DNA from: Longimicrobiales bacterium
GTDB lineage: Bacteria; Gemmatimonadota; Gemmatimonadetes; Longimicrobiales; Gaopeijiaceae
DNA length: 64,000 bases
NCBI GenBank assembly: GCA_951813395.1
Contig: OX638356.1
Span: 2,988,501 to 3,052,500 of the forward strand
Direction: 5' to 3'
How positions within the stretch are numbered: the stretch's first letter is position 1; every line of letters starts with the position of its first letter. This document shows, piece by piece, positions 1-64,000 of the stretch. The position numbers and the translations under genes are program-made. The notes beneath the pieces were generated by a model, which searched no databases, was not told the origin of the DNA, and saw nothing but the letters and a program-made list of their open reading frames with translations.

Positions 1-83
1 CTGCCAGGGCGCTCGGCCAGCCAGGCCCGGCCCACTCCCGCCAGGTCCCCTTCATACGACTCCTCCCGCCCGCGGCGCACCAT
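1..83 (-). CDS. Possible 5' end of a divergent gene, cut by the window edge
   Basis: An open frame runs from ATG at 83 leftwards past the window edge and starts MVRRGREESYEGDL. A second in-register-free candidate is ATG at 55, which has a better ribosome site (GGAGGAG four to five bases upstream). Only about 27 codons are visible, so no family can be recognised. Its reality rests on its divergent position opposite the SusC gene and on the ribosome site. Confidence 0.22.
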   Translation of the reverse strand, partial: MVRRGREESYEGDLAGVGRAWLAERPG

Positions 84-97
84 GCGACGCGAAGCTC

Positions 98-126
98 TTG
101 ACAAACAGTGTACCCATGTTAGCGCG
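98..126 (+). promoter_or_regulatory. Possible -35 element upstream of the SusC-like gene
   Basis: TTGACA at 98-103 matches the sigma-70 -35 consensus exactly, but no convincing -10 hexamer lies 16-18 bases downstream. The site is about 140 bases before the SusC start, so it would leave a long leader. Weak call; the rest of 1-242 shows no other clear signal. Confidence 0.22.
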
Positions 127-242
127 CACGCGACGCATGTGCTACTGTAGTCTCGTCCATTGCGAGGATGGCCGCAGCGCGCGAGTGTGCGCGACACGGT
201 GTATACATCCCCGCATACATCTTTGGTCCATAGGAGGACGCC

Positions 243-3200
243 ATGGAACAAGTACTTTGTAAGAGCCCGCGTACCACAGCAGGAGTCATTGCTCTTGCTG
301 CGCTGGCGTTCGCGCTACCCTCCGCTCTCGGGGCCCAGACGGGCTCGATCCGGGGGGAGGTGGTCGACGCCATCACGCTGAGGGCAATCGGAGGCGCCCA
401 GGTCGAGATTGTCGAAACGCGCCGGGGTGGCCTGACCAACACCTCCGGCCAGTATCTCCTCCTCAACGTCCCCGTGGGCGAGCACGAGGTGCGGGTGCAG
501 TTCATCGGGTTCGGCACCGCGACCCAGAGCGTGACGGTGACGAGCGGCGAGACCGCCGTTCTCGACTTCTCGCTCTCGCAGTCGGTGCTGCAGCTGGACC
601 AGATCGTGGTCACGGGAACCGCGCAGGAGACGCAGGCGAGATCGGTGGGCAACACGGTTTCCACCATCGACGCCGCGGAGATCGTGGAAATCGCCCCGAT
701 CAGCAACGTTCAGGAGCTGTTGACCGCCCGGACTCCCGGATTGACGCTGGTCGCCAACTCCGGTCAGGCCGGCGCGAGTTCCAAGCTTCGCATCCGGGGA
801 GCGGGATCCCTTGCCGCGGGGCTGGCGCCCGTCGTGTATGTCGACGGAGTTCGAATGAAGTCGGGTACGCAGGGTGGCCTCGACGTGGGCTGGGGCGGCG
901 CGCAGGGTACTGACGCCCTCGACTTCCTGAACCCGAACGACATCGAGTCGGTCGAGACGATCAAGGGCCCGGCAGCCTCGACGCTCTACGGCGCGGATGC
1001 GGCCGGCGGCGTAATCCAGATCATCACCAAGAAGGGCCGTGCCGGATCAGGACTGGTGTGGAACGCTTCCTTTGAGACCGGCTACAACGCGTGGGCGCTC
1101 AATACTCCGACAAACTACTGGAGGTGCACCGCGTCCAATATCTCCAATCCGGACATCTACCCGGGATGCTCGGGTGTTGCGGAAAACACGGTGTTGGAGG
1201 ATGACCCGGTGAAGCGTCACCCGATGGCGCTTCGCCAGAACGAAGGCGGACCTGACAACTACGCCGATCTCAGCACCTTCAACCTGTCCGCGCGCGGAGG
1301 CGGGGAAGCCTTCAACTACTACCTCTCGTTCGAGAATAGCGGCGAAGAGGGCGTCTACTACAACAACTTCTCCAACCGGACCTCGGGGCGCGCGAACTTC
1401 GGGTTCACGCCCACCGAAAGGTTCTCGACGACGGTCAACGTCGGGTACGCCCGGACCCACGTGCAGATGCCGTTTGCGAACAACTCCTCGAACTCGATTC
1501 TGCGAAACGGCTTCAGGGGAAGACCCGGGTCGTCCGCACCGTGGGAAGAAGGATTCAGGGGCTTCGGACCCATGCTGGCCAACGAGTACGACAATCAGAC
1601 CGAGGCCGAGCGCACGACCATCGCCATGACCGTCAACTACCAGCCAACGGACTGGTTCACGAACCGCCTCACGCTGGGGATGGACAAGCAGGACCGCAAC
1701 AACACCGAGGTCTACCAGATCGACACCACCGGTGCCCAGCCGTGGGGAGCCACGGCCGCCGGCGGTCGGGTCCAGCGCGACCTGCCCGTCGACCACTCGT
1801 GGACAGCCGACTACGCGGGTACGATCAGCACGGACATCACCGATGACCTCGCCTCGTCTCTGTCTGTCGGGGGCCAGCTGGTCAGGGAGCAGTTCTCGTC
1901 TCACTACGTCGAGGGACAGGGCTTCGTGGCCAACAACCTGAACCTCATCGGAACCGCGGCGACGACGCTGGCGTCGCAGGGATTCGTAGAGCAGACCTCC
2001 CTGGGAGTGTATGTGCAGGAACAGGCGGCCTGGCGAAATCGTCTGTACGGCACGGTGGCCGTACGGGTTGACGACAACTCGGCATTCGGCAACGACTTCT
2101 CGCTCGTTGTCTACCCAAAGGCCTCGGTGTCCTACATCATCTCGGACGAGGACTTCTTCAGTCTGCCGTACGTGGACGAGTTGAAGCTTCGCGGCGCCTG
2201 GGGCCAGGCAGGAAAGGCACCGGCCCCCTTCACGGCGGATCGGGCCTATGCGCCAGACGTGACCGTGGTCGGCGATATTGCCGTCAACCAGCTATCGACC
2301 GCCTCGTACGGGAATCCCGACCTCAAGGCCGAGACGGGTACCGAGATAGAACTCGGATTCGATGCGTCGCTCCTGGAGGGTCGCGCCGCTCTTGAAGTCA
2401 CGTACTACAACCAGCGCACGACCGATGCGCTGATCTCGGTGCCGGATCCGCCCTCAAGCGGGTTCAGCGGCAGCCACTTCGTGAACATCGGCGAGATCGC
2501 GAACAGCGGATTCGAGCTGCTGCTCACCGGATCCCCGATCTACACGCGCAATCTTCAGTGGGACGCGAGCGTGTCACTCTACACCAACTCGAACGAACTC
2601 GTCTCCTTCGGTGGCGCACTGGATGAGATCGCTTTCGGCGCGTTCGCCCAGGTGCACAAGCACATCGAGGGCTACCCGCTGGGCGGGTACTGGTCCGTCG
2701 ATGTGGTACGGGACGCGAGCGGCAACCCCGTTCTCACTCCAGGCGGCGGCGTGACCGTCGACTACGACAACGAGGAGTACGTGGGACCGCAGCTGCCCAC
2801 GCGGGAGATCGCGTTCTCCAACACCTTTACGCTGATGGGCAACCTGCGGGTCTTCGCCCAGTTCGACTACAAGGGCGGCCACCACCAGTGGTGCGCGATC
2901 TGCTCGATCCGGAACCGGATCGACCGCAACAGCTGGGAGGTGAACAACCCCGCCGCCGATCCGAACGAGGTCCTGGTGTGGCTCAGCCGTCAGACCAAGA
3001 CGCACCTGTTCCCGGCGGACTTCCTGAAATTCCGGGAAATCGCACTCAGCTACACGTTGCCGACCAATCTGAGCAACGCGTTCCGCGCGGACCGCGCGAC
3101 GGTGACGCTGTCGGGCCGGAACATCTGGATGTGGACCAAATACGGAGGCACGTCCGATCCGGAAGTCACCTTCTACAGTACACGCGAGTTCAGTGAGCTC

Positions 3201-3260
3201 GACTACGCATCCACGCCGATGACGCGCAGGTTTTCGGCGTCAGTCGCCCTTCAGTTCTGA
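243..3260 (+). CDS. SusC/RagA-type TonB-linked outer membrane receptor
   Basis: A 1005-residue TonB-dependent transporter that should carry a bulky nutrient across the outer membrane with the SusD-like lipoprotein encoded next. Residues 1-31 form a signal peptide ending ALGA. Residues about 35-115 are a carboxypeptidase-regulatory-like domain (GSIRGEVVDA, then NVPVGEHEVRVQFIGF). A TonB-box-like stretch (LDQIVVTG) and the plug follow, with VVYVDGV and a TLYGADAAGGVIQI-type motif. The remainder is the barrel, ending in the expected aromatic residue (VALQF). AGGAGG at 232-237, five bases before the ATG, fixes the start. It lies 13 bases before the SusD gene, so the two are co-transcribed. The substrate cannot be told; no glycosidase is adjacent, so peptides or other nutrients are as likely as glycans. 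Confidence 0.93.
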   Translation: MEQVLCKSPRTTAGVIALAALAFALPSALGAQTGSIRGEVVDAITLRAIGGAQVEIVETRRGGLTNTSGQYLLLNVPVGEHEVRVQFIGFGTATQSVTVTSGETAVLDFSLSQSVLQLDQIVVTGTAQETQARSVGNTVSTIDAAEIVEIAPISNVQELLTARTPGLTLVANSGQAGASSKLRIRGAGSLAAGLAPVVYVDGVRMKSGTQGGLDVGWGGAQGTDALDFLNPNDIESVETIKGPAASTLYGADAAGGVIQIITKKGRAGSGLVWNASFETGYNAWALNTPTNYWRCTASNISNPDIYPGCSGVAENTVLEDDPVKRHPMALRQNEGGPDNYADLSTFNLSARGGGEAFNYYLSFENSGEEGVYYNNFSNRTSGRANFGFTPTERFSTTVNVGYARTHVQMPFANNSSNSILRNGFRGRPGSSAPWEEGFRGFGPMLANEYDNQTEAERTTIAMTVNYQPTDWFTNRLTLGMDKQDRNNTEVYQIDTTGAQPWGATAAGGRVQRDLPVDHSWTADYAGTISTDITDDLASSLSVGGQLVREQFSSHYVEGQGFVANNLNLIGTAATTLASQGFVEQTSLGVYVQEQAAWRNRLYGTVAVRVDDNSAFGNDFSLVVYPKASVSYIISDEDFFSLPYVDELKLRGAWGQAGKAPAPFTADRAYAPDVTVVGDIAVNQLSTASYGNPDLKAETGTEIELGFDASLLEGRAALEVTYYNQRTTDALISVPDPPSSGFSGSHFVNIGEIANSGFELLLTGSPIYTRNLQWDASVSLYTNSNELVSFGGALDEIAFGAFAQVHKHIEGYPLGGYWSVDVVRDASGNPVLTPGGGVTVDYDNEEYVGPQLPTREIAFSNTFTLMGNLRVFAQFDYKGGHHQWCAICSIRNRIDRNSWEVNNPAADPNEVLVWLSRQTKTHLFPADFLKFREIALSYTLPTNLSNAFRADRATVTLSGRNIWMWTKYGGTSDPEVTFYSTREFSELDYASTPMTRRFSASVALQF

Positions 3261-3273
3261 GAGGAGGAAGCAA

Positions 3274-4623
3274 ATGACTCGATTCAGCAAGACACTGCGG
3301 CTCCTGGCCGCATTGGCCGTCGTTGGTTCGGTCGCAGGATGCGACACCCTCGACGAACTCCTGATCGCAAACAACCCCGAGCGCATTTCGGAGGATGCAC
3401 TGAATGACGCGCTGCTGGTGGACGTGCTCACCAACAGCGTCATCGGCGAATTCTCGGCCATGTACGACGACCCGTTCATCTGGCGGGGCAGCATGTTCAC
3501 CGACGAGCAGATCACGGGAATCAACTGGGAATCGACCGCGCGGCTGAGCCAGAGACTGGTTCGGTACGACGAGGGCGACCCAGACAACATGTTCTCGCAG
3601 ATCAGTGCCGCACGAGTGATGGCCGACAGCGCCGCGGGACGGTTCCGCACCCTGATCGACAACTCGGCAGCGGATGAGCGCATGGCGATTGCGCTGGTCT
3701 ATGCCGGTTATTCCCACATCATTCTGGGCGACGCAATGTGCGAGGCGGTCTTCAATGTGGGGGAGACCATCGCGTCGCAGGCGCAGATCTATGAGCGCGG
3801 CCTGTCCCGATTCGAAGAGGGCATGCAGGTGGCCGCGGCCGCGGGCCGTGGTGACCTGGTCAACCTGGCCCGCGTCGGCCTTGCCCGTTCACACCTGAAT
3901 CTGGGCAATCACAGCCAGGTGATGCAGCACGCATCCGAAGTACCTGCGGATTTCGTCTATTGGGTCGAATACGAGCAGACATCCGACGGCGGAACCGACC
4001 TCGTGCTCTGGGGGAGGATCAACGGCGGGAACCACTCGCTCGGCGTGCACCCGAACTTCCTGAACGGAGAGTTCGGAGAGCAGGATATCATCGCCGGCCA
4101 GACCGACCCGCGGGTGCAGCACACGACCAGCTGGTCGCTGGGCCACAACCGCCTCACACGGTTGTACAAGCCGTTTCAGTCCCTGCCGTTCAGCGGATAC
4201 AACGGCGAAGCCATCGCAGATGGCGGTCAACCGCCGTTCTACCAGCGGGGCACCGACATCAGGATGGCCTCGGGGCTCGAGGCGATGCACCACTACTACG
4301 AGGCGGCGGGCCCTGACGGAATGGGTCCGGCCGGGTCGACGCTCGATTTCGTGAACGCGCGGCGCGCGGCCGGCAAGCAGGCGCCGGTCGACCTGTCAGG
4401 CTCCGACCTGATGGCCGAACTCCGCGATCAGCGCGGGCGTGACATGTACATGGGCGGTTTCCGGATCGGGGATCTGCGGCGCTGGAAGAACCAGGGCGTG
4501 GGCGACTTCTTCCCGAGCGGGACCCACCCGACCACCGAGTGGGGCTCCTACGGGGACGCCACGTGCTTCCCGCTCCCACTCGAGGAGTACGAAGGCAACC
4601 CCAACCTGACGAAGCCGTCCTGA
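3274..4623 (+). CDS. SusD/RagB-like outer membrane lipoprotein
   Basis: A 449-residue lipoprotein, the surface substrate-binding partner of the preceding receptor. The signal peptide ends in a lipobox (VGSVAGC, Cys at about 23). The body has the helical TPR-like pattern of the SusD family and ends with the typical C-terminal part (ELRDQRGRDMYMGGFRIGDLRRWK, split here as ELRDQRGRDMYM and GGFRIGDLRRWK), close to the family motif in which ERR.E...EG.R..DL.RW recurs. A strong ribosome site, AGGAGGAAG, lies just before the ATG. The pairing and order susC-susD are typical. Short by family standards but within range. Confidence 0.88.
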   Translation: MTRFSKTLRLLAALAVVGSVAGCDTLDELLIANNPERISEDALNDALLVDVLTNSVIGEFSAMYDDPFIWRGSMFTDEQITGINWESTARLSQRLVRYDEGDPDNMFSQISAARVMADSAAGRFRTLIDNSAADERMAIALVYAGYSHIILGDAMCEAVFNVGETIASQAQIYERGLSRFEEGMQVAAAAGRGDLVNLARVGLARSHLNLGNHSQVMQHASEVPADFVYWVEYEQTSDGGTDLVLWGRINGGNHSLGVHPNFLNGEFGEQDIIAGQTDPRVQHTTSWSLGHNRLTRLYKPFQSLPFSGYNGEAIADGGQPPFYQRGTDIRMASGLEAMHHYYEAAGPDGMGPAGSTLDFVNARRAAGKQAPVDLSGSDLMAELRDQRGRDMYMGGFRIGDLRRWKNQGVGDFFPSGTHPTTEWGSYGDATCFPLPLEEYEGNPNLTKPS

Positions 4624-4645
4624 CGGTCTTCGTCGGAGCGAAAGC

Positions 4646-5113
4646 GTGCATGAGCGCTTGAAGACGGGGGGCACGGCGGTCCGGAGGGCCGCCGTGCCCC
4701 CTCGCGCGTCATGCGCCGCCGTATTGGCGGCAGTGGCAATCTGCACCGCGTGCAATCTGCTCGACGACGATCAGGACTACCCGGGCGTCGCGCGCGTGGA
4801 AATCATCGGCACCGCGCCCGGCCCGCTCGAACTGGTCGTCTCCGACGACTTCCAAAGGGTCGCCGACTTCGAACAGGGTGCGCGGTACACCGTGCTGGTC
4901 CGCGCCGACACGTCCCAGGTGGAACTCGATTTCGTGAAGGAGTACGACATCGAGGCCGCGCGCCGGTTCTACGTGCGGCTGACCAACCACGCTTCCGAGG
5001 TGGCGGACGTGCGCCTCTCGGTCGCCTTCGACGGAGTGGTCGGGTATTCGCAGGCGGCAACCCTGGCCGAGAGTGGCGCACTCGAGTTCAGCGAGATCTT
5101 TTTCGGCACCTGA
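4646..5113 (+). CDS. Small lipoprotein of unknown function in the SusCD operon
   Basis: A 155-residue protein with a basic N-terminus, a hydrophobic stretch and a lipobox-like CTAC ending, so probably lipid-anchored. The mature part (VARVEIIGTAPGPLELVVSD, then ARYTVLVRADTSQVELDF) looks like an all-beta, Ig-like or C2-like fold. No family was recognised. It starts 23 bases after the SusD stop on the same strand and is followed after 22 bases by the esterase-like gene, so it belongs to the same transcription unit. It may be an accessory surface protein of the receptor pair; that is inference from position only. Confidence 0.6.
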   Translation: MHERLKTGGTAVRRAAVPPRASCAAVLAAVAICTACNLLDDDQDYPGVARVEIIGTAPGPLELVVSDDFQRVADFEQGARYTVLVRADTSQVELDFVKEYDIEAARRFYVRLTNHASEVADVRLSVAFDGVVGYSQAATLAESGALEFSEIFFGT

Positions 5114-5135
5114 CCGACCGGACGGGAGTCAGCGC

Positions 5136-6530
5136 GTGAGATTCCGCCCGCCGAGACCGCACCTGCGTCCGTCCACGCCCCATCCGATCCCGCTCACCGC
5201 CGCGCTCCTCGCCCTCGCGTCGTGCGGCGGGGACGCAACCGCCCCCATCGAAGCGCCGCCCGACCCCGAGCCTCCTCCGGTCCCCGCCGAGGCCACCACG
5301 TGGATCGAGGCCAACTCCCATCCGTTCGAGGGCTCCCACCTCTCCCTGCCCCACTCCGACATCGACTTCCTGCGCGATATCGTCGGCGACGCGCGGATCG
5401 TGTCGCTGGGCGAAAACACCCACGGCACCCGCGACTTCTTCGAGATGAAGGCGCGCGTGCTCCGGTTTCTCGTCGAGGAGATGGGATTCACTGCCTTTGC
5501 GATCGAGGCAACCTGGCCCGAGGCGCGTCGCCTGGACCACTACGTGCGGACCGGCGAGGGCGATCCGGCGGTGCTGCTGTCCGGGCTCTACTTCTGGACG
5601 TGGAACACGGAATCGGTGCTCGAAATGATCGAGTGGATGCGCGCGCACAACGAGGCCGGGGGCAACGTGGGCTTCCACGGGTTCGACATGCAGTATCCCG
5701 GCATGGCCCTGCACAACGTGCGCGAGTACGTGGCGGCGTTCGACTCCGCCCGGGCCGGCGCGGTCGCCACCGATCTCGACTGTCTGGGCCGGTACGCCAA
5801 CGACCCCTCCGGCCGATTTCCGACCGCGCGCTACGGCGACCAGCCAGACACGTACCGCGCGGACTGCGGCGCCGAGCTCGAAGGCGTGCAGCAGGCGCTC
5901 CTGGACAGGCGCGAGACCTACGAGGCGGCATCGGGCGAGGAAGCCTTCGCGGTGGCTTTGCAGAGCGTACGCGTCACCATCCAGTACCACCTGATGATCA
6001 CGGGAGCGCAGAGCCGCGACCAGTCGATGGCAGAGAACACCGTCTGGATCGACCGGCAACTCGGTCCAGGCGCGCGCATGGTCCTCTGGGCGCACAATTT
6101 CCACGCTTCCGCCCAGCCGGGCGCCCAGGGATCGTTCCTGCGGCGGGCCTACGGAGACGCGATGGTGATTGTCGGCTTCAGCCACGAGGCCGGGACCTTC
6201 ACCGCGGTGCTTCAGCGGGGCTCCAGCTACCTGGGGCTGGCCGAGCACACCCTGGGTGCCCCGCTCCCGCTCTCGTACGAGCACTACCTGTCCACACCGG
6301 CCGCCCCCCGGTACGTCGTCGACCTGCGCAACCGCGACACGAGTTCGGCGGGGGCATCGTGGCTGGCGGGACCTCGCAGCTTCCGCGCGATCGGCTGCTG
6401 CTACGATCCCGGCACCTCCCATCGCTACTGGTCGCAGTCTCCGTTGCCGGAGTGGTACGACGTGGTCATCCACTACGCGTCCACGCGGCCCACGGTGGTG
6501 TTGCCGTCGCGCTACCCCACCTCGTTCTGA
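5136..6530 (+). CDS. Erythromycin-esterase-like lipoprotein
   Basis: A 464-residue member of the erythromycin esterase (EreA/EreB-like) superfamily. The family motif is clear: GENTHGTRDFFEMK near residues 92-105, then FAIEATWPEARRLD, YVRTGEGDP and LWAHNFHAS. These hold the catalytic and metal-linked His and Glu residues of the family. A GTG start at 5136 is preferred over the upstream ATG at 5073, because it follows GGGAG at the right distance, lies outside the preceding gene and yields a clean lipoprotein signal ending LASC (Cys about 30). Export and linkage to SusC/SusD argue against an ordinary cytoplasmic macrolide resistance role. It more likely hydrolyses an ester or lactone in the imported nutrient; no substrate can be named. 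Confidence 0.82.
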   Translation: MRFRPPRPHLRPSTPHPIPLTAALLALASCGGDATAPIEAPPDPEPPPVPAEATTWIEANSHPFEGSHLSLPHSDIDFLRDIVGDARIVSLGENTHGTRDFFEMKARVLRFLVEEMGFTAFAIEATWPEARRLDHYVRTGEGDPAVLLSGLYFWTWNTESVLEMIEWMRAHNEAGGNVGFHGFDMQYPGMALHNVREYVAAFDSARAGAVATDLDCLGRYANDPSGRFPTARYGDQPDTYRADCGAELEGVQQALLDRRETYEAASGEEAFAVALQSVRVTIQYHLMITGAQSRDQSMAENTVWIDRQLGPGARMVLWAHNFHASAQPGAQGSFLRRAYGDAMVIVGFSHEAGTFTAVLQRGSSYLGLAEHTLGAPLPLSYEHYLSTPAAPRYVVDLRNRDTSSAGASWLAGPRSFRAIGCCYDPGTSHRYWSQSPLPEWYDVVIHYASTRPTVVLPSRYPTSF

Positions 6531-6552
6531 ACTCGGACGGGGCCTCCGCCCT

Positions 6553-7701
6553 CTATCCGCGCAGCGACCGCCGCAACCGCACGAAACGCCGCGCGCGCCG
6601 GAGGGCCAGGGATAGCCCGGTCCACACCATCAGCGCGGCTGCCAGCGAGAAGAGCCCCGCCAACAGCTGACCCCCCAACCCCCAGTACTCCCCGGTGTGC
6701 GCGTGACGCAGGAACAGCTGGGCGCGCCGCCCGGGGGTGTCGTCGGCGAAGGACTCCCAGCCGCGCGCGGCGCCGGTGGCCGCGTCCACGGTGAGCAGCC
6801 CGGCCTTGTGGGGCTGGCCCGCGCGGCCGCCCTGCACCTCCACCCGGACCTCGCGATCCGCCGGCCGCGGCACGTTCAGGACCAGCGTCCGCCATCCGGG
6901 CGCCCACCCCTCGGCGGTCGCGAGCACGGCCTCCAGGTCGGCACCCGGCCCTCGCGCGCCCTCTTCGGCGCCCTCCAGCGCGACCCCGTCCTCGCCTCCG
7001 CCCTCCACCCCGCCCGGCCACCCCTCCGCCGGCACCACGCGCCCCACGACCGGATACACCCGGTCGCCCGCGCCCGGATACGACGTGGTCACCCCCGTCG
7101 CCGCGATCACCGCCAACGGCAGCACCGACCAGATCCCGACCGCCTGGTGCCAGTTGAGGTCGCGCCAGGCCCCCCTCGCCCGGGGGCGGAGAATGAACAC
7201 GCTGGCAAGCGACCGCCTGTTGATCGGCCGCGGGATCCACAGGATCGGCCCGGTGAGCAGCAGGAAGAGGAACGCCACGTTCACGGCGCCCGTCACCGCG
7301 CGCGCACGGCGCACGGAGCCGCTGGAGACATTGAACCATCGGTGCCAGTCATGCACGGCTTCGAAGAAGTGCTCCAGCCGCCCCGGCCCGAGGCCGACCA
7401 CCCGGCCGGTGTAGGGATTCACACGGGCGTACCGATCCCGCCCCTCATGCACCAGCACCGGCGCGCGCGGGTCCGCACGATAGCTCAGCGACGTCGCCGC
7501 CAACCCCGCCGCCTCGATGATCGCCTCCGGCGCCAGCCGCTCGGCCCCGTCCCCGGGCGCCGCGAAGTACCGGCGCTCCACAAGCCCCGTCACCGTCTCC
7601 TCGAGCGACAACACGACACCCGTCGCGGCCAGCATCAGGACGACCGCCCCGGCGGCCACCGCCACCGAGAGGTGCAGCCGGAAGATGATCGCCCGGATCA
7701 T
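6553..7701 (-). CDS. PepSY-domain inner membrane protein
   Basis: A 382-residue PepSY-associated transmembrane protein, the family often called iron-regulated or siderophore-reductase-like. It opens with a TM helix (HLSVAVAAGAVVLMLAATGV), has further helices around GAVNVAFLFLLLTGPILW and WSVLPLAVIAATGVTTSYPG, and ends with one near LLAGLFSLAAALMVWTGLSLA. Paired histidines (HDWHRWFN, LNWHQAVGIW, FLRHAHTGEYWG) fit the haem-binding or reductase pattern of the family. Large acidic periplasmic loops lie between. It stands alone on the minus strand, convergent with the esterase gene. An iron or electron-transfer role is a family-level guess. Confidence 0.8.
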   Translation of the reverse strand: MIRAIIFRLHLSVAVAAGAVVLMLAATGVVLSLEETVTGLVERRYFAAPGDGAERLAPEAIIEAAGLAATSLSYRADPRAPVLVHEGRDRYARVNPYTGRVVGLGPGRLEHFFEAVHDWHRWFNVSSGSVRRARAVTGAVNVAFLFLLLTGPILWIPRPINRRSLASVFILRPRARGAWRDLNWHQAVGIWSVLPLAVIAATGVTTSYPGAGDRVYPVVGRVVPAEGWPGGVEGGGEDGVALEGAEEGARGPGADLEAVLATAEGWAPGWRTLVLNVPRPADREVRVEVQGGRAGQPHKAGLLTVDAATGAARGWESFADDTPGRRAQLFLRHAHTGEYWGLGGQLLAGLFSLAAALMVWTGLSLALRRARRFVRLRRSLRG

Positions 7702-7756
7702 CGCACTGCCGCCAGTCCCCCGCGGCGCGCGTCCCGCCCCGCCCCGCCGGCCGCTG

Positions 7757-8458
7757 TCAGTTCAGCGTCACGTAGCGCTCGAACCGCGCGACCTCGTCCT
7801 CGTCCACGTACTTGCCGATCTCGCGCCGGAACTGGTCGAGATCGGTGTACGGCCGGTACTCCTCGAATTCGTGCGCCATGCGCTCGGTCATTCCCGGAAC
7901 GGCCATGATCTCCTCGCGGGTGGCGCTGTTCAGATCGATCGGGACGTACACGTACTGCGCGAGCCGCTCGACCTCTTCCTCGTCCACGTACTTGCCGATC
8001 TCCCTGCGGAACTCGCCCATGCCGTCGTACGGGCGGTACTCCTCGAACTCGTGCGCCATCCGATCCCCCACGCCCGGAATCAGCAGGATCTCGTCGTTCG
8101 TCACGTCGTTGAGGTTGATCGGCAGCCAGAGCGATTCATAGGCCGCCATCGCCGCGTCGTCCCCGATCGCCCCCGACAGCACCGCGTGCACATCCGCCGC
8201 GCGCAGGTACGGCCGCCCACCCACCACCGCCGCGGCAACGTCCGCCGTAATCCCCGGGACCGATCCGAGTTCGTCTTCGCCGGCGAGGTTGGGGTTGAGC
8301 AGGCCGGCCATGGCATCGGCGGCCCCCGTCTCTCCCATGGCCTCCACGGACTCCGCGGCGGCGGGTTCAGACTCCGCCGAATCGCCGCCGCCGCCACATC
8401 CGGCCGACAGCATCGGGATCATGGCAAGGGCGAGCGGCACGGTGTGATTGCGGAACAT
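7757..8458 (-). CDS. Exported lipoprotein with ComEA-like helix-hairpin-helix repeats
   Basis: A 233-residue protein starting at ATG 8458, chosen because AGGAAGAGG lies just upstream and it begins a lipoprotein signal (LSAGC followed by a glycine run). The acidic linker is followed by three helix-hairpin-helix units of the ComEA type: LLNPNLAGEDELGSVPGI, then PINLNDVTNDEILLIPGV, then PIDLNSATREEIMAVPGM. The last two belong to near-identical 60-residue blocks sharing RMAHEFEEYRPY and FRREIGKYVDE. ComEA binds DNA in the periplasm during uptake; here the repeats are more numerous and lipid-anchored. DNA binding is plausible, but the blocks are acidic, so protein-protein contact is an alternative. 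Confidence 0.75.
   Translation of the reverse strand: MFRNHTVPLALAMIPMLSAGCGGGGDSAESEPAAAESVEAMGETGAADAMAGLLNPNLAGEDELGSVPGITADVAAAVVGGRPYLRAADVHAVLSGAIGDDAAMAAYESLWLPINLNDVTNDEILLIPGVGDRMAHEFEEYRPYDGMGEFRREIGKYVDEEEVERLAQYVYVPIDLNSATREEIMAVPGMTERMAHEFEEYRPYTDLDQFRREIGKYVDEDEVARFERYVTLN
7766..8125. repeat. Two tandem 180-bp repeats inside the helix-hairpin-helix gene
   Basis: The sequence cgtccacgtacttgccgatc occurs at 7801 and again at 7981, exactly 180 bases apart, with strong similarity continuing for the whole unit (for example ggtactcctcgaa in both). The repeat keeps the frame and encodes the duplicated 60-residue block, so it is a recent in-frame duplication. Confidence 0.8.
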
Positions 8459-8621
8459 GGTCCTCTTCCTTTCTCGGTGGGAATCCTGCTGTACAATAGT
8501 GAACCCCTGCAGACCCGCCAACGAAGACCCCGGTCGCGGTGTCTTTTCCGATAGCGCCTATCGTGCCATTGTACCGGGCCGGCGACTTGTCGAACTGCGG
8601 TCATAGGGGAACCGAACGCGA

Positions 8622-10937
8622 ATGAGATCAATGTCAGCCCGTTTGCCGGGCCTCGTGGCATCTGCCCTGCTTCCCCTGGCCGTGCACGCGTCCACAGGTG
8701 GCGCGGCCGCGCAGACGACCAACGGAGACAACGGGGCGCCGCCGGTACTGGAGGCCGCGGCGCTGCCAGTGGAAGTCCGGATCGACCTCGACGGACGCAT
8801 GGACGAAGCCGTGTGGCAAACCGCCAATCCGATCACCGACTTCAGCCAGCAGGAGCCGGTCGAGGGGGGCGTACCCTCGGAGCGGACCGAAATCCGCGTC
8901 GTTTTCGATCAGGACAACCTCTATATCGGCGCAGTTCTCTACGGCGATCCGGCGAACATCCTGGCCTACCAGCGCCAGCGCGACGCCAGCCTGAGAACCG
9001 ACGACCGCTTCATGTGGATCCTCGACACCTTCCTGGACGGGCGCACCGGGTACTTCTTCGAGATCAATCCGGCCGGGCTGATGGGAGACGGGATCCTGAC
9101 CGGAAGCGGCGGGGGCGGGGGCGGGGGCGGTGGCGGCGGCGGCGGCGGCGGTGGCGGCAAGGCCTGGGACGGAATCTGGGAGGCTCGCACCGCGCAGCGG
9201 GACGACGGCTGGTCGGCCGAGATCCGCATCCCGTTCAGGACGCTCAACTTCAACCCCGACCTGGACAGCTGGGGGATCAACTTCCAGCGCACGATCCGGC
9301 ACCGGAACGAGGAGATCCTCTGGCGGGGATACCGGCGTAACGAAGGGCTCTTCCGGCCAGTGCACGCAGGGCGCCTCACAGGCTTGAGAAATCTTTCACA
9401 AGGCATGGGACTCGAAGCCAGGCCTTCGGCGGTCACGACCTGGAAGAACGTCCCCGACAACGTCGACCCGACGACCTTTCCGAGCGACGTCAGCCTTGAC
9501 GTCAACTACAGCCTCACGTCCAGCCTGCGCGCGTCGGCAAGCATCAACACCGACTTCGCCGAGGTCGAAAGCGACGAACGGCGCGTCAACCTGACACGCT
9601 TCCCCCAGCGCTTTCGGGAGCGCCGGGACTTCTTCCTGGAGGGCTCCGGGGTATTCACCTTTGCGCCCCGCAGCAGCCCCACGCCCTTCTTTTCACGCAG
9701 AATCGGGCTCAGCGAAGGCCAGCAGGTACCCATCCAGTACGGCACGCGGCTGACCGGCCAGGCAGGGAAGTACGAACTCGGCTTCTACCAGATCGGCACC
9801 GCGGCCCACTCCTTCTTTGACGAAGGCAGTCTGGCGGACGTGAGCATCCCCCGAGAGACCTTCACCGTCGCACGCATGAAGCGCTCGATCTTCGAGCAGT
9901 CGACGATCGGCGCAATCTACACGCGCAGGGCCGCGGCACCCGGGGCCGATGGCCTTGTTGTAGCCGACGGACACACGGTGGGCGTCGATGCCCAGTTGAG
10001 TACACGGCACTTCCTCGGCGACAAGCGTCTCGATATGGAGGCCTTCTTCGTCTGGAACTCCAACCCGGATCCCACGGTCGACCGGTCGCTCAACGATCTC
10101 ACCGCCCGCGGACTGCGGGTCAACTTCCCGAACGACATCTGGAGCGCCCACATCTCGTACCGCGAGTTCGGCGACGACTACAGCCCGACACTCGGCTTCG
10201 TGCCCCGCAACGGTTTCCGCCGGGTGGAGCCGCGCATCGGCTGGGCGCCCAGGCCCCAGAGCATAGCCTGGATCCGGCAGCTCGATTTCGCGGTGCAGTT
10301 CCGCAATCTGACCAATCTCGACACCGGTGTGCTCGAAGAGCGCGAATGGCAGTTCGACGTCTTCGGGATCGACTTCGAGAGCGGGGACAACATCGAGATC
10401 GAAGCAACCCGCGTCCGCGAATTCCTGGACTACGGGTACGAGGTGAGTGACGGGATCGACATTCTCCCGGGCGATTACACCACATGGGAGTGGGGCGTGC
10501 AGGCGCGCACGGCGGGCCATCGCCGCGTGTCGATGTTCGGAGGATTCAACCGCGGGGGCTTCTGGGACGGGGACCGGACGCGCATGAACGCCCGAGCCTC
10601 GTTCAGGCCGAATCCCGGCGTCAGCATCTCCACCAATTTCGAGCACAACGCGGTGTCGCTGCCGCGGGGCGATTTCACGGCCGATGTCTACGAAGTCGAG
10701 GGCGAGTGGAATCCCAACCAGTGGGTCAGCATCACCAACCAGATCCGCTATGACAACGACAGCGACATCGTCGGGCTGTTCGCGCGGCTGCGCTGGATCG
10801 TGAGGCCGGGCAACGACGTCTTCCTGGTCTACACGCACAACTGGCGGAACCTCGGTCTGGACATCCTCAGCGACCGCGACCTGATCACCCTGTCGCGGGG
10901 CAGCGCGATCAAGGCGAACTACACGTACCGGTTCTAG
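8622..10937 (+). CDS. DUF5916 outer membrane protein with CBM9-like domain
   Basis: A 771-residue protein of the DUF5916 type. After a signal peptide come a CBM9-like carbohydrate-binding domain (residues about 40-240: VRIDLDGRMDEAVW, FDQDNLYIGAVLY, WDGIWEARTAQRDDGWSAEI) and a C-terminal beta-barrel. The barrel has the family signature (LRASASINTDFAEVESDE, FPQRFRERRDFFLEGSGVF, FFSRRIGL) and ends in YTYRF. It should sit in the outer membrane; the substrate is unknown. A run of 17 glycines interrupts the CBM9-like part at residues about 163-179. It stands alone, convergent with surE. A second member of the family is at 60019-62289. Confidence 0.85.
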   Translation: MRSMSARLPGLVASALLPLAVHASTGGAAAQTTNGDNGAPPVLEAAALPVEVRIDLDGRMDEAVWQTANPITDFSQQEPVEGGVPSERTEIRVVFDQDNLYIGAVLYGDPANILAYQRQRDASLRTDDRFMWILDTFLDGRTGYFFEINPAGLMGDGILTGSGGGGGGGGGGGGGGGGGKAWDGIWEARTAQRDDGWSAEIRIPFRTLNFNPDLDSWGINFQRTIRHRNEEILWRGYRRNEGLFRPVHAGRLTGLRNLSQGMGLEARPSAVTTWKNVPDNVDPTTFPSDVSLDVNYSLTSSLRASASINTDFAEVESDERRVNLTRFPQRFRERRDFFLEGSGVFTFAPRSSPTPFFSRRIGLSEGQQVPIQYGTRLTGQAGKYELGFYQIGTAAHSFFDEGSLADVSIPRETFTVARMKRSIFEQSTIGAIYTRRAAAPGADGLVVADGHTVGVDAQLSTRHFLGDKRLDMEAFFVWNSNPDPTVDRSLNDLTARGLRVNFPNDIWSAHISYREFGDDYSPTLGFVPRNGFRRVEPRIGWAPRPQSIAWIRQLDFAVQFRNLTNLDTGVLEEREWQFDVFGIDFESGDNIEIEATRVREFLDYGYEVSDGIDILPGDYTTWEWGVQARTAGHRRVSMFGGFNRGGFWDGDRTRMNARASFRPNPGVSISTNFEHNAVSLPRGDFTADVYEVEGEWNPNQWVSITNQIRYDNDSDIVGLFARLRWIVRPGNDVFLVYTHNWRNLGLDILSDRDLITLSRGSAIKANYTYRF
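9108..9158 (+). repeat. GGC/GGG/GGT run encoding 17 glycines
   Basis: Seventeen consecutive glycine codons (mostly ggc, with ggg and ggt interruptions) lie within the CBM9-like domain of the DUF5916 gene. The tract is low-complexity, prone to slippage and stays in frame. Confidence 0.9.
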
Positions 10938-10958
10938 GGGCGCGTCCGGTCAGCGCGA

Positions 10959-11837
10959 TCAGCGTCCGGTCAGCAGCTCGTCGAGGTCCCAGGAAGACAG
11001 GTCCTGAAGCGCGTCGTGGTCCGTCGCGTCGAAGCGCAGTGCCGTGACCGTGATCATTCCCTGCATGAATGCCTCGGAGTCGCTGCCGGGTGGGAAGGTG
11101 TCCTCCAGCGAGATGCGCGGCTCGAACACGCGCACACCATCTTCCGGCTCGACCTCCTGGTATCCGAGACGGAGGTAGCTGCCACCCATTCCCGCCGCCG
11201 CGATCCCGGCGACCTGGTCCTCGGAAGCAGCCGGGAAGTTGATCGAGAAGACCGTTCCCGGGCGGGACGGACGCGTACGAAGCTGCTCCACGAACCGTGC
11301 GACAACCGCCGAGGGGTAGCCGAAGTCCATGGAGCGGCCCCCCAGCGAGGCGGCGATGGCCGGAATCCCGTAGTATGCGCCCGCCATGGCCGCCCCGACG
11401 GTACCCGACATACGCGCAAGATCGCCGGTATTCGCGCCCGCGTTGATCCCGCTGACGACAAGATCGAAGCCGTCGGGCGGCGCAAGCGCCTGGGTCGCGA
11501 GGATCACCGAACCCGCCGGGGTGGTATCCACGCAGTGCCCCCAGACCTCGCCCTCCACCTCGTACGGACGCAGTCCAATCGGCAGGTCCAGCCGCACGGA
11601 CATGCTGCTGCCGGAGCGCTGACCGCACGGGGCCACGACGGTCACCTCGCCCACCGCCCGCAGCGCCTCCGCCAATCGCTGAATCCCCGGCGACTCGATG
11701 CCGTCGTCGTTGGTGACCAGAATGTGGTACGGGTCCGCGGACGGTCGTGCAGCCGGGTCGGACGCTGCCGGATCGCACGCCGATGACGACAAGACGACCG
11801 CAAGGAAAGCCGACAAAACGCGACGAGACCCTCTCAT
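10959..11837 (-). CDS. surE: SurE-type 5'/3'-nucleotidase, predicted lipoprotein
   Basis: A 292-residue SurE phosphatase. Hallmarks are ILVTNDDGIESPGI (metal-binding Asp pair), VVAPCGQRSGSSM and the asparagine motif VVSGINAGANTG, which complete the acid-phosphatase active site. SurE removes phosphate from nucleoside monophosphates and is normally cytoplasmic, about 250 residues long. Here the ATG at 11837 begins a signal sequence with lipobox SSSAC, adding about 35 residues and predicting export. An upstream in-frame ATG at 11900 lies inside the tRNA gene and is rejected. Export implies periplasmic phosphate scavenging from nucleotides rather than the usual housekeeping role. Confidence 0.85.
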   Translation of the reverse strand: MRGSRRVLSAFLAVVLSSSACDPAASDPAARPSADPYHILVTNDDGIESPGIQRLAEALRAVGEVTVVAPCGQRSGSSMSVRLDLPIGLRPYEVEGEVWGHCVDTTPAGSVILATQALAPPDGFDLVVSGINAGANTGDLARMSGTVGAAMAGAYYGIPAIAASLGGRSMDFGYPSAVVARFVEQLRTRPSRPGTVFSINFPAASEDQVAGIAAAGMGGSYLRLGYQEVEPEDGVRVFEPRISLEDTFPPGSDSEAFMQGMITVTALRFDATDHDALQDLSSWDLDELLTGR

Positions 11838-11859
11838 GCCCTGCCCCCTGGTGTGGTAG

Positions 11860-11932
11860 TGGAGCCAACCGGGATCGAACCGGTGACCTCTGGCTTGCAA
11901 AGCCAGCGCTCTCCCAGCTGAGCTATGGCCCC
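11860..11932 (-). tRNA. tRNA-Ala (anticodon UGC)
   Basis: The minus strand folds into a 73-nt cloverleaf. The acceptor stem GGGGCCA pairs with TGGCTCC and includes the G3:U70 pair that marks alanine tRNAs. The D-arm is AGCTCAGCTGGGAGAGC, the anticodon stem CTGGC/GCCAG encloses loop TTTGCAA (anticodon TGC), and the T-arm holds GGTTCGATCCC. Discriminator is A; no CCA is encoded. It lies 22 bases upstream of surE on the same strand. Confidence 0.97.
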
Positions 11933-12023
11933 AGAACCGCTGGCGACGGCCAGCCCGGAAAAGATAGCCGGCCGGGAACGCTCGACAACCACCCCCCCCC
12001 GGGCATTCGGGCTATATTGGATC

Positions 12024-13511
12024 ATGAAACGACTGCCCGTGGAGCCAAAGGTCGCGGTTCCTTCGCTCCTGATCGCGTTTCTTGCCGTGGCTTGCGGCGA
12101 CGCGAACGGAATGCCGGAGGGTAGCGCGGCTGTTGACGCGCCGGCGCCCGAAGAGGCGTTCGATCCCGCCGCCGACCCGGAAACCGACGAGTCCTCGGCC
12201 GGTAGCGTCGGTAACGCCGTGGCCGCGACCGACGCCCCGGACTCGGTCAGCGAGGCCGATTCGACCCCGCCCCAACGCACCTTCTTCTTCTTCACGCGCC
12301 CCGACCACGTTCGCGGCCTCTACGTGAACTCCTGGTCCGCCGGTTCCAGGCGGCGCATGGCGGCACTGATCGATCTCGCGCAGCGGACCGAGATCAACAC
12401 CTTCGTCATCGACATCAAGGACGCCAGCGGTTACGTGAGCCACCCCAGCAAGGTGCCGCTTGCCCAGGAAACGGGAGCCACCGGCGACATCCGCATTCCC
12501 AGCATGCCGTGGCTGCTGGGGCAGCTCGAGGCGGCCGGCATCTACCCCGTCGCCCGGATCGTCATCGTCAAGGATCCCGTCCTCGCTGCAGCCCGTCCCG
12601 AGCTGGCCGTGCAGGACACGGCCGGCGGCGTGTGGACGGACAACAACGGGGTCGTCTGGCTCAATCCGTTCAACGAGGGCGTCTGGGAGTATCACGTCGA
12701 TCTCGCTCGCGAGGTCGCCGAGATGGGCTTCCCGGAGATTCAATGGGACTACGTGCGCTTCCCCGATGCGCCCGCCTCGGCGCTCGGCCGGGCACACTTT
12801 CCGGGCCGGAACGGGCAACCGAGGACGACTGCGATCCGCGAATTCCTGGCGTACAGCCGCGACGCGCTCGCGGACCTCGGGGTCGATGTGACCGCGGACG
12901 TGTTCGGGGTCACCACCTCCGCGACCCGCGACGTGGGGATAGGACAGGTGTGGGAGTCCTTCATCGATGTCGTCGACGTGGCGTTGCCGATGGTCTACCC
13001 GAGCCACTACTGGGAGGGCAGCTACGGTTTCGATGACCCCAACGCCCATCCCTACGAGATCGTGCGCAAGGCGCTCAGAGACGCGTTGCAGCGCTCCGCC
13101 GAGCTGGAGGGGGCCGGTGCGACGCGCCCGTGGCTCCAGGACTTCACCCTCGGGCCGCCGCGCTACGAAGCCCCCGAAGTGCGCGCGCAGATCCAGGCCG
13201 CACACGACCTCGGCATCCTGGAGTGGGTGCTGTGGAACCCGGGGAGCCGCTACACGGAGGACGCGCTGGAGCCGGCGGAAGGCTTCGCGGTCGAACCCCT
13301 GGTCCGCGTCGGCAACCAGGTCGTCCCGGTGTCCAGGCGCTTCGAGCTCTTCGACACGACCACCGTTTTGGCACAGCCCGATGAAGAGTCGGCACCGGGC
13401 GACGGCGAACCCGGCCCGGACAGCGGCGGCACTCCCGCCACGGATACGCTCCCTGCGACCGGCGTGGCGCGGCCGGATACCGTTGGCGCCGGCCGCGGCC
13501 GGTCACGCTAG
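12024..13511 (+). CDS. DUF4015-type putative glycoside hydrolase, lipoprotein
   Basis: A 495-residue protein of the COG1306/DUF4015 putative glycosidase group, a TIM-barrel family of little-known substrate. Key stretches are RGLYVNSWSAGS, INTFVIDIKDASGYV, YPVARIVIVKDPVLA, IQWDYVRFPD and VDVALPMVYPSHYW, all typical of the family barrel. The start at ATG 12024 gives a signal peptide with lipobox LAVAC, then a long acidic, Pro/Ala-rich linker to about residue 90. An earlier in-frame start would overlap the tRNA. The stop TAG forms part of the CTAG target of the neighbouring insertion element, which left this protein intact. Confidence 0.78.
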   Translation: MKRLPVEPKVAVPSLLIAFLAVACGDANGMPEGSAAVDAPAPEEAFDPAADPETDESSAGSVGNAVAATDAPDSVSEADSTPPQRTFFFFTRPDHVRGLYVNSWSAGSRRRMAALIDLAQRTEINTFVIDIKDASGYVSHPSKVPLAQETGATGDIRIPSMPWLLGQLEAAGIYPVARIVIVKDPVLAAARPELAVQDTAGGVWTDNNGVVWLNPFNEGVWEYHVDLAREVAEMGFPEIQWDYVRFPDAPASALGRAHFPGRNGQPRTTAIREFLAYSRDALADLGVDVTADVFGVTTSATRDVGIGQVWESFIDVVDVALPMVYPSHYWEGSYGFDDPNAHPYEIVRKALRDALQRSAELEGAGATRPWLQDFTLGPPRYEAPEVRAQIQAAHDLGILEWVLWNPGSRYTEDALEPAEGFAVEPLVRVGNQVVPVSRRFELFDTTTVLAQPDEESAPGDGEPGPDSGGTPATDTLPATGVARPDTVGAGRGRSR

Positions 13512-13523
13512 CCCGAAGTTCGG
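13506..13523. repeat. Left arm of an 18-bp inverted repeat at the IS boundary
   Basis: CGCTAGCCCGAAGTTCGG is the exact reverse complement of 15469-15486. The inner 12 bases (CCCGAAGTTCGG) are read as the terminal inverted repeat of the element and CTAG as the target duplication; the outer CG is chance or part of the target. Confidence 0.8.
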
Positions 13524-15480
13524 CCGTTGGGGGATGGGTCAAGTCGTTGTAGGGCGGAGACATAGCTCGGATCGGCGGGTGTACGCTACTGGGTACGGGT
13601 CAAGGGCGGATGCCGAGGAGACGGAAGGCCTTGGCCTGGAGCGGTGTGGGGCGGGCGAGCATGTCGGCGGTCATGGCACCGGGGACGGCGGGCCGTACGC
13701 GGTTGCGGGTCAGGGTGGCGAGATCGCCGAGCAGGCTCCGGAAGCTGTGGACGGGCAGGCCGTCGGGCGTGCGTTTCCTGCCCGCCTTGGCACGTGCGGC
13801 TTTCGAGCGCTGGGCGGGCGCGACGGGTGAGGAACGGGCGGCTTCGGCGGCGGCCGGGTCGTCGTCGTCGAAGAGCATCGGCACCAGCGCGCGGCGCATG
13901 TGCCACTCGACGTAGTAGGCGAGCATGCAGAGGAAGACGTGGGCGCGGACGCGCCCCTCGAGGCGGTGGTGGACGGGCCGCACCTTGAGATCCACCCCCT
14001 TGAAGCTCCGGAAGGCACGCTCGACCCGGCTGAGGCTCTTATAGGCCCGGACCGCGTCTTCGGGCCCGAGCTCCTTGGCAGCCACGTTGGTGCGGATGAC
14101 GTAGATGCCGTCCAACGCCGCCTCTGCGGCGATCTTCTCCTCGTCACGCTCCCACGAGAAGCCGTCGTCGCTCGCGGTGGTGGTGAAGTGCTTGCCGACC
14201 TTGTGCGCGCGCAGGGCCCGGTCGGCGCGCACGGCGATGTTCTTCTCGCCCCGCAGCGGCCGGTTCTCGCGCTTCGTGGCCCGGACGACCAGGTCGAGCT
14301 TGGCCTCCGTGGCCGCCAGCAGCGCCTCGCGCTTGCGGGCCCGCTCGGCGGCCAGCAGCGGGTTGCGGCAGACGATGAGCCGCTCGCCCGGATAGAGTTC
14401 CGGCGCGGAGATCTCGGCGAGGTCCTGGGTGTCGAAGATCGACAGCTGCAAGTCGCCGCCGGAAACCAGCTTGCGGATCTTCGGAGCCCGCAGCGCGGTG
14501 ATCCAACGCAGCCCCGCCGGCTCGACATCCTCGCGGATGCGGGCGTCGGTCAGCAGCCCCCTGTCTCCGACCAGCACGATGCGAGACAGCGAGAAGCGCG
14601 CGGCGAGCTTCTCGGCCTGGGAGGCCACGGCGCCGGGATCGGCCGTGTTGCCACGGAAGACCTCGGCGGCCACCGGACAGCCGTCCCGGTCGCAGAGCAG
14701 GGCGAAGACGATCTGCAGCTTGCCGCGCCTGCCGTCGCGGGAGTAGCCGCGCTTGGCCAGCGGGCACTTCGCGCCCTCGAAGTACACCGAGGTCAGGTCG
14801 CAGAGCACGAGCGAGCCGTCCTCGATGTGCTTCGCCGCCAGGGTCCGCTCGATGCGCTTCTGCCGCCGGAGCAGCCAGTCCATCGCCTCGTAGAGTTCCT
14901 CCGCCGTCGCGTCCGCCGTGCCGGTCTCCTCGCCCAGCGTGTCGGCCAGGGTCTCGGAGCTGAGGCCGCGGGCGGTGGCGAGCTTCGAGCGCGGGTCGAG
15001 GACGCGCGCCGCGATCATCGCCAGCGCCAGCGACCGCATCCGCGACGGACGGCGGTCCAGCAGTCTCTCGAGGCCCAGCTTGCGGGCCGTGCCCAGCACG
15101 GCGGCGGCGTGTCCGTGGGGGCGGGAGCGCAGGATCTCGAAAGCGTCCCCGAAGGACTTCAGGGCGACGCCGCCCTTGAGCAGGATACGCAGCCCGTCCA
15201 CGATGTCGTCGGGCAACTTCGACAGGTTGGCCAGGGTGCGCTTCCTGACCTTGCCGCCCTCGCGGAAGGACTCGCGCAGGAGGACGGCGGGCGGGGAGTT
15301 CCGATTGGGCACGCGTTCGATATACATGACTATGATCGTAACGACTATCATGTGTTATGTCAACGATATCACTTTGTTATTACATGGGTACATATATCCC
15401 ATACGAGAACTGGCGTACAAGTCCCGTGCCCACAACAGATTACGGCCAGGAATCAGCCCGATTCGGGCCCGAACTTCGGG
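13512..15480 (-). mobile_element. IS1634-like insertion sequence, 1969 bp, apparently complete
   Basis: The element has one long transposase gene, 12-bp perfect terminal inverted repeats (CCCGAAGTTCGG and its complement) and a CTAG on both sides (13508-13511 and 15481-15484) read as a 4-bp target duplication. Removing the element and one CTAG rebuilds two convergent genes whose stop codons fall on either side of the site: TAG of the DUF4015 gene, and a TGA for the monooxygenase two codons after the junction. The 90-base AT-rich stretch at 15330-15420 upstream of the transposase differs sharply from the host DNA and probably holds its promoter. CTAG as target is inferred; IS1634 members usually have longer duplications. 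Confidence 0.82.
13600..15327 (-). CDS. IS1634-family DDE transposase
   Basis: A transposase of about 575 residues in the IS4 superfamily, IS1634 group, catalysing cut-and-paste movement of the element. Likely catalytic residues: first Asp in VLCDLTSVYFEG, second Asp in IVLVGDRGLLTDARI, Glu in YKSLSRVERAFRSFK, followed by the typical LEGRVRAHVFLCMLAYYV helix. The start MYIERVPNRNS at 15327 fits the family better than the ATG at 15351. The frame is full length with no internal stop, so it may still be active. Its codon use is as GC-rich as the host, so a distant source is not indicated. Confidence 0.9.
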   Translation of the reverse strand: MYIERVPNRNSPPAVLLRESFREGGKVRKRTLANLSKLPDDIVDGLRILLKGGVALKSFGDAFEILRSRPHGHAAAVLGTARKLGLERLLDRRPSRMRSLALAMIAARVLDPRSKLATARGLSSETLADTLGEETGTADATAEELYEAMDWLLRRQKRIERTLAAKHIEDGSLVLCDLTSVYFEGAKCPLAKRGYSRDGRRGKLQIVFALLCDRDGCPVAAEVFRGNTADPGAVASQAEKLAARFSLSRIVLVGDRGLLTDARIREDVEPAGLRWITALRAPKIRKLVSGGDLQLSIFDTQDLAEISAPELYPGERLIVCRNPLLAAERARKREALLAATEAKLDLVVRATKRENRPLRGEKNIAVRADRALRAHKVGKHFTTTASDDGFSWERDEEKIAAEAALDGIYVIRTNVAAKELGPEDAVRAYKSLSRVERAFRSFKGVDLKVRPVHHRLEGRVRAHVFLCMLAYYVEWHMRRALVPMLFDDDDPAAAEAARSSPVAPAQRSKAARAKAGRKRTPDGLPVHSFRSLLGDLATLTRNRVRPAVPGAMTADMLARPTPLQAKAFRLLGIRP

Positions 15481-16462
15481 CTAGCGGCGCGGGTTCGCTC
15501 CTGCCGGCGGCGGCCGCATAGCGCCGCACCACCTCGCCCGCTCCCTCGATACGCGAGATCCCGGCGACGCTCTTCCCCGCCTGCCATAGCTCCCGCTCCT
15601 CGTCGGTCAGCGAACGCTTCAGCTGCCAGAACGACTTGACGGCGTAGAAGAGCCGCATCCAGTGCTTCGTGCGGCTGCCCCTCAGCAGGCGTTTTGCGAC
15701 CGGACCCGCGGTCAGGCCCATGCGGCGGATGTACCGGGTGTTCAACACGGACACGGGGACGCCGGTGAGCTTCTCCGACAGCACCACGTCATCCTCCGCA
15801 GCGTCCAGAATCGCGCGCTTGTACGCGTCCGATGCCGTGCACTCGCGCGTGGCAATGAAGCGCGTTCCCAGCTGGGCGCCGGCGTACCCGAGCGACAGGG
15901 CACGCGCGAACTCGTCCGGCGTCCCGACGCCGCCGGCACACACGACCGGCACACCCAGGTCCCCCACCTCGTCGAAGAGCGCCTCGACCCCACGGGGCCC
16001 TGCATGTCCGCCCGCACGCCGGTTCACGGCAATCAGACCGTGCACACCCGACTCGAGTCCCTTGAGCGCCCACTTCCGCTCCGTGACGTCGTGGTAGACG
16101 ATCCCGCCGTGCGGCGCGACCCTGTCCACGACCCAATCGGGCTTGCCCAGCGAGGTCACAAAGAACCGCACCCCCTCCTCGAGCGCGATATCGATCCACT
16201 CCACCATGCGCTCGTGGTACTTCCTGGACGCCTTCTCGATCAGCGCGTTCATGCCGATCGGTCGGGAGGTCAGGCGCCGCATGTAGCGCAGTCCCTCGCG
16301 GAAGTCGTAGCCGTGCACGTAGGTGCGGCTGACGGGCTGCAGGATCCCGATGCCGCCGGCCTCCGACGCGGCCGCCACCAGCTCGGGATTGCTGCACGGG
16401 TACATGGCGCCGCAGATCAGCGGCACGTCGATCCCCGCGTGCTCGGTCAGCGCGGTCTTCAC
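15440..16462 (-). CDS. Nitronate monooxygenase-like flavoprotein, 3' end altered by IS
   Basis: A 340-residue FMN-dependent TIM-barrel protein of the nitronate monooxygenase (2-nitropropane dioxygenase) family, which oxidises alkyl nitronates with oxygen. Motifs: VPLICGAMYPCSNPELVAAA, a flavin/phosphate loop VVCAGGVGTPDEFARAL, GYAGAQLGTRFIAT, and NRRAGGHAGPRG. The last 12 codons (from RSSGP to the stop) lie in the insertion element; before insertion the protein ended two codons past the CTAG junction. The catalytic core is untouched. The ATG overlaps the stop of the upstream methyltransferase by four bases (ATGA), so the two are coupled. Confidence 0.85.
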   Translation of the reverse strand: MKTALTEHAGIDVPLICGAMYPCSNPELVAAASEAGGIGILQPVSRTYVHGYDFREGLRYMRRLTSRPIGMNALIEKASRKYHERMVEWIDIALEEGVRFFVTSLGKPDWVVDRVAPHGGIVYHDVTERKWALKGLESGVHGLIAVNRRAGGHAGPRGVEALFDEVGDLGVPVVCAGGVGTPDEFARALSLGYAGAQLGTRFIATRECTASDAYKRAILDAAEDDVVLSEKLTGVPVSVLNTRYIRRMGLTAGPVAKRLLRGSRTKHWMRLFYAVKSFWQLKRSLTDEERELWQAGKSVAGISRIEGAGEVVRRYAAAAGRSEPAPLARSSGPNRADSWP

Positions 16463-17163
16463 GGCTTCCGCCCCAGCACGGCGATTCTGCGCCGCAGCAA
16501 GGGCACCCAGCGCTGCGCGATACGTTCCAGCGCACTCAGCCCGGGCAGGTGCGACTCGGCGAAGTAGGCGCGCTCGATCCGGAAGCCGGCCCCGGTCAGG
16601 AGCCCCCTCATGCGCGCCATCGACTTGTAGTCCACGTGGCTCACATCCCGCTTCAGGATGATGTTGTTGTTCTTCAGCACTTCAAGGATGTGACTCCGAC
16701 AGGGTGTCCACACCGCGAACACGCCCCTGGACGCGAGCACTCGAAACGCCTCCGCCGCGACGGCTTCCGAGTCGTCCGGATAGAGATGCTCGAACAGGTC
16801 GGCCGCGACCACCGCCTCAAACGAGCTCTCCTTCAGCCCGGTGGCGCGAGCGTCCCCGACCTGGAACACCACATTGTCCACGCCGTGCACGGGCACGCGC
16901 GCATTGCATCCCGAGACCGCGCGCTCGGAGAAATCGACGCCGACGACCTCGCGGACCCTGGGCGCGAGCGCGTAGCTGATGGTGCCCCAACCGCACCCCA
17001 TGTCCAGGACCCGATCCGTTGGCCGTCCGGGGTACAGTTCGGTCACCTTGGCGACGCGATAGCGCTGGAAACGGCTCTCGAAGTCCTGCAGGTGTGCCGC
17101 CGCGTCGAAATAGGTGGTCTCGTCGTAGTACGACCTGCCGACCCGCCTGACCCGATCCGTCAA
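16459..17163 (-). CDS. Class I SAM-dependent methyltransferase
   Basis: A 234-residue Rossmann-fold methyltransferase. SAM motif I is VLDMGCGWGTISYALA, motif II ends VVGVDFSE, and the catalytic-loop region reads FEAVVAADLFEHLYPDD. The small C-terminal part is basic. It resembles the UbiG/cyclopropane-type group in overall order, but the substrate cannot be told. The start is TTG at 17163, 13 bases after the rpsN stop, since no ATG or GTG precedes motif I; a start further in would remove the N-terminal helix. Forms an rpsN, methyltransferase, nitronate monooxygenase transcription unit. Confidence 0.78.
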   Translation of the reverse strand: MTDRVRRVGRSYYDETTYFDAAAHLQDFESRFQRYRVAKVTELYPGRPTDRVLDMGCGWGTISYALAPRVREVVGVDFSERAVSGCNARVPVHGVDNVVFQVGDARATGLKESSFEAVVAADLFEHLYPDDSEAVAAEAFRVLASRGVFAVWTPCRSHILEVLKNNNIILKRDVSHVDYKSMARMRGLLTGAGFRIERAYFAESHLPGLSALERIAQRWVPLLRRRIAVLGRKP

Positions 17164-17176
17164 ACGCCGCAGGGAA

Positions 17177-17482
17177 CTACCAGGATGACTTGCGAACCCC
17201 CGGAATCAGGCCGTGCAGCGACATGTCGCGAAACGCGATGCGCGAGATCCCGAACTTGCCGATGAAGCCCCGTGGCCTCCCCGTCATCTGACAGCGGTTG
17301 CGGTAGCGTACCGCCGCGGAGTCCCGGGGCAGCGCCTGCAGGGCCGCCATCGCCTGTCGCTTTTCCTCGGGCGAGGCGTTGGCGTCCTTCATGATCGCGG
17401 TCAGCTTACGCCGCTGTACGGCATACTTCGCGACCAGCTTCTCACGGCGGTCGTTCTTCTCCAGCTTGCCCTTCTTGGCCAT
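17177..17482 (-). CDS. rpsN: 30S ribosomal protein S14, cysteine-poor type
   Basis: A 101-residue S14 in the long form, starting [13 protein letters not shown] and ending with the family signature [18 protein letters not shown], then SRIAFRD and GVRKSSW. Zinc-binding S14 is about 61 residues with two CxxC pairs; this one has a single Cys and no zinc ribbon. S14 sits in the small-subunit head and is usually in the spc operon; here it is separate, in a region that also encodes L31, L33, L28 and FolE2. Whether it is the only S14 of the genome cannot be seen. Confidence 0.95.
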
Positions 17483-17597
17483 CGACGGTTCTCTCGGCAG
17501 TTGACGTTCTGTGCGTGGCGGCACCGACACGCCGCGTAGCCAGTAAAGGTTGCGGAGTCGGAAGCGGAAATCAAGCGCACCGCCCTGGCACACCGTG

Positions 17598-18185
17598 CTA
17601 GTGCGGCCGATGGGCCACCAACCGCGACGGATCCGTCTCCAGACGCGGCCCGCCGATGAGGTCCACGCAGTCCGGCACCGCGGCGAACACGGCATCCAGG
17701 CACTCGCGCACGGCCTTCGGAGACCCAGGCAGGTTGATGACCAGGGCCGACCCCCGCACGCCGGCGGTCTGACGCGACAGGATCGCGGTCGGAACATGAG
17801 GCCGCGAAACGGCGCGCATTGCCTCGCCGAACCCGGCCAGTTCCTTCTCCAGCACCGCCGCGGTCGCCTCGGGGGTGACATCGCGGGGAGCGGGCCCGGT
17901 ACCGCCCGTCGTGATCACGAGGCAGCACCCCACGTCGTCCACGAGTTCCACCAGGGTGGCCCGGATCAGGTCGCGCTCGTCGGGAATGACCCGGATCTCG
18001 GCCCGCCACGAAGTCACCAGCACCTCCTCCAGGTATTCCTCCACGGCGGGAGCCCCCCGGTCCGCGTATTCGCCACGGGACGCCCGGTCCGAGACCGCGA
18101 CGATTCCGATCCGAACCGGTGTGGTTGCGGAACCGGCCGCGACACGGCCCGATGCGGTGTCCTGCCCTCCGTCTTGTCTGGTCAT
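17598..18185 (-). CDS. MogA/MoaB-type molybdopterin adenylyltransferase
   Basis: A 195-residue MogA/MoaB protein that activates molybdopterin by adenylation for molybdenum insertion. Signature motifs: [20 protein letters not shown], the nucleotide loop [19 protein letters not shown], and [17 protein letters not shown]. Start at ATG 18185 skips 12 upstream codons that carry no conserved sequence. It is divergent from the MazG-like gene, with an AT-rich patch (tttgtggcattttttc) between them as a possible promoter zone. No other molybdenum-cofactor gene is in the window. Confidence 0.9.
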
Positions 18186-18265
18186 GTTCGACAATATGCG
18201 GCATTTGTGGCATTTTTTCACGGCGCGGGCGGACCCTCCGCCCGGCAGACCCGGACACGACTCCC

Positions 18266-18637
18266 ATGACCGACGACCCCTTGAGGGATGCCGCCAGCGA
18301 AAAGCTTCCAGCCGGTTACGGCGGACTCCGCACCCTGCAGACCGAGTTCAGGCGCTACCAGGAGGACGCCTTCCCCGAGCGTCCACCGCGTTTCTTCGCC
18401 CTGGAACTGGCCGGTGAAACCGGCGAGCTGGCCAATCTCGAAAAGAAGGTGTGGAAGGGGCGCGAGGTCGCCCGGGCCGCCTTTGACGACGAGGCCGCGG
18501 ATGTGTGCATCGCCCTGCTGAACTTCGCCAACAGCCGGGGAATCGACCTGGCGGCCGTCGTCGAACGCAAGATGCGGATCATCGACGAAAAACGACTGAC
18601 CGAGCCGGAGATCACCGGCGCATCGGATTGCATATGA
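18266..18637 (+). CDS. MazG-like nucleotide pyrophosphohydrolase
   Basis: A 123-residue all-alpha NTP pyrophosphatase of the MazG type. The metal-binding pattern is visible: FFALELAGETGELANLEKKV (E..E pairs), then DDEAADVCIALLNFANSRG (E..D), then VERKMRIIDEK. The family hydrolyses NTPs or dNTPs to monophosphates and pyrophosphate. The start at ATG 18266 is the first after a non-coding stretch. Its TGA overlaps the FolE2 ATG (ATGA), so the two genes are coupled, which makes a link to GTP or folate-pathway nucleotides possible. Confidence 0.8.
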   Translation: MTDDPLRDAASEKLPAGYGGLRTLQTEFRRYQEDAFPERPPRFFALELAGETGELANLEKKVWKGREVARAAFDDEAADVCIALLNFANSRGIDLAAVVERKMRIIDEKRLTEPEITGASDCI

Positions 18638-19428
18638 CCAGGACACTCGAGTCGGCCGCGCTCGCCGACGTGCAGGCCACTCCGGACGGACGAGAGGTTC
18701 CCATCGCCAAGGTGGGTGTTCAGAACATCCGCTTTCCCATCGCGGTGAGGGACCGGCGCAAGACCGCGCAGCACACGGTGGGGAGCGTCGACATGTCCGT
18801 GGACCTCCCCTCGCACTTCAAGGGGACCCACATGAGCCGGTTCATGGAGATCCTCAACTCCTACGACGGCGAGATATCGGTAGAGTCGCTTCCGGCCATT
18901 CTCCAGACGATGCGCGAGCGACTGAACGCTCAGACCGCCCACCTCCGGATATCCTTCCCCTACTTCATGGAGAAGCAGGCGCCGGTTACGGGCGCCGCGG
19001 GACTCCTGTCCTACGACTGCGCCTTCGACGCCTCGAGCGGCGCGCAGGACGATTTCGTGCTGACGGTCACGGTGCCCGTGACCACGCTTTGTCCCTGTTC
19101 CCGCGAGATCAGCGCGCGGGGCGCCCACAATCAGCGCGGCATCGTCACGGTGCAGACGCGGTTCGACGACGAACTGTGGATCGAGGACCTGGTGGAGTTG
19201 ATCGACGATTCAGCCTCCTGCGACCTCTACCCCGTGCTCAAGCGGTCGGACGAGAAGTGGGTGACCGAACGGGCCTACGACAACCCGCGCTTCGTGGAGG
19301 ATCTGGTGCGGGAGATCACGTTGCGCCTGCGCGCCATGAGCAGGGTGACCTGGTTCAGGGTGCACGTGGTCAACCTCGAGTCGATTCACGAACACGACGC
19401 GTACGCCCAGGTCGAAGAGGGACCCTGA
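18634..19428 (+). CDS. folE2: GTP cyclohydrolase FolE2 (type IB)
   Basis: A 264-residue GTP cyclohydrolase IB, which makes 7,8-dihydroneopterin triphosphate from GTP, the first step to folate and to queuosine-type bases. Family features: VGVQNIRFPI, VDMSVDLPSHFKGTHMSRF, the active-site cysteine motif TTLCPCSREISARGAHNQRG, and VVNLESIHEHDAYA. FolE2 works with several metals, whereas FolE needs zinc, and it often replaces FolE in zinc limitation. Four zinc-free ribosomal proteins lie within 2.5 kb, which fits that theme. Confidence 0.94.
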   Translation: MTRTLESAALADVQATPDGREVPIAKVGVQNIRFPIAVRDRRKTAQHTVGSVDMSVDLPSHFKGTHMSRFMEILNSYDGEISVESLPAILQTMRERLNAQTAHLRISFPYFMEKQAPVTGAAGLLSYDCAFDASSGAQDDFVLTVTVPVTTLCPCSREISARGAHNQRGIVTVQTRFDDELWIEDLVELIDDSASCDLYPVLKRSDEKWVTERAYDNPRFVEDLVREITLRLRAMSRVTWFRVHVVNLESIHEHDAYAQVEEGP

Positions 19429-19440
19429 GGGGGGTGCGCG

Positions 19441-20076
19441 TCAGAGTGTGACCCGGACGCCGGTCGGCGTCTCCAGCACGGCAACCATCCCCGCCCGCCC
19501 CGCTGTCACATCAAGGTCGACCCCGAGTTGCTCCAGTTCGCGCCGCACCGTGCCCGGATCGGGATGGCGGCCGTGCAGCCGGACGAGACGGACGCCCCGG
19601 TCGGGGAGTTCGGCGCACGGATGCGGCGTGTCGCCCCAGTCGATGAAGAACGGAACGATGCCGTGGCGGGGACGCGGGTCGCCGGGCATCGTGAGCGTCC
19701 AGGCGATGCGGTCGCCGCCGGGCCTGGCTCGGGACATGGACCGCACCGGGCCAAGAAGGTGGCCGCCCGGACCGGCGGCCAGGGCGTCGAGGTCGCCGGA
19801 ACGGGCCGCCCAGGTGACCAGCGCCGGCAGCGTGGCCCGGCCGCGGGCGAGCCACAGACCTTCGGGCGGCGCGGGCTGTTCCGGGTCCGGACCCACAACC
19901 TCCAGGTAGACGCGGCCGTCGATACGCAACAGGGAGTTGCGCGTTCCGAGTCCCGGGTGGCTGCCGCCGGGCGCCAGGCGTACACCGAGGCGAGCCTCGA
20001 CGTCACGGACCCCGGCTGCGAGGTCCGGAACCGCGTAGACGAGGTGGTCGGTCCCCGGAGGCGCTGGCCGACGCAA
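19441..20076 (-). CDS. Glyoxalase-like (VOC) domain protein
   Basis: A 211-residue protein with two vicinal-oxygen-chelate-like modules. It begins [20 protein letters not shown], has [17 protein letters not shown] in the first half, and [11 protein letters not shown] and [14 protein letters not shown] in the second. This matches the glyoxalase-like group of unknown substrate. The start is TTG at 20076, seven bases after the rpmE2 stop, because no ATG or GTG precedes the domain; this suggests translation coupled to rpmE2. Confidence 0.72.
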
Positions 20077-20082
20077 GCGGGG

Positions 20083-20334
20083 CTAGCTTTTCCCGCTCTG
20101 GTACCGGCGCTGGAAACGCTCGACCCGCCCGGCGCTGTCGAGGAGCCGCTGCGTACCCGTGTAGAACGGGTGCGACGACGACGACACCTCGAGGGTGACG
20201 AGCGGGTATTCCTTGCCGTCCTCCCACTCGATGGTCCGCTTGGTGGCAACGGTGGAGCGGGTCAGGAAGGAGTAGCCCGTCGAGACATCCTGGAAGACGA
20301 CGGGCCTATAGTTGGGATGAATGTCTTTCTTCAC
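20083..20334 (-). CDS. rpmE2: 50S ribosomal protein L31 type B (zinc-free)
   Basis: An 83-residue L31 starting [16 protein letters not shown], with [15 protein letters not shown] and [10 protein letters not shown], the typical type B pattern. It lacks every cysteine of the zinc-binding CxxC form. L31 bridges the subunits at the head. In several phyla type B L31 is induced on zinc starvation under Zur. It is divergent from rpmG across a 177-base gap. Confidence 0.95.
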
Positions 20335-20511
20335 GACTTGCCTGTTCCGGGCTGGTGCGTCGGTCCGGGCGTCAAGGGACGACCGTGTTCGTGTACAGAT
20401 CCTAATATTACCCAGTCTGGACGATTTCGGTCAACGGGCTATCTTATTGGGCGACCGTTTGAAGTCGCTGGCCGGCCACCCGAACCGGCTGGCAACAGCC
20501 AGGGAGAGATC
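20335..20511. promoter_or_regulatory. Divergent rpmE2/rpmG control region
   Basis: This 177-base gap between divergent ribosomal genes should hold both promoters. TAATATTA at 20403-20410 is self-complementary and could serve as a -10 on either strand, in an otherwise GC-rich stretch. I looked for a Zur-type palindrome and found none convincing beyond this 8-base core. Confidence 0.35.
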
Positions 20512-20682
20512 ATGGCGAAGAAGTCGGGCAAGGGACCTCGAGTGATGGTCAAGATGTCCAGCACGGAAAGCCCCTATCGGTTCACCACCACGAAAAACAA
20601 GCGAAACAACCCCCAGCGTCTGGAACTCAGGCGCTACGACCCGGTGCTGCGGCGCCACGTCCTGTTCCGGGAAGAAAAATAG
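20512..20682 (+). CDS. rpmG: 50S ribosomal protein L33 (zinc-free)
   Basis: A 56-residue L33 starting [15 protein letters not shown] and ending [10 protein letters not shown]; the core is [17 protein letters not shown]. It has no cysteine, so it is the zinc-free form. A ribosome site AGGGAGAG lies just before the ATG. rpmB follows 28 bases on, giving an rpmG-rpmB pair (the reverse order of the enterobacterial rpmBG operon). Confidence 0.94.
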
Positions 20683-20710
20683 GCGTTCGGGGTACAAACG
20701 GAGGATCACG

Positions 20711-20950
20711 ATGTCCCGCAAGTGCGACATCACCGGGAAACGGCCCCTGACCGGGAACAACGTCTCCCACGCTCACAACAAGACCAGGAAGCGGCAGCTG
20801 CCGAACCTGCAGACGAAACGAATCTTCGTTCCCGAACTGAACAAGTCGGTACGGATCAAGGTCTCCACTTCCGCGCTTCGGTCGATCGACAAGATGGGGT
20901 TGGCGGCATTCCTACGGAAGAACGGGCTCTCGCTCAGCGACGTCACCTGA
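20711..20950 (+). CDS. rpmB: 50S ribosomal protein L28 (single cysteine)
   Basis: A 79-residue L28 with the family start MSRKCDITGKRPLTGNNVSH, then RQLPNLQTKRIF and VRIKVSTSALRSIDKMG. Only one Cys is present, so there is no CxxC zinc site. Follows rpmG with GGAGGATC just before the ATG. L28 is part of the large subunit near the E site. Confidence 0.95.
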   Translation: MSRKCDITGKRPLTGNNVSHAHNKTRKRQLPNLQTKRIFVPELNKSVRIKVSTSALRSIDKMGLAAFLRKNGLSLSDVT

Positions 20951-20985
20951 CAGCCCGCGGCAGCGATTCGCGCTGCCACCTCCGT

Positions 20986-23043
20986 GTGCGCGGTCAGGCA
21001 GCGCGGCTTGCCTGCATGGCACCCTTCCTGTGCGCCTCCGTGGTCGGCCCACCGGCACTCGCGCAGCAACCCGAATTCGATGCCCCCGTCGTCCTCTCGC
21101 TCGTGCGTCAGGCGCGCGAGCTGCGCGAATCCCCACCCCCGCCTTCGGCGTCGGTATCCTACAAGGCGCGCGCCGAGGGACACGTCTATTTCTACCTGGA
21201 CCGCGACGACGGCGGCGAGCCCGTCCCCATGCGGGTCGACCAGGTGGCGGTGGATCTCTTCCGCAGTGCCGACGGGCGGACACGCCAGGTCATCCGCGCG
21301 CTCCGGCGCCAGGAGCTGCTGCCGGTACAGGACTTCCGGTACTACATCGATCGGCTGACCGCGGTCCAGAACGGCTTTGGGGACCGCATTGCGATCGGCG
21401 AGGGCCGCGACGTGCGCGACGTCCCCCATCCTCTCGGGAGCGAGGGCGAGGACACGTATCGCTATCGCATCGTCGACTCGCTGACGGTAAGCGCTCCCAC
21501 GCTGCCGAGGCCGATCAGGGTGTACGAAATCGAGGTGCACCCGCGCGACGAGGCGGTTCCGGCCCTTGTCGGGAGCGTGTTCGTCGAGGCGGATACCGGA
21601 GCGCTCGTGAGGATGGTGTTCACCTTCACGCCGGCCTCCTATGTGGACCCTCGCAGCGACCGGATCATGGTACGGCTGGAACACGCGCTCTGGGAGGAGA
21701 CGCTGTGGCTCCCGTACCGACAGGTCGTCGAGGTCCGCCGCGAGATTCCGCAACTCGACCTCCCGGTGGGTTCGGTGATTCGCGCGACCCTGCAGGTGAC
21801 CGGCTACGAGTTCGACCCCCTGATGGAGCCGGGGTTCTTCCAGGGCCCCAGGGTGACCATGGTGCCCTACGGCGCAGCCGACTCCACCGAATTCCGTACG
21901 GGACTCATGGACCGGATGGCGGAGGAAGGGCTTTCGCCCGTGAGCATGGCCCGGATCGAGGCAGAGGTGCGGCGCCAGGCCCGCGCTCGCCTGGTCAGCG
22001 GACTGCCCCGCGTGCGCGTCCACGCGGACGCCTTCTCCTCGGTGCTCCGGGCCAACCGCGCGGAAGGGGTGCATTTCGGGCTGGGGATGTCCTTCACGCC
22101 GCGTGACCGGTTCAGGCTGCAGACGCTTGCCGGATACCAGTCGGCCCCCGGCACACTCTCCGGAACGCTGAGCGGCCGTCTCGGCACCCAACACGGCCTG
22201 ACCACGACCACGTTCGAGCTCTACGCAAGACGGTTGCAGGACGCGGGTCCCCGCACGGCGGCCTCCGGAGCCGTCAACACGCTCTCCACGCTGCTGCGCG
22301 GCGTCGACTACACCGACCCCTATTTCGCCTCCGGACTCCGTCTGGCCATCGAGCGCGGCGTCGGCGACGGCGCCTCCATCACCATCGGCGGCCGGGTTGA
22401 GGAACTGAGCGGCGCCACTGCGCTCTGGGCGCGGGGACTGGGCTCGGGGGCAGACCAGCGTCCCCTGCGGCCCGTCGGCGAGGGCGTCTTTGCCGGAGCC
22501 GACGGCGAGCTGCGGTACCGATGGGCGGGAGTCCCGACATGGGGAGCCGAGGCAGCGGTGCACGCCGGGATGGGCAGGTGGGATGGCGGCGGCAATCTGA
22601 CTGTGCTGGCACGTCTGGACACCAGGCTGGCCGCCCGGGACCTTTCGCGGCGCGTGAACCTGAAGGTGGAAGCCGGCGCGGCATGGGGCGCCCTGCCGCA
22701 GCAAATGCTCTTCTTCGTCGGTGGCCGCGGCACCTTGCCGGGCCACGGGTTCCGCGCATTCGGGGGGCGCCGCTTCGTTCTGGCGACAGGAGAAGCGGCG
22801 TTCGCCCTGCGCCCTGGATGGCTGACGGCAAGGCTTCTCGCGGGCGCCGGGGCGGTGGGCGCCACCCCGGACGCGCTCCGGGAGGACTGGAGCGTCACGC
22901 CCACGGAGGGGCTGCGCGCCTATGCCGGTGTCGGCCTGAGCACGCTGTACGACATTCTGCGAATCGATGGCGCATGGGGGCTGCCACGCGGTAGCTTCGA
23001 GGTCATCCTTTCGATCGACCCGAGGCTCCGGCCCTACCTTTGA
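20986..23043 (+). CDS. Omp85-like outer membrane barrel with DUF5686-like N-terminus
   Basis: A 685-residue exported protein. A signal peptide (LACMAPFLCASVVGPPALA) supports GTG 20986, with ATG 21016 as alternative. The N-terminal half (about 45-300) is a beta-rich periplasmic part (YKARAEGHVYFYLDR, RPIRVYEIEVHPRDE, VGSVFVEADTGALVRM) resembling the DUF5686 group. The C-terminal half is a beta-barrel with an Omp85-type lid motif FFVGGRGTLPGHGFRAFGG, the counterpart of the VRGF/Y motif of BamA/TamA. It starts 35 bases after rpmB. A role in outer-membrane assembly or secretion is family-level inference. Confidence 0.72.
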   Translation: MRGQAARLACMAPFLCASVVGPPALAQQPEFDAPVVLSLVRQARELRESPPPPSASVSYKARAEGHVYFYLDRDDGGEPVPMRVDQVAVDLFRSADGRTRQVIRALRRQELLPVQDFRYYIDRLTAVQNGFGDRIAIGEGRDVRDVPHPLGSEGEDTYRYRIVDSLTVSAPTLPRPIRVYEIEVHPRDEAVPALVGSVFVEADTGALVRMVFTFTPASYVDPRSDRIMVRLEHALWEETLWLPYRQVVEVRREIPQLDLPVGSVIRATLQVTGYEFDPLMEPGFFQGPRVTMVPYGAADSTEFRTGLMDRMAEEGLSPVSMARIEAEVRRQARARLVSGLPRVRVHADAFSSVLRANRAEGVHFGLGMSFTPRDRFRLQTLAGYQSAPGTLSGTLSGRLGTQHGLTTTTFELYARRLQDAGPRTAASGAVNTLSTLLRGVDYTDPYFASGLRLAIERGVGDGASITIGGRVEELSGATALWARGLGSGADQRPLRPVGEGVFAGADGELRYRWAGVPTWGAEAAVHAGMGRWDGGGNLTVLARLDTRLAARDLSRRVNLKVEAGAAWGALPQQMLFFVGGRGTLPGHGFRAFGGRRFVLATGEAAFALRPGWLTARLLAGAGAVGATPDALREDWSVTPTEGLRAYAGVGLSTLYDILRIDGAWGLPRGSFEVILSIDPRLRPYL

Positions 23044-23081
23044 CGACCCGGAGCCGCAGGCCCGGCGAAGCTGGAACGGCG

Positions 23082-23753
23082 ATGCGTCCACCGACCGACA
23101 GAAGACCCTTGATCCCGATACGGCCGGCGTTTCTGCTGGCGGTCTCGATCATGCTCCCCGGAGGCGCTGCGGCAGGCCAGGACGGGGACGTGCACGAACT
23201 CCAAATGGGCTCGGTGGTCCGGATCACCGGCGCGACCGTGCTTCGGGGAGGGCCGGCGTCCCCGCCGCGACTGCTCCCCGTGGTGATCGAGGGCAACGTC
23301 GTCGGGATGCGTGGCGACACCCTGCTCTTCGAGACCGGCATTGAACCGGTGTACTGGATCCCTCTCAGCGAGCAGCCGCTGGTCGAGCGCCGCGCCGCCG
23401 TACGCGACACAAGACGCTCGGTTGCCGTGATGACCCTGGTCTCGGCCGCGGCCGGAGCCACGTTTGCCTGGGGGTGGCACGATCAGTGCCGGGTCAACCA
23501 GGAGGCACTGCAGGTGGGGCTGCAAATCACAACCTGTCCGGATGACAGCTCCGAGGGTCAGGCCGTGATGCGTGGACTGGCGCTGGGCGCCGGAGTCGGC
23601 GTGGTGGCGGGGGTGGTGCTGAGCCGTTTCGTCAAGCGCCAGGGCTGGGTGCCCCTGACCCTGGATCGGATTCAATTCGAGGCCATGCCGAGCACCTTCC
23701 AACCCGGCGCATCCGGGCTGACGATGCGTTGGGCGGTCGGAGGGCGTCCGTAG
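23082..23753 (+). CDS. Exported membrane protein of unknown function
   Basis: About 223 residues from ATG 23082 (an overlapping TTG at 23040 in the stop of the previous gene is the other candidate and would couple the two). A signal peptide ends MLPGGAAAG. The middle (VVRITGATVLRGG, GNVVGMRGDTLLFE) looks like a beta-barrel or SH3-like surface domain, and two hydrophobic segments (VAVMTLVSAAAGATFAWGW and LALGAGVGVVAGVVLSRFV) follow. No family recognised. Linked to the Omp85-like barrel by adjacency. Confidence 0.6.
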   Translation: MRPPTDRRPLIPIRPAFLLAVSIMLPGGAAAGQDGDVHELQMGSVVRITGATVLRGGPASPPRLLPVVIEGNVVGMRGDTLLFETGIEPVYWIPLSEQPLVERRAAVRDTRRSVAVMTLVSAAAGATFAWGWHDQCRVNQEALQVGLQITTCPDDSSEGQAVMRGLALGAGVGVVAGVVLSRFVKRQGWVPLTLDRIQFEAMPSTFQPGASGLTMRWAVGGRP

Positions 23754-23788
23754 CGACGGGCCGCTGGGCGGTCGGAGGGCGTCCGTAG
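23730..23788. repeat. 24-bp direct repeat spanning the stop codon
   Basis: tgggcggtcggagggcgtcc followed by gtag occurs at 23730-23753 and again at 23765-23788, 35 bases apart. The first copy contains the gene's stop codon, so the second looks like a small tail duplication. Confidence 0.85.
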
Positions 23789-23818
23789 TGGCTGGCCCCC
23801 GGGGACGCCGCGGGGTCC

Positions 23819-24745
23819 TCAGGGTCCGGGTGCCCGACCGTTCGCAGCACCGCGTTCGTACGTATACAGGAAGTTGGTGAAGCCCCGGTCGTAGTCGGAG
23901 AGTCCGTTCTGACCCGTGAGCTTCATGCGGGAATCATACAGCTCCCGCATTGCGGTGGTGAACGCGTTGGGGCGCTTATCGGGGGGACGAAGGCGGCGGA
24001 AGTCCTCCAGCAAAGTGCCCGAGATGGGCGTCGCGTCAAGAAGCTCCCCATAGCGCTCGGGATCGTCGCCGTCCAGGACCCTGAGGTTGCGGTAGACCCG
24101 TTCCGCCAGCGCGGCCTGGCGAAGCTGCGGGTCCCGTGAACCCTCCAGCGCGAGATAGGCCAGGGCCTGCGCTTCGAGCTCCTTCAGATAGCCCTTCCGG
24201 TGACAGAATTCGTGCGCCAGGATATGGGGCTCGAAGACACCCGTACTCCGGAAAACGGCGATGTCCCCCGACAGGATGTCGCAGCTCCCGATCGCGAAGG
24301 GCATCATGAGGCGTGCCAGGGTCATCTCGCGCACCGAACTGCTGGTCTCGACGCGCTGTCCCGTGACCGATGCGATATACGAGGTAAGGCGTTCGTTCAC
24401 GTCGCCGGCCAGGATGTCCCGTTCGCGCCCGACGGGCTCGTGAATCGCCATCAGTTCGGCTGAAAAACGCTCGACGTCCTCGAAGCGCCGGGCCTCGGGC
24501 ATCTCGTCCATGTGCTTGATATCGGACCCGAATGTCGCGAGGAAATCGATCTTGCGGACACCGCGACGCGACGCCCAGTCACTGAGCACGCTGCCCGCGT
24601 AGGCGCCGGCCGCCGCGGCCTGGACAAGCCGGCCCGGCAGGGTGGCCCCCATCAGGAGTCTTGAGGCAAGGGGCGCCGCGAACATCAGGTCGGTCAGGGA
24701 GACCGGGGAATACGTCGCGCTGTTGGGGATTCGAATCGTCTCCAT
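23819..24745 (-). CDS. DUF3810-like zinc metallopeptidase
   Basis: A 308-residue protein with two hydrophobic N-terminal stretches (LTDLMFAAPLASRLLMGATL, LVQAAAAGAYAGSVLS) and a gluzincin-type motif ILAHEFCHRKGYLKELEAQ: HEFCH at 178-182, with Glu191 as a possible third ligand. The layout (membrane part, mixed middle, HExxH, then helices) fits the DUF3810 group of membrane peptidases. Substrate unknown. Divergent from the CoA-transferase gene. Confidence 0.68.
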   Translation of the reverse strand: METIRIPNSATYSPVSLTDLMFAAPLASRLLMGATLPGRLVQAAAAGAYAGSVLSDWASRRGVRKIDFLATFGSDIKHMDEMPEARRFEDVERFSAELMAIHEPVGRERDILAGDVNERLTSYIASVTGQRVETSSSVREMTLARLMMPFAIGSCDILSGDIAVFRSTGVFEPHILAHEFCHRKGYLKELEAQALAYLALEGSRDPQLRQAALAERVYRNLRVLDGDDPERYGELLDATPISGTLLEDFRRLRPPDKRPNAFTTAMRELYDSRMKLTGQNGLSDYDRGFTNFLYTYERGAANGRAPGP

Positions 24746-24855
24746 ATTCCTCTATCTTGCCGTCGTTCGAAGGGCGCTCCATCCTGCACTCATGACGGGT
24801 ATCCCTGCAAGAAAGCTTCGCCGGCCCTGCGCCAGCAAGGGGAGCGGATTCCACA

Positions 24856-26088
24856 GTGAGCGAAATCGACGCATCCGGACGACCCTCAGGCGGCGCAACC
24901 TGCGGTGCCGGGAGTTCCGGCCGGGAGAGGGCGGATCATCCGTCGGATGAACCCGGGATATCGCCGCTGTCGGGGGTGCGCGTCGTGGATTTCTCGCAGA
25001 ACCTCGCCGGCCCCTACGCGGCCCAGATCCTGGGCGACCTCGGCGCGGACGTCGTCAAGGTGGAGCCACCCGGCGGGGACCCCGCGCGGCGTTGGGGACC
25101 ACCGTTCATCGGCGGGAACAGCCACCTCTTTCAGGCGGTCAACCGCAACAAGCGAAGTGTGATCCTCGATCTCAAGACCGCGGACGGCCGAGAGCGCGCC
25201 CGCGACCTTGCGATGGGGGCCGACGTTGTGATCCAGGCCCTGCGATTCGGTGTGGCGGACCGGCTCGGGATCGGGTACGACCGGGTCCGGGACGGCAATC
25301 CCGAGGTCATCTACGTGTCGGTGACCTCCCATGGACCGCAGGGGCCGCTCCGGGACGACCCCGGTTACGATCCGCTGATGCAGGCGCGATCCGGCCTGAT
25401 GTCCGTGACGGGAGAGCGGGACGGCGAACCGGTCCGGGTCGGCACGTCCATCGTCGATCTCGGCACGGGCACGTGGACCGCGATCGCCGTACTGGGAGCC
25501 CTCATGGAACGGGAGCGAACGGGAAGAGGCTGCCATGTCACGGCCTCGCTGCTGGACACGTCGCTCGCGTGGATGTCCTACCACCTGACCAGCTACCTCG
25601 CAACGGGCAGGCTTCCCGGCCCCATGGGCACGTCGATCGCCATGATCGCCCCGTATGAAGCGTTCCCGTGCACCGACGGGTCGGTCATGATCGCGGCGGG
25701 CAACGACGACATCTTCGGACGCCTCTGCCGCGCGTTGGAGCTGGACCTGACGGAAGATCCCGACTATGCGCGGAATGCGGATCGGGTGGCCAACAGCCGG
25801 CGTCTCGCGGAGATCGTCGCGGCGAGGACGCGGCGCCACTCCGTGAACGACCTGCTCGAGCTCCTGCGGAGCCATCGCGTCCCGGCGGCACCCATTCACA
25901 CGGTGGCGTCGGCGCTGGAGGACCCGCAGACCGCCGCGACCGGAATGCTGCGATCGTGTGCGCATCCCGCCATCGAAAACCATGTCGACATTCCGATGCC
26001 CGTGCGCTGGGACGGCAAGCGCGCAAGCCTGCGCCGCTTCCCTCCCGATGCGGGGGAGCACCAGGGGGAACTGTTCCCGGAAGAGTGA
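24856..26088 (+). CDS. Class III (CaiB/BaiF-type) CoA-transferase
   Basis: A 410-residue family III CoA-transferase, moving CoA between carboxylic acids. Features: LSGVRVVDFSQNLAGPYAAQ, LGDLGADVVKVEPPGGDPAR, KRSVILDLKTADG, and the catalytic Asp172 in DPGYDPLMQARSGLMSVTG. The GTG start at 24856 adds a hydrophilic N-terminal tail of about 35 residues before the domain. No enoyl-CoA hydratase or dehydrogenase partner lies nearby, so the acid cannot be guessed. Confidence 0.9.
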   Translation: MSEIDASGRPSGGATCGAGSSGRERADHPSDEPGISPLSGVRVVDFSQNLAGPYAAQILGDLGADVVKVEPPGGDPARRWGPPFIGGNSHLFQAVNRNKRSVILDLKTADGRERARDLAMGADVVIQALRFGVADRLGIGYDRVRDGNPEVIYVSVTSHGPQGPLRDDPGYDPLMQARSGLMSVTGERDGEPVRVGTSIVDLGTGTWTAIAVLGALMERERTGRGCHVTASLLDTSLAWMSYHLTSYLATGRLPGPMGTSIAMIAPYEAFPCTDGSVMIAAGNDDIFGRLCRALELDLTEDPDYARNADRVANSRRLAEIVAARTRRHSVNDLLELLRSHRVPAAPIHTVASALEDPQTAATGMLRSCAHPAIENHVDIPMPVRWDGKRASLRRFPPDAGEHQGELFPEE

Positions 26089-26206
26089 GAGGTTGTCGCG
26101 TCCAGGACGGGTGGGGGGTGGCGCGGCCGCGCCTTAGGCGAAACCTTCCGGAGGTTCGCACGGTATCGGATACATGGCACGTTGCGACGGCGAGGAGGTT
26201 GCGCAC

Positions 26207-27289
26207 ATGTCCGGAAAGCGGTTCGCCCGGTACGCGACGCTGGTCGCGGCCATCGGGCTGGATCTCGTCTTCTTCCGCCCCACCGGGGGGCCTGCAGATG
26301 CCGGAGGCGGCCTGCTGGCGTTCGCGCACGGCGATCTGACCGGTGCAATGGCGGTGCAGGAACGGCACAACCCGGACCTTCTGGACATTCCCGGCGTGGC
26401 CGGAACCGCCGTCTCGATCGGCCTCGATGGCCGCCCCGTCGTCAAGGTGTACCTGGCAAGCGCCGGCGTTCTGGGGCTCCCCGCGAGTCTGGACGGGCAC
26501 GAATACGTGACCGAGGTGACCGGTGCCTTCCAGGCCCTGGGCGACATGCCGGCTTCGGCAGGCGATCCCGTGGACGGCGCTGACGGGAATGAGCCGACCG
26601 ATCCGAGGCAGTCGTTCCCGCGGCCCGTCCCCATCGGCGTTTCGACCGGACAGATCGACGTGACCGCCGGCACCATCGGCGCGAGGGTCGTTTCGGGCTC
26701 GAAGGTCTTCGCGCTCAGCAACAATCACGTCTACGCCAACCGCAACGCCGCCAAGCTCGGTGACCACGTCCTGCAGCCGGGCACGGTCGACGGGGGCGTC
26801 AACCCCACCGACGCCATCGGCACCCTCCACGACTTCGAACCGATCAGGTTCTGCGCGCCATTCCCGACCTGTCCCGCCAACCGGATCGATGCGGCCATCG
26901 CCACCACCACCATCGAACAGCTCGGCAACGGAACGCCGAGCAACGGGTACGGGACCCCGCGCAGCGAAACCGTCAAGGCGCGGCTCGGAATGGAGGTGCA
27001 GAAATACGGACGCACCACCGGGCACACCCTGAGCCGAATCAGCGGCATCAACGCCACCATGAACGTGGGATTCCGCGACAACACCGCCCGCTTCACGGGG
27101 CAGGTCGTGATCTCGGGCGGCAACTTCTCGGGACCCGGAGACTCCGGTTCACTGATCGTCTCGGCAGGGAGCGACGAGGAGGCACGCCGTCCCGTCGCCC
27201 TTCTCTTCGCAGGCAGTCAGACCAGTACGCTGGCGAACCCCATCGACCTGGTCCTGCAGCGGTTCGACGTCACGATCGATGGCAGCTGA
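26207..27289 (+). CDS. Secreted trypsin-like serine protease with N-terminal prodomain-like module
   Basis: A 360-residue S1-like protease. Start at ATG 26207 follows GAGGAGG at the right distance. After a signal-anchor-like N-terminus comes a small domain (about 45-115: IPGVAGTAVSIGLDGRPVVK). The protease core follows, with candidate triad His174 (ALSNNHVYA), Asp228 (NRIDAAIATTT) and Ser313 (SGPGDSGSLIVSAG). It resembles the Nal1-like protease group. The small N-terminal domain recurs as a free protein in the next gene, which suggests a propeptide or inhibitor-like module. Confidence 0.83.
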   Translation: MSGKRFARYATLVAAIGLDLVFFRPTGGPADAGGGLLAFAHGDLTGAMAVQERHNPDLLDIPGVAGTAVSIGLDGRPVVKVYLASAGVLGLPASLDGHEYVTEVTGAFQALGDMPASAGDPVDGADGNEPTDPRQSFPRPVPIGVSTGQIDVTAGTIGARVVSGSKVFALSNNHVYANRNAAKLGDHVLQPGTVDGGVNPTDAIGTLHDFEPIRFCAPFPTCPANRIDAAIATTTIEQLGNGTPSNGYGTPRSETVKARLGMEVQKYGRTTGHTLSRISGINATMNVGFRDNTARFTGQVVISGGNFSGPGDSGSLIVSAGSDEEARRPVALLFAGSQTSTLANPIDLVLQRFDVTIDGS

Positions 27290-27509
27290 GACAGTGGGCG
27301 ATTCCGTGGAGAGCGCGCGCAGGGAGGTCACCCGGAAGGTGATGGGGATGAAGGGCGTGGTGGGCACGGCGATCGGACTGCGGCAGGGCAAGCCCTGTAT
27401 CAAGGTCTACCTGGAGAAGGACGATGCGGGGTTGCGCCGTCGGCTGCCTCGCACCGCTGGCGGCGTGCCCGTGGACATCGAGGTGACCGGGGGGATGCAA
27501 CGGTTGTGA
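27279..27509 (+). CDS. Stand-alone copy of the protease N-terminal module
   Basis: A 76-residue protein overlapping the protease gene by 11 bases. Residues 26-47 (GVVGTAIGLRQGKPCIKVYL) match the protease's GVAGTAVSIGLDGRPVVKVYL in order and spacing, and the ending GGVPVDIEVTG matches the protease's HEYVTEVTG. It has no signal peptide and a basic, helical N-terminus. It may act in trans on the protease as an immunity or chaperone-like factor, or be a remnant of duplication. The overlap and shared domain argue that it is a real gene. Confidence 0.75.
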   Translation: MAAETVGDSVESARREVTRKVMGMKGVVGTAIGLRQGKPCIKVYLEKDDAGLRRRLPRTAGGVPVDIEVTGGMQRL

Positions 27510-27544
27510 GCGCGGGGCGCTGCCCCTCCGCAACCAGGCCCTGA

Positions 27545-29365
27545 CTAACGCCGCAGCCGCCAGAACCTGGACTCGTAGCTGAACACGGTGTACGCCAGCA
27601 TCCTGCCGGTCGGATCGTACGCCGGCTGGGTTTTCTGCGTCGGATCCGTCGTCAACTGTTCCGAAGGTCCACCGCCGAAGGGCACCCGATGGACCTGGAA
27701 GAAGCCGTCCCGTCCGGGACCGATGTACGCCACCCATGCGCCGTCCGGGGACACCGAGATGCCCGAATGAACCTGGTCGGAGTTCCATTCGTGGAAGCGC
27801 TCGGGCGTGCCGCCTGAACGCTCGACCACGTATAGCGCCTTGTTGCCCGCGCCCTCCGCCGCTTCGAAGACCAGCGCCCCGGAGCCGGGCGTCCACTCGG
27901 CTTGCAGCGCATCGTGGGGGAAGTCGCCCATGTGCACGATCTGTTGCGACCGCGTCTCACCCGTTTCCTGGTTCACGGGGATGACATGGAGAAAGCTCTT
28001 TCTCGCTCCCGCGGCGTCGCGCGTATAGCTCGGGAAGGAAATCCATCTGCCGTCCGGGGACCAGCGGGGCCAGCCGGTTTCGTGGCCATGCTCCGATATC
28101 AGGCGCGGCGACGACGGGTCGTCCACCGGAATGAGATAGATGTCGTCCGTGTCGTCGATGTGGCTGTGGTACGCGATCCAGCGGCCGTTGGGCGACCAGT
28201 GCATGCCCTGATCCTCGGAGTAGGAACTGCGCACCACGCGGTCCGGTGCTGTCTTCGGCAATCCTGAAGACGCGTCGACGATGCCGATGTGCTGGTCGAT
28301 GTCGGGGTAGTTCACGTCGTCGGTGGCAACGCGCCAGCGTCCGAAGGTGAACGAGATTTCGTCGCCGGCAGGGCTCCAGGTTGGCGTCTCGGACTGGAAT
28401 GCGGTGATTCGGGTCACTTCACCGCCGCCGGCCGGGACGGCAGACAGCGTCACCATGTAGTACTGGCTCCGATACACGATCCCGCCATCGGTGGTGACCC
28501 CGGGACCATAGACGTCACGCTCGTCGGTGGCGAGACGCTCCGCGGGACCTCCGCCCACCGGCCGGCCCCAGAGCTCCAGGACACCGTCCCCGCCGGGGGC
28601 CGCGTAGTAGATGTCGGACCCATCCGGAGAGAACGCCACGCGGCCGTACGGCTCGTGCCCGTCCAGCCAGGTGACGGGATCTTCGCGGCACGGGTATCTG
28701 AGGTGCTGCACGCCCAGTTCACGCTCGATGCACGCCACCTCGCCCGTCGGAGAGACGACCGGGTAGAAGAGCCTGCCGGCGTCCGCAACGATCTCCCCTG
28801 AATCGCCCGGCGCGCCGATTCTCCACACCCGGGACCCGCCCGATCCCCGCACGACGCCCACCACCGACGCGCCGTCGGGTGCCCACGCGAGCTCGAGCAA
28901 CGCGTCCCGCGGCGGGAGCGCGGCGCTGTATCCGTTCGCCCAGAGCGCCTCCTTGGCGCCCGAGGCCACGTCGTACACGAACCAGCCCTGCCTGCGCCGG
29001 TCGAACGAGCGTTCGTGCACGAGAAGGCGCCGGCTGTCCGGGTGCCAGGTCACGTAGCGCACCTGACTCGGCGCAAGGCCCAGGCTCCGGGTCTCGCCGC
29101 CGTTCAGGTCGGTCACAAGCACTTCCCTGCCCTGGGTATACGCCAGCAGCCGCCCATCCGGCGAAACGGCCCCGGCCGGATCGCGGTAGGCCACCGGTCC
29201 CATCTGATGCGCCGTGGCGAGGTGCACGGGTTCCCGCACGCTGGAATCGCACGTAGCGGTCGCCAGGCACGCGGCGCTCGAGACGACTGCGGCCGCGAAC
29301 ACGCGACGGGCACGCGCGACGGCCACGGAGGAGCTCCGGCAACGATTCGGCGGCAGTGTCTGCAT
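27545..29365 (-). CDS. Exported TolB/PD40-type beta-propeller protein
   Basis: A 606-residue protein with a signal sequence and a cysteine near its end (SSAAC or TATC, so lipid anchoring is possible). The rest is PD40/TolB-type propeller repeats: SPDGRLLAYT, WHPDSRRLLVHE, AWAPDGASVVGV, FSPDGSDIYYAA, WSPAGDEISFTF, WSPNGRWIAYHS, WSPDGRWISFP, VSPDGAWVAYIG, YDPTGRMLAYT. Such propellers bind proteins or ligands in the periplasm. There is no C-terminal peptidase domain, so it is not a prolyl oligopeptidase. Divergent from the next gene. Confidence 0.82.
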   Translation of the reverse strand: MQTLPPNRCRSSSVAVARARRVFAAAVVSSAACLATATCDSSVREPVHLATAHQMGPVAYRDPAGAVSPDGRLLAYTQGREVLVTDLNGGETRSLGLAPSQVRYVTWHPDSRRLLVHERSFDRRRQGWFVYDVASGAKEALWANGYSAALPPRDALLELAWAPDGASVVGVVRGSGGSRVWRIGAPGDSGEIVADAGRLFYPVVSPTGEVACIERELGVQHLRYPCREDPVTWLDGHEPYGRVAFSPDGSDIYYAAPGGDGVLELWGRPVGGGPAERLATDERDVYGPGVTTDGGIVYRSQYYMVTLSAVPAGGGEVTRITAFQSETPTWSPAGDEISFTFGRWRVATDDVNYPDIDQHIGIVDASSGLPKTAPDRVVRSSYSEDQGMHWSPNGRWIAYHSHIDDTDDIYLIPVDDPSSPRLISEHGHETGWPRWSPDGRWISFPSYTRDAAGARKSFLHVIPVNQETGETRSQQIVHMGDFPHDALQAEWTPGSGALVFEAAEGAGNKALYVVERSGGTPERFHEWNSDQVHSGISVSPDGAWVAYIGPGRDGFFQVHRVPFGGGPSEQLTTDPTQKTQPAYDPTGRMLAYTVFSYESRFWRLRR

Positions 29366-29487
29366 CCCTGTACGATAGGAGATGACCGCAGCACTTGGCT
29401 AATGTGCGCTCGACGGCGCACTATTGGATGCGCGTCGGCCCACCCGACGGGAAGAACAGGATCCCCGACCCCGAGGAACCACGAGTC

Positions 29488-31965
29488 ATGTCAACACAAG
29501 AACACCGTCCGCAAACAAATGTGCCGCCCGGGCTCATCGCGCTGGCCGCCCTGACCCTTCTCGGTCCCTTGCCCATCCATGGCCAGACCACCGCCGAGGC
29601 GGACTCGCCTGCCTCAATTGCGGCCGCTCTCACCGCCTTCTCCGCCGCCGTCGCGGTGGTGGACGGCGACATCTACGTCGGTCGGCCCGGAGTCCTGCCG
29701 CTTTTCCCCATGCCGGGCAATCGGCAGGGTGGAGTGCACGTGTTCAGCCGCGCGGGGGACTCCTGGACGGAGACGGCGTCGCTGGCCCCGGATGAGGCGC
29801 AGTCGGCGATCGCGTACGGGGAAGGGCTGGCCGCAGCCGGCGATGTGATGGTTGTAGGTGCCCCCAACGACGGAACAGGCGCGGTCTACGTCTACCGGCG
29901 AACGTCGGGCGAGTGGCGTCTGCAGCAACGCCTGACTCGGTCGACGGCCGGCGCCGACGACCGCTTCGGGGCGACGGTCGCCACCAATGGCCGCGACATC
30001 GTCGTCGGTGCTCCCGGGGCGGATTCGGGAACGGGCGTCGCCGTCGTCTTCGCAGGGGACGAGACCGGGTACTCGGAAGCCGCGACCCTGCGTCCCGGCG
30101 ATGTCCCGTCAGGGGCCGGCTTCGGCACGGCCATGGACCTGGAGGGCAACCTGCTCGCCATTGGAGCTCCCGGGGGCGGCATCGCCCTGATTCCGGGCAC
30201 CGGCCCGCCCAACTTCCAGCCGGGCTCGGTCCACCTGTACGGTGGTGGAGACGGGACCTGGTCCCCGGTCGGCAGCCTCGCACCCCCCGATCCCGGACCG
30301 GCTTCGCTGGGTGCCAGCGTCGCCCTGTCGGGGGGCGAGGTCTTCGCGGGCGCGCCCCTGAGCGCCCAGTTCACCGGCGCCGTGTTCCACTTCACGCGGT
30401 CGGCGGAAGCCGGTTCCGGGGAGTGGACCCTCGCCAACGCCATTCGGCCCGAGTCCCCGACCCCCATGTCCGGCTTCGGCATGGCGGTTGCGGCTTCGGG
30501 CGACGACGTCGTGGCCGGGACCCCGCTGACCGGGGGCGGCATCGGCGGGGGATTCGCGTTCCGCCGGAACGGGACGGGCGACTGGGCACAGGTTGCCACC
30601 TTCGGACCGGGCAGCCCGTTCGCCTTCTATGGCATCGCCGTCGCGGTGGACGACGATCTCGCCGTGGTGGGCGCCCCGGGCGCCGACTTCTTCGAGGGTG
30701 CCGGCTTCGTGTTCCAACGCACTCCGGACGGCTGGGAGGCGGAGGGAACGATCGTCGACGACGACGCCGGCATCGCTGCCGTGCTGGGAGAAGCGAACGA
30801 GTGCGAAGACGGCTCCGCCGCGGGATTCGCGTGCAGCGAAGTCGATCTCGTCGCGTTCCTTCCGACAAGCGACCTCGGGGGCAAGCGCGGGATGATCGCC
30901 AACGACATCTGGGGCTGGACCGACCCCGAGTCCGGGCGGGAGTACGCGATCATGGGCCGGGCCGACGGCACGACCTTCGTGGACCTGAGCGATCCGGGCA
31001 ATCCCGTGTACCTGGGCGAAATGCCCCTGACCGAAGGCGCGATCGTCAACATGTGGCGGGACATCAAGGTCTACGAAAACCACGCATTCGTGGTCGCCGA
31101 CAACGCCGGGGCCCACGGCGTGCAGGTGTTCGACCTGACGCAGCTGCGCGACGTGGCGGATCCGCCGGTCACCTTCGAACCCACCACCGTCTACGACGGG
31201 ATCAACTCCGCCCACAACATCGTGATCAACGAGGAAACCGGCTTCGCCTACGTGGTCGGGGCTTCCGGCGGGGGAGAGACCTGCGGCGGCGGATTGCACA
31301 TGATGGATCTGAGCGACCCGGCAAACCCCGCCTTTGCCGGATGCTTTGCCGACGCCAACACGGGCGGAGCGGGAACGGGGTACAGTCACGACGCACAGTG
31401 CGTCCGCTACAACGGCCCCGACGAGGAGTACGTCGGGCGCGAGATCTGCCTGGGCGCGAACGAAAACGCGCTGTCGATCGCGGACGTCACCGACAAGGAC
31501 GCCACCGTGCCGCTGTCGGCATCCTCCTACCCCAACACCGGCTACCTGCACCAGGGGTGGATTTCGGACGACCACCGCTACTTCTATATGAATGACGAGA
31601 CCGATGAACTGGGCGGCAACGTGTCGCGGACGCGCACGCTGGTGTGGGACATTCAGGACCTGAACGACCCGATCCTGGTCAAGGAGCATTTCGGCACCAC
31701 TGCGTCGTCGGACCACAACCTGTACGTGATCGGTGACCTGATGTATCAGGCCAACTATCTCAGCGGACTGCGCATTCTCGACATCTCCGATCCGGAGTCG
31801 CCCGAAGAGATCGGCTTCTTCGACACGGTGCCCTTCGGCGAGGACAACCCCGGGTTCGCCGGTGCGTGGAGCGTGTACCCGTACTTCGAGAGCGGCGTGG
31901 TCATCGTGTCCAGCATCAAGGAGGGACTGTTCGTCCTGAGGAAGCGGCCGCCGCGCGTGTCGTAG
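29488..31965 (+). CDS. Two-propeller surface protein: FG-GAP-like plus choice-of-anchor-B domain
   Basis: An 825-residue exported protein. ATG 29488 begins a signal peptide ending PIHGQ. Residues about 45-430 are seven or so integrin-like repeats (VVGAPNDGTGAVYVYRR, DIVVGAPGADSGTGVAVVF, LAIGAPGGGIA, EVFAGAPLSAQ, DVVAGTPLTGGG, LAVVGAPGADFFEG). Residues about 440-820 are a choice-of-anchor-B propeller (ANDIWGWTDPESGREYAIMG, TTFVDLSDPGNPVYLGEM, SAHNIVINEETGFAYVVGA, ASSDHNLYVIGDLMYQANY). The second part normally follows a sorting signal or stands alone; the join to FG-GAP-like repeats is unusual. Probable surface or secreted binding protein. Confidence 0.8.
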   Translation: MSTQEHRPQTNVPPGLIALAALTLLGPLPIHGQTTAEADSPASIAAALTAFSAAVAVVDGDIYVGRPGVLPLFPMPGNRQGGVHVFSRAGDSWTETASLAPDEAQSAIAYGEGLAAAGDVMVVGAPNDGTGAVYVYRRTSGEWRLQQRLTRSTAGADDRFGATVATNGRDIVVGAPGADSGTGVAVVFAGDETGYSEAATLRPGDVPSGAGFGTAMDLEGNLLAIGAPGGGIALIPGTGPPNFQPGSVHLYGGGDGTWSPVGSLAPPDPGPASLGASVALSGGEVFAGAPLSAQFTGAVFHFTRSAEAGSGEWTLANAIRPESPTPMSGFGMAVAASGDDVVAGTPLTGGGIGGGFAFRRNGTGDWAQVATFGPGSPFAFYGIAVAVDDDLAVVGAPGADFFEGAGFVFQRTPDGWEAEGTIVDDDAGIAAVLGEANECEDGSAAGFACSEVDLVAFLPTSDLGGKRGMIANDIWGWTDPESGREYAIMGRADGTTFVDLSDPGNPVYLGEMPLTEGAIVNMWRDIKVYENHAFVVADNAGAHGVQVFDLTQLRDVADPPVTFEPTTVYDGINSAHNIVINEETGFAYVVGASGGGETCGGGLHMMDLSDPANPAFAGCFADANTGGAGTGYSHDAQCVRYNGPDEEYVGREICLGANENALSIADVTDKDATVPLSASSYPNTGYLHQGWISDDHRYFYMNDETDELGGNVSRTRTLVWDIQDLNDPILVKEHFGTTASSDHNLYVIGDLMYQANYLSGLRILDISDPESPEEIGFFDTVPFGEDNPGFAGAWSVYPYFESGVVIVSSIKEGLFVLRKRPPRVS

Positions 31966-32013
31966 AGCGTGCGGATCTCGGCGGGACCTGATGCCGGCTG
32001 GGGACTGCCGACG

Positions 32014-33957
32014 CTACAGGATGGCGTTGGCGACCCACGCCCCCGCGTAGGCGAGAACGAGCATGTAGCAGAACTGCAGCGTCGGCCAGCGCCAGCCTCC
32101 CGTCTCGCGCCGCATGACGGCGACGGTGGACATGCACTGGAGCGCGAACACGAAGAACACGAGGAGTCCCACGGCCGCACCCAGGTCGAGATCCTGCTGG
32201 AGCGCCGCCTGGAGCTCGAACGCCTCTTCGTCCTCGCTCTCGACTCCGTAAATCGTGCCCAGTGTCCCGACGATCACCTCCCGGGCCGCCAGCGAGGTCA
32301 CCAGACCGATACCGATGCGCCAATCGAATCCCAGCGGCTCGATTGCGGGCTCGATGACCTGGCCGACCTGCCCCAGCGCGCTGTCACCGATCGGCGGGGT
32401 CTCGCCTCCCGGCGTCCTGGGGAATTGCGTGAGGGCCCAGAGCACCACGGTGACAGCCATGATGATCTTGCCCACGCGGCGCAGAAAGACCTTCGTGCGA
32501 TCCAGCAGCCGGGTCAGAATCGACCGCGCCGTGGGCAGCCGGTAGGGAGGCAGCTCCATCACGAACGGGGCGGAGCGACCCCGCAGCAGGGTGCGCTTCA
32601 GGAGCGCCGCCGTCACGATGGCCGCCATCACTCCCATCAGGTACAGCCCTGTCAGGACCGCCGCACGGGTACCGAAAAACGGTCCCAGCAGGGGTTGGGC
32701 GGGGATGAACGCGGCGATCAGCAGGGCGTACACCGGCAGGCGCGCCGAGCACGTCATGAAGGGCGCGACGAAGATCGTGGCGATCCTGTCCCGTTCGTCC
32801 TCCACCGTGCGGGCGGACATGATGGCCGGGACCGCACACGCGTAGGCCGAGAGCAGGGGCAGAAACGACTTGCCCTGGAGACCGACGCGGTGCATGAGCC
32901 GATCGGCAATCACGGCCGCACGGGCCATGTAGCCCGAATCCTCCAGGATCGCGATAAAGAAGAAGAGGATCAGGATCTGGGGCAGAAACACCATCACGGA
33001 ACCGACACCCGCCCACACTCCGTCGAGCAGGAGGGAGCGGAACCAGCTCTCGGGAAGCGCCGCTGCGAGGTAGTTCCCGGACGCGGCGATGGCAGCCTCC
33101 GTGCCGTCCATCAGCGGCACCGCCCAGGCGAAGATGGATTGGAAGACCAGCGCGACGACCCCCGCAAAGACCAGGGGTCCCCAGAATCGGTGCAGCACCA
33201 GCGCATCCAGGCGCTGGGTCGTGCGCGAGAGGCGGGGAGCCTGGAACCCGGCCGAGCGACCGAGTTCGCGGGCGCGCTGCCGGCGTTCCGCAAACAGGTC
33301 GATCATGGGCAGGACCCGACCGCCGCCCCTACCCTCTGCGTGCTCGGCCACGGTGACGATCGGACACGCGCGCACCTCCTCGCCCCCCGTGTGGAGCGCT
33401 TCGAGGAAGACACGCACCGGCTGCAGCGTCGCGACGTCACGCGCGTTGACCAGCGCCACCTCCACGCCCAGCTCCTTCGACAGGCCCGAGCAACGGAGCG
33501 CTCCTTCCCGCCGGCCCAGTTCGTCGGCCATGGTGAGCACGACCAGCGTCGGGATGCCGAGGCCCAGAACCGGCTCGGCGACCATCAGGTGCGACTCGAG
33601 GCGTGTGGCGTCCAGCACCAGCACGATCGCGTCGGGCTGGCGGTCGCCTTCGAATTCGCCGAGGAGCACGTCGCGGGTGACCATCTGGTCGAGACTGCGC
33701 GCTGAAAGGCCGTGGACGCCCGGCAGGTCGATCAACTCCACCGGCCCAGCCGACAGATTGACCGTGCCGCATCTGCGTTCCACGGTCACGCCCGGATAGT
33801 TCGCCACTCGCTGGCGAAGACCGGTGAGGTGGTTGAAGAGGGTGGATTTGCCTGCGTTCGGGGGACCTACAACGGCAACCAGCGGCGTGCCCTTATCGAC
33901 CCCGACCCCCTGCGCCGAACCCCGGTTCCGCGCGGTCGACCCGGTCCCTACGTTCAA
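32014..33957 (-). CDS. feoB: Ferrous iron transporter FeoB
   Basis: A 647-residue inner-membrane iron(II) transporter with an N-terminal GTPase. G1 is GPPNAGKST, G2 YPGVTVE, G3 DLPG. The G4 position reads TMAD rather than the usual NxxD. The membrane part has both gate regions (ILEDSGYMARAAVIADRLMH, MTCSARLPVYALLIAAF) and ends VANAIL. The start is taken as TTG 33957, which overlaps the feoA stop (TTGA), because no ATG or GTG lies between it and the G1 loop. Somewhat short because the C-terminal cytoplasmic tail is missing; no FeoC follows. A Fur-type box precedes feoA. Confidence 0.93.
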   Translation of the reverse strand: MNVGTGSTARNRGSAQGVGVDKGTPLVAVVGPPNAGKSTLFNHLTGLRQRVANYPGVTVERRCGTVNLSAGPVELIDLPGVHGLSARSLDQMVTRDVLLGEFEGDRQPDAIVLVLDATRLESHLMVAEPVLGLGIPTLVVLTMADELGRREGALRCSGLSKELGVEVALVNARDVATLQPVRVFLEALHTGGEEVRACPIVTVAEHAEGRGGGRVLPMIDLFAERRQRARELGRSAGFQAPRLSRTTQRLDALVLHRFWGPLVFAGVVALVFQSIFAWAVPLMDGTEAAIAASGNYLAAALPESWFRSLLLDGVWAGVGSVMVFLPQILILFFFIAILEDSGYMARAAVIADRLMHRVGLQGKSFLPLLSAYACAVPAIMSARTVEDERDRIATIFVAPFMTCSARLPVYALLIAAFIPAQPLLGPFFGTRAAVLTGLYLMGVMAAIVTAALLKRTLLRGRSAPFVMELPPYRLPTARSILTRLLDRTKVFLRRVGKIIMAVTVVLWALTQFPRTPGGETPPIGDSALGQVGQVIEPAIEPLGFDWRIGIGLVTSLAAREVIVGTLGTIYGVESEDEEAFELQAALQQDLDLGAAVGLLVFFVFALQCMSTVAVMRRETGGWRWPTLQFCYMLVLAYAGAWVANAIL

Positions 33958-34247
33958 TTCGAGTCGAGAACCCCCGCGGCTTCCAGCGAGCTGCGCACAC
34001 ACAGACAGGATGCGGTTTCCTTGCGTAGCGCGACCAGCCCACCGTCCACGCGATAGACCGTGGGTCCTCCAGCCGGAGCGTGCCGCACCGGACAAAGCCT
34101 GCACCCGGGCACAATCCCCCGCTCGAGCAACGGCTCAACGTCCTCGCCGGCCACGTCGATCCGGACCAGGACAACCTCCTCTTCCAGCGGGACGTCCGCC
34201 AGCATGCGATCGGCAGGTTGCTGCTCCGTTTCCGGCACGCGTTTCAC
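33954..34247 (-). CDS. feoA: FeoA-like SH3 protein
   Basis: A 97-residue FeoA, the small cytosolic partner of FeoB. The SH3-like core is visible: LADVPLEEEVVLVRIDV, LLERGIVPGCRLCPVR, YRVDGGLVALRKETASCLCV. GTG at 34247 follows GGGAGGAA. Its stop overlaps the feoB start, so the two are coupled. Cysteines near the C-terminus (SCLCV) are not general in the family. Confidence 0.88.
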   Translation of the reverse strand: MKRVPETEQQPADRMLADVPLEEEVVLVRIDVAGEDVEPLLERGIVPGCRLCPVRHAPAGGPTVYRVDGGLVALRKETASCLCVRSSLEAAGVLDSN

Positions 34248-34316
34248 GCTTCCTCCCGGCGGTTCGCGGACGAACTACCCATTTCGGGGGCCTCATGCAT
34301 GCTTCGGTGGGATCCG

Positions 34317-34341
34317 TTGAGATTGAAACTGATTCTCAATC
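34317..34341. promoter_or_regulatory. Fur-type operator upstream of feoAB
   Basis: ATTGAAACTGATTCTCAAT at 34322-34340 is an imperfect 19-bp palindrome; seven of nine positions pair across a central G. The inner 7-1-7 halves TGAAACT and ATTCTCA match the Fur consensus half TGATAAT at five and six of seven positions. A wider arm pair TTGAGA (34317) and TCTCAA (34334) overlaps it. It lies 70 bases before feoA and 100 before the divergent YigZ gene, in the most AT-rich part of the gap. No fur gene is in the window. Confidence 0.65.
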
Positions 34342-34441
34342 GGCCGGCACGGTATTAGAGTAAGGTGGCAACCCGGAAATGGAAAGCCCGCGCCGCGTCC
34401 GCGCCACGTCCCGGATCACCACGACCTCCAGGAGCCTGCGC

Positions 34442-35059
34442 TTGGAAGATCCCTATCCGGTACCCAGCGGCACGGCGCGCTTTGAGGAAGTGATCCGCCG
34501 GAGCCGGTTCGTCAGTTGCGCGGGGCGTGCCGCGTCGCGCGAGTCCGCTCTCCGGTTCGTCCAGTCCGTAAGAGACCGGTTCCCGGGGGCCACCCACCAT
34601 TGTTGGGCATTCAACGCCGGGCCGCCCGGATCGACCGCCCGGATCGGCTCCAGCGACGCCGGCGAGCCGCGGGGCACGGCCGGCATGCCCATCCTCACGG
34701 CGGTGCTCCACTCCGGGGTAGGCGAAGTGGTGGTCGTCTGCGCCCGATACTACGGCGGAGTGAAGCTTGGAACCGGCGGGCTGGCACGCGCCTATGCGCG
34801 AGGTGCCAAGGGCGTCCTCGCGGCCTGCCCGACCGAGCGGAAGGTGAACCGCGTTGCGGTCCTGATCACCGTTCCGTACGAGGCGTCCGGCAGGATCGAC
34901 CCCGTCCTTCGCAAACTGGATGCGAAGGTCCTCACGCGGAATTTCGGGACCGATGTCCGCTACCGGGTCCAGATACCCGTCGTCAACCGGTCAAGCCTGG
35001 TTGGCTCGATCGCGGGCGCAACGGGAGGCCGTGGGCGCGTAGAAGATTCCCGCGAATAG
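34442..35059 (+). CDS. yigZ: YigZ/IMPACT-family protein
   Basis: A 205-residue YigZ-like protein, conserved and linked to translation control or proline peptidase-like activity, without a settled bacterial role. Motifs: YPVPSGTARFEEVIRRSRFV, FPGATHHCWAF, SSDAGEPRGTAGMPILTAV, VVVVCARYYGGVKLGTGGL. TTG at 34442 is preferred: AGGAG lies eight bases upstream and the length then matches the 204-residue E. coli protein. ATG 34379 would add 21 unconserved residues. Divergent from feoAB. Confidence 0.88.
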   Translation: MEDPYPVPSGTARFEEVIRRSRFVSCAGRAASRESALRFVQSVRDRFPGATHHCWAFNAGPPGSTARIGSSDAGEPRGTAGMPILTAVLHSGVGEVVVVCARYYGGVKLGTGGLARAYARGAKGVLAACPTERKVNRVAVLITVPYEASGRIDPVLRKLDAKVLTRNFGTDVRYRVQIPVVNRSSLVGSIAGATGGRGRVEDSRE

Positions 35060-35150
35060 TAGAACCTGGCAGCCGGGATCGCCCGACCGCGCGCGGGATA
35101 CGCTCTGTTGTTGCGCCAGCCGGCTGGCTGGTCAGGTGGCGCTTGCGGAT

Positions 35151-35185
35151 GCGGCGCCGCCCCGTGTCACCACAGGGGGCGCCGC
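35151..35185 (-). terminator. Strong hairpin after the cold-shock gene
   Basis: GCGGCGCC (35151-35158) pairs with GGCGCCGC (35178-35185), and an inner CCC/GGG and GTG/CAC pair extend the stem around loop TCAC. It lies 16 bases past the csp stop, but no T-run follows on that strand. It may end csp transcription or protect the mRNA. Confidence 0.5.
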
Positions 35186-35200
35186 AACTCTACCGGTGGT

Positions 35201-35410
35201 CTATTCCACCCGGACGACGTTTTCGGCCGCCGGCCCCTTCGCGCCGTCGACCACATCGAATTCGACTTTCTCACCCTCGGCGAGGCTTCTGAAGCCCTCC
35301 GACTGGATCGCGGAGAAATGGACGAAGCAATCCTGTCCATTGTCGGCCCTGGAAATGAAGCCAAAGCCCTTTTGGTCGTTGAACCACTTGACGGTTCCCT
35401 GCATACGCAC
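35201..35410 (-). CDS. CspA-family cold-shock protein
   Basis: A 69-residue single-domain nucleic-acid-binding protein: [19 protein letters not shown] holds RNP1 (KGFGFI) and CFVHFSAI holds RNP2. It should act as an RNA chaperone. Two methionines (35410 and 35404) are possible starts; the family usually starts near MQGTVKWF. About 210 bases separate it from the next gene upstream, room for the long leader typical of csp genes. Confidence 0.95.
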
Positions 35411-35619
35411 GTTGCTGCTCTCCCTCGTGGCGGTGCAAGTCTGCTGATCCTCGACCCGGCCGCACGAACATCAAGGGGCCTGGAAGGGATGCTGCGGAAA
35501 GAAAGATGACGGGCGTCCCCTGCTAGGGTTCTCGGCCCGTCGTGGATTTGGAAGGTACTGACCGCGCAGACTTGCTCCTGATTGGTAACGGCGAAAGCTG
35601 ACAGGAAAAGCCGCCGGGG

Positions 35620-36252
35620 TCAAGCGGACATCCCGACCACGCGCAGAGCCAGCGCGGTCGCGAGCGGAACGATCAGGTTGTCGTCCAGTCCCGTCGGGAG
35701 CACCTCGAGGGTCGCGGCCACCGCCGCGGCGACAAGCGCCGCCGTCAATCCCACCATCGGTGTCAACACGGCAACCGCGACCAGAAAGAACACGCATGTG
35801 CCCTCCCACGTGCCTTTTCCCAGCGAGCGCTTCCCCCACAGGCGTCCTGCTACGCTCGCTGCCGGATCGGCGAACGCGAGCACCAGCATTGCGGGCACGA
35901 ACAGCCGTGGTGCGAGCAGAAGCACCCCCAGCGCCCCGACCAGGAACCAGGTCGACGACGCGATCCGGTCGGCTTCCCGCGGGGACGCGAGACGCGAGAA
36001 CAGGCGGAAGAAGGCCGTGTTCGCCTGTACGGAGCGAAGACGCATCCAATCCAGGATCAACGCTGCACCCAGTCCTGCGCCGATGCTGGCCATTGCCGCC
36101 GTCGATTCGGCCCCCACGAAGTGGACGAATACCGCCAGGGTCACGCCACCACCGCTGTGGAACAGGCGGCGCCACGGCTGGACGCCCTGCGTGGCGCTGA
36201 CGGCGGCTTCGAGTTGGGCGACCTTGCGATCACCCCCGTCCGTGGATTCCAT
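35620..36252 (-). CDS. Dolichol/phytol-kinase-type membrane protein
   Basis: A 210-residue polytopic membrane protein of the SEC59/VTE5/DGK1 family, CTP-dependent lipid-alcohol kinases. The CTP-binding region reads LAFADPAASVAGRLWGKRSL followed by GKGTWEG, typical of the family. Six or so hydrophobic segments are seen. The N-terminus (QPWRRLFHSGGGVTLAVFVH) matches the family opening RK..H...G. Lies 22 bases after the metalloprotease on the same strand. Could phosphorylate phytol, farnesol or a polyprenol; not decidable. Confidence 0.72.
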   Translation of the reverse strand: MESTDGGDRKVAQLEAAVSATQGVQPWRRLFHSGGGVTLAVFVHFVGAESTAAMASIGAGLGAALILDWMRLRSVQANTAFFRLFSRLASPREADRIASSTWFLVGALGVLLLAPRLFVPAMLVLAFADPAASVAGRLWGKRSLGKGTWEGTCVFFLVAVAVLTPMVGLTAALVAAAVAATLEVLPTGLDDNLIVPLATALALRVVGMSA

Positions 36253-36274
36253 CGGCCAGCCCCGTCGCGCGCTT

Positions 36275-38878
36275 TCAGCCCCCGGCCGGATCCCGGCGTC
36301 TCCCCGGATCCCTCGCGGCGGCGCCGCCGATCGGGTCGCCGGGCGGGAGCCGGAGTGCCGGACCGGGCGTCGTGTTCTCGATCCGTTCCTGCCAGCGGCG
36401 AATGTCCGCCGCGACCAGGCGCTCGTGCGGCGACGGATCCGCCACGGCCTCCAGGCGCTGCGCCAGCCCCGCCAGGCGGTCCGACAGCACGGCGCGTGCC
36501 GCGGTCATCGTGGCTGCGCTGCCGGCCTCCTGCATCATCCGGTCGACCACCGCGCGCTGAATGACGTGCTGCACCTGGCGGCGGTAGGCGTTGCCTTCCC
36601 GGGGAGCATCCCAGGTCGCCGCGAGCAGCCGGTCGGTCACCTCCTCCAGGTCCGGGTAGTCGCCCATGCTGCCATAGACGACCAGGCGCGCCATCCGCGC
36701 AGGGTGCAGGATCTCGCCGACGGTGAAGGCGGCCGCCGCCTCGGCCGCGCCCAGCGGGTCGAAGAGCAGTTCCGTGTGGCCCGCGAAGACCTCGCCCTCG
36801 TCGTGGCGGAATGCCGGCGGGGGAATCATCGTGACCACCTCCTCCGGCAGCGCCAGGAAATCCACCGTCATCGCCGAGAGGATCGTCTCCAGCGCATCCC
36901 GCTGCTCCTCGCCCGGTACGACCGCAACCGATGTCTGGCCGTCTCCCTTCAAAGCGTAGGCATAGTCCGCGCCGCCCAGCGACTGCGCAGCCGCGCGAAG
37001 CTGGAAGCGGTGGTGCATGTACAGGGGCAGCAGCACGAACTCGAGGTCGGAGAGGGGCCGTCCCGTGCGGATCATCGACGTGCCGAAGCTTTCCATGCCG
37101 ATATTGCGCACCCGGATTTCGTGCTTGAGGTGGTCCACCAGGTTGGCGCCGTTGTCCCAGACACCGGCCCCGGGGTGTCCGGCCCCGATGAAGTTGTTGT
37201 TGGTGTGGGCCATGAAGATGAGGCCGTCGCGGATGCCCTGCATGACGATCTCTTCGAGCGCGGCGGCTTCGTCCGTGCCCTCGGGGAACTCCCGGTAGAG
37301 CCAGTTGACGGAGAGCTTGTCGTACTCCCCGATCCGCTGCACGTAGGCGTTCCCCAGATCCAGGTTGCCGTCGTCGTCGATCTCGACATACGGCGCGGGA
37401 TAGTCCATCACGCTTTCGCGCCCGTAGGTGCTGGCGAGATAGTTGTGAGGGAATCCGATGGTATGGCCGACTTCGTGCGCGGACAGCTGGCGGACACGCG
37501 CCAGCGCCATTTCCACGGCGTCCGAGTTCGCGGACACCTGTGCCAGGTACTCGAAGTCGGGAACGGCCGCGAGGCCGCACGCCATGCTGTGGCCCGGATG
37601 GTCTCCGGCACCCCCGGCCTGCCCGCCGCCGCCGACCGTCCCCGCAAACGGCGCGACCATGCCCTGACCGTGCAGATAGTCCTGCCGCAGTCTGAGGCTG
37701 CCGAGGTTGACTACGCCCCGGATGATTTCACCGGTGCGCGGATCGGTGACCGTGTTGCCGTAGGAGTATCCCCGAGTCCGCCTGTGCGTCCAGTGGATCA
37801 TGTTGTAGCGGATGTCCTGCGGATCCACTCCGTCGGGAAGGACCTCGACCCGGTAGGCGTCGATGAAGCCGGCGGCCTCGAAGGCGTCCGCCCACCAGGC
37901 CGCCCCTTCGATCAGCGCGCTGCGAATGAGTTCGGGGGTGCCGGGATCCACGTAGTAGACGATGGGTTCCACCGGCTCGGAGGGCGCGGGCCCGGGATTG
38001 CGCTTCTGCAGGCGGTGCCGGGCCGTCAGCCGCAGGCGAAGGTCTTCGTCGATGGGCGTCGCGTAGTCGAAGATGGTGGGACCGTTCACGCCGATACGCG
38101 GATCCGCGACCCTGGTGCGATACCCGTCGTCCGGCAGCCGGATGAACGAATGATGCTGCCTGAGCGTGACCGCCTGGGGGTTCACGGCCACGCCGCGCAC
38201 CAGCCCGCCCGGGTCGTCGCCGGTGAAGGTGAGCAGCGACTCTACCTCGGTATTCTCCGGGAACGACTCCGTGGCCGGCATGTGAATCGCCGAGCGCGAC
38301 GCGTCCAGCCGGAATGATCCCTGGCCGCGCTGTGCGATCTGGGCGATCGCGTTCCGAGCGTCCCGGATGAAGAAGGGCGTGGCGTCCACCAGCACGCGGT
38401 CTCCGGTCCGCGCCGCGATGTCGAAGCCCCAATACACCGATGGCGCAAAGGCGTCGCGCACGGCCTGCACCTCGGTGGGATTGTCGCTCCGGGCCTGGAA
38501 CTGGTAGTTGGGCTCCATGAGGAGCACGCGGGGTCCCACCCGCTTCGCTTCGAGGACATGGGTGCCGCGCAGTTGCCCCCGATCGATCCCCACCGGGTTG
38601 GAGCCGAGGCCGGAGCCCATCGAGATCTGGTACAGGAATTCGCCGCCCGCGAGATCGAGTTCCCAGTACAGGACTCCCGCATCGTCGTCCCAGTAGAGAT
38701 TGAAGAACCCCTCCATCGCGGTCGTGCCCTCGGTCTTCTCGGCAATCGTGGGGTGCGTCTGCTGCGCCGTCACGGGCACCGCGCCGGCGGACGCGAGGGC
38801 CGCAACCGCGACGAGCGGCGGGAAGACCAGCGCGAGTGTGTCTCGGAGGGATCGTGTTCTGGTCGATGGAGCGGACAT
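36275..38878 (-). CDS. Exported zinc metalloprotease (DUF5117/DUF4953 type)
   Basis: An 867-residue exported protein. A signal peptide ends PVTAQQ. A beta-rich N-terminal region (DUF5117-like: GFFNLYWDDDAGVLYWELDL, FLYQISMGSGLGSNP) precedes the metzincin-type catalytic motif HEVGHTIGFPHN, with His468, Glu469, His472 and His478. A Met-turn-like SVMDYPAPYV follows, and then the DUF4953-like helical region. Such proteins are common beside SusC/D systems and probably digest proteins outside the inner membrane. The C-terminal tail is rich in Pro, Gly and Arg. Confidence 0.87.
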   Translation of the reverse strand: MSAPSTRTRSLRDTLALVFPPLVAVAALASAGAVPVTAQQTHPTIAEKTEGTTAMEGFFNLYWDDDAGVLYWELDLAGGEFLYQISMGSGLGSNPVGIDRGQLRGTHVLEAKRVGPRVLLMEPNYQFQARSDNPTEVQAVRDAFAPSVYWGFDIAARTGDRVLVDATPFFIRDARNAIAQIAQRGQGSFRLDASRSAIHMPATESFPENTEVESLLTFTGDDPGGLVRGVAVNPQAVTLRQHHSFIRLPDDGYRTRVADPRIGVNGPTIFDYATPIDEDLRLRLTARHRLQKRNPGPAPSEPVEPIVYYVDPGTPELIRSALIEGAAWWADAFEAAGFIDAYRVEVLPDGVDPQDIRYNMIHWTHRRTRGYSYGNTVTDPRTGEIIRGVVNLGSLRLRQDYLHGQGMVAPFAGTVGGGGQAGGAGDHPGHSMACGLAAVPDFEYLAQVSANSDAVEMALARVRQLSAHEVGHTIGFPHNYLASTYGRESVMDYPAPYVEIDDDGNLDLGNAYVQRIGEYDKLSVNWLYREFPEGTDEAAALEEIVMQGIRDGLIFMAHTNNNFIGAGHPGAGVWDNGANLVDHLKHEIRVRNIGMESFGTSMIRTGRPLSDLEFVLLPLYMHHRFQLRAAAQSLGGADYAYALKGDGQTSVAVVPGEEQRDALETILSAMTVDFLALPEEVVTMIPPPAFRHDEGEVFAGHTELLFDPLGAAEAAAAFTVGEILHPARMARLVVYGSMGDYPDLEEVTDRLLAATWDAPREGNAYRRQVQHVIQRAVVDRMMQEAGSAATMTAARAVLSDRLAGLAQRLEAVADPSPHERLVAADIRRWQERIENTTPGPALRLPPGDPIGGAAARDPGRRRDPAGG

Positions 38879-38994
38879 TGGGCTGCCTTACCCGGAGCTT
38901 TGCCGGCGAGCGAGTTGGTTGGCCGCCATCGTCAAGTGGATGAGCGGTCGTGGTTGAAGAGACTGGAAAGCGCGCCGGCCGGACGCAAGGATGG

Positions 38995-40620
38995 CTAGCG
39001 CTCCCCGGCCACCAACTCCGGGGGGACCCGCGCCAGGGTCGCCTGTTCCAGGTCGTACGCGTACGCCAGAAGATCGGCGTCCGTCCACAGATCCCCGATG
39101 AAGGCCAGCACGAACGGCGTACCGTCGTCGTAGTACGCAAAGGGCACCGTGACGGTCGGCAGTCCAATGTCGTTGACGATGTTGCTCGGCAGCTCCGCGT
39201 GGTTGTTGGGCCGGTAGTCCGGGCGCTCCGGATCCTCCACCATCGGCCGAATGGGCTCGCCCGCCTGCGGGAAGAAGAGGCCGTCCAGTTCGTTCTCCCG
39301 CAGTACCGCCCGGAACAGGGCACGGATCTCCATCCGCCACGCCTGGAACGCATCCCCCTCCTCTGTGGCGGTGGGCGCGGCGGGTGGACGCGCGCGACGG
39401 CCACGACGGAATTCGCGGCCCGTGAGCGTCTCCCACTCCTCGACGCTGTGGAAGGCCGCGTCCGGCCCCAGGCCCTGGAGGTATACGAGCAGGTCGTGGC
39501 TGCCGACCGAGGGTACGGACGGACGCTCCTCGTACAGCTCGACCCAGCCCCGGCCGGCGAAGGGGTCCTCCATGACGCTGGCGCCCTGCGCTTCGAGTAC
39601 CGCAACGGCCTCTCGATATCGCGCTTCGGTTTCGGGGGCCAGCGGCAGGTACGACTCCCGCCACCCGGGGCCGACGAGACCGAACCGCTTGCCCGCGAGC
39701 GCCGCAGCGTCGAGGGCCGCCACATACCCGTCCTCGGGAATGTGTCCCACGGCCGCGAACGTGGCGGGGTCTTCCGGCGTCGGGCCCGCAATCGCGTCCA
39801 GCGTGAGGGCGGCGTCCCGAACCGTCCTGGCGATTGGACCGACGACGTCCCGGTAGGTTGCGTCCATGGGCAGCGCGCCCTCAACGGGAACCAGTCCGAA
39901 GGTGGGCTTGACGCCGACAAGGGCCTGCGCGGCGGCAGGGTTCTGGATCGAGCCGCCCGTTTCGGTCCCCAGACCCAGCACGGCGAAGCTGGCGTTGACC
40001 GCGGTGGCCGTGCCGCCGCTGGAACCGCCGGGCACGCGGTCCACGGCGTACGGGTTGAGCGTTTCCCCCGCGACCGAACTCCGCGTCCTGGTGCCGTGTC
40101 CGGCGAAGTCGGGCATGTTGGTCTTGCCGAGCACGACCGCCCCGACTTCCCTGAGGCGCTCCACGGCGGCAGCGTCATCGCCGGGTACCATGTCCACGCC
40201 TCCGGTGGCCGAACTGAAGCCGTCGAAGCCCGCGGTGGTGACCAGTCCGGCGTAGTCCAGATTGTCCTTGATGACGACCGGGACGCCGTGGAGGGGTCCG
40301 CGGGGGCCGTCCGTGCGGAGTTCCTCGTCAAGCGAGGCGGCCGTGGCCAGCGCATCGGGATTCATGGAGATGAACGCGTTATATCGGTCCTCGTAGCGCT
40401 CGATCCGGTCCAGGAAGGCTTCCACCAGCTCGACGACCGTGTATCGGCCCGACCGGAGGTCCTCGCCGACCTGTACCGCCGTGAGCTCCACGACATCGAT
40501 GCCGGGCCCACCGCTCCCGCCGCGTGACCCGCCGGTCGTCTGGGCGAATGACGATCCGGCCGCCAAATGCGCCACGACCGCCGTGGCCAGCGTCAAGCGG
40601 GTCGGTCGGGGGCAAGCCAT
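38995..40620 (-). CDS. Exported amidase (amidase signature family)
   Basis: A 541-residue amidase-signature hydrolase with a signal peptide ending SSFAQ. The Ser-cisSer-Lys triad can be located: Lys in VPVVIKDNLD, the glycine-serine loop in VPGGSSGGTATAV, and the nucleophile region GLGTETGGSIQNPAA. The family includes GatA, but export and the lack of gatB/gatC show this is a catabolic or detoxifying amidase. Divergent from tesB across 132 bases. Confidence 0.88.
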   Translation of the reverse strand: MACPRPTRLTLATAVVAHLAAGSSFAQTTGGSRGGSGGPGIDVVELTAVQVGEDLRSGRYTVVELVEAFLDRIERYEDRYNAFISMNPDALATAASLDEELRTDGPRGPLHGVPVVIKDNLDYAGLVTTAGFDGFSSATGGVDMVPGDDAAAVERLREVGAVVLGKTNMPDFAGHGTRTRSSVAGETLNPYAVDRVPGGSSGGTATAVNASFAVLGLGTETGGSIQNPAAAQALVGVKPTFGLVPVEGALPMDATYRDVVGPIARTVRDAALTLDAIAGPTPEDPATFAAVGHIPEDGYVAALDAAALAGKRFGLVGPGWRESYLPLAPETEARYREAVAVLEAQGASVMEDPFAGRGWVELYEERPSVPSVGSHDLLVYLQGLGPDAAFHSVEEWETLTGREFRRGRRARPPAAPTATEEGDAFQAWRMEIRALFRAVLRENELDGLFFPQAGEPIRPMVEDPERPDYRPNNHAELPSNIVNDIGLPTVTVPFAYYDDGTPFVLAFIGDLWTDADLLAYAYDLEQATLARVPPELVAGER

Positions 40621-40752
40621 AGTGCGTCCTCTGCAAACCGGTGGAAGGTTCGGCCAGCGTACAAAGGTACTTGGTCGTCCATCGCGACGCTCGCGACACC
40701 CCGTGCCGCAACCCGTTTCGCCGCCGAAGCCATTTCACTACCATCAGGAACC

Positions 40753-41634
40753 ATGGCCCGTTCGACGCAAGCGCTGATCGAGCTGCTCGACCTCGAGCGC
40801 ATCGAAGACAACATCTACCGGGGCCGGAACCGGGACATCGGCTCCGGCCGGATCTTCGGCGGCCAGGTGCTGGCCCAGGCGCTGGTCGCCGCCCGGCGCA
40901 CCATCGAGCAGGCGGACCGGGCTGCGCACTCCCTGCACGGCTACTTCATTCTGGAGGGCGACCTCGAAATCCCGGTCGTCTATTTCGTGGATTGCCTGAG
41001 GGACGGCAGGAGCTTTACCACGCGCAACGTGACAGCCATCCAGCACGGCCGCGCGATCTTCACCCTGTCGGCGTCCTTTCACCGCACGGAGGAGAGTCTC
41101 TCCCACCAGGCTCCCATGCCGGACGTGCCGCCACCGGAGGAACTGCGCTCCGAACTGGAGATCGTGCGGGAGGCGCCCGAGAAGATTCCGGCGCGCCTGC
41201 GCGAGGTGCTCACCCAGGATCGGCCACTGGACTTCAAGCCCGTCGATCCGTACCACCCCTTCGACCGCGAAGCGCGGGCGCCGCTGCGCCGCACATGGGT
41301 CAGGTCTTCGGGCTCACTGGACGACGACCCGGCCCACCACCAGGCCGCGCTCGCCTACGCTTCGGACTATGGTATTCTGTCGACCGCCCTCCAGCCCCAC
41401 GGCCGCAACGTCCGGGACCGCGATCTCATGGCCGCGTCTCTGGACCACTCGATGTGGTTCCACTGCCCTTTCCGGGCCGACGAGTGGCTCCTGTACGTCG
41501 TGGAGAGCCCCGTCGCCCACGGTGCCAGGGGCTTCGCGACGGGGAGCTTTTTCACCCGCGACGGCAGGCTGGTCGCTTCGGCCGCGCAGGAGGGATTGCT
41601 GCGCGTCATCACCCCACGAGAGGACCGTCGCTAG
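40753..41634 (+). CDS. tesB: Acyl-CoA thioesterase II
   Basis: A 293-residue double-hotdog thioesterase that hydrolyses acyl-CoA. N-terminal hotdog: GSGRIFGGQVLAQALVAAR. C-terminal hotdog: AYASDYGIL (catalytic Asp), AASLDHSMWFHCPF and VASAAQEGLLRV (catalytic Gln). The residue matching E. coli TesB Thr228 is Ser here. ATG 40753 is chosen by family length. The next gene starts 25 bases on. Confidence 0.93.
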   Translation: MARSTQALIELLDLERIEDNIYRGRNRDIGSGRIFGGQVLAQALVAARRTIEQADRAAHSLHGYFILEGDLEIPVVYFVDCLRDGRSFTTRNVTAIQHGRAIFTLSASFHRTEESLSHQAPMPDVPPPEELRSELEIVREAPEKIPARLREVLTQDRPLDFKPVDPYHPFDREARAPLRRTWVRSSGSLDDDPAHHQAALAYASDYGILSTALQPHGRNVRDRDLMAASLDHSMWFHCPFRADEWLLYVVESPVAHGARGFATGSFFTRDGRLVASAAQEGLLRVITPREDRR

Positions 41635-41659
41635 GCGATTGCCGACCGCAGACCGTTTC

Positions 41660-42199
41660 ATGCGCAACCGATTCGAATCCGCCCTGCCCTTCCCCACCTA
41701 CCTGGAGACCGTGGCCAGGAACGAAGAACTCTGGCACGGACTGTACGACCGGGTCCGGGTCCCCGCCGAGACCGTCGAGGAGGCCCGCGCGATTCCCGGC
41801 ACCTGGCATCTGCTGGCCCTCAGCGAGGACTGGTGCGGGGACGCGATCAACATCCTGCCCGTGCTGTCCCGCCTGACCGAGGCGCTCGACCGCATGGAGC
41901 TGCGCGTGCTGACCCGGGACGACAATCTCGACATCATGGATGCGCACCTCACCAACGGAACGAGCCGTTCCATCCCCGTCGTGATCCTGCTGGACGAGGA
42001 CTACCGGGAACGCGGCTGGTGGGGTCCGCGCCCCCGCGAGCTTCAGAAGTGGGTGATGGAAGAGGGGATGAAGATGGAGCCGGGACCGCGCTACGCACGC
42101 GTTCGCCGCTTCTATGCCCGCGACAAGGGAAAGACGATTCTGATGGAAGTGCTCGACCTGATACGCTCGGCCGCCAAAAGCCCTCCCCCGGGCTCCTGA
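41660..42199 (+). CDS. Thioredoxin-like protein with a single active-site cysteine
   Basis: A 179-residue cytosolic thioredoxin-fold protein of the Thioredoxin_9 type. The active-site position reads LALSEDWCGDAINILPVL, so the usual CxxC has only its first Cys, and the cis-Pro region is SRSIPVVILLD. A monothiol redox or chaperone role is likely; it cannot do ordinary dithiol reduction. Follows tesB closely and is probably co-transcribed. Confidence 0.82.
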   Translation: MRNRFESALPFPTYLETVARNEELWHGLYDRVRVPAETVEEARAIPGTWHLLALSEDWCGDAINILPVLSRLTEALDRMELRVLTRDDNLDIMDAHLTNGTSRSIPVVILLDEDYRERGWWGPRPRELQKWVMEEGMKMEPGPRYARVRRFYARDKGKTILMEVLDLIRSAAKSPPPGS

Positions 42200-42232
42200 A
42201 ACCCGCAACCCGATGAGTGACCCGACAGCTGG

Positions 42233-42834
42233 CTAACCTCCCCTGTCCAGACGAAGCACCTGCGGATGCTCGACATCGAGTTCGTCCCGCCAGACCCCCA
42301 GAACCGCATCGAGTTCGATGCCCAGGACCCTGAATCTCGGCGGCAAATCCAGGCTGCCGAGCCAGACGCCCTCCGCATCGATAGTCTCCCAGCGCTGCGG
42401 TTGTCCCATTTCGGTCCGACCCCGGAATTGCAGGAGCCACAACGCCCCGGCCGGATCCACGACGATGTCGTCGTAGGCGGGCCGGGTGCCCGAAGACGGC
42501 GTCCTCGCCGCGACTTCCCGCCGGGTCGAAGAGGGATTGTCGCCGAGGAATCCATGCCGACCACGGATCCGAATTCGTGCATGGGTCCAGTGCCGCTCAT
42601 CGTCAGATCGACCAGCGGTGTCGGGCCCAGCGTCCACCCGCCGCCATCGCTCCACAACGGCCGACGGGCCTCCACGATCTCCACTTCGGCGCTGTCGCGG
42701 CGGACTACGGGCGACGGGTCGTCGGCCGGAACGCCACAACCCGGCAGAGTGATCACCGCGGTCACTGCCGCCAGGGCCAGAGACGGCACCGCGGCGCGGG
42801 AGCCTGGAATTGAGACGTCGTGCCTTTGCATCAT
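42233..42834 (-). pseudogene. Decayed six-bladed-propeller lipoprotein gene
   Basis: The first part, from ATG 42834, encodes a lipoprotein signal (VITLPGC) and the usual opening of this family (RRDSAEVEIVEARRPLWSDG, HEFGSVVGMDSS). The sense then moves to another frame near 42500, where the final blade and C-terminus appear (YDDIVVDPAGALWLLQF, GSLDLPPRFRVLGIE, LGVWRDELDVEH). Intact members have about 350 residues; here the middle blades are gone. So an internal deletion with a frameshift has killed the gene. Confidence 0.72.
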
Positions 42835-43007
42835 CCGGCTTCTTTCATCTGCATCACATGGCTCCGCCGATGGGGCTGCGGCGAATCGAAGGGCCTCACC
42901 GAGTTGACAGAAGAAACCGGTCCGGGAGTTGCATCGGCTGGCGCGTTTTGCGTGGAGCCAACCCACGTCCTAATGTCAGTATACCGTCCCCTTTTCCTCG
43001 CCTCTGC

Positions 43008-43847
43008 ATGCAACGATTCCCCCCGATTCCCCTCACAGCGATCGTCGCGGCGTGCGCGGTCCTGGCTACCGCCGACCGCGGTGCGTCCCAGGTCCCCCTC
43101 GGGATCCGCACGGCCTCCGGCCTTACGGTCACACCCGTCTACGAGGGCTGGTACCGAAATCCCGATGGCACCTTCAGCCTGTCGTTCGGCTATTTCAACC
43201 GGAACTTCGAGGAGGTTGTCGAAATCGCGCCGGGGCCCGGCAACCGGCTGGAGCCCGCGGACCTCGACGGCCTCCAGCCCACCCGCTTCCATCCGCGCCG
43301 CCACTGGGGGGTCTTCGCGGTGACCGTGCCGGCCGACTTCGGTGACAGGACGGTGGTGTGGACGATCGATTTCCGCGGCGAGCGGTATTCGATTCCGGGA
43401 TCCCTGCACACGGACTGGGAGATCGATGCGCTCGAAGGTGAAGCCGGAGCGGGCAACACGCCGCCCGTGCTCGCCTTCGCGGAGGGCGGTCCGGAAGGCG
43501 CCGGGCCGGGAGGGATCTGGAGCCAGGCGGTCGAAGCGAAGGCGGGCGAACCCGTCGCGGTGAGCGTCTGGGCGCGTGACGACGGCCGCGGGCGTACCGG
43601 ACGGGCCACCCGGTCGGCCATCGACCTGACGTGGTTCAAGCACCAGGGGCCCGGCGAGATCACCTTCAGCGAGGACAGCGGCGAGGCGCCGATCACGGGG
43701 GGAAGGATGACGACAATGGCCACGTTCGAGAAGCCGGGGGACTACGTGCTCCGGGTAAGGGCCAACGACGCGTCGGGAGTGTCCAGCGCCGGACACGCCC
43801 AATGCTGCTGGACAAACGGATTCGTGAGAGTACGGGTCACGCACTGA
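43008..43847 (+). CDS. Exported beta-rich protein paired with the copper monooxygenase
   Basis: A 279-residue exported protein of unknown function. ATG 43008 gives a signal peptide (IPLTAIVAACAVLATADRGAS). The mature part has a first beta domain (VTPVYEGWYRNPDGTFSLSF, GYFNRNFEEVVEIAPGPGN) and a second, Ig- or PKD-like domain (VAVSVWARDD, EITFSEDSGEAPI, YVLRVRANDASG) ending VRVRVTH. It lies 16 bases before the cytochrome/monooxygenase gene, so the two probably work together. Confidence 0.65.
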   Translation: MQRFPPIPLTAIVAACAVLATADRGASQVPLGIRTASGLTVTPVYEGWYRNPDGTFSLSFGYFNRNFEEVVEIAPGPGNRLEPADLDGLQPTRFHPRRHWGVFAVTVPADFGDRTVVWTIDFRGERYSIPGSLHTDWEIDALEGEAGAGNTPPVLAFAEGGPEGAGPGGIWSQAVEAKAGEPVAVSVWARDDGRGRTGRATRSAIDLTWFKHQGPGEITFSEDSGEAPITGGRMTTMATFEKPGDYVLRVRANDASGVSSAGHAQCCWTNGFVRVRVTH

Positions 43848-43863
43848 CGGTCAGGAGGACCAC

Positions 43864-45237
43864 ATGCGCCGCAGGAAGACCATTCACAGGGTCGCAGTCA
43901 CAGGCTTCGCGCTCACCCTTGCCCTCGTGGCCGGGCGGGCTCCCGCAATCGCGCAGGAGCATCCGACATTCGCGCGCGACGTGGCGCCGATACTCCAGGA
44001 GAACTGTCAGGTCTGCCATCAGCCGGGGTCGATCGCGCCGATGTCGCTCATGACCTACGAGGCCGTCAAGCGCTACGCGCCGCGCATCCGCGAGAAGGTG
44101 GCCGCGCGGGTCATGCCGCCGTGGCACATCGACCGCTCCGTCGGCATTCAGGAGTTCAAGAACGATCGGGGCCTGACCGACGAGGAGATGGACACCTTCG
44201 TCGCCTGGCTCGACAGCGACATGCCCTTTGGCGACGAGGCGGACCTGCCGCCCCCGGCGGAGTTCCCGGATCCGAGCGTGTGGCAGTTCGCCGAGCGCTT
44301 CGGGGAACCCGACCTGGTCGTCCGCTCCCAGCCGTACACGCTGGCCGCCGAGACCCAGGACAAGTGGTTCCGTCCCACGACCGAGACCGGACTTACCGAG
44401 GAACGCTGGGTCAGGGCCATCGAGATCCGGCCCTCGTTTCCGGACGGCATCAGGATCACGCACCACACCCTTGCCTACCTGATCCAGGACGAGGATCCCG
44501 ACGAGATGACGCCCGAGACCGCCGCGCTGGCCACCAGCAGCCGGGCCATGGGCGGCCCCGGGCTGTTCATGGAGTGGGCCGTCGGCAAGGTCGGCGAGAT
44601 CTTCCCCGAAGGCACCGGCAAGCTCATGCTGCCCGGGTCGAGGATTCGGTGGGAGGTGCATCTCCACGCTATCGGCCGGGAGGTCAGGGACAGCCATGTG
44701 GAGCTGGGACTCTGGTTCTATCCGAAGGGCGAGGTTCCCGAGAACCGCACCCGCCTGCGGATGTTCAACGCTACCGGCGACGGGCTCGACATCGCTCCGG
44801 GCAAGATCGCCGTCACGCAGGACTTCCACACGCTCCGGTGGCCCGCCCGGCTTGAGAACTACCAGCCCCACATGCACATGCGCGGCAAGGCCATGTCGAT
44901 GGCCGCCATCTACCCGGACGGCCGCAAGGAAATCCTGAGCCAGGTCAGCGATTTCCAGTGGAACTGGCACGTCAACTACATCTACGCCGACCACGCGGCG
45001 CCCATCCTGCCCGCGGGCACTACGCTCGTGTTCACCGCCTGGCACGACAACACGGCCGAGAACCCCCACAACCCCGACCACACGCAGTGGGTCGGCTGGG
45101 GCGACCGCACCGTCGACGAAATGGCCCACGCCTGGGTCGACGTGACCTATCTCACCGAAGAGCAGTACGCCCAGGCGGTATCCGAGCGCGAGGCCAGGGC
45201 GGCTGACAACGAGACGAAGGAGGGGTCGAACCGGTAG
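43864..45237 (+). CDS. Cytochrome c / copper type II monooxygenase fusion
   Basis: A 457-residue exported protein. After a signal peptide, a cytochrome-c-type motif CQVCH (48-52) starts the first domain. The second is like the copper type II ascorbate-dependent monooxygenases (PHM/DBM): histidine pairs occur in RITHHTLAYL, WEVHLHAIG, NYQPHMHMRGKAM and FTAWHDNTAENPHNPDH, which supply CuH- and CuM-type ligands. The haem domain could feed electrons in place of ascorbate. The substrate is unknown. A hairpin follows the gene. Confidence 0.82.
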   Translation: MRRRKTIHRVAVTGFALTLALVAGRAPAIAQEHPTFARDVAPILQENCQVCHQPGSIAPMSLMTYEAVKRYAPRIREKVAARVMPPWHIDRSVGIQEFKNDRGLTDEEMDTFVAWLDSDMPFGDEADLPPPAEFPDPSVWQFAERFGEPDLVVRSQPYTLAAETQDKWFRPTTETGLTEERWVRAIEIRPSFPDGIRITHHTLAYLIQDEDPDEMTPETAALATSSRAMGGPGLFMEWAVGKVGEIFPEGTGKLMLPGSRIRWEVHLHAIGREVRDSHVELGLWFYPKGEVPENRTRLRMFNATGDGLDIAPGKIAVTQDFHTLRWPARLENYQPHMHMRGKAMSMAAIYPDGRKEILSQVSDFQWNWHVNYIYADHAAPILPAGTTLVFTAWHDNTAENPHNPDHTQWVGWGDRTVDEMAHAWVDVTYLTEEQYAQAVSEREARAADNETKEGSNR

Positions 45238-45247
45238 ATTGCCACGT

Positions 45248-45271
45248 CCGGCCGTCAGTCCTGACGGCCGG
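45248..45271 (+). terminator. 10-bp stem hairpin after the monooxygenase gene
   Basis: CCGGCCGTCA (45248-45257), loop GTCC, TGACGGCCGG (45262-45271): a perfect stem 10 bases past the stop codon. No T-run follows, as is common in GC-rich genomes. Confidence 0.6.
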
Positions 45272-45329
45272 GCGTCCGCGGCCCGACCTCGAGCGGGCAT
45301 GATGGCCGCGGACCGCCAACCACCGAAGG

Positions 45330-45357
45330 GGCCGGGACGGCAACGGTCGTCCCGGCC
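45330..45357. terminator. Second GC-rich hairpin before the SLC13 gene
   Basis: GGCCGGGACG (45330-45339), loop GCAACGGT, CGTCCCGGCC (45348-45357), followed by TCTT. A perfect 10-bp stem lying 31 bases before the transporter start. It is either a backup terminator or a leader structure. Confidence 0.5.
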
Positions 45358-45388
45358 TCTTGCGGGCTACCCCTGACGACAACACCAC

Positions 45389-46933
45389 ATGGCCGTCGAA
45401 AGACAATCGACCTCGAAGGGCCGCGCTCTCGGCATCTGGCTGGGACTGGGCACCTTCGTCCTCCTGCTCGCGTTCCCCGTGGACGCCACGAACGTGCCCG
45501 CCAGCCGTTTGGCGGCGGTGGCCCTCCTCATGGCGATCTGGTGGGTAACCGACGCCATTCCGCTCTTCGCCACCGCGCTCCTGCCCCTCGTCCTCTATCC
45601 GCTGCTGGGCATCATGTCCGGGGTCGACACCGCCCCGATCTACTTCAACAGCACGATCGTGCTCTTCCTGGGCGGCTTCATGATCGCCCTGACGATGGAG
45701 AAGTGGAATCTGCACCGGCGCATCGCGCTCAACATCATCCACGCGGTCGGCGGCGGGCCGGCGCGCATCGTGCTCGGATTCATGGTCGCGGCGGCGTTCC
45801 TGTCGATGTGGATCTCGAACACCGCCACCGCCGTCATGATGGTGCCGATCGGCCTGGCCATCTGCCTGCAGATCGAGAGCGAGGCGGGCCGCGACGGCGC
45901 GCGCCACCTCTCTGTGGGACTGATGCTGGGGATTGCGTACGGGTGCACGGTGGGCGGGCTCACGACGCTGGTGGGCACGCCGCCGAATCTGTCGTTCGTG
46001 CGCATCTTCGAGATCCTTTTCCCCGACGCGCCCGCGATCGCCTTTGGCCAGTGGCTCATCATGGCGTTCCCGGTGGGCCTGATCATGCTGGTCGTGTCGT
46101 GGTTCCTGATCACGCACGTGCTGCACCGTGTCCCGGAGGGCGTCACCATCGATCACGGGGTGGTCGAAAGGGAGCGCCAGGGCCTGGGCACCATCTCGTT
46201 CGAGGAGCGCGCGGTGCTCGGGATCTTCGCGGCGACCGCGCTGCTGTGGGTCTTCCGCGTGGATCTGGAGCTGGGCTTTCTCACGCTGCCGGGCTGGTCG
46301 CGCCTGCTGCCCGACGCGGCGTTCATCGACGACGGCACGGTGGCGATCACAATGGCGTCGATCCTCTTCTTCATACCCGTGAGGAACCGGGCCGGAGGCG
46401 CGACGCGCGTCATGGGCCCCGACGTGATCCCGCGCCTGCCCTGGAACATCGTGCTCCTCTTCGGCGGCGGCTTCGCGCTGGCCGCGGGCTTTCAGGAGAC
46501 GGGACTCGCGCAGCTCATCGGCAGCCAGTTCGAGGTGCTGGGGAGTCTGCCGGTGTTCGTGATGATCCTCCTGGTCTGCGCGGCGCTGACCTTCCTCACG
46601 GAATTCACCAGCAACACGGCCACGACCGAGATGGTCCTGCCGATTCTCGCGTCCGTGGCGGTCGTGACCGGCACCCATCCCCTCGTGTTGATGATCCCCG
46701 CCACCCTGTCCGCGTCCTGCGCCTTCATGATGCCGGTGGCCACACCGCCCAACGCGATCGTCTTCGGCAGCGACCGGATCACGGTGGGCGAGATGGCGCG
46801 CGCCGGCATCTTCCTCAACCTGATCGGGGTGCTGGTGATCGCCACCATCGTCTTCACGGTGGGGCTGCACGTGTTCGACATCGATCCCGCGGTCGTTCCC
46901 GAGTGGGCCAGGTCGATGGCGGAGCACCCTTGA
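45389..46933 (+). CDS. SLC13/DASS-family sodium:anion symporter
   Basis: A 514-residue inner-membrane symporter for dicarboxylates or sulfate-type anions. Eleven or so hydrophobic segments are seen, and the two inverted halves each carry the sodium-binding SNT motif: MWISNTATAVMMVPIG and FTSNTATTEMVLPILA. The helical hairpins GTPPNLSFV and ATPPNAIVFGSD are also typical. It lies just upstream of the glucan locus, but its stop precedes the palindromic operator by 30 bases, so it is a separate unit. Confidence 0.92.
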   Translation: MAVERQSTSKGRALGIWLGLGTFVLLLAFPVDATNVPASRLAAVALLMAIWWVTDAIPLFATALLPLVLYPLLGIMSGVDTAPIYFNSTIVLFLGGFMIALTMEKWNLHRRIALNIIHAVGGGPARIVLGFMVAAAFLSMWISNTATAVMMVPIGLAICLQIESEAGRDGARHLSVGLMLGIAYGCTVGGLTTLVGTPPNLSFVRIFEILFPDAPAIAFGQWLIMAFPVGLIMLVVSWFLITHVLHRVPEGVTIDHGVVERERQGLGTISFEERAVLGIFAATALLWVFRVDLELGFLTLPGWSRLLPDAAFIDDGTVAITMASILFFIPVRNRAGGATRVMGPDVIPRLPWNIVLLFGGGFALAAGFQETGLAQLIGSQFEVLGSLPVFVMILLVCAALTFLTEFTSNTATTEMVLPILASVAVVTGTHPLVLMIPATLSASCAFMMPVATPPNAIVFGSDRITVGEMARAGIFLNLIGVLVIATIVFTVGLHVFDIDPAVVPEWARSMAEHP

Positions 46934-46962
46934 TGGCCTTGACAGGGTATGGTCGGCTCCGC

Positions 46963-46987
46963 ACTTTGTTCGGCAACCGAACAAAGT
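46963..46987 (+). promoter_or_regulatory. 25-bp palindromic operator, plus operon of the glucan locus
   Basis: Arms ACTTTGTTCGG and CCGAACAAAGT form a perfect 11-bp inverted repeat around CAA. The same palindrome occurs at 59885-59909 before the convergent operon. In the direction of transcription, the match extends to both flanks (TCCGC before, AG after), differing only at one spacer base. It lies 72 bases before the first gene. The likely ligand is the ROK-family regulator encoded at 50664; a LacI-type protein elsewhere is the alternative. Confidence 0.85.
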
Positions 46988-47059
46988 AGGAATCGGCTGC
47001 CCGTCGCGTCGCAGTTGCTGGACCGGCCGCGGGACATCCGATCAACCTGGTGCCACGCG

Positions 47060-48991
47060 ATGACAGCCTCCCGGTGTGCCCGAATCGCCGCGCTCGCGGC
47101 GCTCCCGCTCGCGCTTGCCTGTGAGCGGGACCTGACCGATCTGGACCCGGCGAGCTTCCCGCCCGAGGCAGCGGTCTTCATCGACGATTTCGGTCCGGGG
47201 GTGCAGTTCGGGGCCTACGGCGGATCCAAGATCGATGCGCTGGACATCGAGCACGACGACGTCTACGGGGGCACGGCGGCGCTCAAGTTCACGGTGCCGG
47301 CGCCGAACGATCCATCGGGCGGCTACGCGGGGGGCGCCTTCTATTCGCTCGCGCCCCGCGACCTGTCGGGATTCGACGCCCTCACCTTCTGGGCGCGCGC
47401 GACCACGGCCATAACGCTGGACCGGGTCGGGATCGGCGACGACAACACCGGCACCTCCCGCTTTCCGGCCACGGTCGACGGCCTGCCCCTGTCGACGCGC
47501 TGGACAAAGTACGCCGTGCCCATTCCGCTGCCCTCCATGCTGGCTCGGGAGCGCGGGCTTTTTCTGGTGGCGGACGGCTCCGAGCACGCGGTCGGCTACG
47601 ACATCCTGTTCGACGACGTGCAGTTCGAACGGCTCGGCACGATCATCAACCCGCGGCCCGCGATCGACTCGCGGACGGTGGGCGGCGAGGTCGGCGGCAG
47701 CCTGACGGTGCAGGGCACGCGGGTAACCTTCGACGTGAACGGCACCGACGTGACCGTGGGCGCCGCTCCCGGCTACTTCACCTTCATCTCGTCGGACGCC
47801 AACGTCGCCGAGGTCAGACCGGACGGGTCGATTGCCCTGGTGCGCTCCGGCACGGCCACGATCACGGCCTCGCTGGGATCGACCCCCGCCGCGGGTGCGG
47901 TCACGGTCAACGTCGAGACCCCGCCCGCGGACCCGGCTCCCGTGCCCACGGCGCCCGCCAGCGACGTGATCTCGCTCTTCAGCGACGCGTACAACGACGT
48001 CCCGGTGGACACCTGGTCGGCGGATTGGGATCTGGCCGACGTGGCGGATCTGCAAATCGCGGGGAACCCGGTCAAGAAGTACACCAACCTCGCCTACGCG
48101 GGCATCGAGTTCACCTCGTCGCTCATCAACGCCGAGTCGATGACCCACCTGCATGTCGACCTCTGGACCACCGACGCCGATGTCTTCCGCGTCAAGCTGG
48201 TGGACTTCGGCGCGAACGGCGTCTTCGGCGGGGGCGACGACAGCGAGCACGAGGTTACCCTGGGTCCGTCGTCGGACCCGCCGCTCAGGCCCGGGCAGTG
48301 GAACACCCTGGACATCCCCCTTTTCGCCTTTGGCGGACTGACGGGCCGCGCCCATCTCGCGCAACTGATCATCTCGGGATCGAGCCCGACCGTCTATCTG
48401 GACAACATCTACTTCCTTCGGACCGAGACCTCCGTTCCGACCGGCCCGTCGATGCCCCCTCCCACGCCGGACGACGCGGCGGACCAGGTGATCTCGCTCT
48501 TCAGCGACGCCTACGACGACGTGCCCGTGGACACCTGGTCGGCGGAGTGGGACGTGGCCGATCTGGCGGACCTGGAGATCGCCGGCGACGCCGTGAAGAG
48601 GTACGTCAACCTGGCGTACGCGGGAATCGAATTCACGTCGGCGCCCATCGACGCGACGGCGATGACCCACTTCAGGATGGACATCTGGACGCCCGACGAG
48701 ACTGCGGCGGCAGCATTCAAGGTGAAGCTGGTCGACTTCGGCGCGAACGGCGTGTACGACGGGGGCGGCGACGACACGGAGCACGAAGTCACGCTCACCG
48801 CCGCCCAGGGGCTGGCCACCGGCGAGTGGGTGCGGCTGGACATGCCTCTGGCGGACTTTACGGGTCTCGCCGCGAGGCGGAATCTGGCACAGTTGATCAT
48901 CTCGGGAGATCCGAACACGGTTTACGTTGACAACGTCTATTTCCGGCGGGCGGCAACCGGGCCCAGCCACCCAACAGGAGAGAATCCATGA
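47060..48991 (+). CDS. Multi-module glucan-binding lipoprotein, first gene of the operon
   Basis: A 643-residue lipoprotein (lipobox LALAC) without a catalytic domain. Residues about 30-200 are a CBM11-like jelly roll (FIDDFGPGVQFGAYGG, LSGFDALTFWARATTAI, ILFDDVQFERLG). Residues about 205-290 are an Ig-like BIG2 type (DGSIALVRSGTATITAS). Two copies of a 150-residue module follow (about 302-454 and 476-630): DVISLFSDAYNDVPVDTW, MTHLHVDLWTTD, FRVKLVDFGANGV, YLDNIYF. That module accompanies bacterial laminarinases. Probably a surface glycan-binding protein standing in for SusD. Its stop overlaps the next start (ATGA). Confidence 0.82.
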   Translation: MTASRCARIAALAALPLALACERDLTDLDPASFPPEAAVFIDDFGPGVQFGAYGGSKIDALDIEHDDVYGGTAALKFTVPAPNDPSGGYAGGAFYSLAPRDLSGFDALTFWARATTAITLDRVGIGDDNTGTSRFPATVDGLPLSTRWTKYAVPIPLPSMLARERGLFLVADGSEHAVGYDILFDDVQFERLGTIINPRPAIDSRTVGGEVGGSLTVQGTRVTFDVNGTDVTVGAAPGYFTFISSDANVAEVRPDGSIALVRSGTATITASLGSTPAAGAVTVNVETPPADPAPVPTAPASDVISLFSDAYNDVPVDTWSADWDLADVADLQIAGNPVKKYTNLAYAGIEFTSSLINAESMTHLHVDLWTTDADVFRVKLVDFGANGVFGGGDDSEHEVTLGPSSDPPLRPGQWNTLDIPLFAFGGLTGRAHLAQLIISGSSPTVYLDNIYFLRTETSVPTGPSMPPPTPDDAADQVISLFSDAYDDVPVDTWSAEWDVADLADLEIAGDAVKRYVNLAYAGIEFTSAPIDATAMTHFRMDIWTPDETAAAAFKVKLVDFGANGVYDGGGDDTEHEVTLTAAQGLATGEWVRLDMPLADFTGLAARRNLAQLIISGDPNTVYVDNVYFRRAATGPSHPTGENP

Positions 48992-50667
48992 AGTCGCTCA
49001 ACCATCGCCTGTACATGGCGTCGGCATTGCTCGTTGCGTTCACAACGCTCTCGTGCGGTGACGACGACACCACCGCTCCACCTCCGGACCCCGACCCAGT
49101 TGCCACGACGGTCCAGGTGTCGCCCGCCACGGCCTCGCTCTCGTCGCTGGGCGAAACCGCCCAGTTGACCGCCTCGGTGCTCGACCAGAACGGGAACGCC
49201 ATGGCGGGCGCCGCGGTCGCCTGGTCGTCGAGCGCCGACGCCGTGGCCACGGTCAGCACGAACGGGCTGGTCACCGCGGCGGGCAACGGCTCGGCGACGA
49301 TCACCGCGACCTCGGGCGCCGCGAGCGGCACGGCTTCCGTGATGGTGGCGCAGGTTGCGGCCGCCGTGACCGTCATGCCGAGCGAAGTCACCCTGACGAT
49401 GCTGGGCGAGACGGCGCAGTTGACGGCCGAAGTGACCGACGCGAACGGAAACGTGGCCGCGGACGCCGCGGTGGCGTGGGCATCGGCGGACGAGGGCGTG
49501 GCCACGGTCGACGCGGACGGAATGGTCGCGGCGGTGGCCAACGGTGAGACGATGGTGACGGCCACGTCAGGCGACGCGAGCGCCGGCGCGACCGTGACGG
49601 TCATGGCCCAACCCATGCCCGCCGAGGGTCCGCCGAGTCCCACCCACGCGGCCGAGGACGTGATGTCGCTCTTCAGCGACGACTACGACGACGCCATGGT
49701 GGACACCTGGTCGGCCGAGTGGGATGACGCCGACGTCGAGGATGTGGACATCGCGGGGAACGCGGCGAAGAGGTACACGAACCTCGGCTTCGCGGGGATC
49801 GAGTTCATTTCTGCGCCCCTCGACGCGACCGGCATGACCCACTTCCGCATGGACATCTGGACACCCGACGAGACGGTGAATGCGGCGTTCAAGATCAAGC
49901 TGGTGGACTTCGGCCCCAACGGAGTCTGGGAAGGACCCGGCGTCGGTGACGACACCGAACACGAGATCACGCTTGACGCCGCCACCGGCCTCGCCACCGG
50001 CCAGTGGCTACAGCTCGACCTGCCCCTGGCCGACTTCACCGGCCTCACCACACGCGGCCACATGGCCCAGCTCATCATCTCGGGCGACCCCAACACGGTC
50101 TACGTGGACAACGTCTACTTCAGGACCGGCGATGCGCCGCCCCCGCCGGCCGAGCCCGCGGAGCCCGCGCCGACCCCGACGCACGTCGCGGACAGCGTGA
50201 TCTCGTTCTTCAGCGACGCCTACGACGACGTCATGGTGGACCGCTGGTCGACGGATTGGGATCAGGCCAACGTCGAGGACGTGGAGATCGCGGGCGACGC
50301 CGTGAAGAAGTACACCGGTCTCGTCTTCGCCGGCATCGAGTTTACGTCGCAGACGGTCGACGCCTCCGAGATGACCCACTTCCGCATGGACATCTGGACA
50401 CCCGACGAGACGGTGAATGCGGCGTTCAAGATCAAGCTGGTGGACTTCGGCCCCAACGGAGTCTGGGAAGGACCCGGGGTCGGTGACGACACCGAACACG
50501 AGATCACGCTTGACGCCGCCACCGGCCTCGCCACCGGCCAGTGGCTACAGCTCGACCTGCCCCTGGCCGACTTCACCGGCCTCACCACACGCGGCCACAT
50601 GGCCCAGCTCATTATCTCGGGCGACCCCAACACCGTGTTCGTCGACAACGTGTACCTGCGCCGGTGA
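48988..50667 (+). CDS. BIG2 and twin glucan-binding-module lipoprotein
   Basis: A 559-residue lipoprotein (TTLSC, Cys about 23) made of two BIG2 Ig-like domains (about 38-205: ATVSTNGLVTAAGNGSATIT, ATVDADGMVAAVANGETMVT) and two laminarinase-associated modules (about 218-375 and 397-559). The two modules share 263 bases at 99% identity. The Ig domains act as spacers that lift the binding modules off the membrane. No catalytic residues seen. Overlaps its neighbours at both ends (ATGA, GTGA), so it is tightly coupled in the operon. Confidence 0.82.
   Translation: MKSLNHRLYMASALLVAFTTLSCGDDDTTAPPPDPDPVATTVQVSPATASLSSLGETAQLTASVLDQNGNAMAGAAVAWSSSADAVATVSTNGLVTAAGNGSATITATSGAASGTASVMVAQVAAAVTVMPSEVTLTMLGETAQLTAEVTDANGNVAADAAVAWASADEGVATVDADGMVAAVANGETMVTATSGDASAGATVTVMAQPMPAEGPPSPTHAAEDVMSLFSDDYDDAMVDTWSAEWDDADVEDVDIAGNAAKRYTNLGFAGIEFISAPLDATGMTHFRMDIWTPDETVNAAFKIKLVDFGPNGVWEGPGVGDDTEHEITLDAATGLATGQWLQLDLPLADFTGLTTRGHMAQLIISGDPNTVYVDNVYFRTGDAPPPPAEPAEPAPTPTHVADSVISFFSDAYDDVMVDRWSTDWDQANVEDVEIAGDAVKKYTGLVFAGIEFTSQTVDASEMTHFRMDIWTPDETVNAAFKIKLVDFGPNGVWEGPGVGDDTEHEITLDAATGLATGQWLQLDLPLADFTGLTTRGHMAQLIISGDPNTVFVDNVYLRR
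49834..50096 (+). repeat. 263-bp repeat, copy 1 (module 1 of the lipoprotein)
   Basis: Starts atgacccacttccgcatgga and ends at ccccaacac. It matches 50371-50633 at 261 of 263 positions; the two differences are C/G in ggacccgg-gtcgg and C/T in ctcat-atc. The remainder of the two modules is much less alike. Confidence 0.9.
50371..50633 (+). repeat. 263-bp repeat, copy 2 (module 2 of the lipoprotein)
   Basis: The partner of 49834-50096 at an offset of 537 bases, covering the C-terminal two thirds of the second module. The sharp loss of identity upstream of both copies points to recent gene conversion rather than duplication of the full module. Confidence 0.9.
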
Positions 50668-51878
50668 TCCGTGGCGGCGCCGTCGTGCCGGACGACGAGC
50701 TGACCCGGACGGTCCTCGACCTTGTGTGGAGGCGCCGGGAGGTGTCCCGGGCCGAGATGGCCCGGGACACCGGGCGGTCCCGCTCGACCATCTCCGACGT
50801 GGTGGGACGGCTCCTGGACACCGGCCTGGTGGCGGAGATGGGGGCCGGGAGAAGCAGGGGCGGACGGCGCCCGATTCTGGTGGGATTCCGGGACCAGGCC
50901 GCGGTGATCCTGGGGATTGACCTCGGGGCGACCCATGTTTCGGTGATTCTCACGAACCTCCGCGGACGCACGCTGGCATGGCGGGAGTGTTCCCATCCCG
51001 TGCAAACCGATCCGGAGGGCGCTGAAGCGCTCATCAAGGCGCTCGGCGACGCCTGTCTGTGCGAGTGGGGCGGCGACCGGTCGCGCCTCATGGGGATCGG
51101 GGTCGCGGTCCCCAGCCCGGTCGACCCGGACTCGCCGGACCGCGTGCTCGAACGGGTGCTGCCCGCGTGGCGCGGCCACAGCGTCATCGAAAGGCTTAAC
51201 GCCGCCTTCGGCGTCCCGGTCTTCGTGGACAACGACGCCAACCTGGGGGCCGTGGCCGAGCGATGGTGGGGCGAAGCGGTCGGTATCGACGACTTCGTGT
51301 ACCTGAAGGTCGCCACCGGAGTCGGCGCGGGCATCATGATCGGAGGGCGGATCCATCGCGGCGCCACCGGGGTCGCGGGCGAGATCGGTCATGTGGCCAT
51401 CGACCCCGGCGGCCCCCAGTGCGTATGCGGCAACCGCGGCTGTCTGGCCACCTTCGTGGGCACGCGCCAGCTTGTGGACCGCGCCGGAGACCTGCTCGCA
51501 TGCTTCCCGGACAGCGTCCTCGCCGGAAGCGAACCCGACATTCGGGCGATCGAGGACGCGGCCCTGTGCGACGACCCCCTGGCTCTCCAGGTCGTCCGCG
51601 AAGCCGCGATGCGCCTCGGCATCGTCGTCGCCGGCGTGCTCAACCTCCTCAACCCCGGCTCGGTGATCCTCGGCGGCGGCCTCGCGCGGGCCGGCGAGCG
51701 TCTGATCGGACCGCTGCGCGAAGCCGTCGCCACGCGCACGCTCGTGGCCTCCGCAGCCGCCTCGGACATCCGCGCCAGCGAACTCGGCGACCGCGCCGTG
51801 GCGTTGGGCGCCGCCACGCACGTGCTGGTCGCGGGCCTGGCCAACCCCCGACTCTTTCCCGGCGTGGCGCCCGCATGA
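50664..51878 (+). CDS. ROK-family transcriptional regulator
   Basis: A 404-residue NagC/XylR-type regulator. An N-terminal winged helix (about 12-60: VSRAEMARDTGRSRSTISDV, VGRLLDTGLVAEMG) precedes a sugar-kinase-like domain: ILGIDLGATHVSVIL (phosphate loop), VDNDANLGAVAERWWG and the zinc motif IGHVAIDPG..CVCGNRGC. The usual Glu after the last Cys is changed (GCLAT). GTG 50664 overlaps the upstream stop. It is expected to bind a glucose-type inducer and to control both operons through the shared 25-bp palindrome. Confidence 0.9.
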   Translation: MIRGGAVVPDDELTRTVLDLVWRRREVSRAEMARDTGRSRSTISDVVGRLLDTGLVAEMGAGRSRGGRRPILVGFRDQAAVILGIDLGATHVSVILTNLRGRTLAWRECSHPVQTDPEGAEALIKALGDACLCEWGGDRSRLMGIGVAVPSPVDPDSPDRVLERVLPAWRGHSVIERLNAAFGVPVFVDNDANLGAVAERWWGEAVGIDDFVYLKVATGVGAGIMIGGRIHRGATGVAGEIGHVAIDPGGPQCVCGNRGCLATFVGTRQLVDRAGDLLACFPDSVLAGSEPDIRAIEDAALCDDPLALQVVREAAMRLGIVVAGVLNLLNPGSVILGGGLARAGERLIGPLREAVATRTLVASAAASDIRASELGDRAVALGAATHVLVAGLANPRLFPGVAPA

Positions 51879-52681
51879 CCTCCCGGCCGCGCGCGCTCCC
51901 TGCCCTTGTGGCAACCCTCGCCCTCTTCTCCTGCTCGAGTTTCGGCTCCGACGCCGACCCCACCTGGACGCTGGTCTGGAGCGACGAGTTCGAAGGCCCC
52001 GCCGGGCAGCTCCCCGATCCGGCCAACTGGAGCTTCGACATCGGCACCGACTGGGGCAACGCCCAGCTCGAGTTCGACACCGACCGCCCCGAGAACGTCT
52101 CGCTCGACGGCAACGGCAACCTCGCCATCACCGCCCGCCGCGAGTCCTACCGGGGAAGCGCCTACACCTCGGGCCGCATCAAGACGCAGGGGCTCTTCGA
52201 GCAGGCGTACGGGCGCTTCGAGGCCCGCATCCGGCTCCCCGGCGGCCAGGGCATCTGGCCCGCATTCTGGATGCTGGGGGGCAACTTCGACTCGGTGGGC
52301 TGGCCGCAGTGCGGCGAGATCGACATCATGGAATTCCGGGGCCAGGAGCCGAGCGTCGTGCACGGCACAGTGCACGGACCCGGCTATTCGGGCGGCGGCG
52401 GCATCTCGGGACGCCATGCGCTCCAGAACGGCCGTTTCGACACCGATTTCCACGTCTTTGCCGTTGAATGGACCGAAGCGGGCATCGCCTGGTTCGTGGA
52501 CGGGGAGCTGTATCACCGGGTGAACCGCGACGATCCGAGCGGCGAATGGGTCTTCGACCATCCCTTCTTCATCCTGCTCAACGTCGCCGTGGGCGGCCGC
52601 TTCCTGGGCCCTCCCGACGCCTCGACGCAGTTCCCCCTGTCCATGCTCGTCGACTGGGTTCGCGTCCACCGTGCCGATTGA
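51875..52681 (+). CDS. GH16 endo-beta-1,3-glucanase (laminarinase-type) lipoprotein
   Basis: A 268-residue GH16 hydrolase. The catalytic signature GEIDIMEF places the nucleophile at Glu148, Asp150 and the acid/base Glu153. Upstream are WTLVWSDEFEG and the family stretch RFEARIRLPGGQGIWPAFWM. The signal peptide ends in a lipobox (LFSC), so it is likely on the cell surface. The extra Met in the active-site motif (E-I-D-I-M-E) is the laminarinase form. No binding module is attached; those are separate genes in the same operon. ATG overlaps the regulator stop. Confidence 0.93.
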   Translation: MTSRPRALPALVATLALFSCSSFGSDADPTWTLVWSDEFEGPAGQLPDPANWSFDIGTDWGNAQLEFDTDRPENVSLDGNGNLAITARRESYRGSAYTSGRIKTQGLFEQAYGRFEARIRLPGGQGIWPAFWMLGGNFDSVGWPQCGEIDIMEFRGQEPSVVHGTVHGPGYSGGGGISGRHALQNGRFDTDFHVFAVEWTEAGIAWFVDGELYHRVNRDDPSGEWVFDHPFFILLNVAVGGRFLGPPDASTQFPLSMLVDWVRVHRAD

Positions 52682-52684
52682 CCC

Positions 52685-54751
52685 GTGAGCCGCCGAACCG
52701 CCTCCGCAGACCGCATCTCGTTCCCGCACAAGGTCGTCTACGGAATCGGCGGTTTCGTGAACAACCTCCTGGCGCAGGGCATCGGCAACCTCATGCCCGT
52801 GCTCACGCTGGCACTGGGCATGGATTTTCGGGTCGTCGGCCTGCTGGGCGGCCTTCCACGCCTCTTCGACGCGCTCACGGACCCGCTCGTGGGCTTCGTC
52901 TCGGACCGCACCCGCTCGCGCTGGGGCCGCCGCCGGCCGTTCCTGTTCGTGGGCGCAATCTCGGCGGGAATCGTCTTCGCGCTGCTCTGGCAAATGCCCG
53001 CACCCACCCAGTTCCGGCTCAAGCTGGTGGACAACGGGCCCGACGGCGTGCGAGCAGGGTCCATGGAGGGCGTGGGCGACTTCCTGAGGGGCATCGTCAC
53101 CGTAGAGACGGACGATGATTCAGAGGGCGAAGTCATCATCCGGCCACCCACGCTGGCAACGGGCCGCTGGGTTGGCATCGACGTGCCGCTTGCGGAATTC
53201 GACGGGCTCGGCGCCCGGGGAAACCTGTCGCAGATCCTGCTCTCCGGCGACCTGACCGATTTCCACGTCGACAACGTTCATCTGTATCGCGCGGCCGATG
53301 CGGCGGCGGCCGACTCGTCCGCCCCGGCCGCGAGCGCCGCACAGGCCTCGTTGGAAATCGCGGTTCCGGACACCCCCGCCCCCACCCCCACGGCGCCGCC
53401 CGAGGCCGTGATCTCGATCTTCAGCGGCGCCTACGACAACATCCCCGTGCTGTACTGGACCACCGGCCCGGACCAGGCCCGGGTCGCGGACGCGCAAGCG
53501 GACGGAGACGACGTCAAGCACTACACCGAAGTGCGCCTCGCCACGATCGACTTCGGCGACAACCCCGTCGACGCCAGCGAGATGACCCACCTCCATCTGG
53601 ACATCTGGACCCCACAGACCATCGGCGACGGATGGAGCCAGCGTGCCTACTTCTGGTACTTCCTGATCGGGTCGCTGGTGTTCTTCCTGGCGTACACCGT
53701 GTTCGCGACGCCCTGGGTGGCGCTCGGCTACGAGCTTACTCCGGACTACAACGAGCGCACCCGTCTGATGGGCGTGCAGAACTTCGTCTCCAACACCGTG
53801 TTCGTGATCGGCCCGTGGTTCCTGGTGATCGTCACCAACGCGGCCTGGTTCCGAAACCAGATGGACGGGGCCCGGTTCGTGGCGCTGGCGATCTGCGCGG
53901 CGACCATCGTGCTCGGCGTGCTGCCCGCCGTCCTGCTCCGCGAGCGCATGTTCGGGGGCGGCCGGGCCGCGGACGCCCACGCCAAGGGCCCGGGATTCGC
54001 GGAAAGCACCATGGAATTCCTCCGCGGTCTCTGGCGGACGGTCAGAACCGGCCCCTTCCTGATGCTGTGCATCGCGACCTTCCTGATGTTCAACAGCTTC
54101 ATCATGATCTCCCAGTTCCAGTTCTGGGTGTTCGCGTTCTACGTCGCGGGCGGCAACGTGGCGGCGGGGGCCGGTCTGGCGGGCGTCGTCGGCACGTTGG
54201 GGACCGTGACCGGATTCCTGGTGATCGCTTTCGTTACCTGGCTGGGCACAAGGATCGGAAAGAGGAACGCCTTCTTCGTCTCGACGGGCATCTCCATGCT
54301 CGGCTACGTGCTGAAGTGGTTCTGCTACACGCCGGAATACCCCATGCTGGCACTCCTCCCCGCCCCGTTCCTGGCCTTCGGGCTGGGCGGCCTGTTCACG
54401 CTCATGGGATCGATGATCGCGGACGTGGTGGACATGGACGAGCTCGTCACCGGCGAGCGCCGCGAGGGCATGTTCGGATCGGTCTTCTGGTGGATGGTGA
54501 AGCTGGGCCAGAGCGGCGCCATCGTGCTGGGCGGCTTCCTGCTGTACTCGACCGGGCTCGATCCCGCTCTCGGCGCCAACCAGCCCGAGGGAACGATCCT
54601 CTGGCTCCGCTTCTACGACGCCATCCTGCCGCTCCTCGCCTCCGCAATTGCGATCTACGCGGTCTACCGGTACCCGATCACCGAACAAAGCGCCCTGGAG
54701 GTCCGAACCGAGCTGGAACGGCGCCGGGGGACGGCGTCGAGGAGCCGTTGA
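52685..54751 (+). CDS. GPH-family sugar:cation symporter with an inserted, permuted binding module
   Basis: A 688-residue protein; normal GPH (MelB-like) symporters have about 450-480. Residues 1-104 hold TM1-TM3 (VVYGIGGFVNNLLAQGIGN, GFVSDRTRSRWGRRRPFLF) and 313-688 hold TM4-TM12 (YFWYFLIGSLVFFLAYTVF, MIADVVDMDELVTGERREGM). Between them about 205 residues are foreign. Residues 109-201 are the back half of the locus's binding module (FRLKLVDNGPDGV, HVDNVHLYRA), then comes an Ala/Pro/Thr-rich linker, and 239-309 are its front half (AVISIFSGAYDNIPV, MTHLHLDIWTP). The MFS loop motif after TM2 puts the insert in the periplasm. GTG start, three bases after the GH16 stop. Confidence 0.83.
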   Translation: MSRRTASADRISFPHKVVYGIGGFVNNLLAQGIGNLMPVLTLALGMDFRVVGLLGGLPRLFDALTDPLVGFVSDRTRSRWGRRRPFLFVGAISAGIVFALLWQMPAPTQFRLKLVDNGPDGVRAGSMEGVGDFLRGIVTVETDDDSEGEVIIRPPTLATGRWVGIDVPLAEFDGLGARGNLSQILLSGDLTDFHVDNVHLYRAADAAAADSSAPAASAAQASLEIAVPDTPAPTPTAPPEAVISIFSGAYDNIPVLYWTTGPDQARVADAQADGDDVKHYTEVRLATIDFGDNPVDASEMTHLHLDIWTPQTIGDGWSQRAYFWYFLIGSLVFFLAYTVFATPWVALGYELTPDYNERTRLMGVQNFVSNTVFVIGPWFLVIVTNAAWFRNQMDGARFVALAICAATIVLGVLPAVLLRERMFGGGRAADAHAKGPGFAESTMEFLRGLWRTVRTGPFLMLCIATFLMFNSFIMISQFQFWVFAFYVAGGNVAAGAGLAGVVGTLGTVTGFLVIAFVTWLGTRIGKRNAFFVSTGISMLGYVLKWFCYTPEYPMLALLPAPFLAFGLGGLFTLMGSMIADVVDMDELVTGERREGMFGSVFWWMVKLGQSGAIVLGGFLLYSTGLDPALGANQPEGTILWLRFYDAILPLLASAIAIYAVYRYPITEQSALEVRTELERRRGTASRSR

Positions 54752-54760
54752 CGACCTACA

Positions 54761-56643
<1,883 letters not shown>

Positions 56644-56647
<4 letters not shown>

Positions 56648-59600
56648 ATCCCGATATGCAGGTAGGTACGGATTTCCCACTCGCGACCGTACTCGCTGCC
56701 GAGCGCGCTGTTGCACTCCATTGCACCGAATTGGTCGGGCGTTCGCGTGGGGCAGTAGCGGGGCGAGTATTCGTCCAGGGTTCGCATTGCGGCACGCAGG
56801 CCGACGCGGGTCTGGGGCAGGTCGAACCACTCCGGCGAACCGAGGGCGTAGGAGATGTCGCCCATGAGTTGGAGCGGGAAGGTCAGGTTGAAGTCGCGGT
56901 GGTAGTCGTAGGGCCCCCAGTCGTTGAGGCGTACCATGGACTGGAACTTCAAGGGGCCGCCGATGATGCGGAGGTCCAGGCCCGCCCGGTTGATCGTGCG
57001 TTCATCTTCGCCGTTGGGCTCGCCCGTGCCTGCGTAGAGGTTGGCGATGACCCCGGCCGCCGGCGACCGCTTGGCGACGAGCCGCGCCCTGGCCTCCCAT
57101 AGATCGCGCGCGGGCGGTGCCCCGGGGAACGGGAAGGTTGAGCGTCCGTCGGCAAAGATTCCGATGGCTGCGTCCTGCGTGGTTTGGAAGGATTGGTAGA
57201 CAAAGCCGAGCGAGGCGGCGAAGCGGGCATCTTCGCGCATGTCGCTGTCCCAGTTGTACATCCAGGTAGCAGGGGTGGGGTCGTAGGTGAAGAGGAGCTC
57301 GGCTGCGCGTGTCTCGCGGTTGCCGCGGACCGAAAAGGGATCGTCCAGGATGTTGCGCGGACGCCCGGGAGCGGGCGCGTCGCGCGGCACGGGACCCACC
57401 AGAGGCTTGCGCCAGAGCACGTTGGGCGCGATCTGCCAGTTGCCGAGGATCAGCGCGAACCCCGTGATCACGTTGCGCTGGTTGCCGTGGCCGGTGTCCT
57501 TCAGCGTCCAGCCGGTGAAGGTCTGCGTCTCGTCGGAGCCGCCGTCGGCCACGAGTCCCATGGCCGCCGCCTGCAGGTACCATAGCAGGCGTCCTTGGGT
57601 GAGGGTGAGCTTGGCCCTGGCTCCGAAGGCGTCGGACGGCCGGACCTCGTCCTGCAACACCCGGTAGTCGCCGGGCGCTCCGTCGACGATCTGGAAAGGC
57701 TGGCCCTCCTTGGTGCTCCCCGACCATATGCCGCCGACATCCACGACCATGTTGCCGCGGGTGACCGTTGTGTGGAGGGTGGCCTTGCGAGTGGGAGGAA
57801 GCGGAATCGCGAACGAGGTGCTCGCCCGGCCCGCCTCGGCCAGGTCCTCCTGGTATATGACCGTCGTCTCGAACGGGCCGATGCTCCGCCGATACTTGGC
57901 GAGGGCCGCCGGATTCGCGCCCCACCACAGCTCGGGCCCGATCGCGACCTTCAACCCGGTCAGCATTCGCTTCCCGGCGATCTCCATCCCGATGGGGGCC
58001 GCCCCGTTGTAGATGTCGAGGTTGGGCCCGTAGTTGGCCTCGCGATAGAGCCCGAAGAAGTCGCCCTCGTAGCCCCAGTGGTAGTGGCCGCTGCGGTAGA
58101 AGCCGTCGAGCCGGAACCAGCGGTCGTCCCACGAGATGCCGGCGCTGTACACCTTGAGTCGCTCGATGTCGTTGAGCGGCAGCGTCTCGCCGTCGTCCGA
58201 CCTGATGGTGTGCGGGCGTCCCCGGTTCTCGTAGAAGATCTCGTCGATGGGGTTGCGGGGGACATCGCCGAGAATGTTAAACGAGACGTTTGTGAGGATG
58301 GCCTGCGTGGGCCGCGCGGTCAGGTCCGCGTAGAACGACTGCATCTTGTCGAAGCCGCGGTGGCTGGGGTAGGCGCTGTTGCGGTCGGGCGGCTCCTCTG
58401 GCGTACTCACCAGACTGCCGCCGGTGCTGTAGGTCTCCAGTTCGGCCCGCAGACCGCTGAGATGCACCCGGTCGCGGGCGGTTGCGAGCAGCGCGGCACG
58501 GTCCCCGAGAGCCTGAAGCCCGACTGCGGCTGGCCGGATCGAGGCGAAATGCTCCCGGATCGCCGCCAGATCCGTTCCCGGTGCGTACGGATCGAGGGTG
58601 TACGCCTCGCGTAGCGCGTAGTACGCGGCCCTGGGGTACAAATCGTAGAGTCTGTCGTGGCTGGCAGGACCCTTGGCGACGATCCCCCACCACTCCTCGT
58701 TCATGTTGTTGTCGCCCTCGACGAAGTCCTCGACATAGCCCCCGTTCGCCCAGGAGGCGTTGGTGTCCTGAATGTCGAGCCGGTCCTCCTGGCCGAACTT
58801 CCACCACCCGTCCGACCACTGGAAGGTGAGGCCGCCGATCGAGTTGCCCACGAGGCCCTTGCCCGCCGACTGCTCGTAGATCTCGCGCCACTGCCCCACG
58901 AGGTACCGGGCCTGGGCGACCTGATCCTCGTGCATGTTCTTCGCATTCCACGCGTCGGCGCCGAACTCGGTGAACATTACGGGGCGGCCGAGCTTCTCCT
59001 GCACCTCCTCGAAGAGGTCTCTGAACGAGATGCCCCGGTAGACGTTGGTGCCGAAGACGTCAAGGTCGGGGATCTCCTCGGCGATGATGTCGATGTACCC
59101 GAGATCGCCGTTGGCCATTGCGACCGGGCGCGTGGCGTCGATCTCCTTGATCCGTGCGGCCACGTCGCCGAAGAGCGAGTACATGTGTCGGGCGCGCACC
59201 GCGTCGGCCTCCTCGGTGGGCAAATCCTCGGTCTCGGCGGAACTCCACACGAGTCCGTAGTTGTTCTCGTTGCCGAGAAGCCACATGAGGATGCCCGGGG
59301 TGTCCTTGAAATCGTTCACCATCGTTTCGATCTCGGACATGACGACCGCGCGCGCCGCCGGGTCCGAATAGTCGGTGTTGGCGCTGAAGACGCCGTTCAC
59401 CGTGACCCCGTAGCGCGCCATCGCATGGTTCAGGATCGTGTAGATCCCGTAGCGCTCGTAGATGTGCCGCACCCACCTGGGCGTGATTCCGACGTAGGCG
59501 CGGATCGCGTTGCCGCCCATCGCCTTGAGGAGTGACATCTCGCGCTCGAGCGCCGCCTCGATTATGTGGTCGGGCTCGGTCCAGAAGCTGTAGTTGTAGG

Positions 59601-59856
59601 TCGTGCCTATGGGGAAGTAGTCCCAGTTGACCCCCAGCACCATTGTGTCCTCGCCGTCGATCGTGAGCCGCGTCCCGGAGTCGTCGCTCACGAGTTCGAT
59701 GACGGGCATGGGGGGGTCGGCGGCGTCCTGGGCGGCGGCGGGCGCGGCGGAAGCGAGCACCGACACCAGGGCAAGAGCCGATGTGACGGCGACCGGGACC
59801 GACACCCGCCGTCGCGCTGTGGCGGCTCCGCGAGTCTGATCGCGGATCGAACTCAT
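56644..59856 (-). CDS. GH2-like TIM-barrel glycosidase fused to an outer-membrane beta-barrel
   Basis: A 1070-residue exported protein (signal peptide ending APAAAQ). Residues about 50-450 are a GH2/GH-A-clan TIM barrel: candidate acid/base Glu197 in MWLLGNENNYG and nucleophile Glu297 in RPVMFTEFGADAW. A linker region (about 450-540) follows. Residues about 540-1070 alternate polar and hydrophobic residues in long strands (FQSMVRLNDWGPYDYHRDFN, RAAELLFTYDPTPATWMYNW, QIAPNVLWRKPLVGP), as in porin-like barrels. It ends IRTYLHIGM, lacking the usual terminal aromatic. The gene is led by the palindromic operator and is coupled to GH3. Confidence 0.75.
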
Positions 59857-59884
59857 GGCTGCACTCCTCCCGGCGGGCCCGGCT

Positions 59885-59909
59885 ACTTTGTTCGGTTACC
59901 GAACAAAGT
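59885..59909 (-). promoter_or_regulatory. 25-bp palindromic operator, minus operon of the glucan locus
   Basis: ACTTTGTTCGG and CCGAACAAAGT around TTA, 28 bases before the start of the glycosidase-barrel gene. The arms are identical to those at 46963-46987. Read in the direction of transcription, the flanks TCCGC and AG also agree. So close to the start, bound repressor would block transcription. Confidence 0.85.
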
Positions 59910-60018
59910 GCGGATGGGAGGGCGCGCGTGTCAAGCAGGGGGCGCGTTTGGACCGGGCTACCGCGCGATGGCCTCGGGATTCAAAAGCAACATGCGGCGG
60001 TTCACCTCTCCTGCCAGC

Positions 60019-62289
60019 TCAGAACGCCTTCATGTACGTCAGCTTGACCACTCCGGTCCGGCGCTGCCAGCGCTCCGTCCTGGGGTCCAGCAGGTCGCCC
60101 GTCAGATACCCCGTGTCGAACACCACGAACAGATCGCTGCCCGGGGTATGGATCCAGTTTACGCGCACGTTGGCCTGGATCTGGTTCGAGACATCGTCGT
60201 ACTGAATCAGGGCGTTGGCGAAGAGCGACCGGCTGACCGCGGCCAGGACGGTCAGGTTGAAGAGGCTCGTGGCGAAATCGCCGTCCTCCACGGGCAGGCT
60301 GATGTCGTTCCTCCTGTAGTCGCCACTGATGGTGAGGAAGGGTCCCGTCTTCCACATGCCGCCGATCGCGACTTCGGTCCCGGTCCCACCCCAGAATCCT
60401 CCCCTGGAAACGCCGCCACGGGCCGAAAACTCGCGGCTGTCGTTGCTGTTGAAGTGGATCTGCGCACCGCTGAACACGTATTCGCCCGAAGCCAGCTCGC
60501 GCCCCTGTATCCTGACCGGATTCCGGAGCACCTCGCCGCGCCGCGTGATGTTCAGCATCATGCGGTCGCCGCTCTCGAAGGTCAGCATGTTGTGCGACAG
60601 AAAGAAGGTGCTCTGCTTCTCGCCGTCCATCCCGGCGATGCGCTCTCCCTGGGCCGCGACAATCAGCTGTCGCGCCCACCGGCTCTGTTCGAAGCGCGGG
60701 AAAATGGCGCCTCCGGCCTCGGAGCGGCGCATGTCGCGGCGTCGGACGAAGCCGAGGGCCGGATCGAACCCGGCGGGAATGCTCGTGAATCCTCCACCGC
60801 CGGACACGAGGCTGTTGCGGAGTTCGCCGGCGACGGAGAACGCCGTGGACGGCGAGGACGGGTCCGCGGTCGAGGACAGGGCATGGGCCAGCGTCGTGCC
60901 CGGAGGTCCGCCCGCCGAGGCCTCACCCGTCCTGGAGGAGCGTGCCACCCAGCCTTCCAGATAGCTCGACCCCCCGAACCTCAGCTGGGCGTCCCCGCCC
61001 ACCACCCTGTTGCCGCCCGCGTCCGTTTCCAGCGACGTGAACATCCCTCCCACCGTCGTCCGCGGGAACGGGTCGGCGCGCAGCCGCAGCACGGAATTGA
61101 GGCCGCCGGCGATCACCTGGCCCTGCGCGTCCCGGGCGTCGTCGGTAAAGAGGCTGAGGGCGCCTACCGAAACCGGTCCCGCCTGTCCCGTCAGCCGTCC
61201 GCCCCCCGCGATGTCGTTCGTGATCCCGATCCTGCGACTGAAGAAGACCTGCGTCTCCTCCGGGTCGCCGAAGTCGAAGAGCCCCGCCCGCTCCAGGAAG
61301 AACTCGCGCTTCTCGGGGAAGAAGAGGCTGAAGCGCGTCAGGTTGATCTGGACGTTGTCGGCCTCCACCTGGGCGAAGTCGGGGTTGAGGGTAGCGTCCA
61401 GCGTCAAGTTCGAGGTGATCGAGTACTTGAAGTCGAGGCCCAGGTCGTTGAGCGTCTCGGTTTCGCCGTCGGCTGCACCCCGCGCGCCGGTCACCGAGCG
61501 CCCCGTGATCGCGAAGGGCTTCATCTCCATGTAGCGGCCCCGGCGCAACCCTTCCAGGCCGGTCAGGGTGGCGTACTGCGACACCTGGGTCAGCGCGCGG
61601 CTGAACTCCTGGCCGATGTGCGGGAAGTACACCATCTCGTTCTTGCGGCGGATGGTGCGCTCCATGAGGATCCCCATCTCGAGCGCTTCCGCGTCGGCGA
61701 AGCGGATCGTCGTGAAGGGGACGGCGGCCTCGACAACCCACCCCTCATCGGTGATCCGCGCCTGGCTCTCGTAGACGCCCTCCCACCACCAGTCCGACAG
61801 CGTCATGGACTCGTCCGTGATCAGCGCGTCGCCCTGGGTCCCGAACGGGTTGATCTCGAAGATGTAGGCGTTGCGCTTGTCGTTGTACGTGTCCAGGCCG
61901 ATCCGGATGTTGTCGTCCTGATCGATCCGGCCCTCGCGGTGCAGGATGCTGCGCCGGATCCCCGATGGATCCGAGTCATGGAGCACGACGGCGAAGTAGA
62001 GGTTGTTGTCGTCGAACGCGACCCTCAGCTCGGTGCGTTCCGACGACGGAGCGCCGTCGACGGGGACTCGCTGACGGAAGTCGGTGACGGGGTCGATGTC
62101 GCGCCAGAACGGTTCGTCGAGAATCCCGTCGATGGTCGGCGGCTGGCCGGTGCGGACGGCCCGGATCGTCGGCTCGTCGAGCGTAGGGGCTTCGGCCGGC
62201 TGGCCGCGTGCAGCGTCCTGACCGTGGACGGGGCCGTAGGCCGGGACGACGGCCAGGGCCGCCAGGAGACCCGGGCGGACTAGGCGCAC
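60019..62289 (-). CDS. DUF5916 outer membrane protein with CBM9-like domain
   Basis: A 756-residue exported protein of the same family as the one at 8622-10937. CBM9-like part: TIDGILDEPFWRDIDPVTDF, FDDNNLYFAVVLHDSD, WWEGVYESQARITDEGWVVE. Barrel part: NLTLDATLNPDFAQVEADNV, FPEKREFFLERAGLF, FFSRRIGI, ending YMKAF. It lies on the same strand upstream of the glucan operon but beyond the operator, so it is a separate unit; a role in glucan uptake is possible but unsupported. Confidence 0.87.
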   Translation of the reverse strand: MRLVRPGLLAALAVVPAYGPVHGQDAARGQPAEAPTLDEPTIRAVRTGQPPTIDGILDEPFWRDIDPVTDFRQRVPVDGAPSSERTELRVAFDDNNLYFAVVLHDSDPSGIRRSILHREGRIDQDDNIRIGLDTYNDKRNAYIFEINPFGTQGDALITDESMTLSDWWWEGVYESQARITDEGWVVEAAVPFTTIRFADAEALEMGILMERTIRRKNEMVYFPHIGQEFSRALTQVSQYATLTGLEGLRRGRYMEMKPFAITGRSVTGARGAADGETETLNDLGLDFKYSITSNLTLDATLNPDFAQVEADNVQINLTRFSLFFPEKREFFLERAGLFDFGDPEETQVFFSRRIGITNDIAGGGRLTGQAGPVSVGALSLFTDDARDAQGQVIAGGLNSVLRLRADPFPRTTVGGMFTSLETDAGGNRVVGGDAQLRFGGSSYLEGWVARSSRTGEASAGGPPGTTLAHALSSTADPSSPSTAFSVAGELRNSLVSGGGGFTSIPAGFDPALGFVRRRDMRRSEAGGAIFPRFEQSRWARQLIVAAQGERIAGMDGEKQSTFFLSHNMLTFESGDRMMLNITRRGEVLRNPVRIQGRELASGEYVFSGAQIHFNSNDSREFSARGGVSRGGFWGGTGTEVAIGGMWKTGPFLTISGDYRRNDISLPVEDGDFATSLFNLTVLAAVSRSLFANALIQYDDVSNQIQANVRVNWIHTPGSDLFVVFDTGYLTGDLLDPRTERWQRRTGVVKLTYMKAF

Positions 62290-62325
62290 ACGCCCCGCAC
62301 GGGGCCGGGGCCATTCCGCAACGAC

Positions 62326-62562
62326 CTATTCCTCATCCGCTTCGGCTTCACAGGTGTCCCCGCAGCAGCAGCAGGAACTCCCGCCGGTCCCGCACGACCA
62401 GATCCAGCAGCAGGACTTCGAACAGGACTTGCCGCGGCCCTTCCGGCGCAGCCAGCAGATGAGAAGGACCACCAGCAGGATTTGCGGGAGGCCGATCCTG
62501 ATGGCGGAGCTCCAGAACTCTCCGAGGGAGGTTACGTAAAAGCTGAAGAGGTCTCCCAACAT
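62326..62562 (-). CDS. Small cysteine-rich membrane protein
   Basis: A 78-residue protein with one TM helix (IRIGLPQILLVVLLICWLRR) followed by a basic patch and a tail with ten cysteines (SCSKSCCWIWSC, SSCCCCGDTC) and an acidic end. GAGGAGA before the ATG supports translation. No family recognised. The tail could bind metal or iron-sulfur, or carry lipids. It lies 36 bases upstream of the DUF5916 gene and may be co-transcribed with it. Confidence 0.6.
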   Translation of the reverse strand: MLGDLFSFYVTSLGEFWSSAIRIGLPQILLVVLLICWLRRKGRGKSCSKSCCWIWSCGTGGSSCCCCGDTCEAEADEE

Positions 62563-62676
62563 GCCTGTCTCCTCGATTCGGTGGCAGCCGGTTTCGTCTG
62601 TGAGGTGCTTCGTGCCGTCTGTAGAATGTACTGCCCGGCGGCGCTTGTTGTTTCGCGCGCGGCGGGCTGAGCGAAC

Positions 62677-64000
62677 TCAATCCCCGTCGTCCGGCCGGTT
62701 TCGCACCAGGGCAATCCTTGCACCGTCGGGGCTCACAGCGATGCGCGAAATGTCGCCCGCACCCTCGCCCAGATCCGCGATTTCCCTCCATCCGTTGCCC
62801 TCGGACCAGGCGAACAGCACGGTCCCGTCCCCCATCAGGATTTCCCCACCGGGGGTCCACGCGTGATCCTCGCGAGCCGCCAGCGTCCGCACAATGCTCT
62901 CGCTCCGGCCGGACGAAGGATCCAGACGCTCGATCCACCACTCGTCGTCGCCGACCTTGCGGACGAAGGAGACCTCGTTGGATCCGGGGATTCGGTGGAT
63001 CGAGCGGCCCGGGTTTTCGGCCACGACACGGATCTCCCCGGAGAGAGCGTCGCCGACCTGCAGCGTCGGCGGGTCGCCGAGAATGAACATCGCCACGGTT
63101 CGCTCGTCCGCCCATGCATGGTATCCGACCGGCTCGGCGGTGGCGAAGATCGGCCCCAGTTCGGATCCGTCGATGCCGTACCGCCACAGGTACTGCAGGC
63201 CGTTGGTCTCATGGATGGTTGAAAACGCCTCCTGCCCGGGGATGGGCGTGGGCGAGAACTCGCTGGCGTCGGGCGTGTGGGTGACCCGTTCCGTCGCGCC
63301 GTCCCGCAGCTGGTGGCGGAAGGTGTCCGTCTGCGTGGAATCCATCGCGGCCGTGTAGTAGAGGGCGCCGCCGGATGGTCCGAATGCGGGCTGATTGTCG
63401 TAGCCGGCACGGTCGGTAGCGTTCAGGAGACCGCTGACAACGAGCTCGCCACGCTCGTTCCGGTCGAGCCGGCCGAGCCAGATGTCGGTGGACGGGGCGC
63501 CCGCCGCGGTGGGCACGTATTCGTCCGGGGTGGGACCGATCTCCGGGAACGGGCCGTCGGCGGGCGCGGCCGCGAAGGGGTCCTGGGCGTCCTGTGCCGC
63601 ATCCGGGGCCGTGTCCGCCGTGCAAGCAAGCGCGAGGGAAAGCGCGAGCAGCAGAGCGGTGCCCGCCGCGGGCGTGCCCGTCTCCGTGTCGGGGTCGTTG
63701 TCCGGTTGTGGGGCCAACGCAGCCGCGAGGGCGTCCTCCGCCAATCCCCACTCCCCCAGAGTCTGCCGCGACGGTTCATCGCCGGCACGCGCCACCCCCA
63801 GGAGGAGATGGCCGCTGGTGGTCGCGCCTCCACCCGATTCGGAGGCGGCGGTCACGGCGGCGGCAAGCACGTCGTGGGCGTCCGGCGTGAAGGGAAGGTG
63901 GCCGTGATAGGTCTCCGGAAGGTTTCGCATGCCCTCCGGGAGGGCCTCGAACTCCAGTCCCAGTCGACCGAGAGTCTCGACCAGGTCCGGGGCACGCTGA
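62677..64000 (-). CDS. ClpN-like domain joined to an exported PD40 propeller; 5' end outside the window
   Basis: The frame is open to the right edge, so at least 440 residues are encoded. The first visible part (FTPDAHDVLAAAVTAASESG, TSGHLLLGVARAGDE, SRQTLGEWGLAEDAL) resembles a repeat of the Clp N-terminal domain; the codons before ATG 63930 (VETLGRLGLEFEALPEG) look like the end of a preceding copy. Next comes a hydrophobic segment with a lipobox-like end (LLLALSLALAC), then a PD40-type propeller (PAFGPSGGALYYTAA, ISRIAVSPDGARIALVR). No start codon precedes the hydrophobic segment, so it is one frame. Confidence 0.65.
   Translation of the reverse strand, partial: QRAPDLVETLGRLGLEFEALPEGMRNLPETYHGHLPFTPDAHDVLAAAVTAASESGGGATTSGHLLLGVARAGDEPSRQTLGEWGLAEDALAAALAPQPDNDPDTETGTPAAGTALLLALSLALACTADTAPDAAQDAQDPFAAAPADGPFPEIGPTPDEYVPTAAGAPSTDIWLGRLDRNERGELVVSGLLNATDRAGYDNQPAFGPSGGALYYTAAMDSTQTDTFRHQLRDGATERVTHTPDASEFSPTPIPGQEAFSTIHETNGLQYLWRYGIDGSELGPIFATAEPVGYHAWADERTVAMFILGDPPTLQVGDALSGEIRVVAENPGRSIHRIPGSNEVSFVRKVGDDEWWIERLDPSSGRSESIVRTLAAREDHAWTPGGEILMGDGTVLFAWSEGNGWREIADLGEGAGDISRIAVSPDGARIALVRNRPDDGD

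Follow-up and report, generated by a model that had tools for sequence, protein, structure and literature searches.

We asked how the inner-membrane sugar symporter of a beta-glucan-use locus came to carry a domain whose two halves stand in reverse order, and what such a domain might do at the membrane. The window (the whole 64,000-nt stretch of DNA analysed) is part of a single 4.09-Mb contig. The gene in question (52685..54751, + strand) encodes a 688-aa MFS_2/GPH-like cation symporter, as judged from the ORF, Pfam MFS_2 and a match to MelB (PDB 4m64). Pfam MFS_2 (PF13347, gathering cut-off 27 bits) matched the protein with 186.1 bits in two stretches flanking an insert, and residues 11-102 aligned with MelB residues 3-95, up to helix III. 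The NCBIfam model TIGR00792 (gph, cut-off 231.35 bits) gave a full-length match of 149.2 bits with the insert in place, 169.8 bits with the flanks joined and 171.6 bits for the insert-less relative L064. Since all three scores fall short of the cut-off, whether the insert is present or not, we refer to the symporter as GPH-like. The protein shares the 12-TM-type core of GPH/MelB-type MFS_2 symporters, and the Asp pair of MelB helix II (DAxxDP) is kept in the alignment as D62 and D66; the residues aligned with MelB Asp19 and Asp124, which we take to be sugar-site residues, are not Asp. It differs from MelB-type symporters by an inserted domain of 209 aa.

Alignment with insert-less orthologues and MelB divides the gene into a transporter N-terminal part with TM1-TM3 (aa 1-105, 52685..52999), the insert (aa 106-314, 53000..53626) and, by Pfam and the orthologue alignment, a transporter remainder from TM4 to the C-terminus (aa 315-688, 53627..54748). 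An earlier note on this DNA had the symporter broken off at about residue 105 and resuming at 313, with 205 residues inserted; the interruption is real, and the orthologue alignment moved its limits to aa 106-314 and its length to 209 residues. Within the insert, half-module HMMs, alignment and a structure model place the module back half, beta5-beta9, first (aa 106-202, 53000..53290) and the front half, beta1-beta4, second (aa 241-314, 53405..53626). Between them a Pro/Ala/Thr linker (aa 203-240, 53291..53404) connects what would be the old C- and N-termini. Between beta5 and beta6 the back half has a long, weakly constrained loop (aa 122-143, 53048..53113), in which a short helix is predicted. 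This loop is specific to the inserts and is often amphipathic-looking, e.g., GLLESIGNSLKDIVTVE; the array units described below do not have such a loop.

An insert of this kind could be an assembly chimera or a misread ORF, a reading that we rejected and now regard as having a negligible chance of being right. The whole protein including the insert was matched by about 20 loci at 62-79% identity among 148 relatives, and a search of 395 genomes of the phylum returned the same carrier set plus one more genome (G314). The carriers are uncultured marine Gemmatimonadota of about 20 species, and all those named in GTDB genomes belong to this phylum (Candidatus Palauibacter and so-called Longimicrobiales or Gemmatimonadetes MAGs). 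Their assemblies are independent, come from many projects and assemblers, and several are single-contig, including the complete chromosomes OX639991.1 and OY282361.1; the same junctions, LLWQMP-AP(T/A)QFRLKLVD...WTPxxTx-EG(R/W)SQ, recur throughout. Among the best 80 relatives in GTDB genomes, about 60 others, spread over many phyla, are without the insert; the empty site, as seen in insert-less orthologues at the same syntenic locus, reads LLWQMP|EGRSESYYFWYF. The GTDB scan covered these best 80 relatives and two short peptide patterns, and carriers with a more distant transporter may therefore be missed. The insert-less orthologues keep the locus order of array, ROK, GH16 and symporter, with GH3 and GH2-like genes on the other strand. 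Of the outcomes that the earlier note had named as fatal to its proposal, misassembly and a lack of homologues with the same architecture were thus both looked for and neither was found; a third, halves that fail to pack, is taken up with the structure model below. We concluded that the architecture is real and conserved. The symporter had no strong match in eight sampled genomes of the window genus. Two insert-bearing symporter copies are present in each of SB0661_bin_2 (L042 and L046) and SB0672_bin_21 (L041 and L048), and the carrier copy L022/L055 is broken in two by a frameshift close to query residue 455, either a sequencing error or decay.

The relatives of the insert are encoded a few genes upstream on the same strand. 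Array protein A (46949..48991, +; ORF and half-module HMMs) has a lipobox-like N-terminus and two modules in canonical N-C order, unit 1 at 47966..48421 and unit 2 at 48488..48949. Array protein B (48988..50667, +; ORF, Pfam and half-module HMMs) has a lipobox-like N-terminus, Big_2 domains and two canonical modules, aligned at 49660..50127 and 50197..50664. Half-module HMMs matched in the order N-half then C-half in the array genes, and C-half then N-half in the window symporter and all carrier symporters. The canonical-module HMM found the native window insert in two out-of-order pieces of 51.4 and 74.2 bits; when the halves were reordered, it gave one full match over profile positions 1-155 with 140.5 bits, and shuffled inserts scored about 0 bits. 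The insert is therefore a member of the array-module family by sequence, with a strand order that is not the canonical N-C one. The circularly permuted order proposed in the earlier note is borne out by these two results, and the proposed cut at the WTP/FRLKLVD hairpin agrees with the comparison of insert and array modules. The proposal that the insert derives from the laminarinase-type binding module of the locus stood in part: the module type is indeed shared with the locus, but donor-type modules sit in the two array genes, and the GH16 enzyme shows GH16-type Pfam matches only.

No array unit in the comparison exceeds 51% identity to the window insert, as expected from the claim that this insert is well diverged from its neighbours; other inserts reach about 52-64%. 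Charged residues that are near-invariant in array modules persist in the inserts (K113, D116, E147, E149, K278 and D306, with Glu changed to Asp at 289), and some array-conserved positions are altered, e.g., the second W of the VDTWSAxW motif and the EFTS motif. Among Pfam glycan-binding domains, SGBP_B_XBD (PF18329, the xyloglucan-binding domain of surface glycan-binding protein B), a domain of lipoprotein-like glycan-use proteins, was weakly matched by 6 of the 56 array modules (E up to 1, best E 2.3e-5). Most array modules went unmatched, and the insert matched no Pfam glycan-binding domain, SGBP_B_XBD included; the organism and the likely glycan also differ. A PDB sequence search with the canonical-module profile gave nothing significant, the best hit being a kinase at E 0.072.

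The fold was examined with AlphaFold2. The model of canonical module A unit 2 (pLDDT 96.1, pTM 0.90) matched structures of CBM8, CBM11 and CBM30 at Z 12-13, and also CBM29 and the laminarin-binding CBM X584 (8qx6, Z 11.3), with an overall range of Z 11-13. As modelled, the canonical module is clearly a CBM11/CBM30-like sandwich, although it shares no significant sequence match with these PDB entries and the insert differs from them further in its permuted strand order. The 210-aa insert was predicted as one unit (pLDDT 85.6, pTM 0.82) from 60 native sequences. Some of these are array pieces that also run back half, linker, front half, so that the pairing information between the insert halves is partly mixed. 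Confidence exceeded 90 over most blocks of both halves and was low in the linker and the extra loop. All nine strands are present in the order 5-6-7-8-9-1-2-3-4 of the canonical module, and the two halves are predicted to close one beta-sandwich, the packing on which the earlier note had staked its proposal. A domain-swapped dimer, in which the insert halves pair with the halves of a second transporter molecule, would be compatible with such a monomer prediction; given the high confidence of the monomer model in both halves and a flexible linker of about 38 residues, ample for intramolecular closure, we consider it very improbable. The permuted insert loses the CBM matches in sequential alignment, and Foldseek found nothing for it in the PDB at E <=0.001, as is expected of a permutant. 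Its best structural match on a second look was an engineered circularly permuted beta-glucanase (1ajk, Z 6.8), a score too low for kinship.

How the permuted order arose can be read in part from the junctions. The array hairpin between WTP and FxxKLVD has 8 residues most commonly (62 of 108 parsed), and the hairpin residues left and right of the insert sum to 8 in all 20 parsable carriers; the linker end APTPT is common to insert and array linkers. The insert length is exactly one array period, with the opened beta4-beta5 hairpin fully accounted for, and from the hairpin sum and the shared linker end we concluded that one contiguous out-of-phase repeat period was captured. Excision of one unit as a DNA circle, the route suggested in the earlier note, is possible and not needed, because any copy of one out-of-phase repeat period yields the same product; the one-period length and the shared linker fit either a circle or a plain copy. 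A search for a particular source unit ended in rejection, since the nearest array units vary by carrier and none is prominent. In a maximum-likelihood tree of the transporter columns, with the insert columns left out, the 20 insert-bearing rows form one clade with SH-aLRT 100 and one change is needed (quick method, no bootstrap, midpoint root); a single gain is thus the simplest reading. The inserts likewise form one branch, with support 100, in a module tree made with FastTree after the insert halves had been put back in canonical order. In the history that we propose, one period of the neighbouring array, out of phase so that it runs from back half through linker to front half, would have entered the TM3-TM4 loop of the symporter in an ancestor of this Gemmatimonadota lineage and would have been retained as a folded, circularly permuted beta-sandwich of carbohydrate-binding type.

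Retention was assessed by median omega over carrier pairs with dS <1.5 (Nei-Gojobori). The insert core gave 0.230 and the transporter 0.233, the linker 0.44 and the insert-specific loop 0.58, values that carry no significance test because the pairs are not independent. Purifying selection acts on the insert core as it does on the transporter, and this together with the single clade upholds the claim that the insert is not a fresh copy error. In the nine-member clade around the window (window left out), constraint on the core is weaker than on the transporter (omega 0.243 vs. 0.137), and in the window genome itself the insert evolves about twice as fast (0.335 vs. 0.143). The window insert is the most diverged and fastest-evolving copy, with Y117N, Y123R and Y199H at positions where other carriers keep Tyr; it is still constrained. 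The faster evolution in the window lineage and the lack of a match to any known binding family would suit a passive or regulatory lid, i.e., a fold that is kept with neither ligand nor partner and that was fixed by drift or tunes gating. Yet the insert has been retained throughout the carrier clade, under purifying selection equal to that on the transporter across carriers, and we think such a lid improbable.

What the insert can reach depends on the side of the membrane that it faces. By the MelB alignment the insert follows TM3, and the TM2-TM3 loop is Arg-rich (RTRSRWGRRRP). In the MFS/MelB topology an Arg-rich TM2-TM3 loop is cytoplasmic and the TM3-TM4 loop periplasmic. The insert is therefore predicted to lie on the periplasmic side, where the earlier note had also put it. 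With the module opened at the beta4-beta5 hairpin, its new ends would lie next to each other on the short TM3-TM4 loop, and the end with the old N- and C-termini would face away from the membrane.

The other genes of the locus suggest a substrate. Downstream of the array genes lie a ROK-family regulator or kinase (50670..51878, +, start approximate; Pfam ROK) and a GH16 beta-glucanase (about 51875..52681, +; Pfam Glyco_hydro_16, start by inspection), followed by the symporter. Convergent with the symporter is a GH3 beta-glucosidase-type enzyme (54761..56830, - strand; Pfam GH3 N and C domains, synteny), and next to it a GH2-type TIM-barrel protein with a signal-peptide-like start (56644..59856, -; Pfam Glyco_hydro_2_C, synteny). 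The lipobox-like N-termini of the two array proteins and the GH16 enzyme read, by eye, LALAC, LTTLSC and LFSC. TonB-receptor barrels were matched 38 times in the source genome, as expected for a diderm; one match lies near the left end of the window (about 1536-2594), and the array-GH16-symporter stretch has none.

From the fold class, the locus content and the retained residues (K113, D116, E147, E149, D289, K278 and D306) we infer glycan capture by the insert. Beta-glucan, held by the array lipoproteins, would be cut by the GH16 lipoprotein, which would sit at the outer membrane or beyond it. The insert would act as a tethered receptor: by capturing beta-glucan oligosaccharides at the symporter's periplasmic mouth it would concentrate them locally, and the symporter would import them for cleavage by a cytosolic GH3. 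The insert is most likely a built-in circularly permuted glycan-binding domain at this mouth. We assign a probability of roughly 0.6 to the reading that one array period in shifted phase was inserted and kept as a permuted carbohydrate-binding-type domain, likely a tethered glycan receptor. For the fuller proposal, a secondary sugar transporter whose own receptor, a natural permuted CBM made from one out-of-phase unit of the neighbouring array, hands beta-glucan oligosaccharides to the symporter, we see about even odds.

The chief rival to glycan capture is protein docking, in which the permuted beta-sandwich would recruit a periplasmic glycosidase or the array lipoproteins. The analogy is with mammalian PepT1 and PepT2. 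These MFS transporters, too, have a beta-sandwich-type domain that folds on its own and is inserted at the outer face, between two TM helices; this large extracellular insert, made of two Ig-like folds in normal order, binds trypsin and has been proposed to recruit it, and bacterial homologues are without it (PMC4597091). Several export-signal-bearing proteins are encoded in the locus, and the insert has a long beta5-beta6 loop of its own; both points favour docking. That loop is weakly constrained, however (omega 0.58), and the insert keeps core residues common to the glycan-type arrays, so that docking appears unlikely to us.

If the insert does capture glycans, the glycan-binding domain would be part of the secondary transporter itself. 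This task is otherwise left to separate periplasmic binding proteins, as in ABC systems, or to surface glycan-binding proteins. We found no MFS transporter with an inserted or fused carbohydrate-binding domain in the library of open papers searched, which is weak evidence of absence. The architecture combines two known kinds, an inserted domain in an MFS transporter and a permuted repeat unit as a domain insertion, and records an uncommon evolutionary event with the source repeats and the empty site in view. To our knowledge, circular permutants rarely occur naturally inside host proteins. One such unit, the plant-specific insert, is hosted by aspartic proteases. Tandem repeats are a recognised route to permutation, and the saposin-swaposin pair is the nearest precedent, the plant-specific insert being a permuted unit thought to derive from a tandem-repeat family and lying inside another protein (PMC3320104). 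Unlike the symporter insert, which is a beta-sandwich within a transporter, it is a saposin unit made of helices and hosted by a soluble protease. Living genomes still show the source repeats, the empty site, the exact one-period length and the single-clade history, which opens the formation of a permuted domain insertion to stepwise study.

Two further observations concern the symporter and its locus in other lineages. In four of these (MAGs of GN15, Ignavibacteria and Bacteroidetes), a single ORF of 1113-1188 aa joins the locus's symporter, in its insert-less form, to the GH3 beta-glucosidase (L081:6170-9556, L084:9932-13306, L103:9959-13297 and L085:2-3565); the fusion would place the GH3 domain in the cytoplasm and would fit a direct coupling of import and cleavage. 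The symporters L039, L040 and L044, of Palauibacter type, from another family of the class, nest within the clade of the window genus and share its locus order, suggesting that the whole locus may have been transferred between Gemmatimonadota families.
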